Shown here piece after piece: positions 1 to 64,000 of a stretch of DNA of 64,000 nucleotides. Below the pieces are notes generated by a model that worked only from the letters and a program-made list of their open reading frames with translations, had not been told where the DNA came from and did no database searches. Both the position numbers and the translations under genes were made by a program. Source of the DNA: Anaerolineaceae bacterium (GTDB taxonomy: Bacteria; Chloroflexota; Anaerolineae; Anaerolineales; Anaerolineaceae); the NCBI GenBank assembly GCA_016841525.1, contig JAENYZ010000001.1:186001-250000 (forward strand). The letters are read 5' to 3'. Position 1 is the stretch's first letter. Each line of letters begins with the position of its first letter.

Positions 1-2
1 TA

Positions 3-1139
3 GCTACTTTATATTACACAGGTGAATTAAACGATCTGGATGTTTCAAGGGGAACCCCTTATTACTTCACAGGTATTACTGAATTTGCAGATGGAACAAA
101 ACAAAATATTTCTCCAATATATGTGCCGTCAAATGGATACCAACTTGAGTCTTTGATTGCAAAAATCCAACGCGGGCCTGACCTGACCGCTGCAAACGAC
201 ATCAATTCCTCACCCGAATTCTATTATTCGGATGATATTTCAATTTCCTTTCTCAAAGGATATGATCAAACAGTCCTGTCTGTACCCGAAAACGATGCAA
301 ATGTATTTAGCTGCATCATTCCCACGGATCTGATGGAAGAACATCAAATATCTCTTGGTGATATTATCCGCCTGTCGCTTGAGCACATGATAAGAAACCC
401 AATCGATAATGAGAAAATATTCGCTTATTATGACCTGCGGGTCGTCGGCAGCTATGAGAAACAGGGTACCGAAAATACAATTTATGCACCGCTTTCTCTC
501 TTCTTCAATACAGGTTTGATCTGGGGTGAAGGACAACCAGCTGTTGATGGTAAAAGCAATGTGATCAATAAACCTGATTTCTTGTCCGCCAAACAGAAAG
601 ATAGTCTTTTATCAAACGTTTTTCACAGTGCTAACTTTCAGCTCAAAGATTCACACAATTTGATCAAATTTAAAGATTTCCTCACAGAGTACGGCTATTC
701 ACAGGTACGTGAGGCTGGAAAAGTTCGCGAATTTATAATCCTGAGAGATGCTTCCTTCAACAATGCAGTCGCAAGTATCAAACAACAAAACCACTACATC
801 AACATCCTTTATCCATTTCTTTATGCCCTGGTTGGTATCATTTCGGTCACCATGGCATATCTGCTTATTACCAGCCGCAAATTTGAGTTCGCCACAATGC
901 GTGGGTTAGGCGTACCGCGTACACGAACCTTTTTCAGTTTTTTTTCAGAGCAATTTTTCCTTTGCCTGGCAGGAACATTCGTTGGTGCAACCATTTGGCA
1001 CCTTTTCTGGGGTGTTCCAAGCCTTGCTCACCTTGTACTTTCGATTGGGTTCCTGATATGTTACTTTGTTGGTTCAGCAATCTCAATCGTGATCATGAAT
1101 CACGCCGACGTATTAAAGATCCTGTTAGATAGGGAATAA
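3..1139 (+). CDS. ABC transporter permease (FtsX/MacB-like), 5'-truncated by the window edge
   Basis: Frame stays open upstream of the listed ORF to base 3 (ATLYYTGELNDLDVSRG...). C-terminal TM segments; followed by an ABC ATPase gene. Confidence 0.75.
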   Translation, partial: ATLYYTGELNDLDVSRGTPYYFTGITEFADGTKQNISPIYVPSNGYQLESLIAKIQRGPDLTAANDINSSPEFYYSDDISISFLKGYDQTVLSVPENDANVFSCIIPTDLMEEHQISLGDIIRLSLEHMIRNPIDNEKIFAYYDLRVVGSYEKQGTENTIYAPLSLFFNTGLIWGEGQPAVDGKSNVINKPDFLSAKQKDSLLSNVFHSANFQLKDSHNLIKFKDFLTEYGYSQVREAGKVREFIILRDASFNNAVASIKQQNHYINILYPFLYALVGIISVTMAYLLITSRKFEFATMRGLGVPRTRTFFSFFSEQFFLCLAGTFVGATIWHLFWGVPSLAHLVLSIGFLICYFVGSAISIVIMNHADVLKILLDRE

Positions 1140-1148
1140 GGAGTTTCA

Positions 1149-1826
1149 TTGAATATATTAGAACTAAATGACGTCTCTTATACGTATGACAGCAAAGATC
1201 AACCAATCGAAGCAGTTAAACATGTCGATTGTTCCTTTAAGCAAGGGAAAGTTTACGCAATTGTTGGAAAATCTGGAAGTGGTAAAAGTACATTATTGTC
1301 TTTACTGGCAGGGCTTGATCTACCTACATCAGGGCAAATCCTTTTCGAAGGAAGGCCAACCTCAACGATGGACTTGGCAAAATACCGTCGAGAATGTGCG
1401 CCAATGATTTATCAGAGTTTCAGGCTGCTGCCTTTATTAACAGTATCAGAAAACATCACATTTCCAATGGAACTCCGTAAATTTAGGGGCAAAAAAGCGC
1501 GTAATCGAGCTCGAAAACTTGTGGAACGAGTCGCGCTCCCCGAGTCTGTATTGGATCGTTTTCCCAATATGCTTTCAGGGGGTGAACAGCAGCGAGTCGG
1601 CATTGCCCGTGCATTATCTATGGATTCAAAACTGCTTCTTGCGGACGAACCAACAGGAAACCTCGACGAAGAAAACAGTCACAACATTATCGACATACTG
1701 GTCAGTCTTTCACATGATGACGGGTACTGCATTGTCGTTGCGACACACGACTTGAGTATTTTGCCAAAGATGGATGTTATATATCATATGAATAGCGGTG
1801 TCCTTAAGCTGGAAAATTCCTGGTAA
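1149..1826 (+). CDS. ABC transporter ATP-binding protein (LolD/MacB-type)
   Basis: Walker A GKSGSGKST, signature LSGGEQQRVGIARAL, Walker B LLADEPTGNLD. Confidence 0.95.
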   Translation: MNILELNDVSYTYDSKDQPIEAVKHVDCSFKQGKVYAIVGKSGSGKSTLLSLLAGLDLPTSGQILFEGRPTSTMDLAKYRRECAPMIYQSFRLLPLLTVSENITFPMELRKFRGKKARNRARKLVERVALPESVLDRFPNMLSGGEQQRVGIARALSMDSKLLLADEPTGNLDEENSHNIIDILVSLSHDDGYCIVVATHDLSILPKMDVIYHMNSGVLKLENSW

Positions 1827-1850
1827 TAAACCTAACCAATTTTTGAGCAT

Positions 1851-2228
1851 TTATAAGAGTTTCTTTGCGCCTGAATATATTTCCTCAATCCTGATAACAG
1901 CTGCTACATGCCCTGGACGATGAGGTGGATTCCATCTTTTCATGTCATTAAATATCTCTCCTTCAGTGTGGTATTCAATTTCTCCCTTGATCTGGTAAGA
2001 TCGACGTCCTTTTGTTATAAAAAGGAGTGAGCCTTTACTGCCTGATAAGATATTTTTCCGCGTTTTATTAAAATAATTGTCAGCAACCACCAGCGTCTCA
2101 TCGTCATATCTGCGCACGCAGCTGGCGTAGATTGAATTTGGGGTGCCTTGTTCATCCACTGTTGTAAAAACAACCGGACCATCTCAATTTTCCCATGCTG
2201 TCATTACTTCCTTTGTAACACCTGTCAT
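1851..2228 (-). pseudogene. Pyridoxamine 5'-phosphate oxidase-like protein with in-frame TGA
   Basis: Frame from ATG at 2228 reads MTGVTKEVMTAWEN*DGPVVFTTVDEQGTPNSIYASCVR...; TGA at 2186-2184 splits a PPOX-like N-terminus. Confidence 0.7.
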
Positions 2229-2302
2229 TTCTCAATGTCCTTGTATCACAAAAATAAGCCAATGTAATTTCATTGAGAATTTTACAATAATTTAAGCATA
2301 AA

Positions 2303-2327
2303 ATGCCTGAACTAATTAATCAGGCAT
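2303..2327 (-). terminator. Probable terminator downstream of msrAB
   Basis: ATGCCTGA-N9-TCAGGCAT inverted repeat, followed by a T-rich tract on the minus strand. Confidence 0.5.
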
Positions 2328-2353
2328 CTACGTAAATGATTTTCTTTGTCTCT

Positions 2354-3472
2354 CTATTTTACATAATCCATCAGATAACCGTACCCTTGGCTTTCCAATT
2401 CTTCTGCAGGGATGAAATACAGGGCAGCACCATTGATACAGTAACGTGTGCCACTGGGTGAGCTTGGATCGTCATAAAATACATGCCCAAGATGCGAATT
2501 GCCTGCACGGCTGCGAACTTCAATACGCCTCATACCTAAGGATTTGTCCTCTATTAATCTGACCGTATTCCCATCAATGGGTTTGGTAAAGCTCGGCCAA
2601 CCGGTCCCGCTTTCAAATTTATCCTTAGAAGAGAATAAAGGCTCGCCGGTAACGATATCCACATAGATCCCTGGCTTATCATTGGTATAATATTCATGGC
2701 TAAAGGCTCTCTCAGTGCCCGCTTCCTGGGTCACTGAATATTGGAGAGTTGTGAGTTTGCTTTTGATTTCCTCTTGAGATGGACGTTGATAATCACCGGG
2801 GTCAACAATCATTTTACTGGCAGTCTGCATCTCAGTTGGTGAAATGTGGCAGTATCCCAGGGGATTTTTATCAAGGTAATTCTGGTGATACTCCTCAGCA
2901 TCGAAAAACCGCTCTAAGGCTTCGACCTCAACAACAAATCTTTCATTGCGCGCTTTTTCAATCGCAGTAATGCGCTCAACTGTTGCCTGGCTTGCTTCAT
3001 CGGCGTAATAAACGCCTGTCTGATATTGGCTTCCCCTGTCATTGCCCTGGGCATTCTCAATTGTTGGATCAATAACATGATAGTAAGCAAAGATTAGTGC
3101 ATCAAGGCTTACCATTGATGGGTCATATTCAACCCGTACAGTCTCACGATAACCAGTATTACCACCAATCACCTTGTTATAAGTCGGCACAAGGTCAGTA
3201 CGACCGTTAGCATAACCGCTCACGACATCAACCACGCCAGGTATGGATTGCATTAACTTTTCCAAACCCCAAAAGCAGCCGCCTGCCAGGTAAATAACTT
3301 CAATACCATCTTTCTTTACATAATTTGGATCGTATGGTGCTTGTGTTATCATACTTTCATCTTCCTTTCCATTTTCATTAAGCGCTTCTGATAATTCTCC
3401 ACTTTTCGTATTGCATGCACTGAGCAAGAGAACAATCAAAATGAGCCATATTTTAATTTTTTGATTTCTCAT
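2354..3472 (-). CDS. msrAB: Bifunctional peptide-methionine sulfoxide reductase MsrA/MsrB, lipoprotein
   Basis: Lipobox LLSAC, MsrA GGCFWG motif, MsrB domain TGWPSF...RYCINGAAL. Confidence 0.93.
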
Positions 3473-3564
3473 GATCGTACTTTCCTAAACCAATTTTTCT
3501 TTGGTCATTATTCTTATGAGACTTAATAATACAATTAATTTCTATAAATTATATAAATATTATC

Positions 3565-4122
3565 TTATTCACTCGTTTGAATTTTTACCAAAACCTCGTT
3601 TCGGGCAAGAAACCACGGCACCCATGGTGGATTGTAGCGGGCTACAATAAATTCGCCTATGGGTTGATACCCCTCTTTTTCGACCCAATTTGCCAATTGT
3701 TTCTTAGCCTTGCTGACTTTTCTTTCACTGAAATAACCTGAAAAACGAAGTGCTGCCATTGTTCTTGATTCAACCCGAGTTATCTTGACATCCGGGTTTG
3801 TCGGTTCAGGTAGGGATTCAAGTGTGTATTCCGATGGCATAATAAAAGCAACCGAAAATAGCCCTTCCCCGCTGACAATAACTGGTTTGGTCATAGCAAT
3901 TTTTGTAGATTCTGAAACCTGGACAGGTGAAGTCATATCTATCTTCTTTGAACTGCGGTTGCCTCCAAATATGTATCCTGCGAGGAGACTGAATCCCTTA
4001 TATATCGCTTTTTGATAGCTCGTATCCCTTACCGCTACCTGCGCTTTAAGGTGCGCTGGATACTCCCGCAGCTCATAGTCGTTATATTTTTTTATCACTG
4101 AATAATTGAGTGTTTCGGCCAT
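3565..4122 (-). CDS. SOUL family heme-binding protein
   Basis: YELREYPAHLKAQV, MTKPV, FxVAFIMPSEYTLESLPEP, AALRFSGYFSE are SOUL-like. Confidence 0.85.
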   Translation of the reverse strand: MAETLNYSVIKKYNDYELREYPAHLKAQVAVRDTSYQKAIYKGFSLLAGYIFGGNRSSKKIDMTSPVQVSESTKIAMTKPVIVSGEGLFSVAFIMPSEYTLESLPEPTNPDVKITRVESRTMAALRFSGYFSERKVSKAKKQLANWVEKEGYQPIGEFIVARYNPPWVPWFLARNEVLVKIQTSE

Positions 4123-4267
4123 TTATTTCCTCTTTTAATTAAAGATACAACAAAGGTTCGACACAATCAAGGACAAGCTTATACAAATAAATATTTAGAT
4201 GAGTCAAATCGAAAAACATTTGCAAGGCATGATACAATCCAATTAATCAAGAAGATAAGATGGATTT

Positions 4268-5212
4268 ATGAACACTAATGAAATTGCCGGGAAAGAATGC
4301 ACATCTTTCGGGGCACAAGACCTCACTTTTGACGCCTACACGAATCGCAGGACAAATTTAGGTGAACTTGGCATTTCAAGAGCTTTACCAATTCGCGATC
4401 GACGAATGATAGGACCCTGGTGTTTTCTTGATCGCTTTGGTCCCATGACCTTCTCTGCTGGCAAACCCATGAATGTCCCACCCCACCCGCATATTGGGCT
4501 TCAAACTGTCACCTGGTTGCTGGAAGGAGAGATTTTACATACCGACAGTATTGATTCTGAAGCTGTCGTGAGACCCGGCGGTGTCAATGTGATGACTGCC
4601 GGTGCAGGGATCGCTCACGCTGAAGAGACACCCCTAAAAAATAGCGGCGTTCTAAATGGGGTTCAACTCTGGGTGGCTTTGCCTGATTCACACAGGCACA
4701 CCTCCCCCTCATTTGCCAGTATCGAAAAGGTGCCGGTAATTGAAAGTCAAGCTGGCATCCTTCAATTAATTGCAGGAAAATTTTCAGATGCCGACTTATC
4801 AACGCCTTACTATTCTGAAATTATAGGTCTTGGCATCAATATTCATCCAGGAAAGTCATTCGAAATTAATGTGGACCCAACATTTGAACATGCAATGCTG
4901 GTTTTGGAAGGCGATTGTTCCTTTGAAGGTCAACAACTAGAACAAGAAACGCTGTATTACCTCGGTACTTGTCGAAACAACATCAGCATAAGCACTCAAA
5001 TTGGCAGCCAATTGCTCCTGGTAGGTGGTCCGCCATTTCCAGAAAAGATCTTGATGTGGTGGAATTTCGTGGCACGTACATCGGATGAGATTGCTAAAGC
5101 ACGGGCGGATTGGGAAGAGACCAATAGCTTTGGAACGGTGAGGGGCTTTCATCAAACCAGGTTGTCAGCCCCCAGCCTTGCCCGTTTTGCACAACCCAAC
5201 CCCGCCAGTTAA
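4268..5212 (+). CDS. Pirin family protein
   Basis: RRMIGPWCFLDRFGP, PHPHIGLQTVTWLLEGEILHTDS, MTAGAGIAHAEE pirin motifs. Confidence 0.93.
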   Translation: MNTNEIAGKECTSFGAQDLTFDAYTNRRTNLGELGISRALPIRDRRMIGPWCFLDRFGPMTFSAGKPMNVPPHPHIGLQTVTWLLEGEILHTDSIDSEAVVRPGGVNVMTAGAGIAHAEETPLKNSGVLNGVQLWVALPDSHRHTSPSFASIEKVPVIESQAGILQLIAGKFSDADLSTPYYSEIIGLGINIHPGKSFEINVDPTFEHAMLVLEGDCSFEGQQLEQETLYYLGTCRNNISISTQIGSQLLLVGGPPFPEKILMWWNFVARTSDEIAKARADWEETNSFGTVRGFHQTRLSAPSLARFAQPNPAS

Positions 5213-5257
5213 TGAAGTATAGAAAATAATTGTTTTATCATTTGTGAAGGAGAACCG

Positions 5258-6172
5258 ATGCCAAAAATACGAAAAATTCGCCAAACGATCCGCAGTAAGC
5301 CAACAATGGAAGGTGCAGGTGTGCATTTGCACCGTGCCTTTGGAAGTCCCCGTGAAGCGTTTATATTTGATCCATTTCTCCTGCTCGATGACTTCAGAAA
5401 CGATAAGCCGCAGCATTATGTCTCCGGTTTCCCATGGCATCCTCATCGCGGGATTGAAACCATCACTTATGTTCTGAAAGGTACCGTTGCTCATGGTGAC
5501 AGCATGGGCAATGATGGTGAGATCACGGCTGGTGACGTTCAGTGGATGACTGCAGGCAGCGGCGTTAAACACCAGGAAATGCCCAAAGGAGACCCTGAAG
5601 GCCGCATGTCAGGTTTCCAGCTCTGGGCTAACCTCCCCCGTTCACATAAAATGATGGATCCGCGTTATCAGGATATCAAAAGTTCTCAAATTCCAGAACT
5701 TTCCCTGGAAGTCGACGTCAAAGTTCGTGTGATTTGCGGTGAGTTTGAGGGGATAAGGGGTCCGGTAGAAAACGTCGTCATCGACCCATTGTATTTAGAT
5801 ATCACAATTCCGGCAAAATCAAATTTCACATTTCCCGTTCACCCAGCTTATACCGCCTTTGCTTATGTGATCGATGGAAAAGCATCATTTTGTGAAGAAT
5901 CAGACCCCTTTGCATTTCAACGGGAAGGCAGTAATTATTTCGACATGGATCAGAGCAGCCTTTTGGGAGACAGGACCTTAATTCTTTTTGAGGACGGCGA
6001 TCAAATCAGGGTTGTCACAAAGAATGACCTTGTCAGATTTTTGTTTGTCTCCGGTCGGCCGCTTCACGAACCAATTGCCTGGTATGGACCCATCGTCATG
6101 AATTCTGAGCAGGAACTGCGACTGGCTTTCTCAGAATTACAAAATGGGACCTTCATCAAAACCTCTGCATAA
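5258..6172 (+). CDS. Pirin family protein (paralogue)
   Basis: FDPFLLLDDF, FPWHPHRGIETITYVLKGTVAHGDS, MTAGSGVKHQEMP. Confidence 0.94.
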   Translation: MPKIRKIRQTIRSKPTMEGAGVHLHRAFGSPREAFIFDPFLLLDDFRNDKPQHYVSGFPWHPHRGIETITYVLKGTVAHGDSMGNDGEITAGDVQWMTAGSGVKHQEMPKGDPEGRMSGFQLWANLPRSHKMMDPRYQDIKSSQIPELSLEVDVKVRVICGEFEGIRGPVENVVIDPLYLDITIPAKSNFTFPVHPAYTAFAYVIDGKASFCEESDPFAFQREGSNYFDMDQSSLLGDRTLILFEDGDQIRVVTKNDLVRFLFVSGRPLHEPIAWYGPIVMNSEQELRLAFSELQNGTFIKTSA

Positions 6173-6209
6173 TCTATACGCTGCACCAGATGATGAGTAA
6201 ACAATAATT

Positions 6210-6244
6210 GAGGGCTGAAACAATCATTCCTGGTTCCAGCCCTC
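6210..6244. terminator. Hairpin between convergent genes
   Basis: GAGGGCTG / CAGCCCTC inverted repeat after the pirin gene. Confidence 0.45.
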
Positions 6245-6305
6245 GGAATAGTTCAGTTTGGTTTCACAAATCTAGCTGGAGATGTCATTCAAATTACATT
6301 GGATC

Positions 6306-6902
6306 TCATTTGAGATGTAAAATCAAAACCCATCCCTCACCCTCTTGCATAGCGCCATCTTCGAGGGGTAAATTAACAGTCATTTGAGGGACACCTGACC
6401 AGGGATAATTTGAAGTGGTACCCTCAACGTTTACTTCAAGATTCTGTTCTCCGATCAATTCGACATTGACATTCAACACACCGCCGTTATCTCCTAACAC
6501 ACAATCACCTCTGATAACAGCATCCCCATCAAATGTAACCGTGTAAGTACCCCACTCATAGCGTTCGGTTTCAACAAAATAATCCATCGGTCCCCCTCCC
6601 GATATTGTAAAGATTTCACCATCAGCAATGACATCAAATGGGATTTCTCCTACACTGGTAGGTTTAAGTCCTGCAACCTCCGACGGTCCAATCAGTATCT
6701 GCAACTCAAGGGTTCCTGAAAGGTCGTCACAAGGATGTTTTTCTGGTATATCTGTGATAATTACACCACCCGCCATTGTGGAAGTTGCTGTTGGGGATCG
6801 CCCAGCATCAGGGTTGACGTTCGAGAAAACGCTGCATCCAACCAGTGACACACATAATATCACCATGCCAAACAAACAGAAGGATTTTTTTCGATTGATC
6901 AT
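6306..6902 (-). CDS. Hypothetical lipoprotein
   Basis: Signal sequence with lipobox VSLVGC; good start context; no recognised domain. Confidence 0.7.
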   Translation of the reverse strand: MINRKKSFCLFGMVILCVSLVGCSVFSNVNPDAGRSPTATSTMAGGVIITDIPEKHPCDDLSGTLELQILIGPSEVAGLKPTSVGEIPFDVIADGEIFTISGGGPMDYFVETERYEWGTYTVTFDGDAVIRGDCVLGDNGGVLNVNVELIGEQNLEVNVEGTTSNYPWSGVPQMTVNLPLEDGAMQEGEGWVLILHLK

Positions 6903-7121
6903 TTATTACTCCTTTTCCATCCAACACCTTTTTCCAAATCCCATCTACTATAATAGCAAATTTTTCAGCATTTTGCTACAGGAAAATCCTTATTAATCAC
7001 CCATCTTGTAATAAATATAATTTTCAACCTCCTTCATTAATGCCTTATACTTATTCTGTCTTTTAAATGAATTCATTTGGATTGGCTTGCCGGCAATAAA
7101 TAACCAGAATTGAATTTTTTG

Positions 7122-7739
7122 ATGGGAAATATTTTGGAACCAATTAAGAATAAAGAACAACAACTATCAGAACTAGCTCAACATGTCGAGGCTTTAGATT
7201 CTTCCCCGCTTTATAAGTTTAGAATTGAAAACAATTACAAGTCTGTTTTTGGCGAAGGGAATCCTGATGCGGATATCATGTTTATTGGTGAAGCACCGGG
7301 CGCCCAGGAAGCAGAAACTGGCAGGCCTTTTGTCGGAAAAGCAGGAAAACATCTCGATTCGCTGCTTTGCTCTATAGATCTTCAACGTGAAGATGTGTAT
7401 ATTACCAACATCGTTAAAGATCGGCCGCCGAATAACCGCAACCCTCACGTGTCAGAAATTGAGGTTTATTCACCGTTCTTACGTGAGCAAATTGCAATCA
7501 TTCAGCCGAAGATCATTGCAACCCTGGGGCGATTCGCCATGGAGTACATAATTGATTTATACCAGATTCCAGTTATTGATAAAAAAATTGGTGAAATTCA
7601 TGGCACTTCGATGCTAATTCCAACTGAATTTGGCAAAATTATCTTTTTTCCTCTTTATCACCCTGCTGCAGTTTTTTACAATAGAAATCTTGAGGCAGTC
7701 CTCGATATAGATTTTAAAATATTAAAAAAGCTGGCTTAG
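7122..7739 (+). CDS. Uracil-DNA glycosylase family-4-like protein
   Basis: VFGEGNPDADIMFIGEAPGAQEAETGRPFVGKAG, PPNNRNP, PLYHPAAV. ATG at 7122 preferred over the TTG at 7110. Confidence 0.85.
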   Translation: MGNILEPIKNKEQQLSELAQHVEALDSSPLYKFRIENNYKSVFGEGNPDADIMFIGEAPGAQEAETGRPFVGKAGKHLDSLLCSIDLQREDVYITNIVKDRPPNNRNPHVSEIEVYSPFLREQIAIIQPKIIATLGRFAMEYIIDLYQIPVIDKKIGEIHGTSMLIPTEFGKIIFFPLYHPAAVFYNRNLEAVLDIDFKILKKLA

Positions 7740-7853
7740 TCAAACAAATATTGAAATTTGTTAATAATCAAAAATACTTCGTCCTTGACCCTGAAGGGAT
7801 TAGTTGATACACTAAAAATGTGAAAAAACTTTATTTAAAGAAAGGATGTAAAA

Positions 7854-8051
7854 ATGGCTTATTCATTTACGAACTCAAAAGGGAAAACCTATTTCCTTCA
7901 TCGAAAAGAAGTTAAATCGAAATCTGGAACACGTGATTTATATTTCTTTGCTGGTGATCTACGACCCGACTTTGCTGTTGACGAAGTTCCCGCAGGAAAA
8001 CAGGTTGTTGAAATGAAATCCGGATTGCCGGTATTGAAAAAGGTTGAGTAA
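7854..8051 (+). CDS. Small conserved-looking protein, 65 aa
   Basis: Own RBS (aaaggatgtaaaa) and followed by a strong terminator. Confidence 0.65.
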   Translation: MAYSFTNSKGKTYFLHRKEVKSKSGTRDLYFFAGDLRPDFAVDEVPAGKQVVEMKSGLPVLKKVE

Positions 8052-8070
8052 GTAAAACCCTGAACTAAAA

Positions 8071-8102
8071 AACACCGCTGCTCAAAACGAGCAGCGGTGT
8101 TT
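8071..8102. terminator. Bidirectional rho-independent terminator
   Basis: AACACCGCTGCTC-loop-GAGCAGCGGTGTT with flanking A/T tracts. Confidence 0.85.
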
Positions 8103-8126
8103 TCGTTAATTAAGAAATTATCTAAT

Positions 8127-9311
8127 CTATGCTCTTTGTTTTCTGGTCGCTACATCAAATACCACTGCTGCAACCAACACTGCGCCTCTTACAATGTACT
8201 GCGTAGAAATATCAATCCCCATCAAGTTCATGCCGTTGGTCAGGGATATCATAACAATCGCTCCAATTAATGAACCGGTCACTTTGCCAACACCACCTGC
8301 TGATGAAACCCCACCGACAAATGCAGCGGCAATTGCATCCAGCTCAAAACCTTGACCGGCGGTTGTGGTCGCAGATTGTAAACGTGAAGCAAACAACATG
8401 CCTGAAAGGGCTGATAACATTCCCATTGACCCAAAGACCACATAAGTGATCTTGCTCACGCTGATACCACTCAATTCTGCTGCCTCTGGGTTACCCCCGA
8501 CTGCATAAATATGGCGGCCCAAAAAAGTCTGCGTTGTCAAAAAATGATAAATCAAAGTGATGCTCAATACAATCACAGTTGTCCATGAAAGCCCATTGTA
8601 GCCAGCTAAAACGTAAGTCACTGCCCCAAGCAAGATAATCATAAATATCGTTTTTACAATAAACATATTCTTGGAAAGGACTTCGAAATCATAAGCCATT
8701 TTCTTTTTTCGGCCCCGAATTTCAGAAATAACAAGTACTGCTGCACCGATGATACCTAGCAATAAGGTTAGTTTATGCGTGCCTGGTAGAAATCCTTCAA
8801 GCGGAAGGTCTGGAATATAGCCGTTCCCTATTGCGTTAAATGTATCGTTTGGGATTACTATTGTTCCGGTTTTTAAGGTTGCCCTTAGTAAGGCTCCCCG
8901 ATAAATTAACCAACCTGCCAGGGTTGCTACAAAAGAAGGAATTCCAAATTTCGCAACGGTAACTGCAGCAATCAATCCTGCAGCAACGCCAAAGGCCAGG
9001 ACAAGTGGGATCATAACCAATACTGGCAAATTCCAGGAAGTCAATGCAATTGCTGCAAGCGCACCAAGGAAACCAGCCAGATATCCAACCGAGAGGTCAA
9101 TATGACGGATGACAATTACCAATGTCATCCCAATTGCCAGAACAGCAATATAACCCATTTGATTCATCAAATTGCTGATATTACGAGACGATATAAAAAT
9201 CCCGTCAGTTGCAATGGTAAAGTAAGCCATAATCACAAATAAGGCAATGTACATACCATAATCACGGATATTCTTTTTTAGTAGTGTTAGAAACTCTTTG
9301 AAAAATGACAT
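8127..9311 (-). CDS. Sugar ABC transporter permease (MmsB/XylH-like)
   Basis: Multi-TM; LVIVIRHIDLSVGYLAGF, GLSWTT, GGNPEAAELSGI, AAAFVGGVSSAGGVG. Start moved to MSFFKEF. Confidence 0.92.
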   Translation of the reverse strand: MSFFKEFLTLLKKNIRDYGMYIALFVIMAYFTIATDGIFISSRNISNLMNQMGYIAVLAIGMTLVIVIRHIDLSVGYLAGFLGALAAIALTSWNLPVLVMIPLVLAFGVAAGLIAAVTVAKFGIPSFVATLAGWLIYRGALLRATLKTGTIVIPNDTFNAIGNGYIPDLPLEGFLPGTHKLTLLLGIIGAAVLVISEIRGRKKKMAYDFEVLSKNMFIVKTIFMIILLGAVTYVLAGYNGLSWTTVIVLSITLIYHFLTTQTFLGRHIYAVGGNPEAAELSGISVSKITYVVFGSMGMLSALSGMLFASRLQSATTTAGQGFELDAIAAAFVGGVSSAGGVGKVTGSLIGAIVMISLTNGMNLMGIDISTQYIVRGAVLVAAVVFDVATRKQRA

Positions 9312-9321
9312 TTTTTTACCC

Positions 9322-10842
9322 TCACATTGTAGCATATCGCATAACAATTTCCTGGTCAGCATCTTCGGTCGATAACTCTCCTGTTATCCTTCCATCAGAA
9401 ACAACATAGATACGATCAGTCATGCCCAATATCTCTGGTAACTCAGAAGATATCATGATAATGCTCATACCTTGTTCAACCAGTTTGTTCATAATCGTAA
9501 ATATTTCAAATTTTGCGCCAACATCAATTCCACGTGTTGGCTCATCCAGGATCATAATATCAGGCCTCACATATAACCATTTCGCCAATGATACTTTCTG
9601 CTGATTACCACCGCTTAAATAAAGCACTTTCTGCTCAATACTTGGCGTTTTTATACCAAGCGAATCAGTGTATTCTCTTGCATCCTTTATCTCAGCATTA
9701 GCATCAATAACACCATACTTAAGAATTCTCTTTAAGTTAGCAATTGTGATATTAGATTTTACATCCTGTATCAGGATCAAACCATCACCCTTGCGGTCCT
9801 CAGTGACATAAGCCAAACCGGCTTTGATTGCATTTTGAGGGTGATTGAATTTAACAGGTTCACCTCCAATGCGCATTTCACCATCTAACCGATAATTATC
9901 CGGGTTTCCGAAAAGACTTAATGCCAGTTCTGTCCGACCAGCACCCATTAATCCTGTAATTCCAAGAACCTCCCCTTTTCTAAGCTCAAGGTTTACATCT
10001 TTTAGGATTTGCCTCTCACGAGCAGGGTCGTAGGCATTCCAATTTCGGACTTCGAAGACAACCTCACCTGATTCCTTCTTTTTCCGCTCAGGATAAATAT
10101 TCTCAATTGAACGACCGACCATATGCTTTATCAGAACGTCCTCATTTACCTCGCCATTATGAGCATCAAGAGTAACAACACTGGTACCATCTCGCAATAC
10201 AGTAACCTTATCAGCAACGGCAATAACTTCTTTCAGTTTGTGAGAAATTAAGATTGATGTGACGCCCTGTTCTTTTAATTCTCTCAGTAAATCGAGCAAG
10301 TTGTCACTATCTGCCTCATTTAATGCTGACGTAGGTTCATCCAAAACTAATAATTTTGCATCCCGGCTCAAAGCTTTTGCTATTTCGACCAGTTGTTGTT
10401 TGCCAATGCCCAATTGTTTTACCGGTGTTGCTGGATTTACATCCAAACGAACTTTTTTAAGAATTTCTACCGTCTGCTTTATCGTTTCATTGGTATCAAC
10501 ATTAATGCCTTTGCGAATCTCATGACCTAAAAACACATTATCATAAACAGTCATTTCAGGCACAAGTGCTAATTCCTGGTAAATAACAGCAATGCCTGCT
10601 TGTTCACTGTCCCGGGTATTCTTAAACTCTTGAAGCTTATCATCAAAATAAATTTCCCCATCGTAAGAACCAAAAGGATGCACGCCGCTCAATACCTTCA
10701 TTAATGTCGATTTACCTGCACCATTTTCTCCAACAAGACAATGAATTTTTTTGCGTTCCACTTTAAAACTAACATTATCGAGTGCTTTTACACCTGGAAA
10801 TTCCTTGGTGATGGTCTTCATTTCAAGAATTGGAACACTCAT
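9322..10842 (-). CDS. Sugar ABC transporter ATP-binding protein, double NBD (MmsA/XylG-like)
   Basis: Two NBDs: GENGAGKSTLMKVLSG, LGIGKQQLVEIAKAL, second LSGGNQQKVSLAKWL, DEPTRGIDVGAK. Start moved to MSVPILEM. Confidence 0.95.
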   Translation of the reverse strand: MSVPILEMKTITKEFPGVKALDNVSFKVERKKIHCLVGENGAGKSTLMKVLSGVHPFGSYDGEIYFDDKLQEFKNTRDSEQAGIAVIYQELALVPEMTVYDNVFLGHEIRKGINVDTNETIKQTVEILKKVRLDVNPATPVKQLGIGKQQLVEIAKALSRDAKLLVLDEPTSALNEADSDNLLDLLRELKEQGVTSILISHKLKEVIAVADKVTVLRDGTSVVTLDAHNGEVNEDVLIKHMVGRSIENIYPERKKKESGEVVFEVRNWNAYDPARERQILKDVNLELRKGEVLGITGLMGAGRTELALSLFGNPDNYRLDGEMRIGGEPVKFNHPQNAIKAGLAYVTEDRKGDGLILIQDVKSNITIANLKRILKYGVIDANAEIKDAREYTDSLGIKTPSIEQKVLYLSGGNQQKVSLAKWLYVRPDIMILDEPTRGIDVGAKFEIFTIMNKLVEQGMSIIMISSELPEILGMTDRIYVVSDGRITGELSTEDADQEIVMRYATM

Positions 10843-10942
10843 CTTCACTCCAAAATTATAATGAATAAATAAATCCAAATTTGGGATAGTGATTGTAATA
10901 TAACCATCACTATCCCTTTACTTTGTCTAAATTTTCACAAGC

Positions 10943-13129
10943 TTATTCAAGCCCTGTGAATTCACTGGCATCCCAATAACCAGAGTCAATGATCGCTTCA
11001 ACGACATTGTCCTGGTCAACGGAAATTACTTCAGATTGTTTGGCGGGAACCATGATCACACCATTGTCGTACTCACCGGTGGTCTCAACAGTCTCACCCA
11101 GGACAACTGAAATTGCCATAGCAATAGCGTCATCTACCAGGTTTCGAACGTCCTTCAGGACTGTCATGGACTGCTTGCCGTCAATAATATATTGAACGGA
11201 GGCTATCTCAGCGTCCTGTCCGGTCACCACGTAGCTGGTGATATCGGTGTCAGCGCCAAATGCATCTGCAATCGCCCTTGCGGTGCCATCGTTTGGTGCA
11301 AGGATGAACACATCGCCCTTATCCTCTGCAGAGGCAGCGGTCAAGTTCGCTTCAGCAAGGCTCTTGGCATCATCAAAGTCCCAGTTGGTTGTTACCTGGC
11401 CGATAATTTGTCCCATTTCATCTCGGGTCAATTCAGCCTTATCCTGTAAATCAACCGCAGCGCTGGAATTTACAATGTAGAAGGTTCCGTCTGCAATCAT
11501 TGGCTGTAAAACGTTCCAGGCGCCTTCAAAGAACAGGAAAGCGTTGTTATCGGTCGCAGCACCTGCATACAGGTACAGCGGATTTCCTTCGCCTTCAGCT
11601 TTATCAACAAGGTATTGTGCCTGGGCTTCACCAACAGCAACACTGTCGAAGGTCACATAATAATCCACAGCATCGGTGTCCGTAATCAGGCGGTCATAGG
11701 AAATGATCGTCACGCCTGCTTCACGTGCGGCTTCTGCGGATGCGGCTGCAGCTGCGCTGTCATGCGGGCAAAGGATGATAACTTCAACACCCTTGGTGAT
11801 CAAAGCTTCAACATTTGCTTTTTCCTGTGAGGGATCTGCCTGGCTGAATAAGATCTCAACATCATAACCAGCTTCGTTGAGTTTTGCCTCGAACCGAGTT
11901 TGGTCCTGGATCCAGCGGGGTTCGTCCTTTGTGGGAAGTACAATACCTACAGAAAGTTCAGCAGGTGCTTCCGGCTCTTCTGCAACGCCCTCTAAACCTG
12001 TGAACTCACTGGCATCCCAGTAACCGGAGTCAATGATCGCTTCAACGACATTATCCTGATCAACAGAAATAACTTCAGATTGTTTGGCGGGAACCATGGT
12101 CACACCATTGTCATACTCGCCGGTGGTCTCAACGGTCTCACCCTTGACGACTGAAATTGCCATTGCAATAGCATCATCAACCAGGTTTCGGACATCCTTC
12201 AGAACTGTCATGGACTGCTTGCCGTCAATAATATATTGAACGGAGGCAATCTCAGCGTCCTGTCCGGTCACCACGTAGCTGGTGATATCGGTGTCAGCGC
12301 CAAATGCATCTGCAATCGCCCTTGCGGTGCCATCGTTTGGTGCAAGGATGAACACATCGCCCTTATCCTCTGCAGAGGCAGCGGTCAAGTTCGCTTCAGC
12401 AAGGCTCTTGGCATCATCAAAGTCCCAGTTGGTTGTTACCTGGCCGATAATTTGTCCCATTTCATCTCGGGTCAATTCAGCCTTATCCTGTAAATCAACC
12501 GCAGCGCTGGAATTTACAATGTAGAAGGTTCCGTCTGCAATCATTGGCTGTAAAACGTTCCAGGCGCCTTCAAAGAACAGGAAAGCGTTGTTATCGGTCG
12601 CAGCACCTGCATACAGGTACAGCGGATTTCCTTCGCCTTCAGCTTTATCAACAAGGTATTGTGCCTGGGCTTCACCAACAGCAACACTGTCGAAGGTCAC
12701 ATAATAATCCACAGCATCGGTGTCCGTAATCAGGCGGTCATAGGAAATGATCGTCACGCCTGCTTCACGTGCGGCTTCTGCGGATGCGGCTGCAGCTGCG
12801 CTGTCATGCGGGCAAAGGATGATAACTTCAACACCCTTGGTGATCAAAGATTCAACATTCGCCTTTTCCTGTGAAGGATCTGCCTGGCTGAACAGGATTT
12901 CAACATCATAACCAGCCTCGTTAAGTTTTGCCTCAAAACGAGTCTGATCCTGGATCCAGCGGGGTTCGTCCTTTGTGGGAAGCACAATGCCCACAGCCAA
13001 TTCCGAAGGTTCACCAGGTTCTTCTCCGGCTGGCGGTTCGGCAGGTTCTTCTTCCTGGGGTGTACATGCAGCAAATACCATAGAAAAAACTAACAGCATA
13101 CTTAACAAAATTAACAACTTTTTCTTCAT
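10943..13129 (-). CDS. Tandem-domain sugar-binding lipoprotein (two ChvE-like domains in one ORF)
   Basis: Lipobox FAAC; two nearly identical ~348-aa ChvE-like units (VGIVLPTKDEPRWIQDQTRFEAKL... SGYWDASEFTGLE). Confidence 0.93.
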   Translation of the reverse strand: MKKKLLILLSMLLVFSMVFAACTPQEEEPAEPPAGEEPGEPSELAVGIVLPTKDEPRWIQDQTRFEAKLNEAGYDVEILFSQADPSQEKANVESLITKGVEVIILCPHDSAAAAASAEAAREAGVTIISYDRLITDTDAVDYYVTFDSVAVGEAQAQYLVDKAEGEGNPLYLYAGAATDNNAFLFFEGAWNVLQPMIADGTFYIVNSSAAVDLQDKAELTRDEMGQIIGQVTTNWDFDDAKSLAEANLTAASAEDKGDVFILAPNDGTARAIADAFGADTDITSYVVTGQDAEIASVQYIIDGKQSMTVLKDVRNLVDDAIAMAISVVKGETVETTGEYDNGVTMVPAKQSEVISVDQDNVVEAIIDSGYWDASEFTGLEGVAEEPEAPAELSVGIVLPTKDEPRWIQDQTRFEAKLNEAGYDVEILFSQADPSQEKANVEALITKGVEVIILCPHDSAAAAASAEAAREAGVTIISYDRLITDTDAVDYYVTFDSVAVGEAQAQYLVDKAEGEGNPLYLYAGAATDNNAFLFFEGAWNVLQPMIADGTFYIVNSSAAVDLQDKAELTRDEMGQIIGQVTTNWDFDDAKSLAEANLTAASAEDKGDVFILAPNDGTARAIADAFGADTDITSYVVTGQDAEIASVQYIIDGKQSMTVLKDVRNLVDDAIAMAISVVLGETVETTGEYDNGVIMVPAKQSEVISVDQDNVVEAIIDSGYWDASEFTGLE
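10964..13027. repeat. 1,044-bp-period direct repeat within the SBP gene
   Basis: Offset of 1,044 bp between copies. 11204-11805 equals 12248-12849 with no mismatch found by manual alignment. Confidence 0.95.
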
Positions 13130-13316
13130 TTTCTTATCTCCTTATAGTGATTGGGGTTTTTCCAAACAAAAAATTTTCTCCTCAATAAACCTCCTTACTG
13201 TGACATGAGTAAATTTATATCTTTAATATAAAAGTCTCAATCAGGCTTATTCTGTCAGTTATTTACCGACATTAATCAATTTTATCTTAATCTTTTGTTA
13301 AACTGTTAAAAGACTT

Positions 13317-13348
13317 TCCCCTATTGGCTATAGGGGGAAATCCCCTAT
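13317..13348. promoter_or_regulatory. Candidate operator: CCCCTAT-N5-ATAGGGG palindrome plus a third TCCCCTAT
   Basis: 13318-13336 CCCCTATTGGCTATAGGGG; TCCCCTAT repeated at 13341-13348, 24 bp after the first. Confidence 0.55.
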
Positions 13349-13411
13349 GCTTATTGAGGAAAATTTCTTCGGTCTGTCGAATTGTATTGCGTGAATGTTA
13401 TAATGAATCTC

Positions 13412-14476
13412 ATGAGGAAATATAAAGTACTTTTAGCAGACGATCATGCAATTGTGCGTTCTGGCATTCGAAGTGCAATCGAAAATTTGCCTTCGATCAA
13501 TGTTGTTGGGGAAGCAGAAGATGGCCCATCCTTATTATCTTCGTTGAAAGAATTAAACCCAGATATTTTAATGTTAGATGTAACAATGCCAAATTTCCAA
13601 CCAATTTCCACCATCCAGTCCATTCGTGCTAATTATCCAAGTATGAAAATCCTGGTAATCAGCGCCTATGATGATGATGTTTATGTGCAGGGTCTTTTGG
13701 GCGCCGGGGTCGATGGTTATCATCTAAAAGACCAGCCGCTTCATGATCTTACATTAGCTGTAGAGAGGATCCTGGAAGGCGAACGATGGATATCCAGCCC
13801 CCTGGTGGACAAACTTGTCAATATTTCAAGTCCGAAAGAGCAAACACCTTCGCTCACTTCGCGACAGCGAGAGATTCTGTCATTACTTAAAAAGGGTTGG
13901 AATAACCAGAAAATCGCCTATGAATTAGGATTGAGTATAAAAACCATTGAGAATCACTTAACTCGCATTTATCGCAGTTTAAATGTACAAAGCCGACTTG
14001 AAGCAGTAAATTTTGTTACTGGCAATCCACAAGTCCTTGGCACAAATGGTAAATCCGAAAACAATCTACAAAACAATCTTTACGTAAAAAATGTGCCTGC
14101 TAACATTTTAATTGTGGATGACAATCCAAGGTTCAGGTATCACTTAAGCCGCATCATTAATAAATTGTTTCCAAACATAAGCATTCATGAAGCTGAATCC
14201 TTTAATGAAGTACTGAAGGCGATCAAATCAAATAATTTTGACTTATTGTTCATTGATGTGATTTTAGGCGATCAAAATGGTATTTCATTAGTAAAAAAGC
14301 TTTTCAAAATTTCAGATGACATGAGGATCATTTTGATTAGCGCATACCCCGATAAAGAATTTCATCGTCAGGGGATTGAAGCTGGGGCAACAGCATTTAT
14401 AGATAAAAAGATGTTGGATACAGCAACAATTAAACAAATTATTGGGGATTCCATCCACAGCCAGTTTACAGGATAA
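13412..14476 (+). CDS. Response regulator, REC-LuxR HTH-REC
   Basis: First REC LLADDHAIVRSGI...LMLDV; HTH LTSRQREILSLLKKGWNNQKIAYELGLSIKTIENHL; second REC ILIVDDNPRF...LLFIDV...FIDKK. Confidence 0.9.
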   Translation: MRKYKVLLADDHAIVRSGIRSAIENLPSINVVGEAEDGPSLLSSLKELNPDILMLDVTMPNFQPISTIQSIRANYPSMKILVISAYDDDVYVQGLLGAGVDGYHLKDQPLHDLTLAVERILEGERWISSPLVDKLVNISSPKEQTPSLTSRQREILSLLKKGWNNQKIAYELGLSIKTIENHLTRIYRSLNVQSRLEAVNFVTGNPQVLGTNGKSENNLQNNLYVKNVPANILIVDDNPRFRYHLSRIINKLFPNISIHEAESFNEVLKAIKSNNFDLLFIDVILGDQNGISLVKKLFKISDDMRIILISAYPDKEFHRQGIEAGATAFIDKKMLDTATIKQIIGDSIHSQFTG

Positions 14477-14480
14477 TCCA

Positions 14481-16067
14481 ATGATGGAGCCATTACTAAA
14501 AGCAGAGAATTTGACCAAGCGATTTGGCAGCCTTTCTGCATTACGCTGCATCAATTTAAACCTTTATCCAGGACAGGTTTTGGGAATTACAGGACAAAGT
14601 GGATCAGGAAAATCGACGCTGGCTATGATCCTGGCTGGCATATATCTGCCTGACGAAGGACAAATTAGTTTTGATGGAAAGATAATTACAAACTCTGAAA
14701 ACGTCCGGTCATTAGGGATAGAGGTTATCCATCAAAGCCCTCGTTTAGCCGAAAACCTGGATATCACCAGCAATATTTTTTTGGGCAATGAAATCCCTCT
14801 TCCAATAATTAATAAATTTATAAAAATTCCCGATCAACATAAGATGGATCAAAAAGCAATTAAGCTTTTAAAACAGCTTGATGTTGATTTTGACAGTCTC
14901 AGGGAAGAGGTTTTTAACCTGAGCCTGGAAAAGCGCCAGATGATTGCTATTGCCCAGGTAATGACCAGCAAGCCAAAGCTCATCATCATTGATGAACCAA
15001 CGCAGGTGTTAAGTTACCCCTATCAAAAAAAATTACTGAACTTAATTTCTCAATGGCAAAAGCAAGGCATATCGATACTATTTTTCACCAGTAATCTTGA
15101 CCATCTATTAGATGTAACCGACAAGATCATTGTTATGAGAGAAGGATATTGTGCCGCCGAATTTAAGACTGAGGACGCAGATCGAGAAGAAATCATAGCT
15201 TCAATGGTTGGAACAACAGATTATCAACAACTCTTACCGATAATTTGGGCTTTGGACAATTACTACGAAGTTCGTGATCATGCCAATAAACTTCAAATGA
15301 GCCAGATGCTTATCGACCAGGACACAATTAAACCCGAGTCTTTGTATAACCAGCTTGTTCACCGGTTGAACGAACAAATTACTGCTTTAGATAGTGCTAA
15401 CCAATCTCTGCAAAATGCCCAAAGGCGATTGATCACAGATTCAGAAGAAGAAAGGAAGGCGCTGGCAAGGGAAATCCATGATCAAATAATCCAGGATCTT
15501 CTGAGCACCAATTACCAGCTGGAAGAGATTGAATCACACCAACATTCTTCAGATCAAATTCACAACGACTTATTTCAAATTCGCGAAAATATCCGGAGCA
15601 TGATTGACGAATTGCGCAACATTTGTGGGAATTTACGCCCCCCAACCATCGACAGCCTGGGTCTAAATGCTGCCATACAATCATTCGCACAGGAGTGGTC
15701 AAAACGATCTGGCGTAAAAATTAATTTAGAACTTGACCCCTTGGTTGGTCGATTTTCTGAAATTGTTGAATTATCCATTTATCGGATTGTCCAGGAAGGA
15801 TTAAATAATATTTATAAGCATGCTTCTGCAGAGCATGCAATTATTGTTCTAAAAAGAACATCTCCCAGGGCAATCATGATTTCGATTGAAGACGATGGCA
15901 AAGGACTTAATAAAAATCTTGCACTGTCAAACTTTTCAAAGGATGGGCACTATGGTTTGATAGGGATTGAAGAGCGAGTTAAATTGCTCGGCGGACGTTT
16001 GCGAATCCAAAATAAAGATGATGGCGGTATGATCCTTCAGGCAGAAATACCTCACCCAAGAATTTAA
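14481..16067 (+). CDS. ABC-ATPase-like domain fused to NarL-type sensor histidine kinase
   Basis: N-half: GQSGSGKSTLAMILAGIYLPDEGQ, IHQSPRLAE, LIIIDEPTQVL. C-half: SEEERKALAREIHDQIIQDL, VQEGLNNIYKHA, DDGKG, GLIGIEERVKLLGG. Confidence 0.92.
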   Translation: MMEPLLKAENLTKRFGSLSALRCINLNLYPGQVLGITGQSGSGKSTLAMILAGIYLPDEGQISFDGKIITNSENVRSLGIEVIHQSPRLAENLDITSNIFLGNEIPLPIINKFIKIPDQHKMDQKAIKLLKQLDVDFDSLREEVFNLSLEKRQMIAIAQVMTSKPKLIIIDEPTQVLSYPYQKKLLNLISQWQKQGISILFFTSNLDHLLDVTDKIIVMREGYCAAEFKTEDADREEIIASMVGTTDYQQLLPIIWALDNYYEVRDHANKLQMSQMLIDQDTIKPESLYNQLVHRLNEQITALDSANQSLQNAQRRLITDSEEERKALAREIHDQIIQDLLSTNYQLEEIESHQHSSDQIHNDLFQIRENIRSMIDELRNICGNLRPPTIDSLGLNAAIQSFAQEWSKRSGVKINLELDPLVGRFSEIVELSIYRIVQEGLNNIYKHASAEHAIIVLKRTSPRAIMISIEDDGKGLNKNLALSNFSKDGHYGLIGIEERVKLLGGRLRIQNKDDGGMILQAEIPHPRI

Positions 16068-16131
16068 TTGGCACTTAAAATAACTCAGATATAACAATTG
16101 ATTAAAGAAAAATTTTATAGAAAAATAAGTT

Positions 16132-16782
16132 ATGAACAACCAAACAATTTTTGCTATCATTGGCTATATCGCATCAATAATTTTAGCAATTTCACTATTG
16201 ATGAAATCCCTGATCCGTTTACGGGTACTGAATGGGATTGGCGCTCTGATTTATATCATTTATGGGATTTTAATCGAAGCTTATCCAGTTGCTGTACTGA
16301 ATGGCATCATCTTTTTCATTGACTTATATTTTTTGGTGCAAATGCTCCAACGTCGAGATTACTTCACATTGATGGCTGTTGAACCAGAAAGCGCATATTT
16401 AAATCATTTTATTCAGTTTCATGATTTGGATATTCAAAAATTTTTTCCAAATTTCAATTACCAGCCACATCAAAATGACCTTATCTATTTTGTTTTGAGA
16501 AACACTGTTCCAGCCGGCCTGGTAATTATCCGGAAAGAAGAGAATCACGGAGAAATAATTTTAGATTATGCCCTCAAAGATTACCGTGATTTTAGAATCG
16601 GGGGGTTCATCTTCAACGAAAATGCAAAAGTTTTAACAGATCATGGCATAAAATATCTGACTATTGAGAGCAAAGTCCCTTCACATATTCGATATTTACA
16701 CCAGGTGGGATTCTCGGAGGCCCAGGGAGAGAAGTTCATAAAAGAGCTGAATCCTAAAATTATTCGGGACAAAGGTTTTTAA
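16132..16782 (+). CDS. YgjV-like membrane domain with C-terminal soluble (GNAT-like?) domain
   Basis: N-terminal TM helices resemble YgjV; C-term KYLTIESKVPSHIRYLHQVGF resembles the end of GNAT folds. Confidence 0.6.
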   Translation: MNNQTIFAIIGYIASIILAISLLMKSLIRLRVLNGIGALIYIIYGILIEAYPVAVLNGIIFFIDLYFLVQMLQRRDYFTLMAVEPESAYLNHFIQFHDLDIQKFFPNFNYQPHQNDLIYFVLRNTVPAGLVIIRKEENHGEIILDYALKDYRDFRIGGFIFNENAKVLTDHGIKYLTIESKVPSHIRYLHQVGFSEAQGEKFIKELNPKIIRDKGF

Positions 16783-16851
16783 TACTTTTACCTTACCTGA
16801 CAGAAAACCTAACAATCGCTTTACTAATTTTCAGGCAATAAACATGTTAGG

Positions 16852-17778
16852 CTATTCGAAAGCCCTCTGGAACAATGCAATAAACCTTTCCAAATCAACT
16901 TTTTGGACAATGTTAACATTGGGCGTCTTTTGAGAGGACCCCCACCAATCCACAACGGTCATCCCCCGACTGAGATGACCAAAACGTTCAATTTGAACAT
17001 ATTTATCAATTGACTCCACAACAATATCCGGTTCCAACATAACAGCCATAGCCAGAGGATCTGCAAAGTAACTCAGTTTTGTTTTTTGATTCTTCTTATA
17101 AATTTCCACCCGACTCATCAATTTATTCAAAAACTTGCTGCGAGGATTGTCGTTATGACTTAGCTTCAAGATAGTCTCAGAAGGGATACCATGAGCTAAA
17201 GTTGTTTCCCATGTAACCATTCTAAATCCGTGCCATTTCTCAAACACGACATGAGCAGCGTCCGGATCAGCTAAAATATTAAATTCAGCAGGATAATTCT
17301 TAGTATTTCCCTTGCTCAAATAAGCCCCACCCATGATAACCAGCTCTTTATAAAGCTTTGGCAAATTGGGTTCTAAATGTATGGATAATGCAAGATTTGT
17401 CAAAGGACCAATTGCAATCAAAGATAAATCACCGGGATTTTCTTTTGCCAGTTTTATCAATGCAACAGCTGCTGGCATTTCTTCGACCTTCCGAGATGAA
17501 TTTGGAAGACCAATATCCCCCATACCGTCTTCGCCATGAACAAAGCTTGCATTTTCACTTTTTTCTACCAGCGCAGAATATGCGCCAGCATATAAAGGGA
17601 TCGCATCAGCATTCAGAATGTCCAGGACTTTAAGCACATTAGAAGTCGTATGTTTAACATCAACATTTCCCGAAACCGAGGTTATCGCTTCAATATTTAC
17701 CTCTGGGTGGACATAAGCCATCATTATCGCCTGGGCATCATCTATCCCCGGATCACAATCAATAACCAATCGTTTCAA
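16852..17778 (-). CDS. Inosine-uridine preferring nucleoside hydrolase
   Basis: N-terminal DCDPGIDDAQAIMMA, IAIGPLTNLALSI, MGGAY, PAEFNILADPDAAHVVF. Confidence 0.95.
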   Translation of the reverse strand: MKRLVIDCDPGIDDAQAIMMAYVHPEVNIEAITSVSGNVDVKHTTSNVLKVLDILNADAIPLYAGAYSALVEKSENASFVHGEDGMGDIGLPNSSRKVEEMPAAVALIKLAKENPGDLSLIAIGPLTNLALSIHLEPNLPKLYKELVIMGGAYLSKGNTKNYPAEFNILADPDAAHVVFEKWHGFRMVTWETTLAHGIPSETILKLSHNDNPRSKFLNKLMSRVEIYKKNQKTKLSYFADPLAMAVMLEPDIVVESIDKYVQIERFGHLSRGMTVVDWWGSSQKTPNVNIVQKVDLERFIALFQRAFE

Positions 17779-17885
17779 TGATTTTTCCTTTTCCTAAATT
17801 TATTGATTAAACACATGGTACAATTTTACGATGATTTTTATAATTGATCATCAAGAATAATTGGATATATGGAGAGAGGATACCT

Positions 17886-18164
17886 ATGAAATCAAAACTA
17901 AATATTACCGTCAGCCACCCAGCAGGATTACATGCTCGTCCTGCCTCATTATTTGTACAAACCGCAAACAAATTTAGCAGCGATATCCAGGTTCAAAACT
18001 TGACTGATAATTCAGACCTTGCAAATGCGAAGAGTATTTTAAGTATATTAACCCTCGGTGTCTGCGAGGATCATGAAATTGAGATCACTGCAGATGGTGA
18101 TGACGCAGAAGACGCGCTTAAGGCACTCGAAGCCCTCATCGAGGACAACTTCGGCGAGGAGTAA
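17886..18164 (+). CDS. HPr family phosphocarrier protein
   Basis: AGLHARPASLFVQTA with His; ANAKSILSILTLGV with Ser-46-type site. Confidence 0.93.
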   Translation: MKSKLNITVSHPAGLHARPASLFVQTANKFSSDIQVQNLTDNSDLANAKSILSILTLGVCEDHEIEITADGDDAEDALKALEALIEDNFGEE

Positions 18165-18204
18165 AAAAAGCATTCAGAACCATCTGTTTATATTTATTAA
18201 TTAA

Positions 18205-18241
18205 AAAATCCTTTTCAGCATATTGCGCTGAAAAGGATTTT
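18205..18241. terminator. Rho-independent terminator
   Basis: AAAATCCTTTTCAGC-N7-GCTGAAAAGGATTTT perfect stem followed by T. Confidence 0.85.
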
Positions 18242-18308
18242 TACTTATGTTTATTGATAATTTAATTGAAAGGAATATTCGATCAATTCATTATGAGATT
18301 TTTACTAC

Positions 18309-18497
18309 TCAGTCAAAATTCTTTTGTCTCATTTTTCGAATAGCCTTCTTTTTTGCTATTCGTTGCTCTTCACTCTTAGAAGTAAAGAACCTTCGTTTGC
18401 GATGTTCAGATAATACCTTCGATCTGGTTACCTTTTTTCGAAATCGCCGCATCAATTGTGAGAAGGATTCGTTATCACGTTTTTTTACTTTTACCAA
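18309..18497 (-). CDS. rpsU: 30S ribosomal protein S21
   Basis: MVKVKKRDNESFSQLMRRFRKKV...; TTG start preceded by AAGGAGGTG. Confidence 0.88.
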   Translation of the reverse strand: MVKVKKRDNESFSQLMRRFRKKVTRSKVLSEHRKRRFFTSKSEEQRIAKKKAIRKMRQKNFD

Positions 18498-18744
18498 TTT
18501 AATTCACCTCCTTGGTATCACCCGGGATTAAAATACTGAATGCCTATCGGAAAATTATCCACAGTGGGAGAACGATTTGTTTATCATCCTGTCCAATAAT
18601 TACTTCCATTGACAAGCTAACAAGTTTTCGGATGTTATTTTCTATTTTTGAACTCACAAGTAAATTTCCTGCAAATTCAACCCCTATAAATCACAGGCAT
18701 TATACCGGTTATGTACATAATTCGCAAATTCATAACACAACAAG

Positions 18745-19518
18745 CTAAAAATTTTCGGACCAAAACACTCTTACATTTAATTGAAATCGGTTGTTTAATT
18801 CTTCTTCAATCTTCATAAGTTTTGCTGGTGAAACACAAACCACGTCTTCGTGCGCTGTTGGTCGCTCTGATGAATAAATATGCACTTCCTGTGGGTTTAT
18901 CTCCCGCAAGATATCAACCCAGGAATTAAATGCTGCACCTCGAACATTGGAAACCGCCCCATCGATCAAGATGCTTTGAATAATGAGATTGGGGATTTCT
19001 TTAAGGCCGTCAATAATATCTTCAAAGCAGATATTCCCAACGGTCTGGTTTATGGCAAGAAAAGTATCTTCATCGCCTGCATCCAGTTTCATCATTGGCG
19101 CATCAAACAAGCAAATCGCTGAAAGTATCTCAGGCACCATGACCCGGGAAGAATTCGATAATAAAGCCAATTTTGCATTAGGTCTTAATCGACTGGCGAT
19201 TTCCTTGACACGGCGCACAATTGCAGGAAATTTTGGGTGAATACTGGGTTCGCCATTTCCAGAAAAAGTTATGAAATCAAGCGCCCTTGGCTTTGTCAAG
19301 GCTCTTTCAACAGCAGAAATCAACTGGGAAATTGTTGGCAATTCTTCAATTTCTGGTGACAAACATAAATCAATGGTTTGTCCATACTGACAATAAATAC
19401 AATCGAAGGAACAAGCTTTGTAACTTGTTGGGAGTAGATTAACCCCTAAAGATCTACCCAACCGTCGAGAAAAAACTGGGCCATAGATTATTCCATTTTG
19501 CAGTGAAATTTGAGCCAT
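18745..19518 (-). CDS. Radical SAM protein (COG0731-like)
   Basis: FGVNLLPTSYKACSFDCIYCQYG (CxxxCxxC), FSGNGEPSIHP. Confidence 0.9.
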   Translation of the reverse strand: MAQISLQNGIIYGPVFSRRLGRSLGVNLLPTSYKACSFDCIYCQYGQTIDLCLSPEIEELPTISQLISAVERALTKPRALDFITFSGNGEPSIHPKFPAIVRRVKEIASRLRPNAKLALLSNSSRVMVPEILSAICLFDAPMMKLDAGDEDTFLAINQTVGNICFEDIIDGLKEIPNLIIQSILIDGAVSNVRGAAFNSWVDILREINPQEVHIYSSERPTAHEDVVCVSPAKLMKIEEELNNRFQLNVRVFWSENF

Positions 19519-19625
19519 GATTCACTCAATTCTTTGTGAAAATTAATCATCACCCTGACTGAATCTAAACACTGCCATTGTGAATTTGTTTTAATCCCTA
19601 TCATCTAATCAACAATAATAGCCGA

Positions 19626-20453
19626 TCATTTCCCATTCAAATTTTGTAGTAAAACTGTCTGAACGGGATATGGTAAATTGATATTGTGCTTATCCGATGC
19701 TTCTTTGACAGCAGTTACAACATCTGAATGAATTCCAAAAAGATTATTGTCTTGCTGGTCAACCCAAAACAATGCTTCAAGGGTTAACGATGAATCGCCA
19801 AGCGCTTTTGCCCGGATAGTAGGTTCTGGTTGACTTTCGACACCAGGTACATTCTTTATCACATCCAGGAAGATTTGTGTTACCCTGGCAACATCCTCTT
19901 CATATCCAAGGCCGATTGTGAAAGAACTGCGGCGTAAGCGAGAGTGTGTGTAATTTGTGATTGGATTTTCAAATACTTTCTGATTGGGGATTATCACAAT
20001 CTCACCATCAAGGGTTTCAACAACAGTATCTCTAACATTGATTTCCTTGACAGTGCCGCTGTAATCGTTGACCTTAATATAATCGCCAATACTGAAAGGC
20101 TGTCTTGAGAGCAGCAATATACCGGAGATGAAGTTCTTTGCGATATCCTGTAGAGCAAAACCGATTGTAAAACCAGCAACACCGAGACCAGCAATAAATC
20201 CTGTTACATCAAAATTCACCTGGGATAAAGCAAAAATGGTCCCAAGTATGATCACCGTCCAGCGAGTCAACAAAAATATCAGGTGAAGCATTTCATTATT
20301 CTCTATTTTCTTTTTAGCAATTCGCTTCACCCATTTTGCTAAAAAGTCAGAGGCAATGATTGTCACAAAAAAAATTACGATTGCCGTAATTAAATTTGGT
20401 AACAATTGTACTAAGGACGTAAACCATTCCTGAAATGCTTGTTGTATTTCCAT
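19626..20453 (-). CDS. Small-conductance mechanosensitive ion channel (MscS family)
   Basis: GLGVAGFTIGFALQDIAKNFISGILLL...FSIGDYIKV...GTVKEINVRDT. Confidence 0.95.
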   Translation of the reverse strand: MEIQQAFQEWFTSLVQLLPNLITAIVIFFVTIIASDFLAKWVKRIAKKKIENNEMLHLIFLLTRWTVIILGTIFALSQVNFDVTGFIAGLGVAGFTIGFALQDIAKNFISGILLLSRQPFSIGDYIKVNDYSGTVKEINVRDTVVETLDGEIVIIPNQKVFENPITNYTHSRLRRSSFTIGLGYEEDVARVTQIFLDVIKNVPGVESQPEPTIRAKALGDSSLTLEALFWVDQQDNNLFGIHSDVVTAVKEASDKHNINLPYPVQTVLLQNLNGK

Positions 20454-20563
20454 AAACGATTAAATCTCCATAAAAATAAACTTTATAAACAAAAATCCTG
20501 ACTAATCTGAAATAAAAAAGGCCATTAATTAATGACCTTTTTAAATTCAACGGAAATTAGTTC

Positions 20564-21601
20564 TTACAGATAGTTGCGCAACCTTGTCTGGTTCTGAGGG
20601 CTTCGTAATTTTCGCAGTGCCTTCTGTTGTATCTGGCGAATTCTCTCACGTGTCACGCCGAATATCTCGCCTAATTCTTTAAGTGTATGGCTTCGATTAC
20701 CTTCCAGACCAAAACGCAATTTGATGATGCTGGCTTCTCGTTCAGAAAGCTCATTTAATGCGTTTCCAATATCTTCTTCAAGAAGCCTTTGCTGAACAGA
20801 GTTGAACGGAATAACTGCATTCTCATTTTCAATGAAGTGAAGCAATTCGCTTTCGCCATCTTCACCCACAGGTTTATCAAGTGAAATCGGCAATCGTGCA
20901 TAATGTATCAACTGCCGCAGTTCCTCTGGATCTTGTTCAACATGCTCTGAAATTTCTTCAAGCGTGGGCTGCCTGCCCAGTTGTTGTGATAAGTCGCGGG
21001 TGACATGACGGACCTTTCGCAGCCGGTTGCTGAGATAGTTGGGCAGTCGGATGGTACGTTCCTTTTGGTTAAGGAACCGCAATACCGATCGCCGGATCCA
21101 CCAGGTTGCGTAAGTGCTGAAGCGATTTCCGCGAGTATAGTCAAACTTATCCACTGCACGGATCAAGCCAACATTTCCAGCCTGGATCAAGTCTAAGAAA
21201 GAAGAGCCGTATTGCCTATATTTTTTAGCAATACTCACCACCAGCCGAATATTTGCTTTAATCAAATATTCACGGGCTTCCTTTCCTTCACGGATTAACT
21301 CCTTAATTTCTTCAATGTTTTCAAGATCCCCTTCGCTTTCAATCATGGTCAAGCGTGCTTGTCGACCAATCACCATCTTTTTGGCGAGTGTAATTTCTTC
21401 TTCCCGGGTCAATAAAGGCACCCGGCTCATTTCGTTCAGATACAAACTTACTGAGTCATCTGAGGTTATACCAGTATGGTCAGAAATATGCTCTTCATAA
21501 TCCATTTCCGATTCTTCTGTTTCTTTTTCAGCTTCCTCGAGAAATGTTGAAAGATTATTTTCTTCCATTTGTTCCTCAGAAATATTTGGATTAGATGTCA
21601 T
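20564..21601 (-). CDS. RNA polymerase sigma-70 family (RpoD/SigA-like)
   Basis: Regions 2-4: GLIRAVDKFDYTRGNRFSTYATWWIRRSVLRFL; REASIIKLRFGL...LKELGEIFGVTRERIRQIQQKALRKLR. Confidence 0.94.
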   Translation of the reverse strand: MTSNPNISEEQMEENNLSTFLEEAEKETEESEMDYEEHISDHTGITSDDSVSLYLNEMSRVPLLTREEEITLAKKMVIGRQARLTMIESEGDLENIEEIKELIREGKEAREYLIKANIRLVVSIAKKYRQYGSSFLDLIQAGNVGLIRAVDKFDYTRGNRFSTYATWWIRRSVLRFLNQKERTIRLPNYLSNRLRKVRHVTRDLSQQLGRQPTLEEISEHVEQDPEELRQLIHYARLPISLDKPVGEDGESELLHFIENENAVIPFNSVQQRLLEEDIGNALNELSEREASIIKLRFGLEGNRSHTLKELGEIFGVTRERIRQIQQKALRKLRSPQNQTRLRNYL

Positions 21602-21653
21602 TTGTGTTATTCACTCCTACTAATTACGTACTATCTTATTGTCTCTCACGCGA

Positions 21654-21724
21654 TAAAAAAGCCATTGACTTGATATCCATTTCGTCAATGGGCTTTAATC
21701 AACAAAAACACACCCCGCATGGGG
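21654..21724 (-). terminator. Two tandem terminator-like hairpins between amrS-like gene and sigma gene
   Basis: Minus strand: CCCCATGCGGGG-TGTGTTTTT, then AAAGCCCATTGAC...GTCAATGGCTTTTTT. Confidence 0.6.
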
Positions 21725-21850
21725 ATATACCATATTCTTTAAGTCCATTATATACCAAACTTATAATAAAAATAGCATTTAATTGTTAAATTTTGATAAA
21801 CATTTCTAAATGATCAGTTAAGAGACAGCGCATTATGGATATTTGATTTC

Positions 21851-22879
21851 TCAGCCATGATGATTAGCTAATCCCACACCGTCCAACATAACACCGCATT
21901 TTTTACATTGACCTGAAGCATCAAGCCCAATAAGACGAGTGGAATAACCACTTCGAGAAATCAATTTATTGCCGCAATTTTTGCAATTGGTGTCATTGTT
22001 GCCAAAAACATTACCTATGTAAATATAATTTAAACCAATCCTTTCCGCCATTTTTTTTGTATCATACAATAAATCTTCATGGGTAGGATCCCGATCTCTC
22101 ATTTTATAATGCGGGAAAAAGCGACTTAAGTGCCAGGGCGTGTCCGGTCCTAAATCTTCAAAGATAAATTTTGCTAATTCTTTTAACTCATCGGGGTCAT
22201 CATTGACACCTGGCACAATCAATGTTGTAATTTCCAACCAAATCCCCAGGGACTTCATCGATCGACAGCTTTCCAAGACAGGCTCAAGTCTGCCACCCAT
22301 CAAGCGGCGATAAGGCTCGTCCTGAAAAGCTTTAATATCCACATTGGCAGCATCCAGATACGGAGAAATTATTTCCAGACTTTCGGGGGTCATAAACCCG
22401 TTGGTAACATAAATGTTCTTGATGTCTGCTTCCCTTGCAAGTTTTGCAGTATCCAGGCTGTATTCAAAAAAGATGGTCGGTTCGGTGTAAGTATAAGCAA
22501 TGGATCTGCAATGGTTTCGAGATGCTTCATTGACAATTTCATCAGGAAGCATTCTCTGACCATGAGGCATGTTCATAACTTTCGGCATCTGAGAAATTTG
22601 CCAATTTTGGCACCACTCACATCGAAAATTACATCCTGGGGTTGCTATAGAGTAGGCTTGAGACCCCGGATAAAAATGATATAGCGGTTTCTTCTCAATC
22701 GGGTCAATGTTTTTTGAAATCAGGTTCCCATAAACCAGCGTGAACAATTTTCCATCGCGATTCTCCCGAACCCGACAAATACCACGGCTGCCATCTTTAA
22801 TCTTGCATCGATGGGCACATAAATTACATTGAACCTGCTGATCTGGAAGTTCATCGTATAATAAAGCTTCATGAAGCAT
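21851..22879 (-). CDS. amrS: AmmeMemoRadiSam system radical SAM enzyme (AmrS-like)
   Basis: CNLCAHRCKI, TPGCNFRCEWCQNWQISQ, SIAYTYTEPTIFFEY. Confidence 0.9.
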   Translation of the reverse strand: MLHEALLYDELPDQQVQCNLCAHRCKIKDGSRGICRVRENRDGKLFTLVYGNLISKNIDPIEKKPLYHFYPGSQAYSIATPGCNFRCEWCQNWQISQMPKVMNMPHGQRMLPDEIVNEASRNHCRSIAYTYTEPTIFFEYSLDTAKLAREADIKNIYVTNGFMTPESLEIISPYLDAANVDIKAFQDEPYRRLMGGRLEPVLESCRSMKSLGIWLEITTLIVPGVNDDPDELKELAKFIFEDLGPDTPWHLSRFFPHYKMRDRDPTHEDLLYDTKKMAERIGLNYIYIGNVFGNNDTNCKNCGNKLISRSGYSTRLIGLDASGQCKKCGVMLDGVGLANHHG

Positions 22880-22965
22880 ACGGAAGCTCCTTCATTGATA
22901 GCTGTCTATAATTAATCATATTCGAAATACTTTGCCAATTCAAATTTAAAATAAGATGAGGAGAT

Positions 22966-23766
22966 ATGGACTTTACAATCGCCCTTTTGCAGTTCAAACC
23001 TACACGAAAGAGTGTTGAAAAGAATATCCAAATAATCCATCAAGCATTGGAAGGAATAAAAGCGGATTTGATTGTCCTTCCCGAGTTATCGAATTCCGGT
23101 TATCTTTACAAAAATGCTGAAGATCTAAAATCTTTCAGTGAGGGAAATGATGGTCATGGTCCATTTCTCAGAGCGTTAATTGATCTTGCAAAGACAATTA
23201 ATGGTGTGATAGTAACCGGATATGCCGAAAAGGAAGGTTCATATTTATATAACTCGGCGATCGCCCTTTCACCGCAAGGACCAATCACAAACTACAGAAA
23301 AACGCACCTGTTTGATCACGAGAAAATGCTGTTCCATCCAGGTGATTCGGGTTTCAAAGTTTTCGATTGGAATAACACCAAAATTGGGATGATGATTTGT
23401 TTTGATTGGATATTCCCTGAAGCATGCCGCTGTCTTGCATTGGAAGGTGCGCAGATCATAGCGCATCCAGCTAACCTTGTTCTGCCCTATTGCCAGAATG
23501 CAATGGTGACCCGATCAATTGAAAACAGGGTCTTCACCATCACTGCAAATCGAATTGGGACCGAAAAATTAGACGATATGAGGTTAAGCTTTACTGGTAC
23601 GTCACAAGTCACAGATCCTTCAGGTGCAATTCGTTACAGAGGTCCGAAAGAAAAAGTGACAGTTCATGTTTTGACCATAGATCCCAATGATGCTCTCGAT
23701 AAAAATTTGAATCCTCAAAATGATTTGTTCGAAGACAGACGACCGGAAATGTATCAATTGGTATGA
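22966..23766 (+). CDS. Carbon-nitrogen hydrolase (nitrilase family)
   Basis: Catalytic Glu LPELSNSGY, Lys YRKTHLFDHEK, Cys GMMICFDWIFPEACR. Confidence 0.95.
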   Translation: MDFTIALLQFKPTRKSVEKNIQIIHQALEGIKADLIVLPELSNSGYLYKNAEDLKSFSEGNDGHGPFLRALIDLAKTINGVIVTGYAEKEGSYLYNSAIALSPQGPITNYRKTHLFDHEKMLFHPGDSGFKVFDWNNTKIGMMICFDWIFPEACRCLALEGAQIIAHPANLVLPYCQNAMVTRSIENRVFTITANRIGTEKLDDMRLSFTGTSQVTDPSGAIRYRGPKEKVTVHVLTIDPNDALDKNLNPQNDLFEDRRPEMYQLV

Positions 23767-23813
23767 TCCCGAGAATAGTAGATCCAGACATATTTAATTT
23801 TCTAGAAGGAAAA

Positions 23814-23838
23814 GGACCAGCGGATCTCTTGCTGGTCC
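23814..23838. terminator. Hairpin between convergent genes
   Basis: GGACCAGC-N9-GCTGGTCC. Confidence 0.6.
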
Positions 23839-23874
23839 TATCGTTTTGCCAGTATGCTACTTAACATAAGTTAA

Positions 23875-25119
23875 CTAAGCGCCAAATTTCTCCAGCCTGT
23901 TGGCATGAGCTAAGGCTAACGGCATTAACTCGTATGCAGGGAATCGTGAACCCAAGCCGCCCTTTAAGCAGGCGCGTTCTCCAAAGCTATCAATCCCGTC
24001 AGGTCGACTTAATTTTGAATAGAATAATACGGGTACTGGATGCCAGCTGTGGTATTTCATCGCACAGGGTGTGCTGTGATCGCCGGTAATGATCAGCACA
24101 GAAGGATCAAGCGCAAGTATTCTTGGCAGCAAGGCATCTACCTTTTCGATCTCACCTACTTTATTTTCAAAGTTGCCATCTTCCCCATAACTATCCGTCT
24201 TCTTTATATGAACAAAGAAGAAATCGTAGTTTTCCCAATCTTTCTCAAGCAAATCGAATTCTTCTTCGTAAGAATGGGAAGCAGGTGGGCTGTCCATGCC
24301 TACCAGTTTGGCAACCCCACGATACATGGGATACATGGCAATCGCAAGAGATTTCAGCCCAAATACTTCAGGAAACATTGGCCAATCCGGCCATTGAGCA
24401 AATCCCCGTAAAAGAAGCATGTTAGCGGGACTTTCATCTGCCAAAATTTCCTCAGCCTGACGCACAAATTCTCGAACGATTTCTGCAGCCTTTTCAGATG
24501 CTTTATCCACTGCTTTAGCAGGCAATGGCTTCTCCCCGGTAATTTGGGGATCTGTCTCCTCAATATTCCCACTCAATCCCTCACCGCGAATTACCAGGAG
24601 AAAACGATATTCCTTTACAACCCTCACAAAAACTTCAACACCCGGGATACTGACCTTTTCGTTCAATAAATCGCACAAACGCTCAGACACCTCGGTGGGA
24701 ATTCTCCCGGCGCGACGGTCAGTTATACGTCCTTGTTCGTCAACGGTGCAGAAATTACCTCGAGCAGCAACATCAGTTCTTTGTAAATCAAAATCTATAC
24801 CTAATGCCGAGAGTACCCCACGTCCAACTTTATACTGCAGAGGGTCGTAGCCAAACAAAGATAAATGAGCTGGTCCACTTCCAGGCGTAATCCCAGTCCG
24901 GATACCCTGGTGGAGACCTAACATACTCTTCTTTGCTAAAGCATCCATATTGGGCGTATGTGCAGCTTCTAATTCTGTCTTTCCTCCCTCCTCCATGGGT
25001 AAACCACCCAGACCATCCATTACCAATAGAACAATTTTTCCTTTTTCACCATGTTTCATAAGCGATTGTATCAAATCAAAATCCATCATATTTCTCCATT
25101 CACTTGTGTTGTTTAACAA
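23875..25119 (-). CDS. apgM: 2,3-bisphosphoglycerate-independent phosphoglycerate mutase (archaeal-type ApgM)
   Basis: VLLVMDGLGGLPMEEGGKTELEAAHTPNMDALAK, GPAHLSLFGYDP, TGDHSTPCAMKYHSWHPVPVLFY. Confidence 0.93.
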   Translation of the reverse strand: MLNNTSEWRNMMDFDLIQSLMKHGEKGKIVLLVMDGLGGLPMEEGGKTELEAAHTPNMDALAKKSMLGLHQGIRTGITPGSGPAHLSLFGYDPLQYKVGRGVLSALGIDFDLQRTDVAARGNFCTVDEQGRITDRRAGRIPTEVSERLCDLLNEKVSIPGVEVFVRVVKEYRFLLVIRGEGLSGNIEETDPQITGEKPLPAKAVDKASEKAAEIVREFVRQAEEILADESPANMLLLRGFAQWPDWPMFPEVFGLKSLAIAMYPMYRGVAKLVGMDSPPASHSYEEEFDLLEKDWENYDFFFVHIKKTDSYGEDGNFENKVGEIEKVDALLPRILALDPSVLIITGDHSTPCAMKYHSWHPVPVLFYSKLSRPDGIDSFGERACLKGGLGSRFPAYELMPLALAHANRLEKFGA

Positions 25120-25295
25120 TACTAAATGATTCCCAATAAATAATTATAGACTGAATTACATTTTATTGACAAACCAATCACGAATTTATATCCAGCCTGG
25201 ATTCATATTTGAGCATGCTTTAGTCAGAATTTTCAAGCCGTAAATTCTGAAAAACCATATTAGCAGAATATTTACTATCATTTCATGCAATTAAC

Positions 25296-25324
25296 TTGAC
25301 TTTAATTTGGATATTGTTTATAAT
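25296..25324 (+). promoter_or_regulatory. Sigma-70 promoter TTGACT-N17-TATAAT
   Basis: Optimal 17-bp spacing; upstream of the ORF at 25466 with a ~135-nt leader. Confidence 0.75.
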
Positions 25325-25465
25325 ATTGACCATTATAGTCTTATTTAATGAATTGCATATCCTGAGCGCAATGTCCATTAATTATCAATATAATAGCAAG
25401 CTAAATTTTCTCAATCAGAAAAATAGAAACCAAATAAAAAAAATTAAAGAAATGGAGAAAATAAG

Positions 25466-26458
25466 ATGGACAAGATAAATTTCAAATTAGTTCGAAAATG
25501 GGGAATTGTTTTTGCAGCATTCTTAATTCTTTTTGCAACACCAATCGGCCTCTTGAGCGATGTGTTTGCGCAAGGTCAGGAAACATGTCCTGCTTCAGGG
25601 GGGTGGATTAAAGTTGACGGTCTTTCAGGTAAGACCTACACATACACAGCACCAGAAGGAAAATTGATTGCAGAAACCTGTTATAAAGCATCAACATTTG
25701 TAATAAATGACATAATTAACCCACCCCAAAAATCGGTGACTGTTGTTTCAACTGTGGGTCATGATTTGAGCCACGCTAGCTTCAGGCTTGTTGATGAACC
25801 CACCCCTACCCCTACAAAAACCTTCACACCAACAGCTACTTTCACACCGACTTTTACTCCAACACCAACCTTTACACCAACTTTTACTCCCACACCAACC
25901 TTCACGCCTACATCAACCTTTACACCCACGCCAACATTCACACCCACACCAACTGAAGAGCTGGAATATTATCCTCTAACCTTAGAAGGTCTTTGCTCAG
26001 GCAGCGTTGCAGGCACCACTTTTACTCAAGCGGATGAAAACACAATCACGTGGCGGGTGAGTAATTCAAATAGTGAAGTAGTCTCGTTTAATTGGACCGC
26101 TAATAACGGCCAGAGCGGATCTGGAACTGCACCAGCAAATGGAAGCACAAGTTTCATCACGGAAATCGATGGTTATTCTGTTTCTTTGGAATACACTTTA
26201 AATAACGAACCGATAGAAGAACTTGCTTCTGTTGTTCCCTGTGAACCCCAACAGGAAACCGAAGAACCCACGCCAACACCCACGGCGACTGAAGAGCCCA
26301 CGCCTGCCCCTACAGATTCAGAACCTGATCAGCCCGCAGGCGGCAGCGGACCATCAGCTATTAGAACCTTTGCACCTATCGTTTTCGGCCTCGCAGGCGT
26401 TGCAACAATGATCACAATTGCCGTTGATTCTAAAATTAAACAACGAATAAATAAATAA
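25466..26458 (+). CDS. Secreted/anchored protein with Thr-Pro spacer and C-terminal TM
   Basis: Signal peptide (...FATPIGLLSDVFAQG), FTPTPTFTPT low-complexity region, C-terminal hydrophobic segment plus basic tail. Confidence 0.75.
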   Translation: MDKINFKLVRKWGIVFAAFLILFATPIGLLSDVFAQGQETCPASGGWIKVDGLSGKTYTYTAPEGKLIAETCYKASTFVINDIINPPQKSVTVVSTVGHDLSHASFRLVDEPTPTPTKTFTPTATFTPTFTPTPTFTPTFTPTPTFTPTSTFTPTPTFTPTPTEELEYYPLTLEGLCSGSVAGTTFTQADENTITWRVSNSNSEVVSFNWTANNGQSGSGTAPANGSTSFITEIDGYSVSLEYTLNNEPIEELASVVPCEPQQETEEPTPTPTATEEPTPAPTDSEPDQPAGGSGPSAIRTFAPIVFGLAGVATMITIAVDSKIKQRINK

Positions 26459-26479
26459 ACTAAATAAATAGGTCCGTCG

Positions 26480-26515
26480 CAATACCTCCGGTTTTAGATT
26501 TCGCCGGAGGTATTG
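26480..26515. terminator. 12-bp perfect stem hairpin
   Basis: CAATACCTCCGG-N12-CCGGAGGTATTG immediately after the ORF; T-tract weak. Confidence 0.5.
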
Positions 26516-26535
26516 CCCAATGAAAATTAACGCGT

Positions 26536-27363
26536 ATGAAACAATTGCGAATTATTTCCTTCTTAATAATCCCACTCCTCTTAATCGGATGTTATTATCC
26601 GCCAGAATCTGCCAGCATCTCTGAAGTCAGTGAACAAGAGAGTTTGCCTTCACCAATAATCATAACGACCGAAGACGAAGAAGCAGCAGCGGCAGTAAGC
26701 AGAAGTGAAAAACCTTCAAGACTGAGTTCAAGAATTCGGGAATTACCACCGCTTATCACACCAACACCCGATCCCTTACCAGACCTGTATGGTTGCAGTA
26801 TGAAAATTGAATTTATTACTGGTCCCTTAGAAAACCAAACTAGCGAATTTTCTGTTCTTGACAGGTCTTACTTTTTGGATAAGGGAGATAAATTTGCAGT
26901 TGGAAAAGGAACCGCTGTCTATTACGAAGACCAACCCTATATGATACTTCATTCGTCTTATGTCAATGGAAACATCCTTAAGCCGATGGAAGCTGAATTT
27001 ATTCGAAAATATCTGGAACATTGGGGAAACAAGGATGATGAATATATCCAAAAGCAAATTGATGATCTGGCCGGAACCCAGGTTAATTGGTATTGCAACG
27101 ATGACCTGGTTTTAGAAACGACGATTAACAGTGCTGTCAGGTTATCTCATGATGCCTCTGAACGGTTATGGTTGGAGCCTCTTGAGATTGTTGATATCCT
27201 TGAGGATAAGCAGGGATTGGCATCAGAATGGATAGGGGAAATTTTACCAACCGACCAACCGTCACTATTCCTTGGATTCTGCGGTTGGGGGCCATCATCG
27301 GTCGGTAGCGGAAGATACACATATTATCGCTATCTGTTAAATTTCGTTATCAAAACACCATAG
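26536..27363 (+). CDS. Hypothetical lipoprotein
   Basis: Signal peptide with lipobox LLIGC. Confidence 0.7.
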   Translation: MKQLRIISFLIIPLLLIGCYYPPESASISEVSEQESLPSPIIITTEDEEAAAAVSRSEKPSRLSSRIRELPPLITPTPDPLPDLYGCSMKIEFITGPLENQTSEFSVLDRSYFLDKGDKFAVGKGTAVYYEDQPYMILHSSYVNGNILKPMEAEFIRKYLEHWGNKDDEYIQKQIDDLAGTQVNWYCNDDLVLETTINSAVRLSHDASERLWLEPLEIVDILEDKQGLASEWIGEILPTDQPSLFLGFCGWGPSSVGSGRYTYYRYLLNFVIKTP

Positions 27364-27421
27364 CTGAAGTTTTTAAGGAAAATATCCCACATTGACACAA
27401 TACCTGATTTAAGGTAACCTT

Positions 27422-28270
27422 TTGGCTGTCAATTACACCACTTTAAAAGAGTTCATGACAACAATATACGACAGCGCCAAACGAAAACATCCTGCCGTTG
27501 AAGAGCTGGTCTCCTTATGGAAATACCGGGACCTTATCTATCAACTGGTTCGCAGGGATATCGTTGCGCGATACAAGCGCTCGGTTCTGGGCGTCGCGTG
27601 GACCATGCTCAACCCACTCGGCACAATGTTGATCATGGTCGTCGTTTTCTCACGTGTTTTTCGTGGAACTGAAAATTATGCCGCCTATGTCCTGACCGGG
27701 ATCATATGCTGGACAATGTTTTCTCAATCGACATCCATGGCGATGAATTCTATGGTTTGGGGCAGTCAGTTAATTAAACAAATTTATGTGCCGCGCTCAA
27801 GCTTTGTCGTATCAACAATCATGGCAAGCATGGTCAATTTTGTTTTATCCCTTGTGCCCCTGTTCTTGATCTTTGCGATAACAGGCGTCCAGCTTAAATC
27901 ATCAGCACTCTTGTTGCCCGTTTTCATGCTTTTATTATTTTCATTTTCGCTTGGTATAGCTTTATTGATTTCCACACTTGCAGTGTTCTTTCCTGATGTT
28001 GCTGATTTATATCCGGTTGTTCTGACGGCATGGATGTATCTGACGCCAATTATTATGCCCCTGGAATTTTATCGTGAGATACTGGATGGCCTTCTTTTGT
28101 ATATCAATCCTTTCTACTATATTGTTAATTTATTCCGAATCCTTATGCTTGATGGATTTGTCCCGCATTTACAAACCTGGGTGGCAACTGCAGTTTCATC
28201 CTTTGGGGTACTCATCATCGGATGGATTTTCTTTTGCTTAAAAGCTGACGATTTTGCATATCACATCTAA
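27422..28270 (+). CDS. ABC-2 type polysaccharide export permease (Wzm/TagG-like)
   Basis: LVRRDIVARYKRSVLGVAWTMLNPL; ABC-2 TM pattern; followed by Wzt-like ATPase. Confidence 0.92.
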   Translation: MAVNYTTLKEFMTTIYDSAKRKHPAVEELVSLWKYRDLIYQLVRRDIVARYKRSVLGVAWTMLNPLGTMLIMVVVFSRVFRGTENYAAYVLTGIICWTMFSQSTSMAMNSMVWGSQLIKQIYVPRSSFVVSTIMASMVNFVLSLVPLFLIFAITGVQLKSSALLLPVFMLLLFSFSLGIALLISTLAVFFPDVADLYPVVLTAWMYLTPIIMPLEFYREILDGLLLYINPFYYIVNLFRILMLDGFVPHLQTWVATAVSSFGVLIIGWIFFCLKADDFAYHI

Positions 28271-28274
28271 TTCA

Positions 28275-29030
28275 ATGACAAGAGAACCTCAACCCGATAG
28301 TGCAATCTTTCTAAATAATATTTCAGTTCGTTATCGGATTCCGACCGAAGCTATCCATACATTTAAAGAATACATGATCAAACTCTTAAAACGAGAAATT
28401 GATCATAAATCCTTTTCAGCATTGAAAGAAATCGACCTTGATGTCAAGCGGGGTGAGATTTTTGGAATCATCGGGCGGAATGGTGCGGGCAAATCCACCC
28501 TGATGAAAGTCATCTCAAAAGTCTTAATCCCGACGGATGGAAGGGTTTGGGTTAAAGGTCATGTCAGCCCTTTGCTGCAGCTTGGAGCTGGTTTTCACCC
28601 AGAATTGACCGGGCGAGAAAATATTTACTTAAACGCGACACTTTTAGGTCATTCCCACATAGAGATTGAAAGCAAATTGGATGAGATCATCGAATTTGCA
28701 GAAATTGGCAGCTTTATTGAAGCACCGCTGAGAACCTATTCCTCGGGCATGCAATCCAGGTTAGGATTTGCTGTCGCAACAGCCTGGCAGCCAGATATCC
28801 TCATCCTCGATGAAGTCCTGTCCGTAGGTGATACTGCTTTCCAAAAAAAATGTATTCATCGCATGGGAAAATTCCGGGATAGTGGGGCAACAGTATTAAT
28901 GGTTTCACACTCAATTGACCAGGTAAGAGAAATTTGCGAACGAGCGCTTTGGCTCAACAAAGGCCAAATCGAAAGCCTTGGCTCAGCTGACGAAGTTTGC
29001 ACCATGTACCAGAATGCAATGAGCAGCTAA
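28275..29030 (+). CDS. ABC transporter ATP-binding protein (Wzt/TagH-like, no extended C-terminal domain)
   Basis: GRNGAGKSTLMKVIS, YSSGMQSRLGFAVAT, ILILDEVLSVGD. Confidence 0.93.
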   Translation: MTREPQPDSAIFLNNISVRYRIPTEAIHTFKEYMIKLLKREIDHKSFSALKEIDLDVKRGEIFGIIGRNGAGKSTLMKVISKVLIPTDGRVWVKGHVSPLLQLGAGFHPELTGRENIYLNATLLGHSHIEIESKLDEIIEFAEIGSFIEAPLRTYSSGMQSRLGFAVATAWQPDILILDEVLSVGDTAFQKKCIHRMGKFRDSGATVLMVSHSIDQVREICERALWLNKGQIESLGSADEVCTMYQNAMSS

Positions 29031-29156
29031 TTTATGAGTAAACTAAAAATTCCAGTAAAAAATCAGTGAAAATTCATTAAATAAGAAACAAACCCCTTCC
29101 ACTCTCAGCTGGTCTGTTATAATTCAAGCTGAAAATTATTACTTGAGTCGAAAATT

Positions 29157-29705
29157 ATGGAATTTATACCGACAGCCATACCCGATGTAATTATTATAAA
29201 GCCCAAAGTCTTTACAGATGATCGCGGCTTTTTTATGGAGTCTTATCAAAAACAGGCATTTTTTGAAGCCGGCTTACCCCCTGAATTTGTTCAGGATAAC
29301 CACTCATCCTCTCAGTTGGGTACGCTCAGAGGTCTGCATTACCAGCTCACCCACACACAGGGAAAATTAGTGAGAGTGGTCATCGGAGAGATTTATGATG
29401 TGGCAGTAGACTTACGTAAAAGCTCCCCTTATTTTGGCAAATGGGTTGGGGCGTATCTCTCGGCAGAAAACAAACACCAGCTTTGGATTCCACCGGGGTT
29501 TGGACATGGCTTTTTCGCAACGACTTCTCAAGCAGATGTTCTTTACAAAGCCACGGATTACTATGACAAACAAGGTGAGCGCTGCATATTATGGAATGAT
29601 CCTGATTTGGCGATCGATTGGCCTATCCCAGACGACCTCACACCATTGATCTCCGAAAAGGATACATCCGCACCAAAATTTAAAGAAGCAGAGGTATTTT
29701 CATGA
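29157..29705 (+). CDS. rfbC: dTDP-4-dehydrorhamnose 3,5-epimerase
   Basis: DDRGFFMESY, FVQDNHSSSQLGTLRGLHYQ, VDLRKSSPYFGKWVG, GFGHGF. Confidence 0.97.
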   Translation: MEFIPTAIPDVIIIKPKVFTDDRGFFMESYQKQAFFEAGLPPEFVQDNHSSSQLGTLRGLHYQLTHTQGKLVRVVIGEIYDVAVDLRKSSPYFGKWVGAYLSAENKHQLWIPPGFGHGFFATTSQADVLYKATDYYDKQGERCILWNDPDLAIDWPIPDDLTPLISEKDTSAPKFKEAEVFS

Positions 29706-30781
29706 CACGAAAACTCCTGGTAACAGGCGGCGCAGGATTCATTGGCTCTAATTTTGTTCGGTACATACAGAATGTTTCGCCAGAGACGCAAATCACCAAC
29801 CTAGATTTGCTGACTTATGCCGGTAGTCTCGAAAACTTAAGAGACCTTCCTGTGCCACAAAATCACCATTTTGTACATGCAGACATTCGAGATCAATCCC
29901 AGGTAGAGAATTTACTCAGGCAAAATCAAATTGACACGATTGTCCATTTTGCCGCAGAATCCCATGTGGATCGCTCTTTGCAAGGACCTTCCGCCTTCAT
30001 CCAAACCAATATTGACGGGACTTTCTTATTGCTTGAAGCAGCACGTAAAGTCTGGCTTGAAGAAAAAGCAGTTGACTCAACAATTATTCGCTTTCACCAC
30101 ATTTCAACCGATGAGGTTTACGGTACTTTAGCCCCTGAAGATCCCGCTTTTGAGGAAACAACACCTTACGCACCCAATTCGCCCTACGCAGCTTCCAAAG
30201 CCAGCAGTGACCACCTGGTGCGATCTTACAACCATTCCTTTGGCTTACCTGTCACCATCTCTAACTGCTCCAATAACTACGGACCATATCAATTTCCCGA
30301 AAAATTGATTCCTTTGATGATCCTGAATGCGCTAACAGGAAGACCGCTGCCCATTTACGGAGACGGCATGCAAATCAGGGACTGGCTGTATGTTGAAGAC
30401 CACTGCGAAGCCATCTGGACCATTATCGAAAAAGGAAGAGATGGCGAGAGTTATAACATTGGCGGAGAAAATCAACCACCAAATATCGAAATTGTCAAAA
30501 CCATTTGTCAGATCCTCGATGAAAAGGGATTGCAAAATAGACCTCATGAGCAATTAATCACATATGTACAGGATCGCCCGGGTCACGATCGGCGATATGC
30601 GATGAATATTAATAAAATCCATAATGAATTGGGGTGGCAGCCCAAGCATGATTTAGCACAGGGTCTCAGAGATACTGTGGATTGGTACATTGAAAACACC
30701 GATTGGTTAAATGCCATAATAAAAGAAAAAGATTACCAGCAATGGGTTCAAATCAACTATCAACAGAGAGGTAATGCATGA
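29702..30781 (+). CDS. rfbB: dTDP-glucose 4,6-dehydratase
   Basis: [52 protein letters not shown]. Confidence 0.97.
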
Positions 30782-31653
30782 AAGGTATTATCCTTGCGGG
30801 GGGAAAAGGCTCCCGTCTTTATCCACTCACACTTGGCGTCAGTAAACAGCTGCTGCCAGTGTACGATAAACCAATGGTTTATTATCCCCTTTCAATGTTG
30901 ATGCTCGCAGGCATCATGGAGATATTGATCATCACCACCCCTGAAGATGCTTCACAATACGAGCGCCTTCTGGGTGATGGGATGCAGTGGGGGTTGAAAT
31001 TTGATTATGCTATCCAGGAAAAACCCAGGGGACTGGCGGACGCCTTTATCGTTGGAGAAAAATTTATCCAGGACGACTCTGTTGCGCTTATCCTGGGGGA
31101 CAACATCTTTTATGGTCAGGGCATGCCCCCCACCTTAAGAAAAGCTGCCAATTTGAAAAAGGGTGCGGTTGTTTTTGCCTATCCCGTGCACGATCCAGAG
31201 CGTTATGGTGTTGTTGAATTCGATAAGCAAGGAAATGCCCTCAGCCTGGAAGAAAAACCTAAAAATCCGCGATCACAATATGCGGTACCCGGCATTTACT
31301 TTTATGACAATTGTGTTGTCGAATATGCCAAAAACTTAGAACCATCTGCAAGGGGCGAGATCGAAATTACCGATCTTAATAAAGTATACATGTCTCAAGG
31401 TGAGCTTAGTGTTGAGGTGCTCGGCCGCGGCGTTGCCTGGCTGGATGCAGGGATGCATCACTCACTTTTGCAAGCTTCAAATTTTGTGCAAGCGATTGAA
31501 GAACGCCAGGGAATGATGATTTCATGCCCTGAGGAAATAGCTTATCGGATGGGCTTTATAGACGAAAAACAACTCAGGCATTTGGCGCAAATCTTCAATG
31601 GTAATCGCTATGGTGAATATCTCCTACGGTTGGCGGATAAAAAAATTGATTAA
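30778..31653 (+). CDS. rfbA: Glucose-1-phosphate thymidylyltransferase
   Basis: [46 protein letters not shown]. Confidence 0.97.
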
Positions 31654-31674
31654 TGATGTAATTAGAAATTGACT

Positions 31675-32553
31675 ATGAAAATTCTTCTTTTAGGTAACAC
31701 AGGTCAGCTTGGATATGAACTCAATCGCACCCTTCTCAGTTTGGGTAATTTGGTAGCACTTGATTTCCCACAAGTTGATATGTCAGATCCTGATAATATT
31801 CGGTCAATGGTTAGGGAGCATCAACCAAACCTGATTATCAATGCCACTGCCTATACGAATGTAGACAAAGCTGAAAGCGAAACAGAGCTCGCAAAGGCAA
31901 TCAATGTGACAGGCCCTGGTATCTTAGCAGAAGAAGTAAAAAAAATTCGTGGTGCCTTGATTCACTATTCAACAGATTACGTATTTGATGGCACCAAAGG
32001 TGATGCCTACATTGAGAGTGACAAACCAACACCGCTGAGCATCTATGGGGAGACCAAAGAGGCAGGAGAGCAAGCTGTTCAATCTGTGGGCGGCGCATAT
32101 TTGATCTTTCGAACAAGTTGGGTTTATTCCATGAGACGCCCCTGCTTTGTGACCAAGGTTTTGGAATGGGCAAGGAAGCATGAAACGCTTCGAATTGTTG
32201 ATGACCAAATATCCACACCAACCTGGGCGCGGGAACTGGCAGAAACGACCACGCATATAATCGCCCATGGAAAAGACCAATTTGTCGAATACGTCGCTGA
32301 AAATTCTGGCTTATATCATTTGTCTGGTAATGGCTCTTGCAGTCGTTTTGAGTGGGCACAATCCATATTGGCGCTGGACCCTGAAAAAGAAACTCAAGTA
32401 ACAAAAGAGCTGCTGACTGCATCCTCAAGTGACTTCGACACTGCGGCGCAAAGGCCATTGAGATCAACTTTGTCATGTGAAAAGTTTGAAAGCACATTTA
32501 GTTTAAGGCTTCCATACTGGCAAGATGTGCTCCAATTGGCTATGCAAAGTTAA
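31675..32553 (+). CDS. rfbD: dTDP-4-dehydrorhamnose reductase
   Basis: MKILLLGNTGQLGYEL, NATAYTNVDKAE, STDYVFDG, YGETKEAGEQAV. Confidence 0.95.
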   Translation: MKILLLGNTGQLGYELNRTLLSLGNLVALDFPQVDMSDPDNIRSMVREHQPNLIINATAYTNVDKAESETELAKAINVTGPGILAEEVKKIRGALIHYSTDYVFDGTKGDAYIESDKPTPLSIYGETKEAGEQAVQSVGGAYLIFRTSWVYSMRRPCFVTKVLEWARKHETLRIVDDQISTPTWARELAETTTHIIAHGKDQFVEYVAENSGLYHLSGNGSCSRFEWAQSILALDPEKETQVTKELLTASSSDFDTAAQRPLRSTLSCEKFESTFSLRLPYWQDVLQLAMQS

Positions 32554-32578
32554 AGAACATTAAGTCAACAAAGAGTCT

Positions 32579-33826
32579 ATGCGAAATTATTTTGTGCTTC
32601 TCAAAGACTACTTACTTATACAACGAAGTGGTCTTTTTGATTCCGAGTACTATTTCTACAATTACCCCGATGTTCGCCAGGAAAAAATCAACCCGATTTG
32701 GCATTTCATCCAATTTGGTTGGCGTGAAGGAAGAAACCCCTCGCTGTATTTTGACACGAAGTATTACCTCGCTAATAATGAAGACGTGCAACAAGCAGGG
32801 ATAAATCCACTTTCCCATTGGCTTTTAACAGGCTTGTATCAACAAAGAGAGCCGTCTCCCTTTTTTCAGTCACCTAAAGCATTTAACAAACAAAATATTG
32901 AGGGTGATAATAAAGGATTATTATCCAGATACCTGACTTGCATTCTGAAAAACAAAAACAAAATATTAAAGCCTGAACCACGAGATTTCTCTTTTCAAGA
33001 AGATAAGGATTTTATAGATCGACTTTATCAAAAAAAACATGGGCATGTGATAAATTATGTAAATCCACGCAAATTCACCGAAAAGATGCAAATTTACAAG
33101 TTGTATTATCGAGAACCAATCCTGCAGACTTTAGCAAATAAATTTCTTCTCAGACAATTTATAGCCGATAAATTGGGTGAAGAATACCTGGTTCCACTGA
33201 TCGCTGTTTATGATGATATTGATTCAATGTCAATTAATAATCTCACCAATCAATTCGTCATCAAGGTCAATCATGGGTCAGGTTGGAATATCATCTGCAG
33301 AGATAAATCCCAGCTCGATTGGGATCATGCAAAATTTAATTTGAATCAATGGTTACATACAAACTATTATTGGAAGTTTCGTGAGTGGTGCTATAAAAAT
33401 ATTCCGCCAAAAATCATTGTCGAAGCATTGCTTTTGGATGAAAAGGGTAAAATACCTTCCGATTATAAAGTTCATTGTTTTAATGGCTTGCCCAAAATGA
33501 TCGAGGTTCATTTCGATAGGTTTTCTAATCATAGAATCCTGTATTTGGATTTAGACTGGAACATCCTCCCATTTCATAAATCTTATAAGCAAAGTTCTGA
33601 AAAACCCCCAAAACCCGCCAATATTCAAAAAATTATTGAGTTTGCAGGGAAACTTTCTAAAGGACTCCCCTTTGTTAGGGTAGATTTTTACCTTATAAAC
33701 GAAAAACCATATATTGGGGAGATGACATTTCACCCCGGTTCAGGGTTTTCAATATTCCATCCTCAAGAATGGGACGAAATCATCGGCGCTTGGTTTGATA
33801 TCTCGGATTTTTATCAAGAAAAATAA
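32579..33826 (+). CDS. TupA-like ATP-grasp polysaccharide enzyme with N-terminal YYLxNYPDV-type repeat tag
   Basis: N-term SEYYFYNYPDV...NPIWHFIQFGWREGRNPSLYFDTKYYLANNEDV...; C-term VIKVNHGSGWNIICRDKS, KIIVEALLLDEKGKIPSDYKVHCFNG. Confidence 0.85.
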   Translation: MRNYFVLLKDYLLIQRSGLFDSEYYFYNYPDVRQEKINPIWHFIQFGWREGRNPSLYFDTKYYLANNEDVQQAGINPLSHWLLTGLYQQREPSPFFQSPKAFNKQNIEGDNKGLLSRYLTCILKNKNKILKPEPRDFSFQEDKDFIDRLYQKKHGHVINYVNPRKFTEKMQIYKLYYREPILQTLANKFLLRQFIADKLGEEYLVPLIAVYDDIDSMSINNLTNQFVIKVNHGSGWNIICRDKSQLDWDHAKFNLNQWLHTNYYWKFREWCYKNIPPKIIVEALLLDEKGKIPSDYKVHCFNGLPKMIEVHFDRFSNHRILYLDLDWNILPFHKSYKQSSEKPPKPANIQKIIEFAGKLSKGLPFVRVDFYLINEKPYIGEMTFHPGSGFSIFHPQEWDEIIGAWFDISDFYQEK

Positions 33827-33959
33827 TTTCCAACTAAAAAGAAAATCCTTCGCTCCAGTGAGTATGATACAATTGCAAAAAATCAAATAAATATCTCATC
33901 AATGATTCTGCTTATCGGTCAAATCCCTGTTTCTTTTTAATAAATAGCCAGCAGGGAAG

Positions 33960-34919
33960 GTGAGCACTTTCGCAAAGTTGAGATTGTCGAGAAGGAAGAT
34001 TGAATTGAACACCAACAGACGCTGCGTTTTCACCACACTCATTGGCGATTATGAAGCATTAAATGAGCAAGAAGTTTCAAGAAAATCCGCTTTGGATTTC
34101 ATTTGCTTCACAGACAACCAAAACTTAAAGAGCGACACCTGGAAAATCATTCCAATTGACCCGGTCCTGCCCTATGACAGTGTGAGAAGCGCAAAAGCAA
34201 TCAAAATTTGCGCGCATCAGTACTTGCCCAATTATGATACATCGCTTTATATCGACAACAGCGTGACTTTAAACGTAAAACCAGAGGATATTTTTACCGA
34301 TCTTCATTCAGAAGCATTCGATATGATTTGTTTTGAACACAGCTTCAGAAAAAATCTGATGGAGGAATTTGCACTCGTTCTCAAGCATGAATACGACAAA
34401 CCCAATATCATCATTGAACAACTGAATGCCTACAGCCTGATTGATTCGAGGTTGGTTTTTCAAAAGCCTTACTGGGCAGGATTCATGATCAGAAATCACA
34501 ATGCGCCATCGATCATCAAGGCCATGGAAGATTGGATGGTGCAAATCATGCGTTATTCAAGGCGCGACCAGCTATCGCTGAATTACATTTTACAAAAACA
34601 CAGCCTTAATTTTAAAGGTTTAGAGATCGACAACCGTCATTCCCAGTATCATGATTGGCCGACATCTACCCGGTATGGAGATGTTTCCTTAAAACAAAGC
34701 CTGTTTACGAACATTGAAAGCAACCTCAGGGTCATTGCGCAAGAAAAGGAAATCAATCGTTTAAAGCAGCTGGTTTGGGAGCAAAATCGGAAAATCGATC
34801 TGCTGCAAGAGCAAATTAAGTTTTATTCCGAAAGTAAGAGCTGGTTGATCACAAAGCCGCTGAGGGCAACATTCAATTTATTCAGGAAGAATAAACCTGA
34901 AAACTATGATGAAAAATGA
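33960..34919 (+). CDS. DUF616/TOD1-like glycosyltransferase with C-terminal coiled coil
   Basis: CVFTTLIGDYEALN, DFICFTDNQ, YLPNYDTSLYIDNS; C-term SKSWLITKPLRATFNLFRK. Confidence 0.75.
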   Translation: MSTFAKLRLSRRKIELNTNRRCVFTTLIGDYEALNEQEVSRKSALDFICFTDNQNLKSDTWKIIPIDPVLPYDSVRSAKAIKICAHQYLPNYDTSLYIDNSVTLNVKPEDIFTDLHSEAFDMICFEHSFRKNLMEEFALVLKHEYDKPNIIIEQLNAYSLIDSRLVFQKPYWAGFMIRNHNAPSIIKAMEDWMVQIMRYSRRDQLSLNYILQKHSLNFKGLEIDNRHSQYHDWPTSTRYGDVSLKQSLFTNIESNLRVIAQEKEINRLKQLVWEQNRKIDLLQEQIKFYSESKSWLITKPLRATFNLFRKNKPENYDEK

Positions 34920-35066
34920 TAAATTGAGGTTCTAAAGTTTTTATTATGGAACAATTACGATTTATATTAGAGCAGAACGATAAGTTTCAATACTCTGAAT
35001 TTATTCTGGAATTTTTTCAGACAAATCGTTTGTTGAAAATATTGGTTTTGCTTTTTGGGAGAATTG

Positions 35067-36494
35067 ATGGAGCCGATTAAAGTCGTCTTTTTTACACACG
35101 AAGTAATAAATAGCCCCCTTAAACATTTAAGAGTTGTAGGTCCAATCTCATTTACAAATATGGAATTCAAAGCTGTAACTGATACAAAAGAGGACATTTA
35201 CAATTATATCGATGACGCAAATATTATCGTTATTCAGAGAACCTTTCCTGCTGATGTTCCCCTTTTTACAAGAATATATGAAGCTTCAAGAAAACTAAGA
35301 AAGCCTTTGGTTTATGATCTTGATGACAATTTGCTGATTTTGCCAAAAACCCATCCGGATAGAGAAAATTATTCGATCTCAAGGGGATTACTGCCAATGC
35401 TGCATGCTGCCTTTGCTGCAGATTATTTAACAGTATCAAGTGAATGCCTAAAACAAAACTTCTCAAATGTAAATCCAAATATTTTTATCCTGCCAAACTT
35501 GATAGATGATAAAATTTGGAAATTCAAGTCACCCACAATTGAAGATCATGATTCAAAGCTTACCATCGGTTACATGGGAGGAGATTCCCACACATCAGAC
35601 CTTGATTATATCGCTCCAGTGTTGACTAAAATTAAAGAGCAGCATCCAAATAAGGTTAGGTACCACATTTACGGCGTCAAACCGCCGGAAGCACTTTTAG
35701 CCTTTAACGATACAGCTTGGACACCGATAAAAACATACCAGTACGAAGATTTTGCTAAAGAATTTCAAAAAATATCTTTTGATATTTTTATTGCCCCTTT
35801 GTTAGATAATGAATTTAACCGTTGTAAAAGCCCAATCAAATTTCTTGAATATACGACATTAGGCGTCCCTGTTATTTGCAGTCAGGTATCACCATATTCT
35901 GAAGTAATAACTGACGGGGAAAATGGCTTGCTAGCAAACGACCCTGATCAATGGGATGAAAAAATAAATTTGCTGGTTTTAGATCCCGAGCTTCGTTACC
36001 GATTAGCCGTTAACGCGCAAACGCTTGCTGAAGACAAATATCTAATGTCCAAAAATTCAGACCAATGGCTTAATACTTATCGGAAAATCAATGAACATGG
36101 CATTTCTTCTCCTAACCAGAAAGATCTTTCCGAGAATTTTATTCAATCCATTTCAGATCAATTATGTGAATATCACGCTCATATCGATGCTGAATTGGCA
36201 GAACAAAGGATTAACATAGATAGGAAAAACAAAACCCTGGCCAGACATAAAGAAGAAATCCATGACCTGAAAATTAGGATCCAGAACATGGAAAACAAAA
36301 TAAAAGATCTTCAGGGTGGAATAAATTGTTTACAATCAGAATACCAAACACTTCAAACAGAATATCAAAATCTTCAAAGAAATCTAGAAGCTTGTGAACA
36401 ACAACTTTTACAGTACGCACTCAGTAAAAGTTGGCGGTATACAAGGCCGTTCAGAAAATTAAAACGCCGAATTTTGGGTGATAAAAATGATTAA
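35067..36494 (+). CDS. Glycosyltransferase (GT4-like) with C-terminal coiled coil
   Basis: LVYDLDDNLLILPKTHP, IGYMGGDSHTSDLDYI, FIAPLLDNEFNRCKSPIKFLEYTTLGVPVICS. ATG 35067 preferred. Confidence 0.85.
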   Translation: MEPIKVVFFTHEVINSPLKHLRVVGPISFTNMEFKAVTDTKEDIYNYIDDANIIVIQRTFPADVPLFTRIYEASRKLRKPLVYDLDDNLLILPKTHPDRENYSISRGLLPMLHAAFAADYLTVSSECLKQNFSNVNPNIFILPNLIDDKIWKFKSPTIEDHDSKLTIGYMGGDSHTSDLDYIAPVLTKIKEQHPNKVRYHIYGVKPPEALLAFNDTAWTPIKTYQYEDFAKEFQKISFDIFIAPLLDNEFNRCKSPIKFLEYTTLGVPVICSQVSPYSEVITDGENGLLANDPDQWDEKINLLVLDPELRYRLAVNAQTLAEDKYLMSKNSDQWLNTYRKINEHGISSPNQKDLSENFIQSISDQLCEYHAHIDAELAEQRINIDRKNKTLARHKEEIHDLKIRIQNMENKIKDLQGGINCLQSEYQTLQTEYQNLQRNLEACEQQLLQYALSKSWRYTRPFRKLKRRILGDKND

Positions 36495-38193
36495 AGACAT
36501 TTATCACTACATTATCATCGAAAGAAGCAAATTATTCGATAAGGCTTATTATTTACAAAATTACCCCGATGTGCTCTACGCTGATGTTGACTCCTTGTGG
36601 CATTACATTCGGATTGGATGGAAAGAGGGAAGAAATCCATCTCAAAGTTTTAACACAAATTATTATCTTAATGAAAACGCAGATGTTAAACGGGCCAACA
36701 TCAACCCACTAATCCACTACATTAAATTCGGACAAAAAGAAGGGAGAGCGGCGAACCCGGTGCCGCAGCCTGGCACTGGAAAGTATAATTTTGAGCCTGA
36801 AAAGAGCAGCCCTGAAACAGAGATCCCAATATTTGATAAAGAGTATATCCAAACCCACACAAAGAAATTAGATGAGGATTTGGGATTTAAAAAGATAAAA
36901 ATTTACGGTTCTGAGATTAATTTGGATGATAAATCAAGAAATGATTCTGAAGACATCACACTTTATGACACAAAAATCTCCATAATCATACCGACAATTA
37001 ATGCTGGTGACGATTTTGATTTTTTAATCAAGATGCTGCTAAACCAAAAGGGTTTTCGTGAAATCGAAATCGTGATTGTAGATTCTGGGAGCTGTGACCA
37101 AACACTTGAAATCGCCAATCGATATAAGGCAAAAATAATTGAAATTCCAAATGAAGAATTTTCTCACTCACATGCAAGGAACCTCGGTGCAAAGAACGCT
37201 TCAGGAGAATATCTTCTATTTACAGTTCAGGATGCCCTGCCTCCTTCACTGACCTGGCTAAATGAATTGGTGACAGCATTGAAGACGAAAGATGTCAGCG
37301 CGGTCTCATGCGCCGAATTGCCTCGCGAAGATGCAGATCTTTTTTACCGTGTAATCAGTTGGAACCATTATGAATTCCTTGGTGTCAACAAAGATGATCG
37401 CATCCTTTCAATGCCTGAGGAAACAAATCATTTCAACCTGCGGAAAAATGGGCAATTATCTGATTTAGCATGCCTGATACCGGCTGAGCTTTTCAGAAAG
37501 TACCAATACCGATTTTCTTATGCGGAAGATCTTGATTTGGGAATTCGATTGATCAAAGATGGTTTGAAGATTGCTTTTTTAGGCTCAACACGAATCATCC
37601 ATTCCCATAATCGACCTGCGTATTACTTTTTAAAGCGCGGATATGTGGATAATATTTTCCTCTCCGATATTTTCGAAGATTTCAAAATTCCACAAGTGAC
37701 CCTTATAAATGTCATCGAAGACATTGCTTTCAGTTATAACTTTTTAATTAAAAATGTGTTTACTAAGATTCAGGCGTTGATTTTCCCAATTCAATTATCC
37801 ACACTTCATATGGAAGTCAAGCAATACCTTGGTGAGGCTAAAACTTTTCAGTACCCAATAAAGACCTCATATCAGGAAAATATAAACCTTGACCCTGATT
37901 TGTCTGGTTTTATTGAATTAATAATTAATGAATCCGGATATACCCAGATAAATGGCAACTATCAAGGTAATCTGATTGAAGCCATGTTTGGATTTGTCAA
38001 TGTTACATTCGAATATCTCAAGACAACGCATGACATCATTGATAAACCTTTTATTGAATCGTTGACAGCGTGTTTGACTAAAGAAATTTCAATCCTGGCT
38101 GGTGCACATTTAGCATATGCATTTATCAATCGATCTGATGAGGATCAAGAGTTGGCAGCTTTATTACATTCAATCTTGAAGGCAAACGTATGA
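36478..38193 (+). CDS. GT2 family glycosyltransferase with N-terminal repeat tag
   Basis: KAYYLQNYPDV...LWHYIRIGWKEGRNPSQSFNTNYYLNENADV...; GT2 ISIIIPTINAGDDFDFLI, FTVQDALPPSLTWL. Confidence 0.88.
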   Translation: MIKMIKDIYHYIIIERSKLFDKAYYLQNYPDVLYADVDSLWHYIRIGWKEGRNPSQSFNTNYYLNENADVKRANINPLIHYIKFGQKEGRAANPVPQPGTGKYNFEPEKSSPETEIPIFDKEYIQTHTKKLDEDLGFKKIKIYGSEINLDDKSRNDSEDITLYDTKISIIIPTINAGDDFDFLIKMLLNQKGFREIEIVIVDSGSCDQTLEIANRYKAKIIEIPNEEFSHSHARNLGAKNASGEYLLFTVQDALPPSLTWLNELVTALKTKDVSAVSCAELPREDADLFYRVISWNHYEFLGVNKDDRILSMPEETNHFNLRKNGQLSDLACLIPAELFRKYQYRFSYAEDLDLGIRLIKDGLKIAFLGSTRIIHSHNRPAYYFLKRGYVDNIFLSDIFEDFKIPQVTLINVIEDIAFSYNFLIKNVFTKIQALIFPIQLSTLHMEVKQYLGEAKTFQYPIKTSYQENINLDPDLSGFIELIINESGYTQINGNYQGNLIEAMFGFVNVTFEYLKTTHDIIDKPFIESLTACLTKEISILAGAHLAYAFINRSDEDQELAALLHSILKANV

Positions 38194-38257
38194 GAAATGC
38201 TTTTCACAATGTTTGTAACATGAAGGTAATTACTGTGAATATTTGGAATGTCAATTT

Positions 38258-39484
38258 ATGAAGATTTTATTCTTGACCCATCAATTTTTTCCTGAGTACC
38301 AAACTGGGACTGAGAGGTTTGTCCTAAATAATGCTTTGATGGCGCAAAAGTTTGGCAACAAAGTAAAAGTAGTCACATACAGCTACTACGAAAACGCCTT
38401 TTATGATCAAGAGATCCACGGGATATTATATAAAGAATTTTTCTATGAAGGAATCCCTGTTCTAGCATACAAATTAAAAAGAATTCCCGAAAACATCAAC
38501 CTCGTTCTTGAGAATAAAGACCTGTCACCATTTGCAAAATCGGTATTGGATGTTGAAGCACCCGATATCATCCATGTTGGGCACTCAATGAGAATGCATG
38601 AATTCATCTGGTCGGCAATAGACCTGGGAATTCCTTATATTATTACGCTAACTGATTTTTTCCTTCTTTGCCCGAAAGTCAATCTGACACCTGATAAATT
38701 CAGCCTTTGCAGCGGTCCTGGAGGGGGGAAAGCATGCGCTGAATTATGCCCGGAATTAGGGGGGAAGTTTATTTTTTACCGACTCTCCAAATCAAAAGAA
38801 ATCCTAGAAAACGCAATGAAGGTTATTTCCCCATCCAACTTCGTTGCAAACATCTTCCAAAATGAGTATCCTAATATTTCGGTACAAATAATTCCTCACG
38901 GTCTTTCTTCCACCCACATTAAACAAAACAATAATTATTTGGATTTTGATGACAAGATTGTTTTCGGATACACTGGCAGCTTAATACATCACAAAGGTGT
39001 GCATATCTTAGCAAAAGCATTTTCAAAAACTAAATCAAATAACGTCAGACTGGTTATTTATGGATCAGGCCAAGACGACTACATGAAACTCCTAAATGAA
39101 ATCCTTGATGAGGAAAAACGGGTAACCTATTATGGTAAATACACTTCAAATGATCTGGGCAAAATATTCGGTAATATGGATGTATTAGTTGCTCCATCAA
39201 TTTGTTATGAAAATTACCCCTTTGTTGTTCATGAGGCTCTAGCAAGTAATGTGCCAGTAATTGCACCTAATTTAGGAGGCATGGCAGAAAAAATCAAAGA
39301 TAATTTCAATGGATTCACTTTTTTACCTGGTGATGTCAACGATCTGGCTCAAAAAATGGAGGAAATTATTAAGAATCCTGTTATTCTCAACGATTTAAAA
39401 CAAAACATCAAAAATCAGATTATTGTTCCGACCATAGAACAAGAAGCTTATGCCTATTTCAAAATTTACAAAGACATAAAATGA
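38258..39484 (+). CDS. GT4 family glycosyltransferase
   Basis: MKILFLTHQFFPEYQTGTERFVL, FGYTGSLIHHKGVHILAKAF, APSICYENYPFVVHEALASNVPVIAP. Confidence 0.93.
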   Translation: MKILFLTHQFFPEYQTGTERFVLNNALMAQKFGNKVKVVTYSYYENAFYDQEIHGILYKEFFYEGIPVLAYKLKRIPENINLVLENKDLSPFAKSVLDVEAPDIIHVGHSMRMHEFIWSAIDLGIPYIITLTDFFLLCPKVNLTPDKFSLCSGPGGGKACAELCPELGGKFIFYRLSKSKEILENAMKVISPSNFVANIFQNEYPNISVQIIPHGLSSTHIKQNNNYLDFDDKIVFGYTGSLIHHKGVHILAKAFSKTKSNNVRLVIYGSGQDDYMKLLNEILDEEKRVTYYGKYTSNDLGKIFGNMDVLVAPSICYENYPFVVHEALASNVPVIAPNLGGMAEKIKDNFNGFTFLPGDVNDLAQKMEEIIKNPVILNDLKQNIKNQIIVPTIEQEAYAYFKIYKDIK

Positions 39485-39897
39485 ATAGGTAAAATTTATC
39501 CACAATCAAATTTTGATTATTTCAGTTGGTAATGTTTATCCATGTGGAAAAAATAGAGTTTTGTTTTTCCAAGTGAATTTATACATCAACAAGATTTAAT
39601 TTTCATTTTCAGGTTTAGTCTTTCGCTTGTCCACTGAGGATTTAAATTCTCTAATTAGGCATCTGGCATCTGCCAATTAACCAATTCTGAGAAATTGTTT
39701 TCCTTTCAAAAAATCAACAAGTGCCCAGCCTAAAACATATATGATTTTTGCAGTTAATCTCACATTTCAATCGCTCGAGAGGATTAAGATAATGATTTCG
39801 GTAAATGATACATTTCACTACCCCTGATGATTCATGAAAATCAATGCTGGTATAATTATCGAAATTTTCAAATCTAAATTTAAGAGGGACTAAAATT

Positions 39898-41925
39898 CTG
39901 AAATCATTCATTGTTCGTCAACTCAGACTTATCCAAGACTATTTCACCATTCGCAGGAGTGGTCTTTTTTATCCTGCCTACTACCAAAACACAAATCCCG
40001 ACAGCAAACGTGCAAAACGAAACCCGATCCTCCATTATCTTATTTCTGGCGCAAATCTAGGCAAAGACCCTTCCCCAGAATTCAGCACCAGTTATTATTT
40101 GCATCAATATCCAGATGTACAGAAATCCGGCATCAACCCTTTCGTACATTACATCCTTTACGGCAAAGATGAAGGCAGGATCATTCACCCTATTGAATCC
40201 TCAAAGTACCAGGGCTACGCAAACTGGGTAAAGAAGTACGATTCGCTCACATTGGACGATTATGATTTGATACATTCTCACATTGCCTCCTTTGGGAAAC
40301 GTCCACGTATTTTAATTGCGTTGGTAATACCAGAGGATTTCAAGAATTTCGATTGGGTTAAACACTCGATTTCTTCTGTCATTTTCCAAATTTATCCTCA
40401 CTGGCAGTTGAATATTTTCTGTGATGACGAACACAAATCAAAACTTGAACCAATTCTCATGGAATTCGGTAAAAAGACACACAAAATTGCGATTTCTTAT
40501 ATCAACACCAATCAAGATTTAGCACTACATCTAGACGAAGTCATTAATTCCGAACAGGGTGGATTCTTCATACACCTTTTACCTGGTACGGTTTTGCGAG
40601 AACACACCCTTTACCTGATCGCAAACGAGATCAACCACTTCCCTGAAGCTGAAGTTATTTACACTGATGAAGACCAGCTCAATGAGCAAGGAGAAAGATC
40701 CTGGCCGTTTTTCAAGCCCGACTGGAATCCTGATCTGATATTTTCACTTAATCTATTATCTAACGTTGCAGTTTTTAAAACTGACTCCCTGAGAAGAATT
40801 GGCGGAATGCCATCCGGACAAAATAAGGATATTGATTTGGATTTGGCTTTGCGCATCTCCGAAGTTATCCCGGGTTCACGCATCCAACACATAACCCACG
40901 TAGGTGCACATCGTCTTTATCAAAAGGACAAACAAGCGACCAAAGAAGCCCACTTCCAGACCATCAAATCACATTTTAACAGCCTAGGAAAAGACATCAC
41001 CTTAATTAAAACGGACAGCCCTTATTGGCGTATAAGCTATCCAATTCCAGCCCCCGCTCCCCTTGTGAGCATCCTGATACCCACTAAAAATCAGTATGAT
41101 CTGGTTAAAAATTGCCTCGAAAGCATAAGACAAAAAACATATTACTCGAATTACGAAGTACTGATCATCAACAATCAAGTAGAAAAATCGGAAAGCGGCA
41201 GCGCATTCGAATATATCGAAAGAGAATTTAAGGCACAACTCTTAGACTACAATCACCCGTTCAACTATTCTGCAATAAACAATTTCGCTGCCAAGCATGC
41301 AAATGGTGACATATTCTTATTCTTAAATGACGATATTGAAGTCATTGCCCCAGATTGGCTCGATGAAATGGTCAGCCATGCGGTAAGAAAGGAGATTGGC
41401 GCTGTTGGGGCAATGCTTTATTTTCCAAACAACGCGATTCAACATGCCGGTATCGTTTTGCACCCGGATAGGATTGCAGGCCATGCCTTTTACTTACAGG
41501 CGAGAGGTTCCCATGGGCAGAATGATCGGGCTCGTCTCGTTCAGAATTATTCAGCCGTAACCGGTGCATGCATGGCAATTGAAAGGACAAAATTCCACCA
41601 GGTCGGCGGCTTTGACGAAGAGAACCTGCCTGTAGCATATAACGATGTCGATCTTTGCCTCAAGTTGATGCTGGCAGGTTACCGTAATTTATGGACGCCG
41701 TATGCAGAGCTTTATCACTATGAGTCAGTCACACGAGGGCTTGATAACACAGAAGAAAAACTGAACCGCTTGAGAATGGAAGCCAGGTACATGCTCAACA
41801 AATGGGGTTCATTTATTTTGAATGACCCAGCTTACCACCCAAATTTGAAAAGCTATCCATTTTTCTCATTAGCAGAACCGCCTCGCGCCCCAAAGCCCTG
41901 GCTATCCCAGGATTCAATCAATTAA
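39898..41925 (+). CDS. Bimodular GT2 glycosyltransferase with N-terminal repeat tag (start extended to CTG/ATT)
   Basis: Frame open upstream of 40099: (M)KSFIVRQLRLIQDYFTIRRSGLFYPAYYQNTNPDSKRAKRNPILHYLISGANLGKDPSPEFSTSYYLHQYPDV. SD-like GAGGG 9 nt upstream of CTG. Confidence 0.85.
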   Translation: MKSFIVRQLRLIQDYFTIRRSGLFYPAYYQNTNPDSKRAKRNPILHYLISGANLGKDPSPEFSTSYYLHQYPDVQKSGINPFVHYILYGKDEGRIIHPIESSKYQGYANWVKKYDSLTLDDYDLIHSHIASFGKRPRILIALVIPEDFKNFDWVKHSISSVIFQIYPHWQLNIFCDDEHKSKLEPILMEFGKKTHKIAISYINTNQDLALHLDEVINSEQGGFFIHLLPGTVLREHTLYLIANEINHFPEAEVIYTDEDQLNEQGERSWPFFKPDWNPDLIFSLNLLSNVAVFKTDSLRRIGGMPSGQNKDIDLDLALRISEVIPGSRIQHITHVGAHRLYQKDKQATKEAHFQTIKSHFNSLGKDITLIKTDSPYWRISYPIPAPAPLVSILIPTKNQYDLVKNCLESIRQKTYYSNYEVLIINNQVEKSESGSAFEYIEREFKAQLLDYNHPFNYSAINNFAAKHANGDIFLFLNDDIEVIAPDWLDEMVSHAVRKEIGAVGAMLYFPNNAIQHAGIVLHPDRIAGHAFYLQARGSHGQNDRARLVQNYSAVTGACMAIERTKFHQVGGFDEENLPVAYNDVDLCLKLMLAGYRNLWTPYAELYHYESVTRGLDNTEEKLNRLRMEARYMLNKWGSFILNDPAYHPNLKSYPFFSLAEPPRAPKPWLSQDSIN

Positions 41926-41967
41926 TATTTTCTCCCCGATTTTCTGAATTCAACAATCGGAGATTTC

Positions 41968-43672
41968 CAGAGGCTGTCTAAAAAGATGGCCTCTTTTCTA
42001 TTAAAAAGATAAAAAACAAAAATTTGGAAAAAAACACAAAAAAAGTAGCAACTATTGAGCTGCTACTTTAGCGATATTATGCGCTATACAGAGGATCCCC
42101 CACTCTGTTTTCACCTTATCTAAACCCCTCAACATAAATCTTCTGAACCCCCAATTCTGCTTCAACCTGCCAAAAACAGCCTCAACTTCCACAGGTCTTT
42201 GAGATCGGACTTCTTTTCCTTTGGGTGACAAAAGCCGTTCATGGGCGGCTTTCTTCATTTTCAATAATTCAACGCCCACCCACAACCTACGTTGATATTT
42301 TGATCTGGTACATTCCCTCATGACCGGACAGCTCTGGCAAGCAGCACCGCCATAGATCCGCCGTTGGGTCTCATAACCGTTGTCTGTGACATATTTTTTG
42401 GTATACAGATAGGTCAGTCGCTGGCCTTGAGGGCACTCATATTGATCTTTGTCTGAAAGATATTTGAAATTCTCCGGTCGATATTTGGTCATGTTTTTAC
42501 TGTAATGCCGCTTTTGTTCATAATGGAAGGTGTTGTATTTCACATAGGCTGTCACCTGATTTTCTTGTAGGTAAGCATAGTTCTCCTCACTGCCATACCC
42601 TGCGTCAGCAATCAAGCTCTCAGGATATTCTCCTAACCACTCCCTAACATGGTCCAGATGTGGCTTCAAACAACTCGTATCACCAGCCCGTTGATGGACG
42701 CTGTAACCAATAACAAATTGATTTTGTGTTCCCATTTGGATGTTGTAACCAGCCTTCAATTGGCCATTAAGCATGTGATCTTCTTTCATCCGCATGAAGG
42801 TTGCATCGTGATCGATTTTTGAATAGCTATTGCGCCCCTCGAAAGTCTTTTCTTGTTCCTCATATTTCTCTTGGCGTGGGATGAAGTCTTTCTCTAAGCT
42901 GCGTTTGGCTTTCTTCAGTGTCTTGTTCTTGGGATCCTTTTTCAATTTCTGATTGATCTTGTCCGCCACCTGTTTCAGCTCTTCAGAATCAATTTCTTTT
43001 CCTTCCCCGACCTCTTCCAGATCCTTATCGCCATACTCTGCTTCTTCTTCAGCTTCCAGTTCATCAATTTCATCTAATAAAGCCCTGACTTTCTCCTGCA
43101 GACTGGCTTTGTATTTCTCCGTGCTCTTTCGCCATACGAAGCTGTATTTATTGGCATTTGCTTCTATCTTTGTCCCATCGATAAAATACTTTTCTAAATC
43201 GATATATCCCTGATCCAGTAGCTGTTCCACAACAGCATAAAACACCTCATCAATCACCGCCTTCATGATCTTTCCACGAAATCGATTGATGGTCCTGAAA
43301 TCGGGCCGATTCATTCCACTCAACCACATGAAGTTGATTTTCTCTCTCAGTGCTTTGGCTATCTGCCTGGAGGAAAAGATCCGCTGGGTATAGCCATACA
43401 CAATCACTTTTATCAACATTTTAGGGTGATAGGCGCTTGTACCGCCACCTTTGTATTGCCTGATGAGTGGCTCGATATCTATGCGTTCTATGATTTCATC
43501 CACCACTCTTACCAGATGACCAGAGGGTATCAGCTCTTCCAGGTTGGGCGGAAGAAGCATTGGTTGGTTTTGTTCGTATGGTTTGAAGATTTGTTTTTTC
43601 ATACCCCCTATTGAATCATACTTTTCAATCTTTGTGAAGAGGGGCTATCCCTGACTTTTGGGACAGCCCCTG
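41968..43672. mobile_element. IS1182-family insertion sequence
   Basis: Imperfect TIRs CAGAGGCTGTCTAAAAAG (left) / CAGGGGCTGTCCCAAAAG (right, revcomp) flank the transposase. Confidence 0.85.
42052..43602 (-). CDS. IS1182-family transposase
   Basis: LVRVVDEIIERID, SSRQIAKALREKINFMWLSGMNRPDFRTINRFR, LIADAGYGSEENY, EAVFGRLKQNWGFRRFMLRG. Confidence 0.95.
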   Translation of the reverse strand: MKKQIFKPYEQNQPMLLPPNLEELIPSGHLVRVVDEIIERIDIEPLIRQYKGGGTSAYHPKMLIKVIVYGYTQRIFSSRQIAKALREKINFMWLSGMNRPDFRTINRFRGKIMKAVIDEVFYAVVEQLLDQGYIDLEKYFIDGTKIEANANKYSFVWRKSTEKYKASLQEKVRALLDEIDELEAEEEAEYGDKDLEEVGEGKEIDSEELKQVADKINQKLKKDPKNKTLKKAKRSLEKDFIPRQEKYEEQEKTFEGRNSYSKIDHDATFMRMKEDHMLNGQLKAGYNIQMGTQNQFVIGYSVHQRAGDTSCLKPHLDHVREWLGEYPESLIADAGYGSEENYAYLQENQVTAYVKYNTFHYEQKRHYSKNMTKYRPENFKYLSDKDQYECPQGQRLTYLYTKKYVTDNGYETQRRIYGGAACQSCPVMRECTRSKYQRRLWVGVELLKMKKAAHERLLSPKGKEVRSQRPVEVEAVFGRLKQNWGFRRFMLRGLDKVKTEWGILCIAHNIAKVAAQ

Positions 43673-43758
43673 ATTTTTTCTAGGAATGTTCGGAATGATA
43701 TAATCATGCATAATGGATAAAATCGTATTGCAAACCTTTTAAGAAAGACATTTTCTGA

Positions 43759-44913
43759 ATGAATGTTATCGAAATCATAATCCAATACTTTACAATAAAA
43801 AGCAGTGGTTATTTTGACAAGAACTTTTATATTACTGCTATTCCCAATGCTGATGGAATAAAACACTCTCCATTAATGCATTTCATAACAAAAGGCTGGC
43901 AGGATAATCTCGACCCCGGTCCTGATTTTGACACATCCTGGTACCTGAAAACTTATCCAGATGTCAAGGAATCCAAAGTCAATCCGCTTTTTCATTACCT
44001 GAAGTATGGGAAAAAAGAAGGGCGTCAAATTAAAAAACCTTATTTGCCTCAAGAGAGAACACCCCAAATTGTCACTCAAAACGTGGTTGATTTCATGGTC
44101 ATCGGGGCTCAACGTGCAGGCACAACCAGTTTGTATAAATTTTTAGACTTACTGCCATCTTTCTGTGGATCGGATGATAAAGAGGTTGGGTATTTCTCAA
44201 TCGATAGCAACTACAAAAAAGGCACGGATTGGTACCATCAGCAATTCAACACCTGCGCCAGGGAACAGCTAAAATTCGAAGCCACACCAGAATACCTTTA
44301 TTACTCGTTTGTCCCGGAGAGAATCAAAAAATACAGAAGCGATATGAAGTTCATCGTCCTTTTACGAGACCCTGTTAATCGATGTTATTCAGCCTGGAAG
44401 TTGTTTAAGAATATTTACGAACACGACCAGGCAAGCAGACAAAGAATTATTGAATACTCAAATGATACAAGAAATGACGCGCTTGCCAATTTGATGTCCG
44501 GAAAAGATTTTCCACATTTTTCAGAAGTTGTTATAGAAGATCTGGAACGTTTTTACACAAATAGTACAATCCTCGAACCATCATTTGTGCGTAGAGGCTT
44601 GTATTACCAACAAATAACTCACTGGCTGAATTTTATTGACAGGTCACAATTTTTATTTTTAGAGATAAGTGAACTGAATCAACCCGAAAAACTTCTGATG
44701 AAACTGCAAAATTTCCTGGCGGTCGATCTTGAGTTAGAAGTCCTTGATTTAAACATGCCAGAATATAATAAGCTGAATGGAAAGAAGATTATTGAGGTTG
44801 ACCCTGAAACCCTGAAGCTATTGCAGAATTTTTATCATCAGCATAACATAAACTTGTATCGACTGATCAATAAAGCTTACGACTGGCGCTCGAGCAATCA
44901 ACCTTCAGATTGA
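43759..44913 (+). CDS. Sulfotransferase with N-terminal repeat tag
   Basis: Tag FDTSWYLKTYPDVKESKVNPLFHYLKYGKKEGR; sulfotransferase FMVIGAQRAGTTSLYKFL, KFIVLLRDPVNRCYSAW. Confidence 0.9.
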   Translation: MNVIEIIIQYFTIKSSGYFDKNFYITAIPNADGIKHSPLMHFITKGWQDNLDPGPDFDTSWYLKTYPDVKESKVNPLFHYLKYGKKEGRQIKKPYLPQERTPQIVTQNVVDFMVIGAQRAGTTSLYKFLDLLPSFCGSDDKEVGYFSIDSNYKKGTDWYHQQFNTCAREQLKFEATPEYLYYSFVPERIKKYRSDMKFIVLLRDPVNRCYSAWKLFKNIYEHDQASRQRIIEYSNDTRNDALANLMSGKDFPHFSEVVIEDLERFYTNSTILEPSFVRRGLYYQQITHWLNFIDRSQFLFLEISELNQPEKLLMKLQNFLAVDLELEVLDLNMPEYNKLNGKKIIEVDPETLKLLQNFYHQHNINLYRLINKAYDWRSSNQPSD

Positions 44914-44983
44914 GTGATGCTTGATCAGAAATAACAAATCAACAATAATTAATTGACAAGGAAATCAGGGCCAAAAAATATTT

Positions 44984-45697
44984 ATGAAATTAGCATTGAT
45001 GCAGCCTTACTTCTTCCCATACATTGGTTATTTTCAACTGATTCACGCGGTTGATACTTTCATCGTGTACGACACGGTGACTTATATTAAAAATGGCTGG
45101 ATAAAACGAAACAGGTATTTGTTGAACGATTCCGTTAAATATTTCAGTCTGAGTATCAAAAGTGCAAGTTCTCATAAATTGATCATCGACACAAATATTG
45201 CGGATGAAGATGATTTGCATTCAAAAGAGAAAGTTACGAAAACCATCAAAATGGCATATTCGAAAGCCCCCTATTTTGACCAGGTTTTTCCACTGCTGGA
45301 CATGCTGATTCGAGATGAAGAACAAAATATTGCTAACTACAATACGCAAATTCTTCGCGAATTATGCGCATATCTCGAGATAAATACAAAAATACTTCAA
45401 GGTTCCAATGTTTTGTCTGCAAGCGAATTGACAGGACAGGACCGCGTCATTGAAATTTGCAAGATTTTCGATGCAGATCACTATGTAAACCCCATTGGCG
45501 GCGTAGACCTATACGAAAGCGCATTATTTAATGAGCAGGGCATCAAGCTTTCATTTCTACAAACAAGTGACAAAATCAAATACCACCAGTGGAATGATAC
45601 ATTCACCTCCAACCTATCCATCATTGATATTCTCATGTTTAATTCAAAAAGCAAAGTAATATCACTCCTTGAAGCATTTAGCCTTATAGGAAGCTGA
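44984..45697 (+). CDS. WbqC-like family protein
   Basis: MKLALMQPYFFPYIGYFQLIHAVDTFIVYDTVTYIKNGWIKRN. Confidence 0.93.
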   Translation: MKLALMQPYFFPYIGYFQLIHAVDTFIVYDTVTYIKNGWIKRNRYLLNDSVKYFSLSIKSASSHKLIIDTNIADEDDLHSKEKVTKTIKMAYSKAPYFDQVFPLLDMLIRDEEQNIANYNTQILRELCAYLEINTKILQGSNVLSASELTGQDRVIEICKIFDADHYVNPIGGVDLYESALFNEQGIKLSFLQTSDKIKYHQWNDTFTSNLSIIDILMFNSKSKVISLLEAFSLIGS

Positions 45698-45740
45698 AAA
45701 ATATATCACTTATGTTTCAACCCATTCATATTCTTGTAGT

Positions 45741-47096
45741 TTGAAGACAATCTTTCTTATTGATGGTATTTTTATTAGCGCAAATTTAGACACGGAAAAA
45801 AATTGGGAGCACTGCATGCCAAAATTTAATGTCCTCGTTTTCCCGGCTGGGGAGATAAATTCAGTCGAGCTTCATACTGCCTTATCCTCAAATGTGAATA
45901 TTAACCTTTTTGGTGCTTCTTCAATCGACAGGCATGGTCCCTTTGTTTTCAAGAACTACATTTCAGGTTTGCCTATGATCACAGACGGTGGCTTTGTTGA
46001 AGCATTAAACAAAATCGTTGATGAGAACACTATCGATTTGATCATTCCAACCCATGATACCGTTGCCCTTTATTTTGCAGAACACAATCAGGAAATTTCG
46101 ACGAAGGTCCTCACGCCGGATCATGAAACTGCCAAAATATGCCGAAGTAAAAAAGAGACTTATGCACACTTTAAAGATTGTTCCTTCTTGCCGCGTTTGT
46201 ATATGGCTGAGGAACAGCTCGATTTTCCAATATTCATAAAGCCAGATAAAAGCGAAGGCAGCAAAGGGACAAAATTTATTCGATCGAAAGCAGAACTGTT
46301 AGAAGTCGATAGGCTTGAGGATTACGTCATCAGTGAATATTTACCGGGTGAAGAACTGACAGTGGATTGCATTACGGATCATAAAGGCGACCTCAAAGGC
46401 ATTTTTCCCAGGACCCGTCAAAGGACCTATTGCGGTGTATCTGTAGCGGGAAAGGCTTTACCTGCAACGTCGGATATAATGGAAATTGCCAGTGTGATCA
46501 ATACAAGGCTCAAATTTCTTGGCATGTGGTTTTTCCAACTTAAAAAAGACAAACAGGGAGAATATAAATTGATGGAGGTCGCAACCAGGGTTCCCTGCGG
46601 CATGTGTCTGACCAGGGCACGCGGCGTCAATTTGCCGCTCTTAAGTGTTTACGCTGCGATGGGATTGGACATTGAGGTTTTCAGCAATAATTACGCCATC
46701 CAGATGGACCGCACATTGACAAACCGCTACTTCACTGATTTGAATTATGAACACGTTTATTTGGATTTTGATGATACCCTGATCAATGAAGACATCGTCA
46801 ACCTCGATGTGATTCGCTTTCTTTATCAATGCATGAACAAAGGGAAAAAGGTATATCTCCTTACCAAACACGAGCTCGATATTCAAGAATCGCTGCAGCA
46901 CTTTCACATCGACCCAACCCTTTTTCACGAAATCCTTCAAATTCCTGTAGATGACGAGAAATATAAATATATCCAACCGAATGGAGCAATATTCATCGAC
47001 AATGCTTACCGTGAAAGGCAGGCTGTCATGATAAAATGTGGCATACCGGTATTTGATATTGATACGATTGAAGTATTACTTGATTGGAGAAAATAA
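45741..47096 (+). CDS. ATP-grasp domain protein fused to HAD-like domain (TTG start)
   Basis: FIKPDKSEGSKGTKFIRSKAEL, VISEYLPGEELTVDCITDHKG; C-term VYLDFDDTLINEDIVNLDVIRFLYQCMNKGKKVYLLTKH. Confidence 0.85.
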   Translation: MKTIFLIDGIFISANLDTEKNWEHCMPKFNVLVFPAGEINSVELHTALSSNVNINLFGASSIDRHGPFVFKNYISGLPMITDGGFVEALNKIVDENTIDLIIPTHDTVALYFAEHNQEISTKVLTPDHETAKICRSKKETYAHFKDCSFLPRLYMAEEQLDFPIFIKPDKSEGSKGTKFIRSKAELLEVDRLEDYVISEYLPGEELTVDCITDHKGDLKGIFPRTRQRTYCGVSVAGKALPATSDIMEIASVINTRLKFLGMWFFQLKKDKQGEYKLMEVATRVPCGMCLTRARGVNLPLLSVYAAMGLDIEVFSNNYAIQMDRTLTNRYFTDLNYEHVYLDFDDTLINEDIVNLDVIRFLYQCMNKGKKVYLLTKHELDIQESLQHFHIDPTLFHEILQIPVDDEKYKYIQPNGAIFIDNAYRERQAVMIKCGIPVFDIDTIEVLLDWRK

Positions 47097-47102
47097 GTCC
47101 GC

Positions 47103-49970
47103 GTGAAAAGGATTTGCCTGTTTGCTGCTTATGATCCTGATGGCATCATCGATGATTATGTCATTCATTATCTGAAAGAATTATCGCAATATGCCGACAT
47201 TCACTACCTGGCGGACTGCGATATGTCGGGTCAACAACTCTCAAAAATTGCGCCGTTCACCCTTTCTGCGTCAGCTTACAAACACGGAAAATATGATTTC
47301 GGTGCCTGGTCTGAGCTCATCAATAATATCGGTTGGGAAAAGATAGAGAAGTATGATGAACTGATCCTGGCCAATGATTCTCAGTATCTTGTCGGGGATA
47401 TCGGTCCTTATCTTACAACGATGGAAAACCGCAAGCTTGATTTTTGGGCGGGGCTGACTGTGTGCGAAGAATATCTCGGGGGTCGGATTCCACTTGAACA
47501 ATTCATTGAGTCAAGGAATATTCTAACAATCCCATTCACCTTTGTCAGTAGTTTTCTCGTTCTCTCCAAAGAGCTTTTTTCGAAAGCATTTATTCAAAAC
47601 TTCTTCGCTGAAATAACCCCTGTTGAAAATCGACTGCAGGTCTATGAGAAATATGAACTGGGACTGTCAAGGCTGATTCTCCGACACAAGATTAAGTACG
47701 GGACATATATTGAGGATCTATATACGCATTCTTCAATCTACAAAAACAGTGCCTTTTATTTTTTAAGCCTTGGTTATCCATTTATAAAAATCAAAGTCTT
47801 CTTTAGCAAGTACTATCCCATCATTGCACCAACGGAGCGCTTTGACTTTATCAAGAACCACCATCCGAACTTTAATAAAGACATCCTGATTCGGCATCTG
47901 AACCGGGTGAACCCCTTCGAAAAACCAAATGAAGGTAGTTCTGGAGACTCGTCAAAATTCTCAATCGATCGAGTCTTTAGAAGCCTTTCAAAAATCATCT
48001 ATAACATCTCACCAAAGTTCCTGGCACCACATTTCAAATGGCTGATCGACCAGTATGATGTCTACATGTTTGAGACCCAATTCTTCAAATCAAAACTGGC
48101 ATACTTCTCAAAATTTTTAACGACCATCCCCAAGCAAAAAAAACTCGCAAAGCAATTAAAGGGAAAGAAAAAACTGATCATCCATTTTATTGACGCGCGA
48201 GACATCATCAGCGGTGGGATGTTATCGATAAATCGTCTCGTCAAACAAACTAAAAAGATCCCGTTTTTATCCGACCATGAATTAGTCCTCTCGGGTTTGC
48301 CGCTATACAACCCCCCGGTTGAATACCGTTACTTTGAACAGGCAAGTCCCCAGATAAAATTTTCAAAGATTGTGAAAAATAGTCAGCCAGATGAAGTGAT
48401 TATCCACTTGCCAGAAGTGCTTGCACCGGTATTCCATGAAAATCTCTCTGAAAAACAAAAGGCATGGCTGGTCAAAATACCCAGACTCCAAATCAATATT
48501 CTCGATCAAAACAACACATTGATGCCAGGTAGAGATTTTGTTAGGAATCAACTTGCAGAGCTGACCGAGAATATTACCATCACCACAGCCCACAGCACTT
48601 ACGCAACCCAGGAATTATCAAATAAGTATTCAACGCCCGTTCATCAATTGACCCCATTTTTACCTGAATTCTTTGATGTCAATTTTGAAAACAAAGAAAA
48701 AACCATTCTAATATCAAACGATAATAATTTGTATGGATCTACAAAGGTTACAAAAGGGGATGTCCTTGATAAGCTCAGGCGTGAACTACCAGATTACAAA
48801 ATCATCGAAATAAAAAACCTGAGTTTGGAAGACTACAAAAACCTCATCGCAAATTCCTTATTTACCATTAGCTTTGGTGAGGGATTTGATGGCTATTTTA
48901 TAGAACCAATCTTAAGCAAATCCCTTTCATTTGCCGTCTTTAATCCTTACTTCTTCCCTTCTGAATTTGCAGACAGCCAACTAGTTTACAGAAGTTGGGA
49001 CGATTTATTCGACAACATTGTTGATGATATCAAAACCTACACTCGTAACAAAGAAACTTACGAAAATTTATCATCAAAAAATCGAGAGCAAATCAAACAA
49101 CATTATTCAAACGAAAAATCAAGACAGGAATTAGAAAATTTTTACAAAAAGAATTACGATTTTGTCCCAGGACCTGTTGAATACAAGCTTTTTGGGGATG
49201 TTAGGGAAAAATTAATGGCAGAAGAAGATTTCGAATTCCTGGGGGATGTAAAGGACGAGCAATTTGTCATTACGCCTGATAATAATATTTTCATCAATAT
49301 GCGAGGGGATTTTTACTCGGTTCTGAACGAAATTTATATTCAAGAATTATATCAATTTGATATTGATGAGGATTTCATCCTGATTGATATTGGCTTTCAT
49401 ACCGGCATTGCCTCAACCTATCTCAAGACTACCCACAACAACCTGCGGCAAATTTATGGTTTTGAGGCGTTTTTACCCACATATCAATACGCAATTCAAA
49501 ATATTAAAAACAACCATCTTGATAAGGATGTCCTGCTAAAACCGCTGGGCTTATCGGATCATTTTGCCCTGAAACAAATCCCCTATATCCCAGATTGGGC
49601 AGCAAACATGTCAATTGAGGGCAGACCCAATTTTCATGACATGTATGCTTCATCCGAGGTGAAGAGTGACATCCAATACGTTGAAACAGAAATTGTCCCC
49701 GCCCACTCAGAACTTGAAGAAATAATTTCCGGATCACATTATAAAATTGCTTTAAAATGCAATGTCAACGGGGTTGAACTTGCGATTTTCAGAAATTTGG
49801 ATGCACATGGATTACTTGGCAAGATTGATCTCCTCGAGATGAAACTATCCTCAGATGTAAGGGAGCAAATCCAAAACCTGCTTGTAAAAAATAAATTCAA
49901 AATCATTGAAAAATTGCCTTTTGCGACAAAAAACACATTAATGATCACAGCCAGGAAAAACAACAAATAA
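47103..49970 (+). CDS. RgpF-like N-terminal domain + glycosyltransferase-like middle + FkbM-like methyltransferase C-terminus
   Basis: N-term LFAAYDPDGIIDDYVIHYL...YDELILANDSQY; C-term FILIDIGFHTGIASTYLKTT...IYGFEAFLPTYQ. Confidence 0.82.
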   Translation: MKRICLFAAYDPDGIIDDYVIHYLKELSQYADIHYLADCDMSGQQLSKIAPFTLSASAYKHGKYDFGAWSELINNIGWEKIEKYDELILANDSQYLVGDIGPYLTTMENRKLDFWAGLTVCEEYLGGRIPLEQFIESRNILTIPFTFVSSFLVLSKELFSKAFIQNFFAEITPVENRLQVYEKYELGLSRLILRHKIKYGTYIEDLYTHSSIYKNSAFYFLSLGYPFIKIKVFFSKYYPIIAPTERFDFIKNHHPNFNKDILIRHLNRVNPFEKPNEGSSGDSSKFSIDRVFRSLSKIIYNISPKFLAPHFKWLIDQYDVYMFETQFFKSKLAYFSKFLTTIPKQKKLAKQLKGKKKLIIHFIDARDIISGGMLSINRLVKQTKKIPFLSDHELVLSGLPLYNPPVEYRYFEQASPQIKFSKIVKNSQPDEVIIHLPEVLAPVFHENLSEKQKAWLVKIPRLQINILDQNNTLMPGRDFVRNQLAELTENITITTAHSTYATQELSNKYSTPVHQLTPFLPEFFDVNFENKEKTILISNDNNLYGSTKVTKGDVLDKLRRELPDYKIIEIKNLSLEDYKNLIANSLFTISFGEGFDGYFIEPILSKSLSFAVFNPYFFPSEFADSQLVYRSWDDLFDNIVDDIKTYTRNKETYENLSSKNREQIKQHYSNEKSRQELENFYKKNYDFVPGPVEYKLFGDVREKLMAEEDFEFLGDVKDEQFVITPDNNIFINMRGDFYSVLNEIYIQELYQFDIDEDFILIDIGFHTGIASTYLKTTHNNLRQIYGFEAFLPTYQYAIQNIKNNHLDKDVLLKPLGLSDHFALKQIPYIPDWAANMSIEGRPNFHDMYASSEVKSDIQYVETEIVPAHSELEEIISGSHYKIALKCNVNGVELAIFRNLDAHGLLGKIDLLEMKLSSDVREQIQNLLVKNKFKIIEKLPFATKNTLMITARKNNK

Positions 49971-49972
49971 TA

Positions 49973-51094
49973 ATGATTAAACCATTTGAAAATCCCATTT
50001 ACATCACCCGGCCAATAATGCCTGATTACGAAGATTTGGCCAGCAGAATCCAAAGTTTATATGATTCAAGGATGCTGACGAACCTGGGTCCCTATCACCA
50101 AAAGCTTGAAGAGAAATTACAGGAATTCTTACAGGTGGCATACCTGTCCTTGTTCAATAATGCCACAATCGGTTTAATTACTGCACTTAAAGCCCTGGAC
50201 TTACCCTTTGTCAGCGAGGTCATCACCACGCCCTTCACTTTTGCCGCAACCCCCCATGCTATTGTCTGGAATGGATTGAAACCTGTTTTTTGTGATATTG
50301 AACCAAAAACAATGACCATTGATCCGGAAAAAATCGAAGCTCACATCACTTCCAATACTTCAGCAATTTTGGGTGTTCATGTTTACGGTTTTCCATGTAA
50401 AGTTGACCAAATATCGGATATTTCTATAGCCCATAACCTCAAGGTGATGTATGATGGTGCCCATGCTTTTTCCACAAAAATCGACCAGGAAAGTATCTGC
50501 AGCTATGGTGATATCACTGTCCTATCCTTCCATGCAACAAAACTATTCCACACCCTGGAAGGCGGCGCGCTTGTGTACAATGACCATTCATTGCATAAGA
50601 AGGTGAAAAATCTCAGGAACTTCGGTATCCAGGATGAATTTAAAGTGACAGATATCGGCATCAATGGGAAAATGAACGAGGTTCAGGCGATGTTTGGCTT
50701 GCTAAACCTGTCCCTGGTCAGGGAAGAACAAAATAAAAGAAAATTGATTGCAGATATTTATCGCAACAGACTGACAGTGCACGATGCAATACACATCCCA
50801 GAAATGCCGGAATGCACCACTGATTCTTTACAGTATTTCCCAATTTTAATAGAAGACCATCGCGACCTGGTTTACAAAGTCCTCAGAGAATACAACATTC
50901 ATGCAAGAAAATATTTCTATCCACCCTGTACAGATTATGACTGCTATCAACACCTGGGAAGCAGAGAATCATTACCGGTGACCTATGACATCGCTGATAA
51001 GGTATTGTGCCTGCCATTCTATGGTTCACTGGGTTATGAAAATGCAAATATTATTTGCGATGTCATTGAAATTGCTTTAAATAAGGCTTCGTGA
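49973..51094 (+). CDS. DegT/DnrJ/EryC1/StrS family aminotransferase
   Basis: TPFTFAATPHAIVWNGLKPVFCDIEPKTMTID, MYDGAHAF, LSFHATKLFHTLEGGAL (PLP Lys). Confidence 0.95.
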   Translation: MIKPFENPIYITRPIMPDYEDLASRIQSLYDSRMLTNLGPYHQKLEEKLQEFLQVAYLSLFNNATIGLITALKALDLPFVSEVITTPFTFAATPHAIVWNGLKPVFCDIEPKTMTIDPEKIEAHITSNTSAILGVHVYGFPCKVDQISDISIAHNLKVMYDGAHAFSTKIDQESICSYGDITVLSFHATKLFHTLEGGALVYNDHSLHKKVKNLRNFGIQDEFKVTDIGINGKMNEVQAMFGLLNLSLVREEQNKRKLIADIYRNRLTVHDAIHIPEMPECTTDSLQYFPILIEDHRDLVYKVLREYNIHARKYFYPPCTDYDCYQHLGSRESLPVTYDIADKVLCLPFYGSLGYENANIICDVIEIALNKAS

Positions 51095-51256
51095 GGTTTT
51101 CTCAAAATTCAATTATCGATAAACAAAACTCCAGACTACACGATTCTTATAAGCTTCTGAAAAGAAGTCCCCATGGAATTCAACCAAAAAACTTGACCGT
51201 TATTCTGGAGTCTTTAGGCATATATTCGGCCAAGATTATTTGAATAGTAGAGATGA

Positions 51257-51335
51257 TATAATGTGAGCAGTTCATAAGTAGTCGGAACAGAAATCGAAAA
51301 TATAAACTGCTCACAAATTAATTTATGCTCACAAA
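51257..51335 (+). promoter_or_regulatory. Promoter (TATAAT 51257-51262) with three GCTCACA-type elements
   Basis: TGTGAGCAGTT 51262-51272 / AACTGCTCACA 51305-51315 perfect 11-bp arms; third GCTCACAAA at 51327-51335. Confidence 0.55.
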
Positions 51336-52701
51336 AAAAACTTTTCAATCACTAAATATAAAGGGTCCAGGCATTGCCCTGGCCATTATACTGCTGATTT
51401 TTCTTTCCTTCTCAGTTTATATGGCTTTGAATCTCAAGCCGGGCATCATTCCCGATGAACCTGCACACTTCGCCTTTTCCAGGCATTTTTCCAGAACATG
51501 GGGTCTACCCCCTGACAATGCAGATACTTTCAATTTGGGAATTTACATTGAACAAAATCCTTTTTTATATTATTGGATAAATGGCCGCATAATAAATCTG
51601 ATTGACCTCATTAAACCAGGGGCGACTGAGTGGCAAACCCTGGTGATTTTACGTATTATCAATGTTATTTTTGCCACAGGGACCGTCCTGATCTGTTTCC
51701 TACTGTCGAAAGAACTCATCAAACACCCCTGGTGGCAGCTCATCCCCGTATTCTTATTGACAAACACACTCATGTTCGTTTTCTTAGCTGCTGGCGTTAA
51801 TTATGACAATCTCGCCAACCTATTGACGATGGCTGGACTTCTTTTTTTCACCCAGGTATTCACCCGGGAGGATTTTTTTATTAATAGTTCAATTTGGATG
51901 ATTTATATTTCCCTGGGTACCCTGGTTAAATACACCATCCTTCCTTTGGCTCTGGCGATGGGAATTGCCTGGCTCATTTACATCTTCATTCATCGCAAAG
52001 AGGTTTTCCCTGTACACTTTTACGGCGTAAAAACACTGCTACTTCTCCTGATGCTTTTTACATTATTTACAGGGAACTTTTTGATTTACGGTATCAATCT
52101 GATCCGCTATGAAGGTCTTCTCCCGGAGTGTGAGGAAATCCTTCTCGAATCTCAATGTGCGCTCAGTCCCCTTGAACAGCGTTACCAGGAAAAAGCGATC
52201 AAACCGAAAATGACAATACAGGAGAGCATCGAAAAGGGCTACCCCAATCCCTTTTCTTATGCTGTAAATACGTGGGTGCACAACATGCTTCTGCGAACCT
52301 TTGGCATGATTGGTCATCAATCTTATTTCCCACTTGAACTTGTTCGATATTATAAAATTCTTTTTTATGGCGCAGTCCTCATGGGATTGTTCTTTCTAAA
52401 GCCAAAATCGGCATTGACTTACAGCCTGGTAGGCATCAGCATCTTTTATGCCCTTGTGCTACTTTACTCGAATTACAATAACGAACTTTTATATGGTTTT
52501 ATACACATTGGTTTTCAAGGGCGCTACATTTTCCCTGTTATTGGTCCAATTTTCGTCCTGTTTACATTAATCACCAAGAATATTCCCGTTCGGTTGCTCC
52601 GCGTGGCTTTTCTTGGTTTCACCCTTGGTTTGTTCTTCATTGGTGGCCCAATTACAATTCTGCTACAATATCAAGTGATCTTATCAAGCTGGTTTATCTG
52701 A
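51325..52701 (+). CDS. Multi-pass membrane protein, DUF2142-like
   Basis: IIPDEPAHFAFSRHFSRTWGLPPDN, NTLMFVFLAAGVNYDNLANL, many TM segments. Confidence 0.75.
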   Translation: MLTKKTFQSLNIKGPGIALAIILLIFLSFSVYMALNLKPGIIPDEPAHFAFSRHFSRTWGLPPDNADTFNLGIYIEQNPFLYYWINGRIINLIDLIKPGATEWQTLVILRIINVIFATGTVLICFLLSKELIKHPWWQLIPVFLLTNTLMFVFLAAGVNYDNLANLLTMAGLLFFTQVFTREDFFINSSIWMIYISLGTLVKYTILPLALAMGIAWLIYIFIHRKEVFPVHFYGVKTLLLLLMLFTLFTGNFLIYGINLIRYEGLLPECEEILLESQCALSPLEQRYQEKAIKPKMTIQESIEKGYPNPFSYAVNTWVHNMLLRTFGMIGHQSYFPLELVRYYKILFYGAVLMGLFFLKPKSALTYSLVGISIFYALVLLYSNYNNELLYGFIHIGFQGRYIFPVIGPIFVLFTLITKNIPVRLLRVAFLGFTLGLFFIGGPITILLQYQVILSSWFI

Positions 52702-52738
52702 CCGCAGCGCATATAAACCCAAAGGCTCTTATCAAATC

Positions 52739-54616
52739 ATGAAACTTATTTCAAAAATCAGGCATTTTCTGAAACCGGCAAGCATCTACCAGAAATTAAA
52801 GAACGCCTATTTCAAAGTTGCCCCCGAAGACAGCCGGATATATCGATTGACGAATGCAGCTATCCGTCGGTTTTTGAAGAAATTCCAATTGCTCAATATC
52901 TACTACAATCGATGGATCAAAGCTTTTGACACATTATCTGAAGAAGAGCGCAAGCAAATCGAACTCGAGATCAGGGCGATGTTAAATAAACCTCTCATTT
53001 CAATTGTCATGCCTGTTTACAACCCTGAAATAGCTTTCTTTGAAGCTGCAATTCAATCTGTCAAAGATCAGCTTTATCCGCACTGGGAGCTGTGTATTGC
53101 TGATGATGCATCAACCGACCCTCACATCCCAAATCTGATTAAGGATTTAGCCCGTGAAGACCAAAGGATCAAATTTGTTATTCGTGAAGAGAACGGGCAC
53201 ATATCGGCGTGCAGCAATTCTGCCTTATCCCTGGCGAAAGGTGATTACATCGCCCTCCTGGATCATGACGACAAACTGCATCCATCTGCCCTTTTCCATG
53301 TCGCTTGTGCAATCAACGACAACCCGAACTGCCGTATCATTTATTCAGACGAGGATAAGATCACAAAGCGCGGGAAACGCCTTGATCCTTACTTTAAACC
53401 AGACTTCGATTATGAGCTTCTTCTCAGCCAAAACATGATCTCGCATCTGGGTGTCTATAGAGCAGATGTCCTTCGCAAAATTGGGGGATTCAGGGTGGGG
53501 CTGGAGGGCTCGCAAGACTATGACCTGCTCTTGAGGGCACTCGAACAAATCGAACCAGGGAAAATCCACCATATCCCAAAGATCTTGTACCACTGGCGCA
53601 TCTCAAAACACAGTGTGGCTGAAAGCCTGAATATCAAACCCTATGCCGTCCAGGCTGGTGAACGTGCAATCAATGAACACCTGGAGAGACAAGCTGTCGA
53701 TGGGAAGGCTGAATTCCTCGAAAAATCTGCTGGCTACAGGATTAATTATGCGCTTTCAAAACCTGGACCCAGTGTTGCCCTGATCTTACCTGCAGTTTAT
53801 GGACCGGGATTGCATGAAAACTTCATCAAAGATATTTTTAATTACACATCCTATCAAAATTATCAGGTCATCATCGTTGACCAATCTGACAATCTGGAAA
53901 AATTGAGACTCGATTTGCAGGAATTTGATGATCATCTTTCAAGTAATCAAATCACTGAGGGCAAATCCACCGCCCTAACAATCAATGAAATCATCCGTGA
54001 AACGCCTGTGGATTTTGTTGGCATCTTGAGCCCGAACCTCTCTGGTTATTCGCCAGGCTGGTTGACCACCTTAATCAGCCAGGCAATGCAAAAAAATGTG
54101 GGTGCTGTTGCGCCAAAACTATTGAATCACAAAAGAGAGGTTTTTTCCAACGGGCTCATCCTGACACCTGATAATAAAGTCAACCATTTATTTCAAGGAA
54201 AACCTGAAGAATTTATCGGCTACTTTGGCTGGGGAAAATTGCGAAAGGGCTATTCTGCGTTCTCGGAAAAATGCATTTTAGTCAAAAGATCACATTTCAT
54301 GTCGGTTGAAGGCTTCGACCAGGATTTTACACTCCCAAGCACCTGGACAATGGATATCTGCCTGAAGTTCAAAGAAGCAGGGCTGAGAAACGTTCTTTGC
54401 CCTTCTGTGAAACTTTACATTCAGGATGATAAAGATTACAATAGCGAACACGATAAAACTGGCAATGGTAATTACCTGATCGACAAAAATTTATTGACAA
54501 GCAGATGGGAAAAGTATTTTAAACACGACCCTGGATTCAATCCAAATTTAACCATTGCAGATGATGGAGAGATCCTGGTCAACCTTTCCCCAGTGACGAA
54601 TAAAACCGGAACCTGA
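52739..54616 (+). CDS. Bimodular GT2 glycosyltransferase
   Basis: ISIVMPVYNPEIAFFEAAIQSVKDQLYPHWELCIADDAST, YIALLDHDDKLHPSALF, second GT2-like half. Confidence 0.92.
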   Translation: MKLISKIRHFLKPASIYQKLKNAYFKVAPEDSRIYRLTNAAIRRFLKKFQLLNIYYNRWIKAFDTLSEEERKQIELEIRAMLNKPLISIVMPVYNPEIAFFEAAIQSVKDQLYPHWELCIADDASTDPHIPNLIKDLAREDQRIKFVIREENGHISACSNSALSLAKGDYIALLDHDDKLHPSALFHVACAINDNPNCRIIYSDEDKITKRGKRLDPYFKPDFDYELLLSQNMISHLGVYRADVLRKIGGFRVGLEGSQDYDLLLRALEQIEPGKIHHIPKILYHWRISKHSVAESLNIKPYAVQAGERAINEHLERQAVDGKAEFLEKSAGYRINYALSKPGPSVALILPAVYGPGLHENFIKDIFNYTSYQNYQVIIVDQSDNLEKLRLDLQEFDDHLSSNQITEGKSTALTINEIIRETPVDFVGILSPNLSGYSPGWLTTLISQAMQKNVGAVAPKLLNHKREVFSNGLILTPDNKVNHLFQGKPEEFIGYFGWGKLRKGYSAFSEKCILVKRSHFMSVEGFDQDFTLPSTWTMDICLKFKEAGLRNVLCPSVKLYIQDDKDYNSEHDKTGNGNYLIDKNLLTSRWEKYFKHDPGFNPNLTIADDGEILVNLSPVTNKTGT

Positions 54617-54618
54617 TT

Positions 54619-55467
54619 TTGATGCTCAATCAACTTTCAAAGCGAACTATCAATATCATTACTATTCTATTTTCCCTGGCAATCGGAATTTGTCTGTCTG
54701 CATTGATTCTATTTAACCTTATTGGATTTTATGAACAAAATCCTGGTCGCCAGGTCACAATTTTCCTGATTGCGTTCCTTGTTGTTGCCATACTTGTCCT
54801 ATTTTCAATGAGAGCATTTATTCTGCCGAATATTGATAAATTCAAAGCGTGGAATAATTTAATTTTTATCGCTTCAGTCACAATTATTTTGATCCTGGCG
54901 CTGTCTTTAGGTGCAAAACACTACTGGGATATGCCGTTGGTGCATAAAATTCAGGTTTGTTTTGATGCTGAAGACGGGACTGGCAGTGTGACCATTGATG
55001 AAATCATCGATCCCAACACCAATCGGCAATACTCGCCCTTCGCTTTTGGCGATTCAAGATATCCTCTCAACCTGGAATCCGGGAATTGCATCAACGGCAG
55101 CCTGGTGAATATGATTTCCCGATCAAATCAATGGTGGATTGTTCCCCGGGTTCGGTTCTTGATCAAAACAACGCCGCCTGATGGTCGGTTCTATGCTGCC
55201 GTTAACGACGTACCCTCGGTCGTTTACTTCGATAAAGATGCTGAAGAACCCTTCCCGGGAGAAGTCATCATCGATGAGGGTTTCGATCAAGGGTCAAAAA
55301 TCACAATCCCCTGGCACAAAGCCTGGTTCTTAGCGATAAAAGCTGGCATGCTTTTCCTAAGCGCAATTTTCTTATCTTTCTTCTTCTTTGGCTTAACTGA
55401 ACAAATCATTACCTTTTCTGATGACAAATCCAACCCTGAAAATGGAAAATCAGATGTCATGGATTAA
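54619..55467 (+). CDS. Hypothetical membrane protein
   Basis: N-terminal TM helices, periplasmic region, C-terminal TM; tight coupling to flanking genes. Confidence 0.65.
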   Translation: MMLNQLSKRTINIITILFSLAIGICLSALILFNLIGFYEQNPGRQVTIFLIAFLVVAILVLFSMRAFILPNIDKFKAWNNLIFIASVTIILILALSLGAKHYWDMPLVHKIQVCFDAEDGTGSVTIDEIIDPNTNRQYSPFAFGDSRYPLNLESGNCINGSLVNMISRSNQWWIVPRVRFLIKTTPPDGRFYAAVNDVPSVVYFDKDAEEPFPGEVIIDEGFDQGSKITIPWHKAWFLAIKAGMLFLSAIFLSFFFFGLTEQIITFSDDKSNPENGKSDVMD

Positions 55468-56806
55468 AAAGTTAAATCTCAAATACATTCCAACTCACAA
55501 AATCTTACTGATTCTTGTCCTGGTTTATTTTTTTGTTTTTGGTGTATTCATGGCATATACTGCAGGGCAGCCTGACCAGGGACCCCACCAGTATTTCTCA
55601 AAAAGATTTTCGGAAACATGGGGATTCCCTGAAGAAGATATGGAAGTCGGTTATTACATCGTCACCGGGCAACCCTATCTGTACTATTGGCTAAACGGTG
55701 CGATAACAAAAATTTATGAGTTCATTTTCCCAAATACGCCGCCAATAAGGACCGTTATCCTTTGGCGTTTGTTTTCCGTGCTCCTGTCAATGTTTACCGT
55801 CTATTACAGCTACAAATTAGCGAAAAAGGTTACAGGAAATCCTTATGCGGGAGTTTTGGCTGCCTTTTTCCTTTCAAACACATTGATGTTTGTATTTGTC
55901 AGCGGTGCGGTTAACTACGACAATCTCATGAATTTGGCTGCCATGGCGGCAATATACCATCTTGTGAATGTTTACAAAGGCGAAAACTTCGTCAAACAAA
56001 CAGCCCTGACCGGCACCTGGGTGATCATTGGATCGCTTACTAAAGAGCAGTTCCTGCTCTTAACATTGATCATTTTTATTTCCTGGATTTATTATGTGAT
56101 CCGAAACTTTAGAAGTCTTAAACTCTCATTCACAAAAACAAATATTCTCGTCGTTTCAATTTTCGTCGTTTTTTTAGCCCTTTTCATTGGTTTATATGGC
56201 GTGAACCTGATCCGCTACTCAAGGACAACACCTATCTGCCTGCAAATCAAAGACCCTGAAAACTGCGGCGGGTTTGTTAACAGGAGAGAATTTTATTCGC
56301 CATTCAGCCTCAGGGTATTCTGGTTTCAAAGGGATAACACCACGAATTTTATTCAGTATGCACAGCAATTCTGGTTCTTCAAAATGGCTGAATCAATCTG
56401 GGGAATTATTTCACACAATACCTTTGTTCCGCTGCTCTCAGTTGCGCTTCACACCTTGCTGACCTTTTGGGGATTTATCAACCTGGTTCGCTATTGGAAA
56501 CCTCAGGACAAAATTGCAAACCTATTGATCTTCATCCTTTTAGCCTACAGTGCATATATTTTCCGAATGAATTTCAGAAATGAAGTCAACTATAGTTTTC
56601 AGCATTTTGGGATATCTGGCAGATATCTCTCTCCTGTGTACGGTGTCTTATTTACACTGATGATTCACTACTTTTTGAAAATAAAATCAACCCTTCTTCA
56701 AAAGGTGACATTGACTTTGTCGATCATGCTTTATTTCAGCGGGGGTTTGTGGATGTATGTTTCACGCTATGCAGAGCGATTTGTTCACTGGCGTTTTTAC
56801 CAGTGA
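55421..56806 (+). CDS. Multi-pass membrane protein, DUF2142-like (paralogue of 51325-52701)
   Basis: QPDQGPHQYFSKRFSETWGFPEEDMEVG, NTLMFVFVSGAVNYDNLMNLAAMA. Confidence 0.75.
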   Translation: MTNPTLKMENQMSWIKKLNLKYIPTHKILLILVLVYFFVFGVFMAYTAGQPDQGPHQYFSKRFSETWGFPEEDMEVGYYIVTGQPYLYYWLNGAITKIYEFIFPNTPPIRTVILWRLFSVLLSMFTVYYSYKLAKKVTGNPYAGVLAAFFLSNTLMFVFVSGAVNYDNLMNLAAMAAIYHLVNVYKGENFVKQTALTGTWVIIGSLTKEQFLLLTLIIFISWIYYVIRNFRSLKLSFTKTNILVVSIFVVFLALFIGLYGVNLIRYSRTTPICLQIKDPENCGGFVNRREFYSPFSLRVFWFQRDNTTNFIQYAQQFWFFKMAESIWGIISHNTFVPLLSVALHTLLTFWGFINLVRYWKPQDKIANLLIFILLAYSAYIFRMNFRNEVNYSFQHFGISGRYLSPVYGVLFTLMIHYFLKIKSTLLQKVTLTLSIMLYFSGGLWMYVSRYAERFVHWRFYQ

Positions 56807-56855
56807 TCGAAAGTTATAAATAATATCTGCTGCATTTGGGTGAATGAATAAATTG

Positions 56856-56885
56856 TTGTCAGGCCAAACTGCCTGATGATATAAT
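56856..56885 (+). promoter_or_regulatory. Sigma-70 promoter with palindromic spacer
   Basis: TTGTCA-N18-TATAAT, extended TGA; TCAGGC-N6-GCCTGA at 56859-56876; extra TCAGGC at 56917-56922. Confidence 0.6.
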
Positions 56886-56930
56886 GAAATTTAAGAATTA
56901 ATAGTAATTATAAGTATCAGGCAAAAAACC

Positions 56931-59201
56931 ATGAAGCTTCTCCACTCCACATCACACATTCTATCCAAAACCATTATCCTTCTCCTGCTAATTTTGCAGC
57001 TAATATCCGGTGCATCAGTTTCAGTGACAGCACAAACGGATTTCGCCCTAGATTACAATGTGCTTAATGCTGAGCACGCAATTGGTCTATCACAGAGGCT
57101 TGAACCCATCCCACCCCATCAATTTGAGATTTTTTCTCTTAATATGCCGCAATTGGATAACAGAGAAAAGAATATCCTCCTTTACCTGCCTTCTGAATAC
57201 GGCAAAGGTTCTACCGCCTACCCGGTGATCTATGTTAATGAAACAAAAGAGTCGCTGATTGAATATGATCCAATGCTGGAAAGTTGGGTTCTGAATCGAC
57301 CCTTATTTGATTTCTATACGAAAGACTTTTCCAATGAAGTGATCATTGTTGCCCTGCAAAACAAAACAAATAAATTCTGGGATGAATATTCGCCCTGGGT
57401 CAAAGAAGACATGTATTACTGGGTTGATCCCTATGAAGGCAACCGGGTCGAAGGCGGCGAAGGTGATGCTTACCTGGATTTTGTTGTTCAGACCTTGAAG
57501 CCGATTATCGACAGCCGTTATCGCACCCATCCAGATCAGGCAAATACCGGTATCGCCGGTGCGGGGATGGGCGGCCTGATTTCTCTATACGCCGGTCTGA
57601 CCCGGTCCGAAATCTTCTCACAAGTCGCCGCTTCATCCCCGGCAATCTGGTTCGCGGAAAATGGCGGACCATGGCTGTCAAAAAACCGGCTGCTGTCCTT
57701 GATTGAAACTTCAAGTGTCCCTCAAAGTGTAAGCTTTTCCATTGAAATCCCTTCTGAGGATAGAACAGTAAATCAGAACTTCTATCCGGTGATCAAGGAT
57801 TCTTACGGGAGTAAGATTTCTTATCCGCAAGCCTACCTGGAAGGTACTCAAAGTTTTGTTAAATCACTTGTGACCGGTGGACTTCCAGCAGCAAACTTCT
57901 CTGGCAGCCTTTCTTATCCTGGCGAGTGGACGGATTGGCTGGCTGAGGCGTCAGACAGGGAGACTCGAGTGACATTTATGATGTATTTCCCACTGATCAT
58001 GACGCCCCCACCAAAGCCTCCGCAAATCACCAGCGTCCCGGCCACGACCTTCGTCACCGGTCATAATAACGAATTTACAATCACAGCAACGGGCTTTCCT
58101 GCGCCAAAAATAACCAAATCAGCCACACCCATCGATGGTCAACTAAAATTTTTTGATTACAGCAACGGCACTGCAACATTAGAGTTCAATAATCCACCAA
58201 TTGACACAGTGGGCGTTTATCCAATCAAGATTACTGCAGATAATGGTATCGATCCGCCAGCCATACAATATTTTGAGCTCAGGATTGCCAGACCGGATGG
58301 TTTAGCCTGCCCAACAAATGACAGCTGCATTCTGAACTTTGACATGTCCATGACGCCATTTTTAGAGCGTACAAGAAGAATTTGGGTTTATCTGCCCCCA
58401 AATTACAACACCAGCGGGCTTGATTACCAGGTGATTTACCTCCTTGATGCGCAACATATCTTTGGCGATCAGGCGGATGTGCCGCTTGATTATCCCTGGG
58501 ATTGGGAATTCGATGAAACTTTAGATGATCTTTTTCTTAGAAGCGGGAAAGGAACAATTGCGGTTGGTGTTGAACTCGATGCAGATTATCCCTGGGATGA
58601 ATACACTCCCTGGGATAACAATAACATGGACAACTGGATGAGTTCTCCTACAACGCTTCAAGGGGAGGGTGATAATTTTTTACACTTCATCGTTTATGAA
58701 CTGAAAAGCATCGTTGATGCAAGCTACCGAACGCTCCCCGACAGGGATCACACAGCAATAGGCGGAGGTAGCCGCTGCGGTCTTTTTTCAATTTATGCAG
58801 GGTTGCGGGAATCCCGAAATTTTTCAAAAGTGATGGCAATGTCCCCAGCAGTCTGGATGGCTGAGGACGGACCAGAACAGCCTTTGTTTTATCCGTATTG
58901 GTTAACGACAAATCAACTTTCAGTCTGGTTTAACACCTATCAAGCGCCCACCAATGTTTTTCATTACCTGTACGTTGGAACGAATGAGAGCGGCGCTGGC
59001 GGTTACCCCAAGGTTTTGAAGACTAATGGAGATTTATTAACCTGGTCGACAGCCTATAGAGAGGGCGCCGACAAGGTGAAGCAAAAATACGAGGCTGATG
59101 GCGTGCCCTATTACTACAGGATCAAATTGGGTGGCACGCATTATCCAGGGGTATGGCGGGATTATGTTGAAGAAGCCCTGACAAAGTTTGGGTTCTACTA
59201 A
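56931..59201 (+). CDS. Secreted protein with two esterase-D-like domains separated by an Ig-like linker
   Basis: Signal peptide; domain 1 TGIAGAGMGGLISLYAG; linker PPQITSVPATTFVTGHNNEFTITATGFPAP; domain 2 IGGGSRCGLFSIYAG...GGTHYPGVW. Confidence 0.85.
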   Translation: MKLLHSTSHILSKTIILLLLILQLISGASVSVTAQTDFALDYNVLNAEHAIGLSQRLEPIPPHQFEIFSLNMPQLDNREKNILLYLPSEYGKGSTAYPVIYVNETKESLIEYDPMLESWVLNRPLFDFYTKDFSNEVIIVALQNKTNKFWDEYSPWVKEDMYYWVDPYEGNRVEGGEGDAYLDFVVQTLKPIIDSRYRTHPDQANTGIAGAGMGGLISLYAGLTRSEIFSQVAASSPAIWFAENGGPWLSKNRLLSLIETSSVPQSVSFSIEIPSEDRTVNQNFYPVIKDSYGSKISYPQAYLEGTQSFVKSLVTGGLPAANFSGSLSYPGEWTDWLAEASDRETRVTFMMYFPLIMTPPPKPPQITSVPATTFVTGHNNEFTITATGFPAPKITKSATPIDGQLKFFDYSNGTATLEFNNPPIDTVGVYPIKITADNGIDPPAIQYFELRIARPDGLACPTNDSCILNFDMSMTPFLERTRRIWVYLPPNYNTSGLDYQVIYLLDAQHIFGDQADVPLDYPWDWEFDETLDDLFLRSGKGTIAVGVELDADYPWDEYTPWDNNNMDNWMSSPTTLQGEGDNFLHFIVYELKSIVDASYRTLPDRDHTAIGGGSRCGLFSIYAGLRESRNFSKVMAMSPAVWMAEDGPEQPLFYPYWLTTNQLSVWFNTYQAPTNVFHYLYVGTNESGAGGYPKVLKTNGDLLTWSTAYREGADKVKQKYEADGVPYYYRIKLGGTHYPGVWRDYVEEALTKFGFY

Positions 59202-59311
59202 ACTAGTAAACAAAATAATTTCATTTAATTTCCTAACCTCAATAATTGATATTAGGTATAATGGCATCTTGCTATTATAAAAACGACATTATTCCAGCTG
59301 AAAGGGACTAA

Positions 59312-60730
59312 ATGCCATTTTCGAGTATCACATTTATCTTTTTATTTTTACCAATCACACTGATCGCTTTTTACGTCCTCCCACGGAAGGGATGGCGTAA
59401 TCTCGTTCTTGTCCTTACCTCCCTTGTTTTCTTTGCCTGGTCAGACCCCACCCACATACACATCTTATTTCTATCGATAATCATTAATTACCTATGGGGC
59501 CGTTTCATCGGCAGGGCACAAACGCAAAATGCCACTAAAAGCGCGAAAACGCAGATGTGGATTGGTATTCTTCTCAACCTTGGTCTTCTGGGTTTCTATA
59601 AATACACCGGCTTTTTTCTCGACATTTTGAATTCAGGTCTCCCAACATCGATTGATTACACTCAAAAAGCGCTGCCGCTTGGGATTTCCTTTTTCACTTT
59701 TTCCGGCATTTCGTACCTCCTGGACATTTACAATGAAATCCACCTGCCTGAGAAAAACCTGGTCCGTTTCAGTTCTTATTTGATCATGTTCCCAAAACTG
59801 GTACAGGGGCCAATCACCCGGTTTATCACGGTCAGAGACGAGCTGCTTCAACCAAAATTTATCCCATTGGGCATCATGGAAGGCGTTCGCAGATTTATTG
59901 GGGGATTGGCAAAAAAAGTTATTTTAGCTGACAGCCTGGGTATGGCAACCAATAAGGTTTTTGCGGCAGAATTCAACGAAATGGGTGCAAGCCTAGCCTG
60001 GTTTGGGTTGATCGCCTATACCCTCCAAATTTATCTCGATTTTTCAGGATATACCGACATGGCTATTGGGATTGGTCAGATGCTGGGGTTCAAACTGCCT
60101 GAAAATTTCAACTTCCCCTATGTCAGCCGGAGCATCTCAGACTTTTGGCGTCGATGGCATATCACCCTCGGTGCATGGTTCAGAACCTATTTATTCATCC
60201 CGCTTGAGTTCGCCCGTAAAAAAGCAAAGGTCCTCCGCCAGCAATCAAACCTGATGATTGTTTTCCTGTTAACTGGTCTCTGGCACGGTGCCAGCTGGAA
60301 TTTTGTCATATGGGGAGCTTATTACGGCTTCATACTTGCCATCGAAGCCAGCGGTTTTGGAAAAAAGCTAAAGAAAGCTGCACCTTTTTTCCAGTATGCC
60401 TATGCAATCATCTTAATCATGATCGGCTGGATTTTCTTCAGAATTACCGATGTGAGCGAATGGGGATCCTTCTTCAGCGCTTTGTTTGGGGCAAATGGAT
60501 GGACAAATTTGGTGACATTCAGGTCACTAAACATCCTTTTTTATCTTCCCTTCTTGATTCCGGCGATATTATTCAGCCTGCCCTTTTTGCACCAATTTGG
60601 CGAGAAAATGAAAGCCAAAGGTGGGAAAGCTTTATTAGCTTTGGACATAGGGTACATTGCCTTATTCTTGTTCACCATCACCTTTATTCTTTCTAAAGGC
60701 TTCACTGCTTTTATGTATGTTGAATTCTAA
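59312..60730 (+). CDS. MBOAT family O-acyltransferase (AlgI/DltB-like)
   Basis: LPKLVQGPITRF, YTLQIYLDFSGYTDMAIGIG, SISDFWRRWHITLGAWFRTYLFIPL, GLWHGASWNFVIWGAYYG. Confidence 0.96.
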   Translation: MPFSSITFIFLFLPITLIAFYVLPRKGWRNLVLVLTSLVFFAWSDPTHIHILFLSIIINYLWGRFIGRAQTQNATKSAKTQMWIGILLNLGLLGFYKYTGFFLDILNSGLPTSIDYTQKALPLGISFFTFSGISYLLDIYNEIHLPEKNLVRFSSYLIMFPKLVQGPITRFITVRDELLQPKFIPLGIMEGVRRFIGGLAKKVILADSLGMATNKVFAAEFNEMGASLAWFGLIAYTLQIYLDFSGYTDMAIGIGQMLGFKLPENFNFPYVSRSISDFWRRWHITLGAWFRTYLFIPLEFARKKAKVLRQQSNLMIVFLLTGLWHGASWNFVIWGAYYGFILAIEASGFGKKLKKAAPFFQYAYAIILIMIGWIFFRITDVSEWGSFFSALFGANGWTNLVTFRSLNILFYLPFLIPAILFSLPFLHQFGEKMKAKGGKALLALDIGYIALFLFTITFILSKGFTAFMYVEF

Positions 60731-60732
60731 GT

Positions 60733-62007
60733 ATGAAAAAATTCAGCCTGTATTTTCTAGTCATATTTTTTATACTCCTGGTTTCTGTTCCCGGTTATTG
60801 GCTCCTCAGAGGGAAACCTGCTGCTGAGGTATCCATTATCGAAGGAAGGGTATTGGGATTACCTGAGAAATCCTATCCCACATTAAAGATTGCCTTGGAT
60901 TATATTCAGCAAGGAGAACCCGAAAAAGCAATCAGCCTTGTTTGGGACCTTTATACAGGCGGATCATTACAAAAGAAATTCGATGGTGCAGTCACCGATC
61001 AGTTTCCCTTCAGAATGCCTCTGATTATATTTGCTAAAGCTGTTGATCGCCAGATCATTAATCTTTCATATCGTTTCTCGGATGATGATGTCATCCCGGC
61101 AGATATGACCTCGGAGATTTACATCATGCTTAAGCACGATGCCCTCATTGTGCCGCCTGGCAGCTTTGATCAGAATATACGCAATAATATTGACCACCGG
61201 TTAGCGAATTACAAAGATATTGCTTCAAGATACCCTGATCTTAACATTTACATTTATTACCTTGAAACCCTGCCATATTCCCAGTATCATCCACTCAATG
61301 CATATTTTTCAAATGCGGATCAGGGACAGGGATTTGAGTATTTTCAATCCAATCTGCCTGAAAAAATTAACCTTGACTTTATGCCGCTCGATAACGTTGA
61401 AGGGCACCTAAAAAATTATTACCGCACCGATCACCACTGGAATGTCAATGGCATACTAGGAGCCTATAAAGGGATTTATGATTTAATCTCAAACGATAAA
61501 ACGGATTTTCCTCGAAAATTATCATCAACAACTTTGATCCCATTCCCGGATATCGAATTTTTAGGCTCATATGCCAGGAAAACCCTCTACCCATTAAAGG
61601 GTGATGATTTCATCGGTTACGAAGCGGAATTCCCTATTTGTGTTATAAAAGACCAGGGCGTTCCAGGTGATTATGATTTTCGAGATGAATATGCTGCCGG
61701 GAATTATCCAACCACGGCCTACACGGATCATTACGGCACGTATTTTGGCTCGCAAAAAGGTCTGTTGGAGTACATTTGTGAAACTCAAACCGATCGGAAT
61801 ATCCTCATCATTGGCGATTCTTATACACGACCCCTGGTTGCTTTGATTGCTTCACATTATCATCACACCTTTTTTGTAGATCTCAGACAAAACATAGATT
61901 TCACAATGTCGGACTTCACACAGAACCACACCATTGATGACTTTCTAATTGTTAGTGATTACGAAGTTGTTTTTATGGACACAGACCAATGGATGATACA
62001 ACCTTAG
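60733..62007 (+). CDS. DHHW/AlgX-like SGNH family protein
   Basis: NYYRTDHHWNVNGILGAYKGI; ILIIGDSYTRPLVALIASHY. Confidence 0.82.
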   Translation: MKKFSLYFLVIFFILLVSVPGYWLLRGKPAAEVSIIEGRVLGLPEKSYPTLKIALDYIQQGEPEKAISLVWDLYTGGSLQKKFDGAVTDQFPFRMPLIIFAKAVDRQIINLSYRFSDDDVIPADMTSEIYIMLKHDALIVPPGSFDQNIRNNIDHRLANYKDIASRYPDLNIYIYYLETLPYSQYHPLNAYFSNADQGQGFEYFQSNLPEKINLDFMPLDNVEGHLKNYYRTDHHWNVNGILGAYKGIYDLISNDKTDFPRKLSSTTLIPFPDIEFLGSYARKTLYPLKGDDFIGYEAEFPICVIKDQGVPGDYDFRDEYAAGNYPTTAYTDHYGTYFGSQKGLLEYICETQTDRNILIIGDSYTRPLVALIASHYHHTFFVDLRQNIDFTMSDFTQNHTIDDFLIVSDYEVVFMDTDQWMIQP

Positions 62008-62079
62008 CTACTGAGCTCAGCTTTGAATAGATCCTGACGAATAAATATATATGATAATTACCAGTAAAAGGATAGATTT

Positions 62080-63357
62080 TTGAAGAAATTCACACAATAC
62101 TTCTTGGTCTTGTTTTTCTTAATATTGCTTTTTGTGCCTGTTTCCTGGCTGACAAATATCGGCGCTTCCCCCGAGGAATCGGTGGTCGAGGCAAGGACCC
62201 TGATCGCCTTAGAACCTGCGTCCAATCCGAACCTTGGTCGTGCCCTTGATTTCATTGAACAGGGAAACTATCGCGATGCTGCTGAAATTCTGATCAACCT
62301 TTACACCAGTGCTTCTTTTGTCAACAAATTTGAACGTGCAACAAGCGATCAATTCCCCTTCCGAATGCCAATTATCCAGTTTTCAAAAGCCCTTGATAGA
62401 GGGATCATAAAAATTGCTTACGGCTTCCTCAAAGACTCAGCCATACCGGCGGATATGACTTCGGATATTTATTATGATAAAACAAATAACCAGCTGGTAT
62501 TTTCACCAAATCTTTTTGATGATGTTACAAAGGAGGCAATTGACAAACGCATCATTAATTACGAAGAGATCATTCAATCACATCCCGATAAAAATTTTTA
62601 TCTGTATTACCATCAAACCCTTGAAAATTCCGAGTTCCATCCTTTAAGCGCCAGCTTTGCTTATGCAGATAAGAGTCAATCCATCGGCTATTTCGAAGAG
62701 AACTTACCTGAGAATTTGGTTTTGAAGAAGTTTATGCTTGAAGGAATGGAAGATCATCTAGAAAATTATTATCGGACAGATCACCATTGGAATGTGTATG
62801 GCATTTTAAAAGCCTATGGGGATATCCATGACATGCTCGCTTCTAATTACCCCGGCATTTCACCGATGCTTGAGTACAAAGACATCCTTAAATTCCCGGA
62901 TATTGAATTTTTAGGATTGATGGCGCGCCGAACTTTTTATCCTATCAAAGGTGATGATTTTGCTGTGGAAATTGTGGACTTTCCAGCCTATGAGATGAAA
63001 GTCAACGACCAGCTCATCGAACAGAACCAGAGGCAAGCCTATTTCGAGGGAAATTATTCAAACGTGCCTTACACCAACCACTACAATGAGTTTTACGGCT
63101 ATGTCACCAATTACACAGAATACACCTTTGAAAACGACTCAAACCGCAATTTGTTATTCATTGGTTCATCGTACAGATATGCATTGGACCCACTGGTTGC
63201 ATCGCATTATAAAAAGACATACTGTATCGATTTGCGTTATTTCACAGATTTCTCTTTTTCAGAATTTTTGGCTGAGCATGACGTGGATGATATACTAATA
63301 ATTGGTGATAACGATGTCGCCTTTGAAGATCTTGAATATTGGAAGATTAACCCTTAA
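62080..63357 (+). CDS. DHHW/AlgX-like SGNH family protein (tandem paralogue, TTG start)
   Basis: NYYRTDHHWNVYGILKAYGDI; LLFIGSSYRYALDPLVASHY. Confidence 0.82.
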   Translation: MKKFTQYFLVLFFLILLFVPVSWLTNIGASPEESVVEARTLIALEPASNPNLGRALDFIEQGNYRDAAEILINLYTSASFVNKFERATSDQFPFRMPIIQFSKALDRGIIKIAYGFLKDSAIPADMTSDIYYDKTNNQLVFSPNLFDDVTKEAIDKRIINYEEIIQSHPDKNFYLYYHQTLENSEFHPLSASFAYADKSQSIGYFEENLPENLVLKKFMLEGMEDHLENYYRTDHHWNVYGILKAYGDIHDMLASNYPGISPMLEYKDILKFPDIEFLGLMARRTFYPIKGDDFAVEIVDFPAYEMKVNDQLIEQNQRQAYFEGNYSNVPYTNHYNEFYGYVTNYTEYTFENDSNRNLLFIGSSYRYALDPLVASHYKKTYCIDLRYFTDFSFSEFLAEHDVDDILIIGDNDVAFEDLEYWKINP

Positions 63358-63371
63358 AAAAGGACCTGACC

Positions 63372-64000
63372 ATGATCGTAAAAAACATAGCGTACGCCTG
63401 CCTCACACAGCATTGTGAAAATGGGTATGAAGAAAAAGAAATAATTAACTGGATCCATAATGACCTCTCAGAAACCAGGTTCACTTATGGTGAATTTGAA
63501 CGTGAATCTAACCAGATTGCCAATATTTTGAAGGATTTAGGCATCCATGCGCAAGAAGTTGTCAGTATTTTCCTCCCAAGAAGTCCAAAATTAATCACAA
63601 GCTTCTTTGGTATCCAAAAATTGCAGGCAATGTCCTGTATTCTATTCTCAACTTTAGGTGAGGATGCCTTACTTGACAGGTTGGGGAACAGCCAGGCAAA
63701 AGTCATCATTACAAAAAACAGCCTTGTCAGAAAGATACTGGCAATTAAAGATCAATTGCCTGAATTAGAAAAAATACTTGTCGTTGATAAAGAGGAACAT
63801 CGTGACGATTTTATCTTCAGCCTGCCAGCATTGCTGAAAGATGCTGATCCAGAATTTGACTATCCGTATCAAGTAGATGCAGAAACACCGGCTTTCTTGC
63901 AGTACACCTCGGGGTCAACGGGCAAGCCCAAAGGCGCCTTGCATGTTCACGGGGCAATCCTGGATATTATTCAATCCTTTCAAGAAATTTTATTGCCTGA
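63372..64000 (+). CDS. AMP-dependent synthetase/ligase, 3'-truncated by the window edge
   Basis: ATG at 63372; reads MIVKNIAYACLTQHCENGYEEKEIINWIHND... with AMP-binding signature QYTSGSTGKPKGALHVHGA; not in the ORF track because it runs off the end. Confidence 0.88.
   Translation, partial: MIVKNIAYACLTQHCENGYEEKEIINWIHNDLSETRFTYGEFERESNQIANILKDLGIHAQEVVSIFLPRSPKLITSFFGIQKLQAMSCILFSTLGEDALLDRLGNSQAKVIITKNSLVRKILAIKDQLPELEKILVVDKEEHRDDFIFSLPALLKDADPEFDYPYQVDAETPAFLQYTSGSTGKPKGALHVHGAILDIIQSFQEILLP

Follow-up and report, generated by a model that had tools for sequence, protein, structure and literature searches.

A module of two 38-residue repeats, which we call the tag, stands at the N terminus of four unrelated enzymes (a TupA-like ATP-grasp enzyme, two GT2 glycosyltransferases and a sulfotransferase) encoded in a sugar-coat gene cluster of the window, the whole 64,000-nucleotide stretch of DNA that was analysed. 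We infer its contact, membrane position and function as follows: with a probability of about 0.5, the tag serves assembly, as an all-helical, non-catalytic module of two repeats that sits where a coiled-coil scaffold for the polymerase has its base. Fused genes and neighbouring genes point to a role in linking enzymes that build sugar polymers to a coiled-coil partner. The module's gene-order partner, newly described here, is a coiled-coil protein with the tail S-x-SW[RK]-x-T-x-P-x-R (the SW tail). The scaffold reading bears on how the enzymes of one polysaccharide locus stay together on the membrane; if the repeat is, more widely, a general assembly module, polysaccharide polymerases would resemble assembly lines built from docking parts.

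Four enzymes of the window carry the tag

The TupA-like enzyme (32579-33826, plus strand) is encoded by a 415-residue ORF. An earlier note had placed two repeats in about its first 95 residues (32579-32863), and a leave-out profile confirmed them at 38 residues each: a cap helix (32579-32632) is followed by repeat 1 (32633-32746, residues 19-56) and repeat 2 (32747-32860, residues 57-94). The EGR element of the motif proposed there is absent from repeat 2 (...TGLYQQREPSP). Residues 168-406 match the TupA family PF14305 at 189 bits against a cut-off of 25, making the enzyme a clear family member; the tag lies outside that domain and is separate from the family.

The claim that three more genes with unrelated catalytic domains carry the module was also borne out, PF00535 being found twice and PF00685 once. 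These plus-strand genes encode the first tagged GT2, GT2a (36478-38193; PF00535; cap helix 36478-36531, repeats 36532-36645 and 36646-36759), the second tagged GT2 (39895-41925; PF00535; repeats 39964-40077 and 40078-40191) and the sulfotransferase (43759-44913; PF00685; repeats 43810-43923 and 43924-44037). The leave-out profile, built from 145 repeats with the window genome and its close relative G006 excluded, recovered eight of the eight window repeats at 24.5-66.4 bits (E values of 1e-6 to 8e-20); the best score among 20 shuffled copies of the window translations was 9.4 bits. No tag copies beyond these four were found in the 3.2-Mb genome. The window tags are 34-50% identical to one another and are old and diverged.

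The locus exporter is a Wzm/Wzt-like pair of ABC-2 permease and ABC ATPase (27422-29030, plus strand; PF01061, PF00005). It is followed by untagged genes that presumably serve dTDP-rhamnose synthesis, arranged as rfbC, rfbB, rfbA, rfbD (29157-32553, plus strand; ORFs named by sequence resemblance), a presumed order that is repeated in four other tagged loci, L092-L095. Across 25 genomes, a Wzm homologue lay within 15 kb of 30/47 tagged genes versus 24/149 untagged GT2 genes among the matches listed (p = 1e-9); some of the loci counted are related, so the counts are not wholly independent. Most annotated plasmid loci in which glycan enzymes are tagged also encode an ABC permease or ATPase.

The tag is predicted to be all-helical and is under purifying selection

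The repeat has the consensus LFDTSYYLATYPDVAAAGINPLLHYLRHGWKEGRDPSP, in which Y7, H24 and G29 are near invariant and E32, G33 and R34 strongly conserved. W30 and [ND]35-P36 occur in repeats that have another repeat after them, which marks them as junction residues. The module of GT2a was modelled with AlphaFold2 from 34 window and viral-contig sequences (pLDDT 96.7, pTM 0.87); the predicted fold is compact and all-helical, with a cap helix and short helices at positions 21-27, 29-33 and 38-44 per repeat. A six-repeat array (pLDDT 90, pTM 0.84) was predicted to form a regular rod.

The earlier note had named an existing characterised family as the finding that would overturn its view of the module. 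We looked for a known family in Pfam, NCBIfam, PHROGs and the sequences and folds of the PDB, and this candidate was rejected, none being found. The 95-residue module had no significant match in Pfam, NCBIfam, PHROGs or PDB chain sequences; Foldseek searches of the PDB gave 0 matches for the two-repeat model at E <= 0.001 and none at that threshold for the six-repeat model, which had three at E >= 6. Neither TPR nor other helical-repeat families matched the module; in locus L020, one TPR precedes the tag. The repeat and SW-tail sequence strings were not found in open-licence papers. The module is thus absent from the family databases searched despite its wide occurrence.

Between the window genome and G006, dN/dS was 0.10-0.16 for the tags, 0.16-0.30 for the catalytic parts and 0.23-0.53 for the linkers of the three genes in which a linker was measurable. 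Purifying selection on the tags was at least as strong as that on the catalytic parts in most pairs.

Tagged proteins occur in distant bacteria and in viruses

The profile of the repeat and the survey of catalytic domains that the earlier note had suggested yielded 57 proteins in many enzyme families, comprising GT2, GT4, RgpF, TupA, WsaF, WbsX, DUF4422, glycerophosphotransferase, methyltransferases, sulfotransferase and RTX/serralysin; plasmid records from Alpha- and Gammaproteobacteria and Bacteroidota added GT61, FkbM and others. Polymer-acting enzymes carry the module, whereas nucleotide-sugar synthases do not. The module is mobile: it is N-terminal, middle or C-terminal depending on the carrier, and arrays reach 8 copies. 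On plasmid NZ_CP115852 (L031), two adjacent M10 serralysin-like proteins each have six C-terminal repeats.

In freshwater viral contigs, the module lies inside the phage minor tail protein L (PF05100). Diverged repeat copies are inserted in PF05100 in L118-L134 (for example L126:4332-5318), where the family match falls into two parts around them. In giant viruses, the module model matches glycosyltransferases, an FkbM protein and a 102-residue protein; one viral scan with a divergent query gave no match. The viral contigs L034, L039 and L042 contain short ORFs of about 110-230 residues that consist mostly of the two-repeat module and have no clear partner gene.

With the taxonomy of named carriers taken from plasmid, viral and structure records, the module occurs in Chloroflexota, Proteobacteria, Bacteroidota, phages and giant viruses. 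Its distribution is patchy, as the tag was found in 35/147 genomes of the family and 10/397 of the class sample. E. coli has one tagged gene, in 17/5426 genomes and mostly on plasmids. The Enterobacteriaceae plasmid loci L032 and L137 are of the ABC type and capsule-like, with tagged enzymes.

A coiled-coil protein with a basic tail is encoded next to the tag

ORFs with an SW tail lay directly upstream of a tagged gene in 22/27 cases (18 overlapping), versus 21/679 for other ORFs (Fisher p = 2e-25); the profile was derived from the same locus set in which the tails were counted, and orthologous loci among the pairs are not independent. Of 356 ORFs in control clusters (20 glycosyltransferase clusters from the same genomes), none had the tail. 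By their heads, the SW-tail proteins form seven groups that show no homology to one another; GT4, GT2, RgpF and methyltransferase are among them, and most heads are GT4.

In the window, a plus-strand GT4 (35055-36494; PF13692) has a long C-terminal coiled coil (about 36162-36419) and the SW tail SKSWRYTRPFRKLKRRILGDKND (about 36423-36491). It lies directly upstream of GT2a, with a 17-base overlap. The preceding plus-strand gene (33960-34919; PF04765) encodes a TOD1/MUCI70-like glycosyltransferase, a candidate scaffold protein with a coiled coil and the SW tail SKSWLITKPLR (about 34833-34916). The two successive glycosyltransferases thus share a coiled coil and an SWxxTxPxR ending.

Coiled coil, SW tail, cap helix and tag are joined in one protein in L032, L137, L142, L171 and L103, and in divergent cases. 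The distance from the tryptophan of the tail to the tag was 34-36 residues for four fused proteins, 48 for the fifth, and mostly 31-37 in split pairs. The fused protein of L171, from genome G419, is 36% identical to the window GT4 (1e-60) and 32% identical to GT2a (4e-38), or 29% (3e-19) with the tag removed; it is a fusion of the counterparts of these two proteins. In L032, on an E. coli plasmid, the methyltransferase head of a methyltransferase-coiled coil-SW-tag protein is 59% identical to that of the split Chloroflexota locus L166, which suggests wide horizontal spread.

Four genomes of a single genus have no tagged gene except one that encodes a standalone tag of 90 residues, made up of cap helix and two repeats (L092:5897-6166, L093:5765-6034, L094:5983-6255, L095:5945-6214). 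Its start overlaps the stop of an upstream SW-tail GT4, and its dN/dS was 0.04-0.07 in three usable pairs. As the sole tagged gene, it argues against tags docking on each other; a partner in the GT4 or in the glycan fits it better.

The SW tail is strongly basic, with a net charge of +3 to +7. Tested as amphipathic helices, neither the SW tail nor the cap helix gave a significant result; the helical moment of the tail stayed within the range of shuffles, so its binding to the membrane is putative. No SW tail was detectable near 22 listed tagged loci, although several of these have one in fused or divergent form. In the window, the tags of the TupA-like enzyme, the second GT2 and the sulfotransferase have no SW-tail gene directly upstream, and the RTX/serralysin, phage tail protein L and giant-virus carriers have no coiled-coil partner in view.

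Proposed arrangement and alternative explanations

In ABC-transporter-dependent loci, we propose a unit that would run from a catalytic head through a coiled coil, a basic SWRxTxPxR tail, a cap helix and two 38-residue repeats to the next catalytic domain. In some species the whole unit is one polypeptide; in others, the window included, a break between SW tail and cap helix divides it between two genes that overlap and are presumably coupled in translation. The tag of GT2a may pack on or beside the coiled-coil and SW-tail end of the GT4, where a ruler-like coiled coil would have its base close to the membrane. Chain-extending and chain-modifying enzymes (the GT2s, the TupA ligase and the sulfotransferase) could thereby be held where the lipid-linked polymer grows. 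The adjacency of SW-tail and tag genes could also stem from gene fission without contact. It is possible, and we propose it tentatively, that the repeat is a general assembly module which connects coiled-coil scaffolds with enzymes that build glycans, in widely separated bacterial phyla as well as in giant viruses, and which has been put to use again on secreted proteins and at the tips of phage tails.

The main rival, which we regard as rather unlikely, is a carbohydrate-binding repeat that keeps the growing polysaccharide near active sites and anchors secreted and phage proteins to surface glycans. It holds this place because of the secreted and viral carriers: RTX/M10 proteins, phage tail protein L and glycan enzymes of giant viruses carry the module, and a tag for polysaccharide assembly does not by itself explain these proteins. 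Carriers that act on polymer rather than being nucleotide-sugar synthases, arrays of up to 8 repeats, frequent single-tag genomes and the conserved aromatic and polar residues Y7, H24, E32 and R34 all suit glycan binding too. It leaves unexplained, however, the tight pairing with the SW-tail coiled coil and the fixed spacing in fused and split forms; moreover, the core residues are identical in loci that presumably make different polymers, and the module resembles no solved structure, hence no carbohydrate-binding module.

The earlier note had taken the module for a docking or scaffold tag that recruits enzymes into one complex. The shared module and an assembly role agree with the data, and the docking partner that emerges is the SW tail of a coiled coil, upstream or fused, rather than another tag. 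Docking between the tags of different enzymes, with a private code per locus, is quite improbable. Tagged enzymes often share a locus (25/38 within-genome pairs lie within 25 kb), and an upstream C-terminal tag faces a downstream N-terminal one in L032, L137 and L140. By contrast, 14/25 tagged genomes have a single tagged gene, which disfavours such docking as a general rule, and in four genomes the standalone tag is all that is tagged. The private code was rejected, since module identity was not raised within genomes (45%, versus 47% between genomes; p = 0.80). We also consider improbable a structural spacer or folding cap without a specific partner, spread by domain shuffling and gene fission. 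Promiscuous placement and the rigid rod predicted for the array speak for such a spacer, but the tags are under strong purifying selection, and a conserved standalone tag gene would be purposeless. Returning to the scaffold reading, a compact, conserved and easily expressed module matched to one specific partner tail makes it directly testable, and the tag can help to pick out partner enzymes in loci that lack annotation.

Relation to known systems

Work on Klebsiella O4 and O7 shows that ABC-dependent glycans are built by complexes of several proteins, assembled on a coiled-coil protein that has a membrane helix and a site for recruiting the polymerase (PMC11231755). The WbdD and coiled-coil molecular-ruler terminators described there (E. 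coli O9a; Klebsiella O3, O4 and O7) belong to the same pathway type, that of ABC-transporter-dependent O-antigens (PMC11231755). They resemble the SW-tail proteins in having a catalytic head (methyltransferase in both L032 and L166), a long coiled coil and a basic tail to which polymerase enzymes bind or are joined by fusion; they differ in that the accessible text describes no 38-residue repeat (PMC11231755) and in that the heads found here are mostly GT4. The long coiled coil C-terminal to the catalytic head was seen in the window GT4 and in most SW-tail proteins, as judged by eye and from a composition proxy. Polymerase recruitment and control of chain length would also belong to a ruler of the WbdD type; for the SW-tail proteins, gene order and fusions were observed.

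In modular PKS and NRPS systems, docking domains pair a C-terminal element of the upstream protein with an N-terminal element of the downstream protein. SW tail and tag likewise stand at facing termini and are fused in relatives such as L171; the docking domains, however, are unrelated in sequence to the tag and serve another pathway, and the pairing of the tag is seen from gene order and fusion. TPR and other helical-repeat interaction modules are also short all-helical tandem repeats on many enzymes, but the tag unit has 38 residues with short helices (34 in TPR) and no family or PDB fold match. Carbohydrate-binding modules are mostly beta-sandwiches, and the C-terminal domains of Wzt are carbohydrate-binding modules. 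Like the tag, Wzt C-terminal domains are modules without catalytic activity that are attached to glycan enzymes in ABC-dependent loci; in contrast to carbohydrate-binding modules, the tag is predicted to be all-helical.

Start of the second tagged GT2 and an interruption of the cluster

The annotated start of the second tagged GT2 is TTG at 40099, yet its open frame begins near 39895. No in-frame ATG, GTG or TTG lies upstream of the module, and the start region around 39895 is conserved in G006; translation probably begins at ATT 39895 or CTG 39898, not at TTG 40099. The sequence AAAATTCTGAAATCATT, at 39895-40099, is conserved in the related genome G006, and AGAGGGA precedes the ATT and CTG codons. 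Between this gene and the tagged sulfotransferase, a transposase-like ORF on the minus strand (42052-43602) interrupts the cluster.
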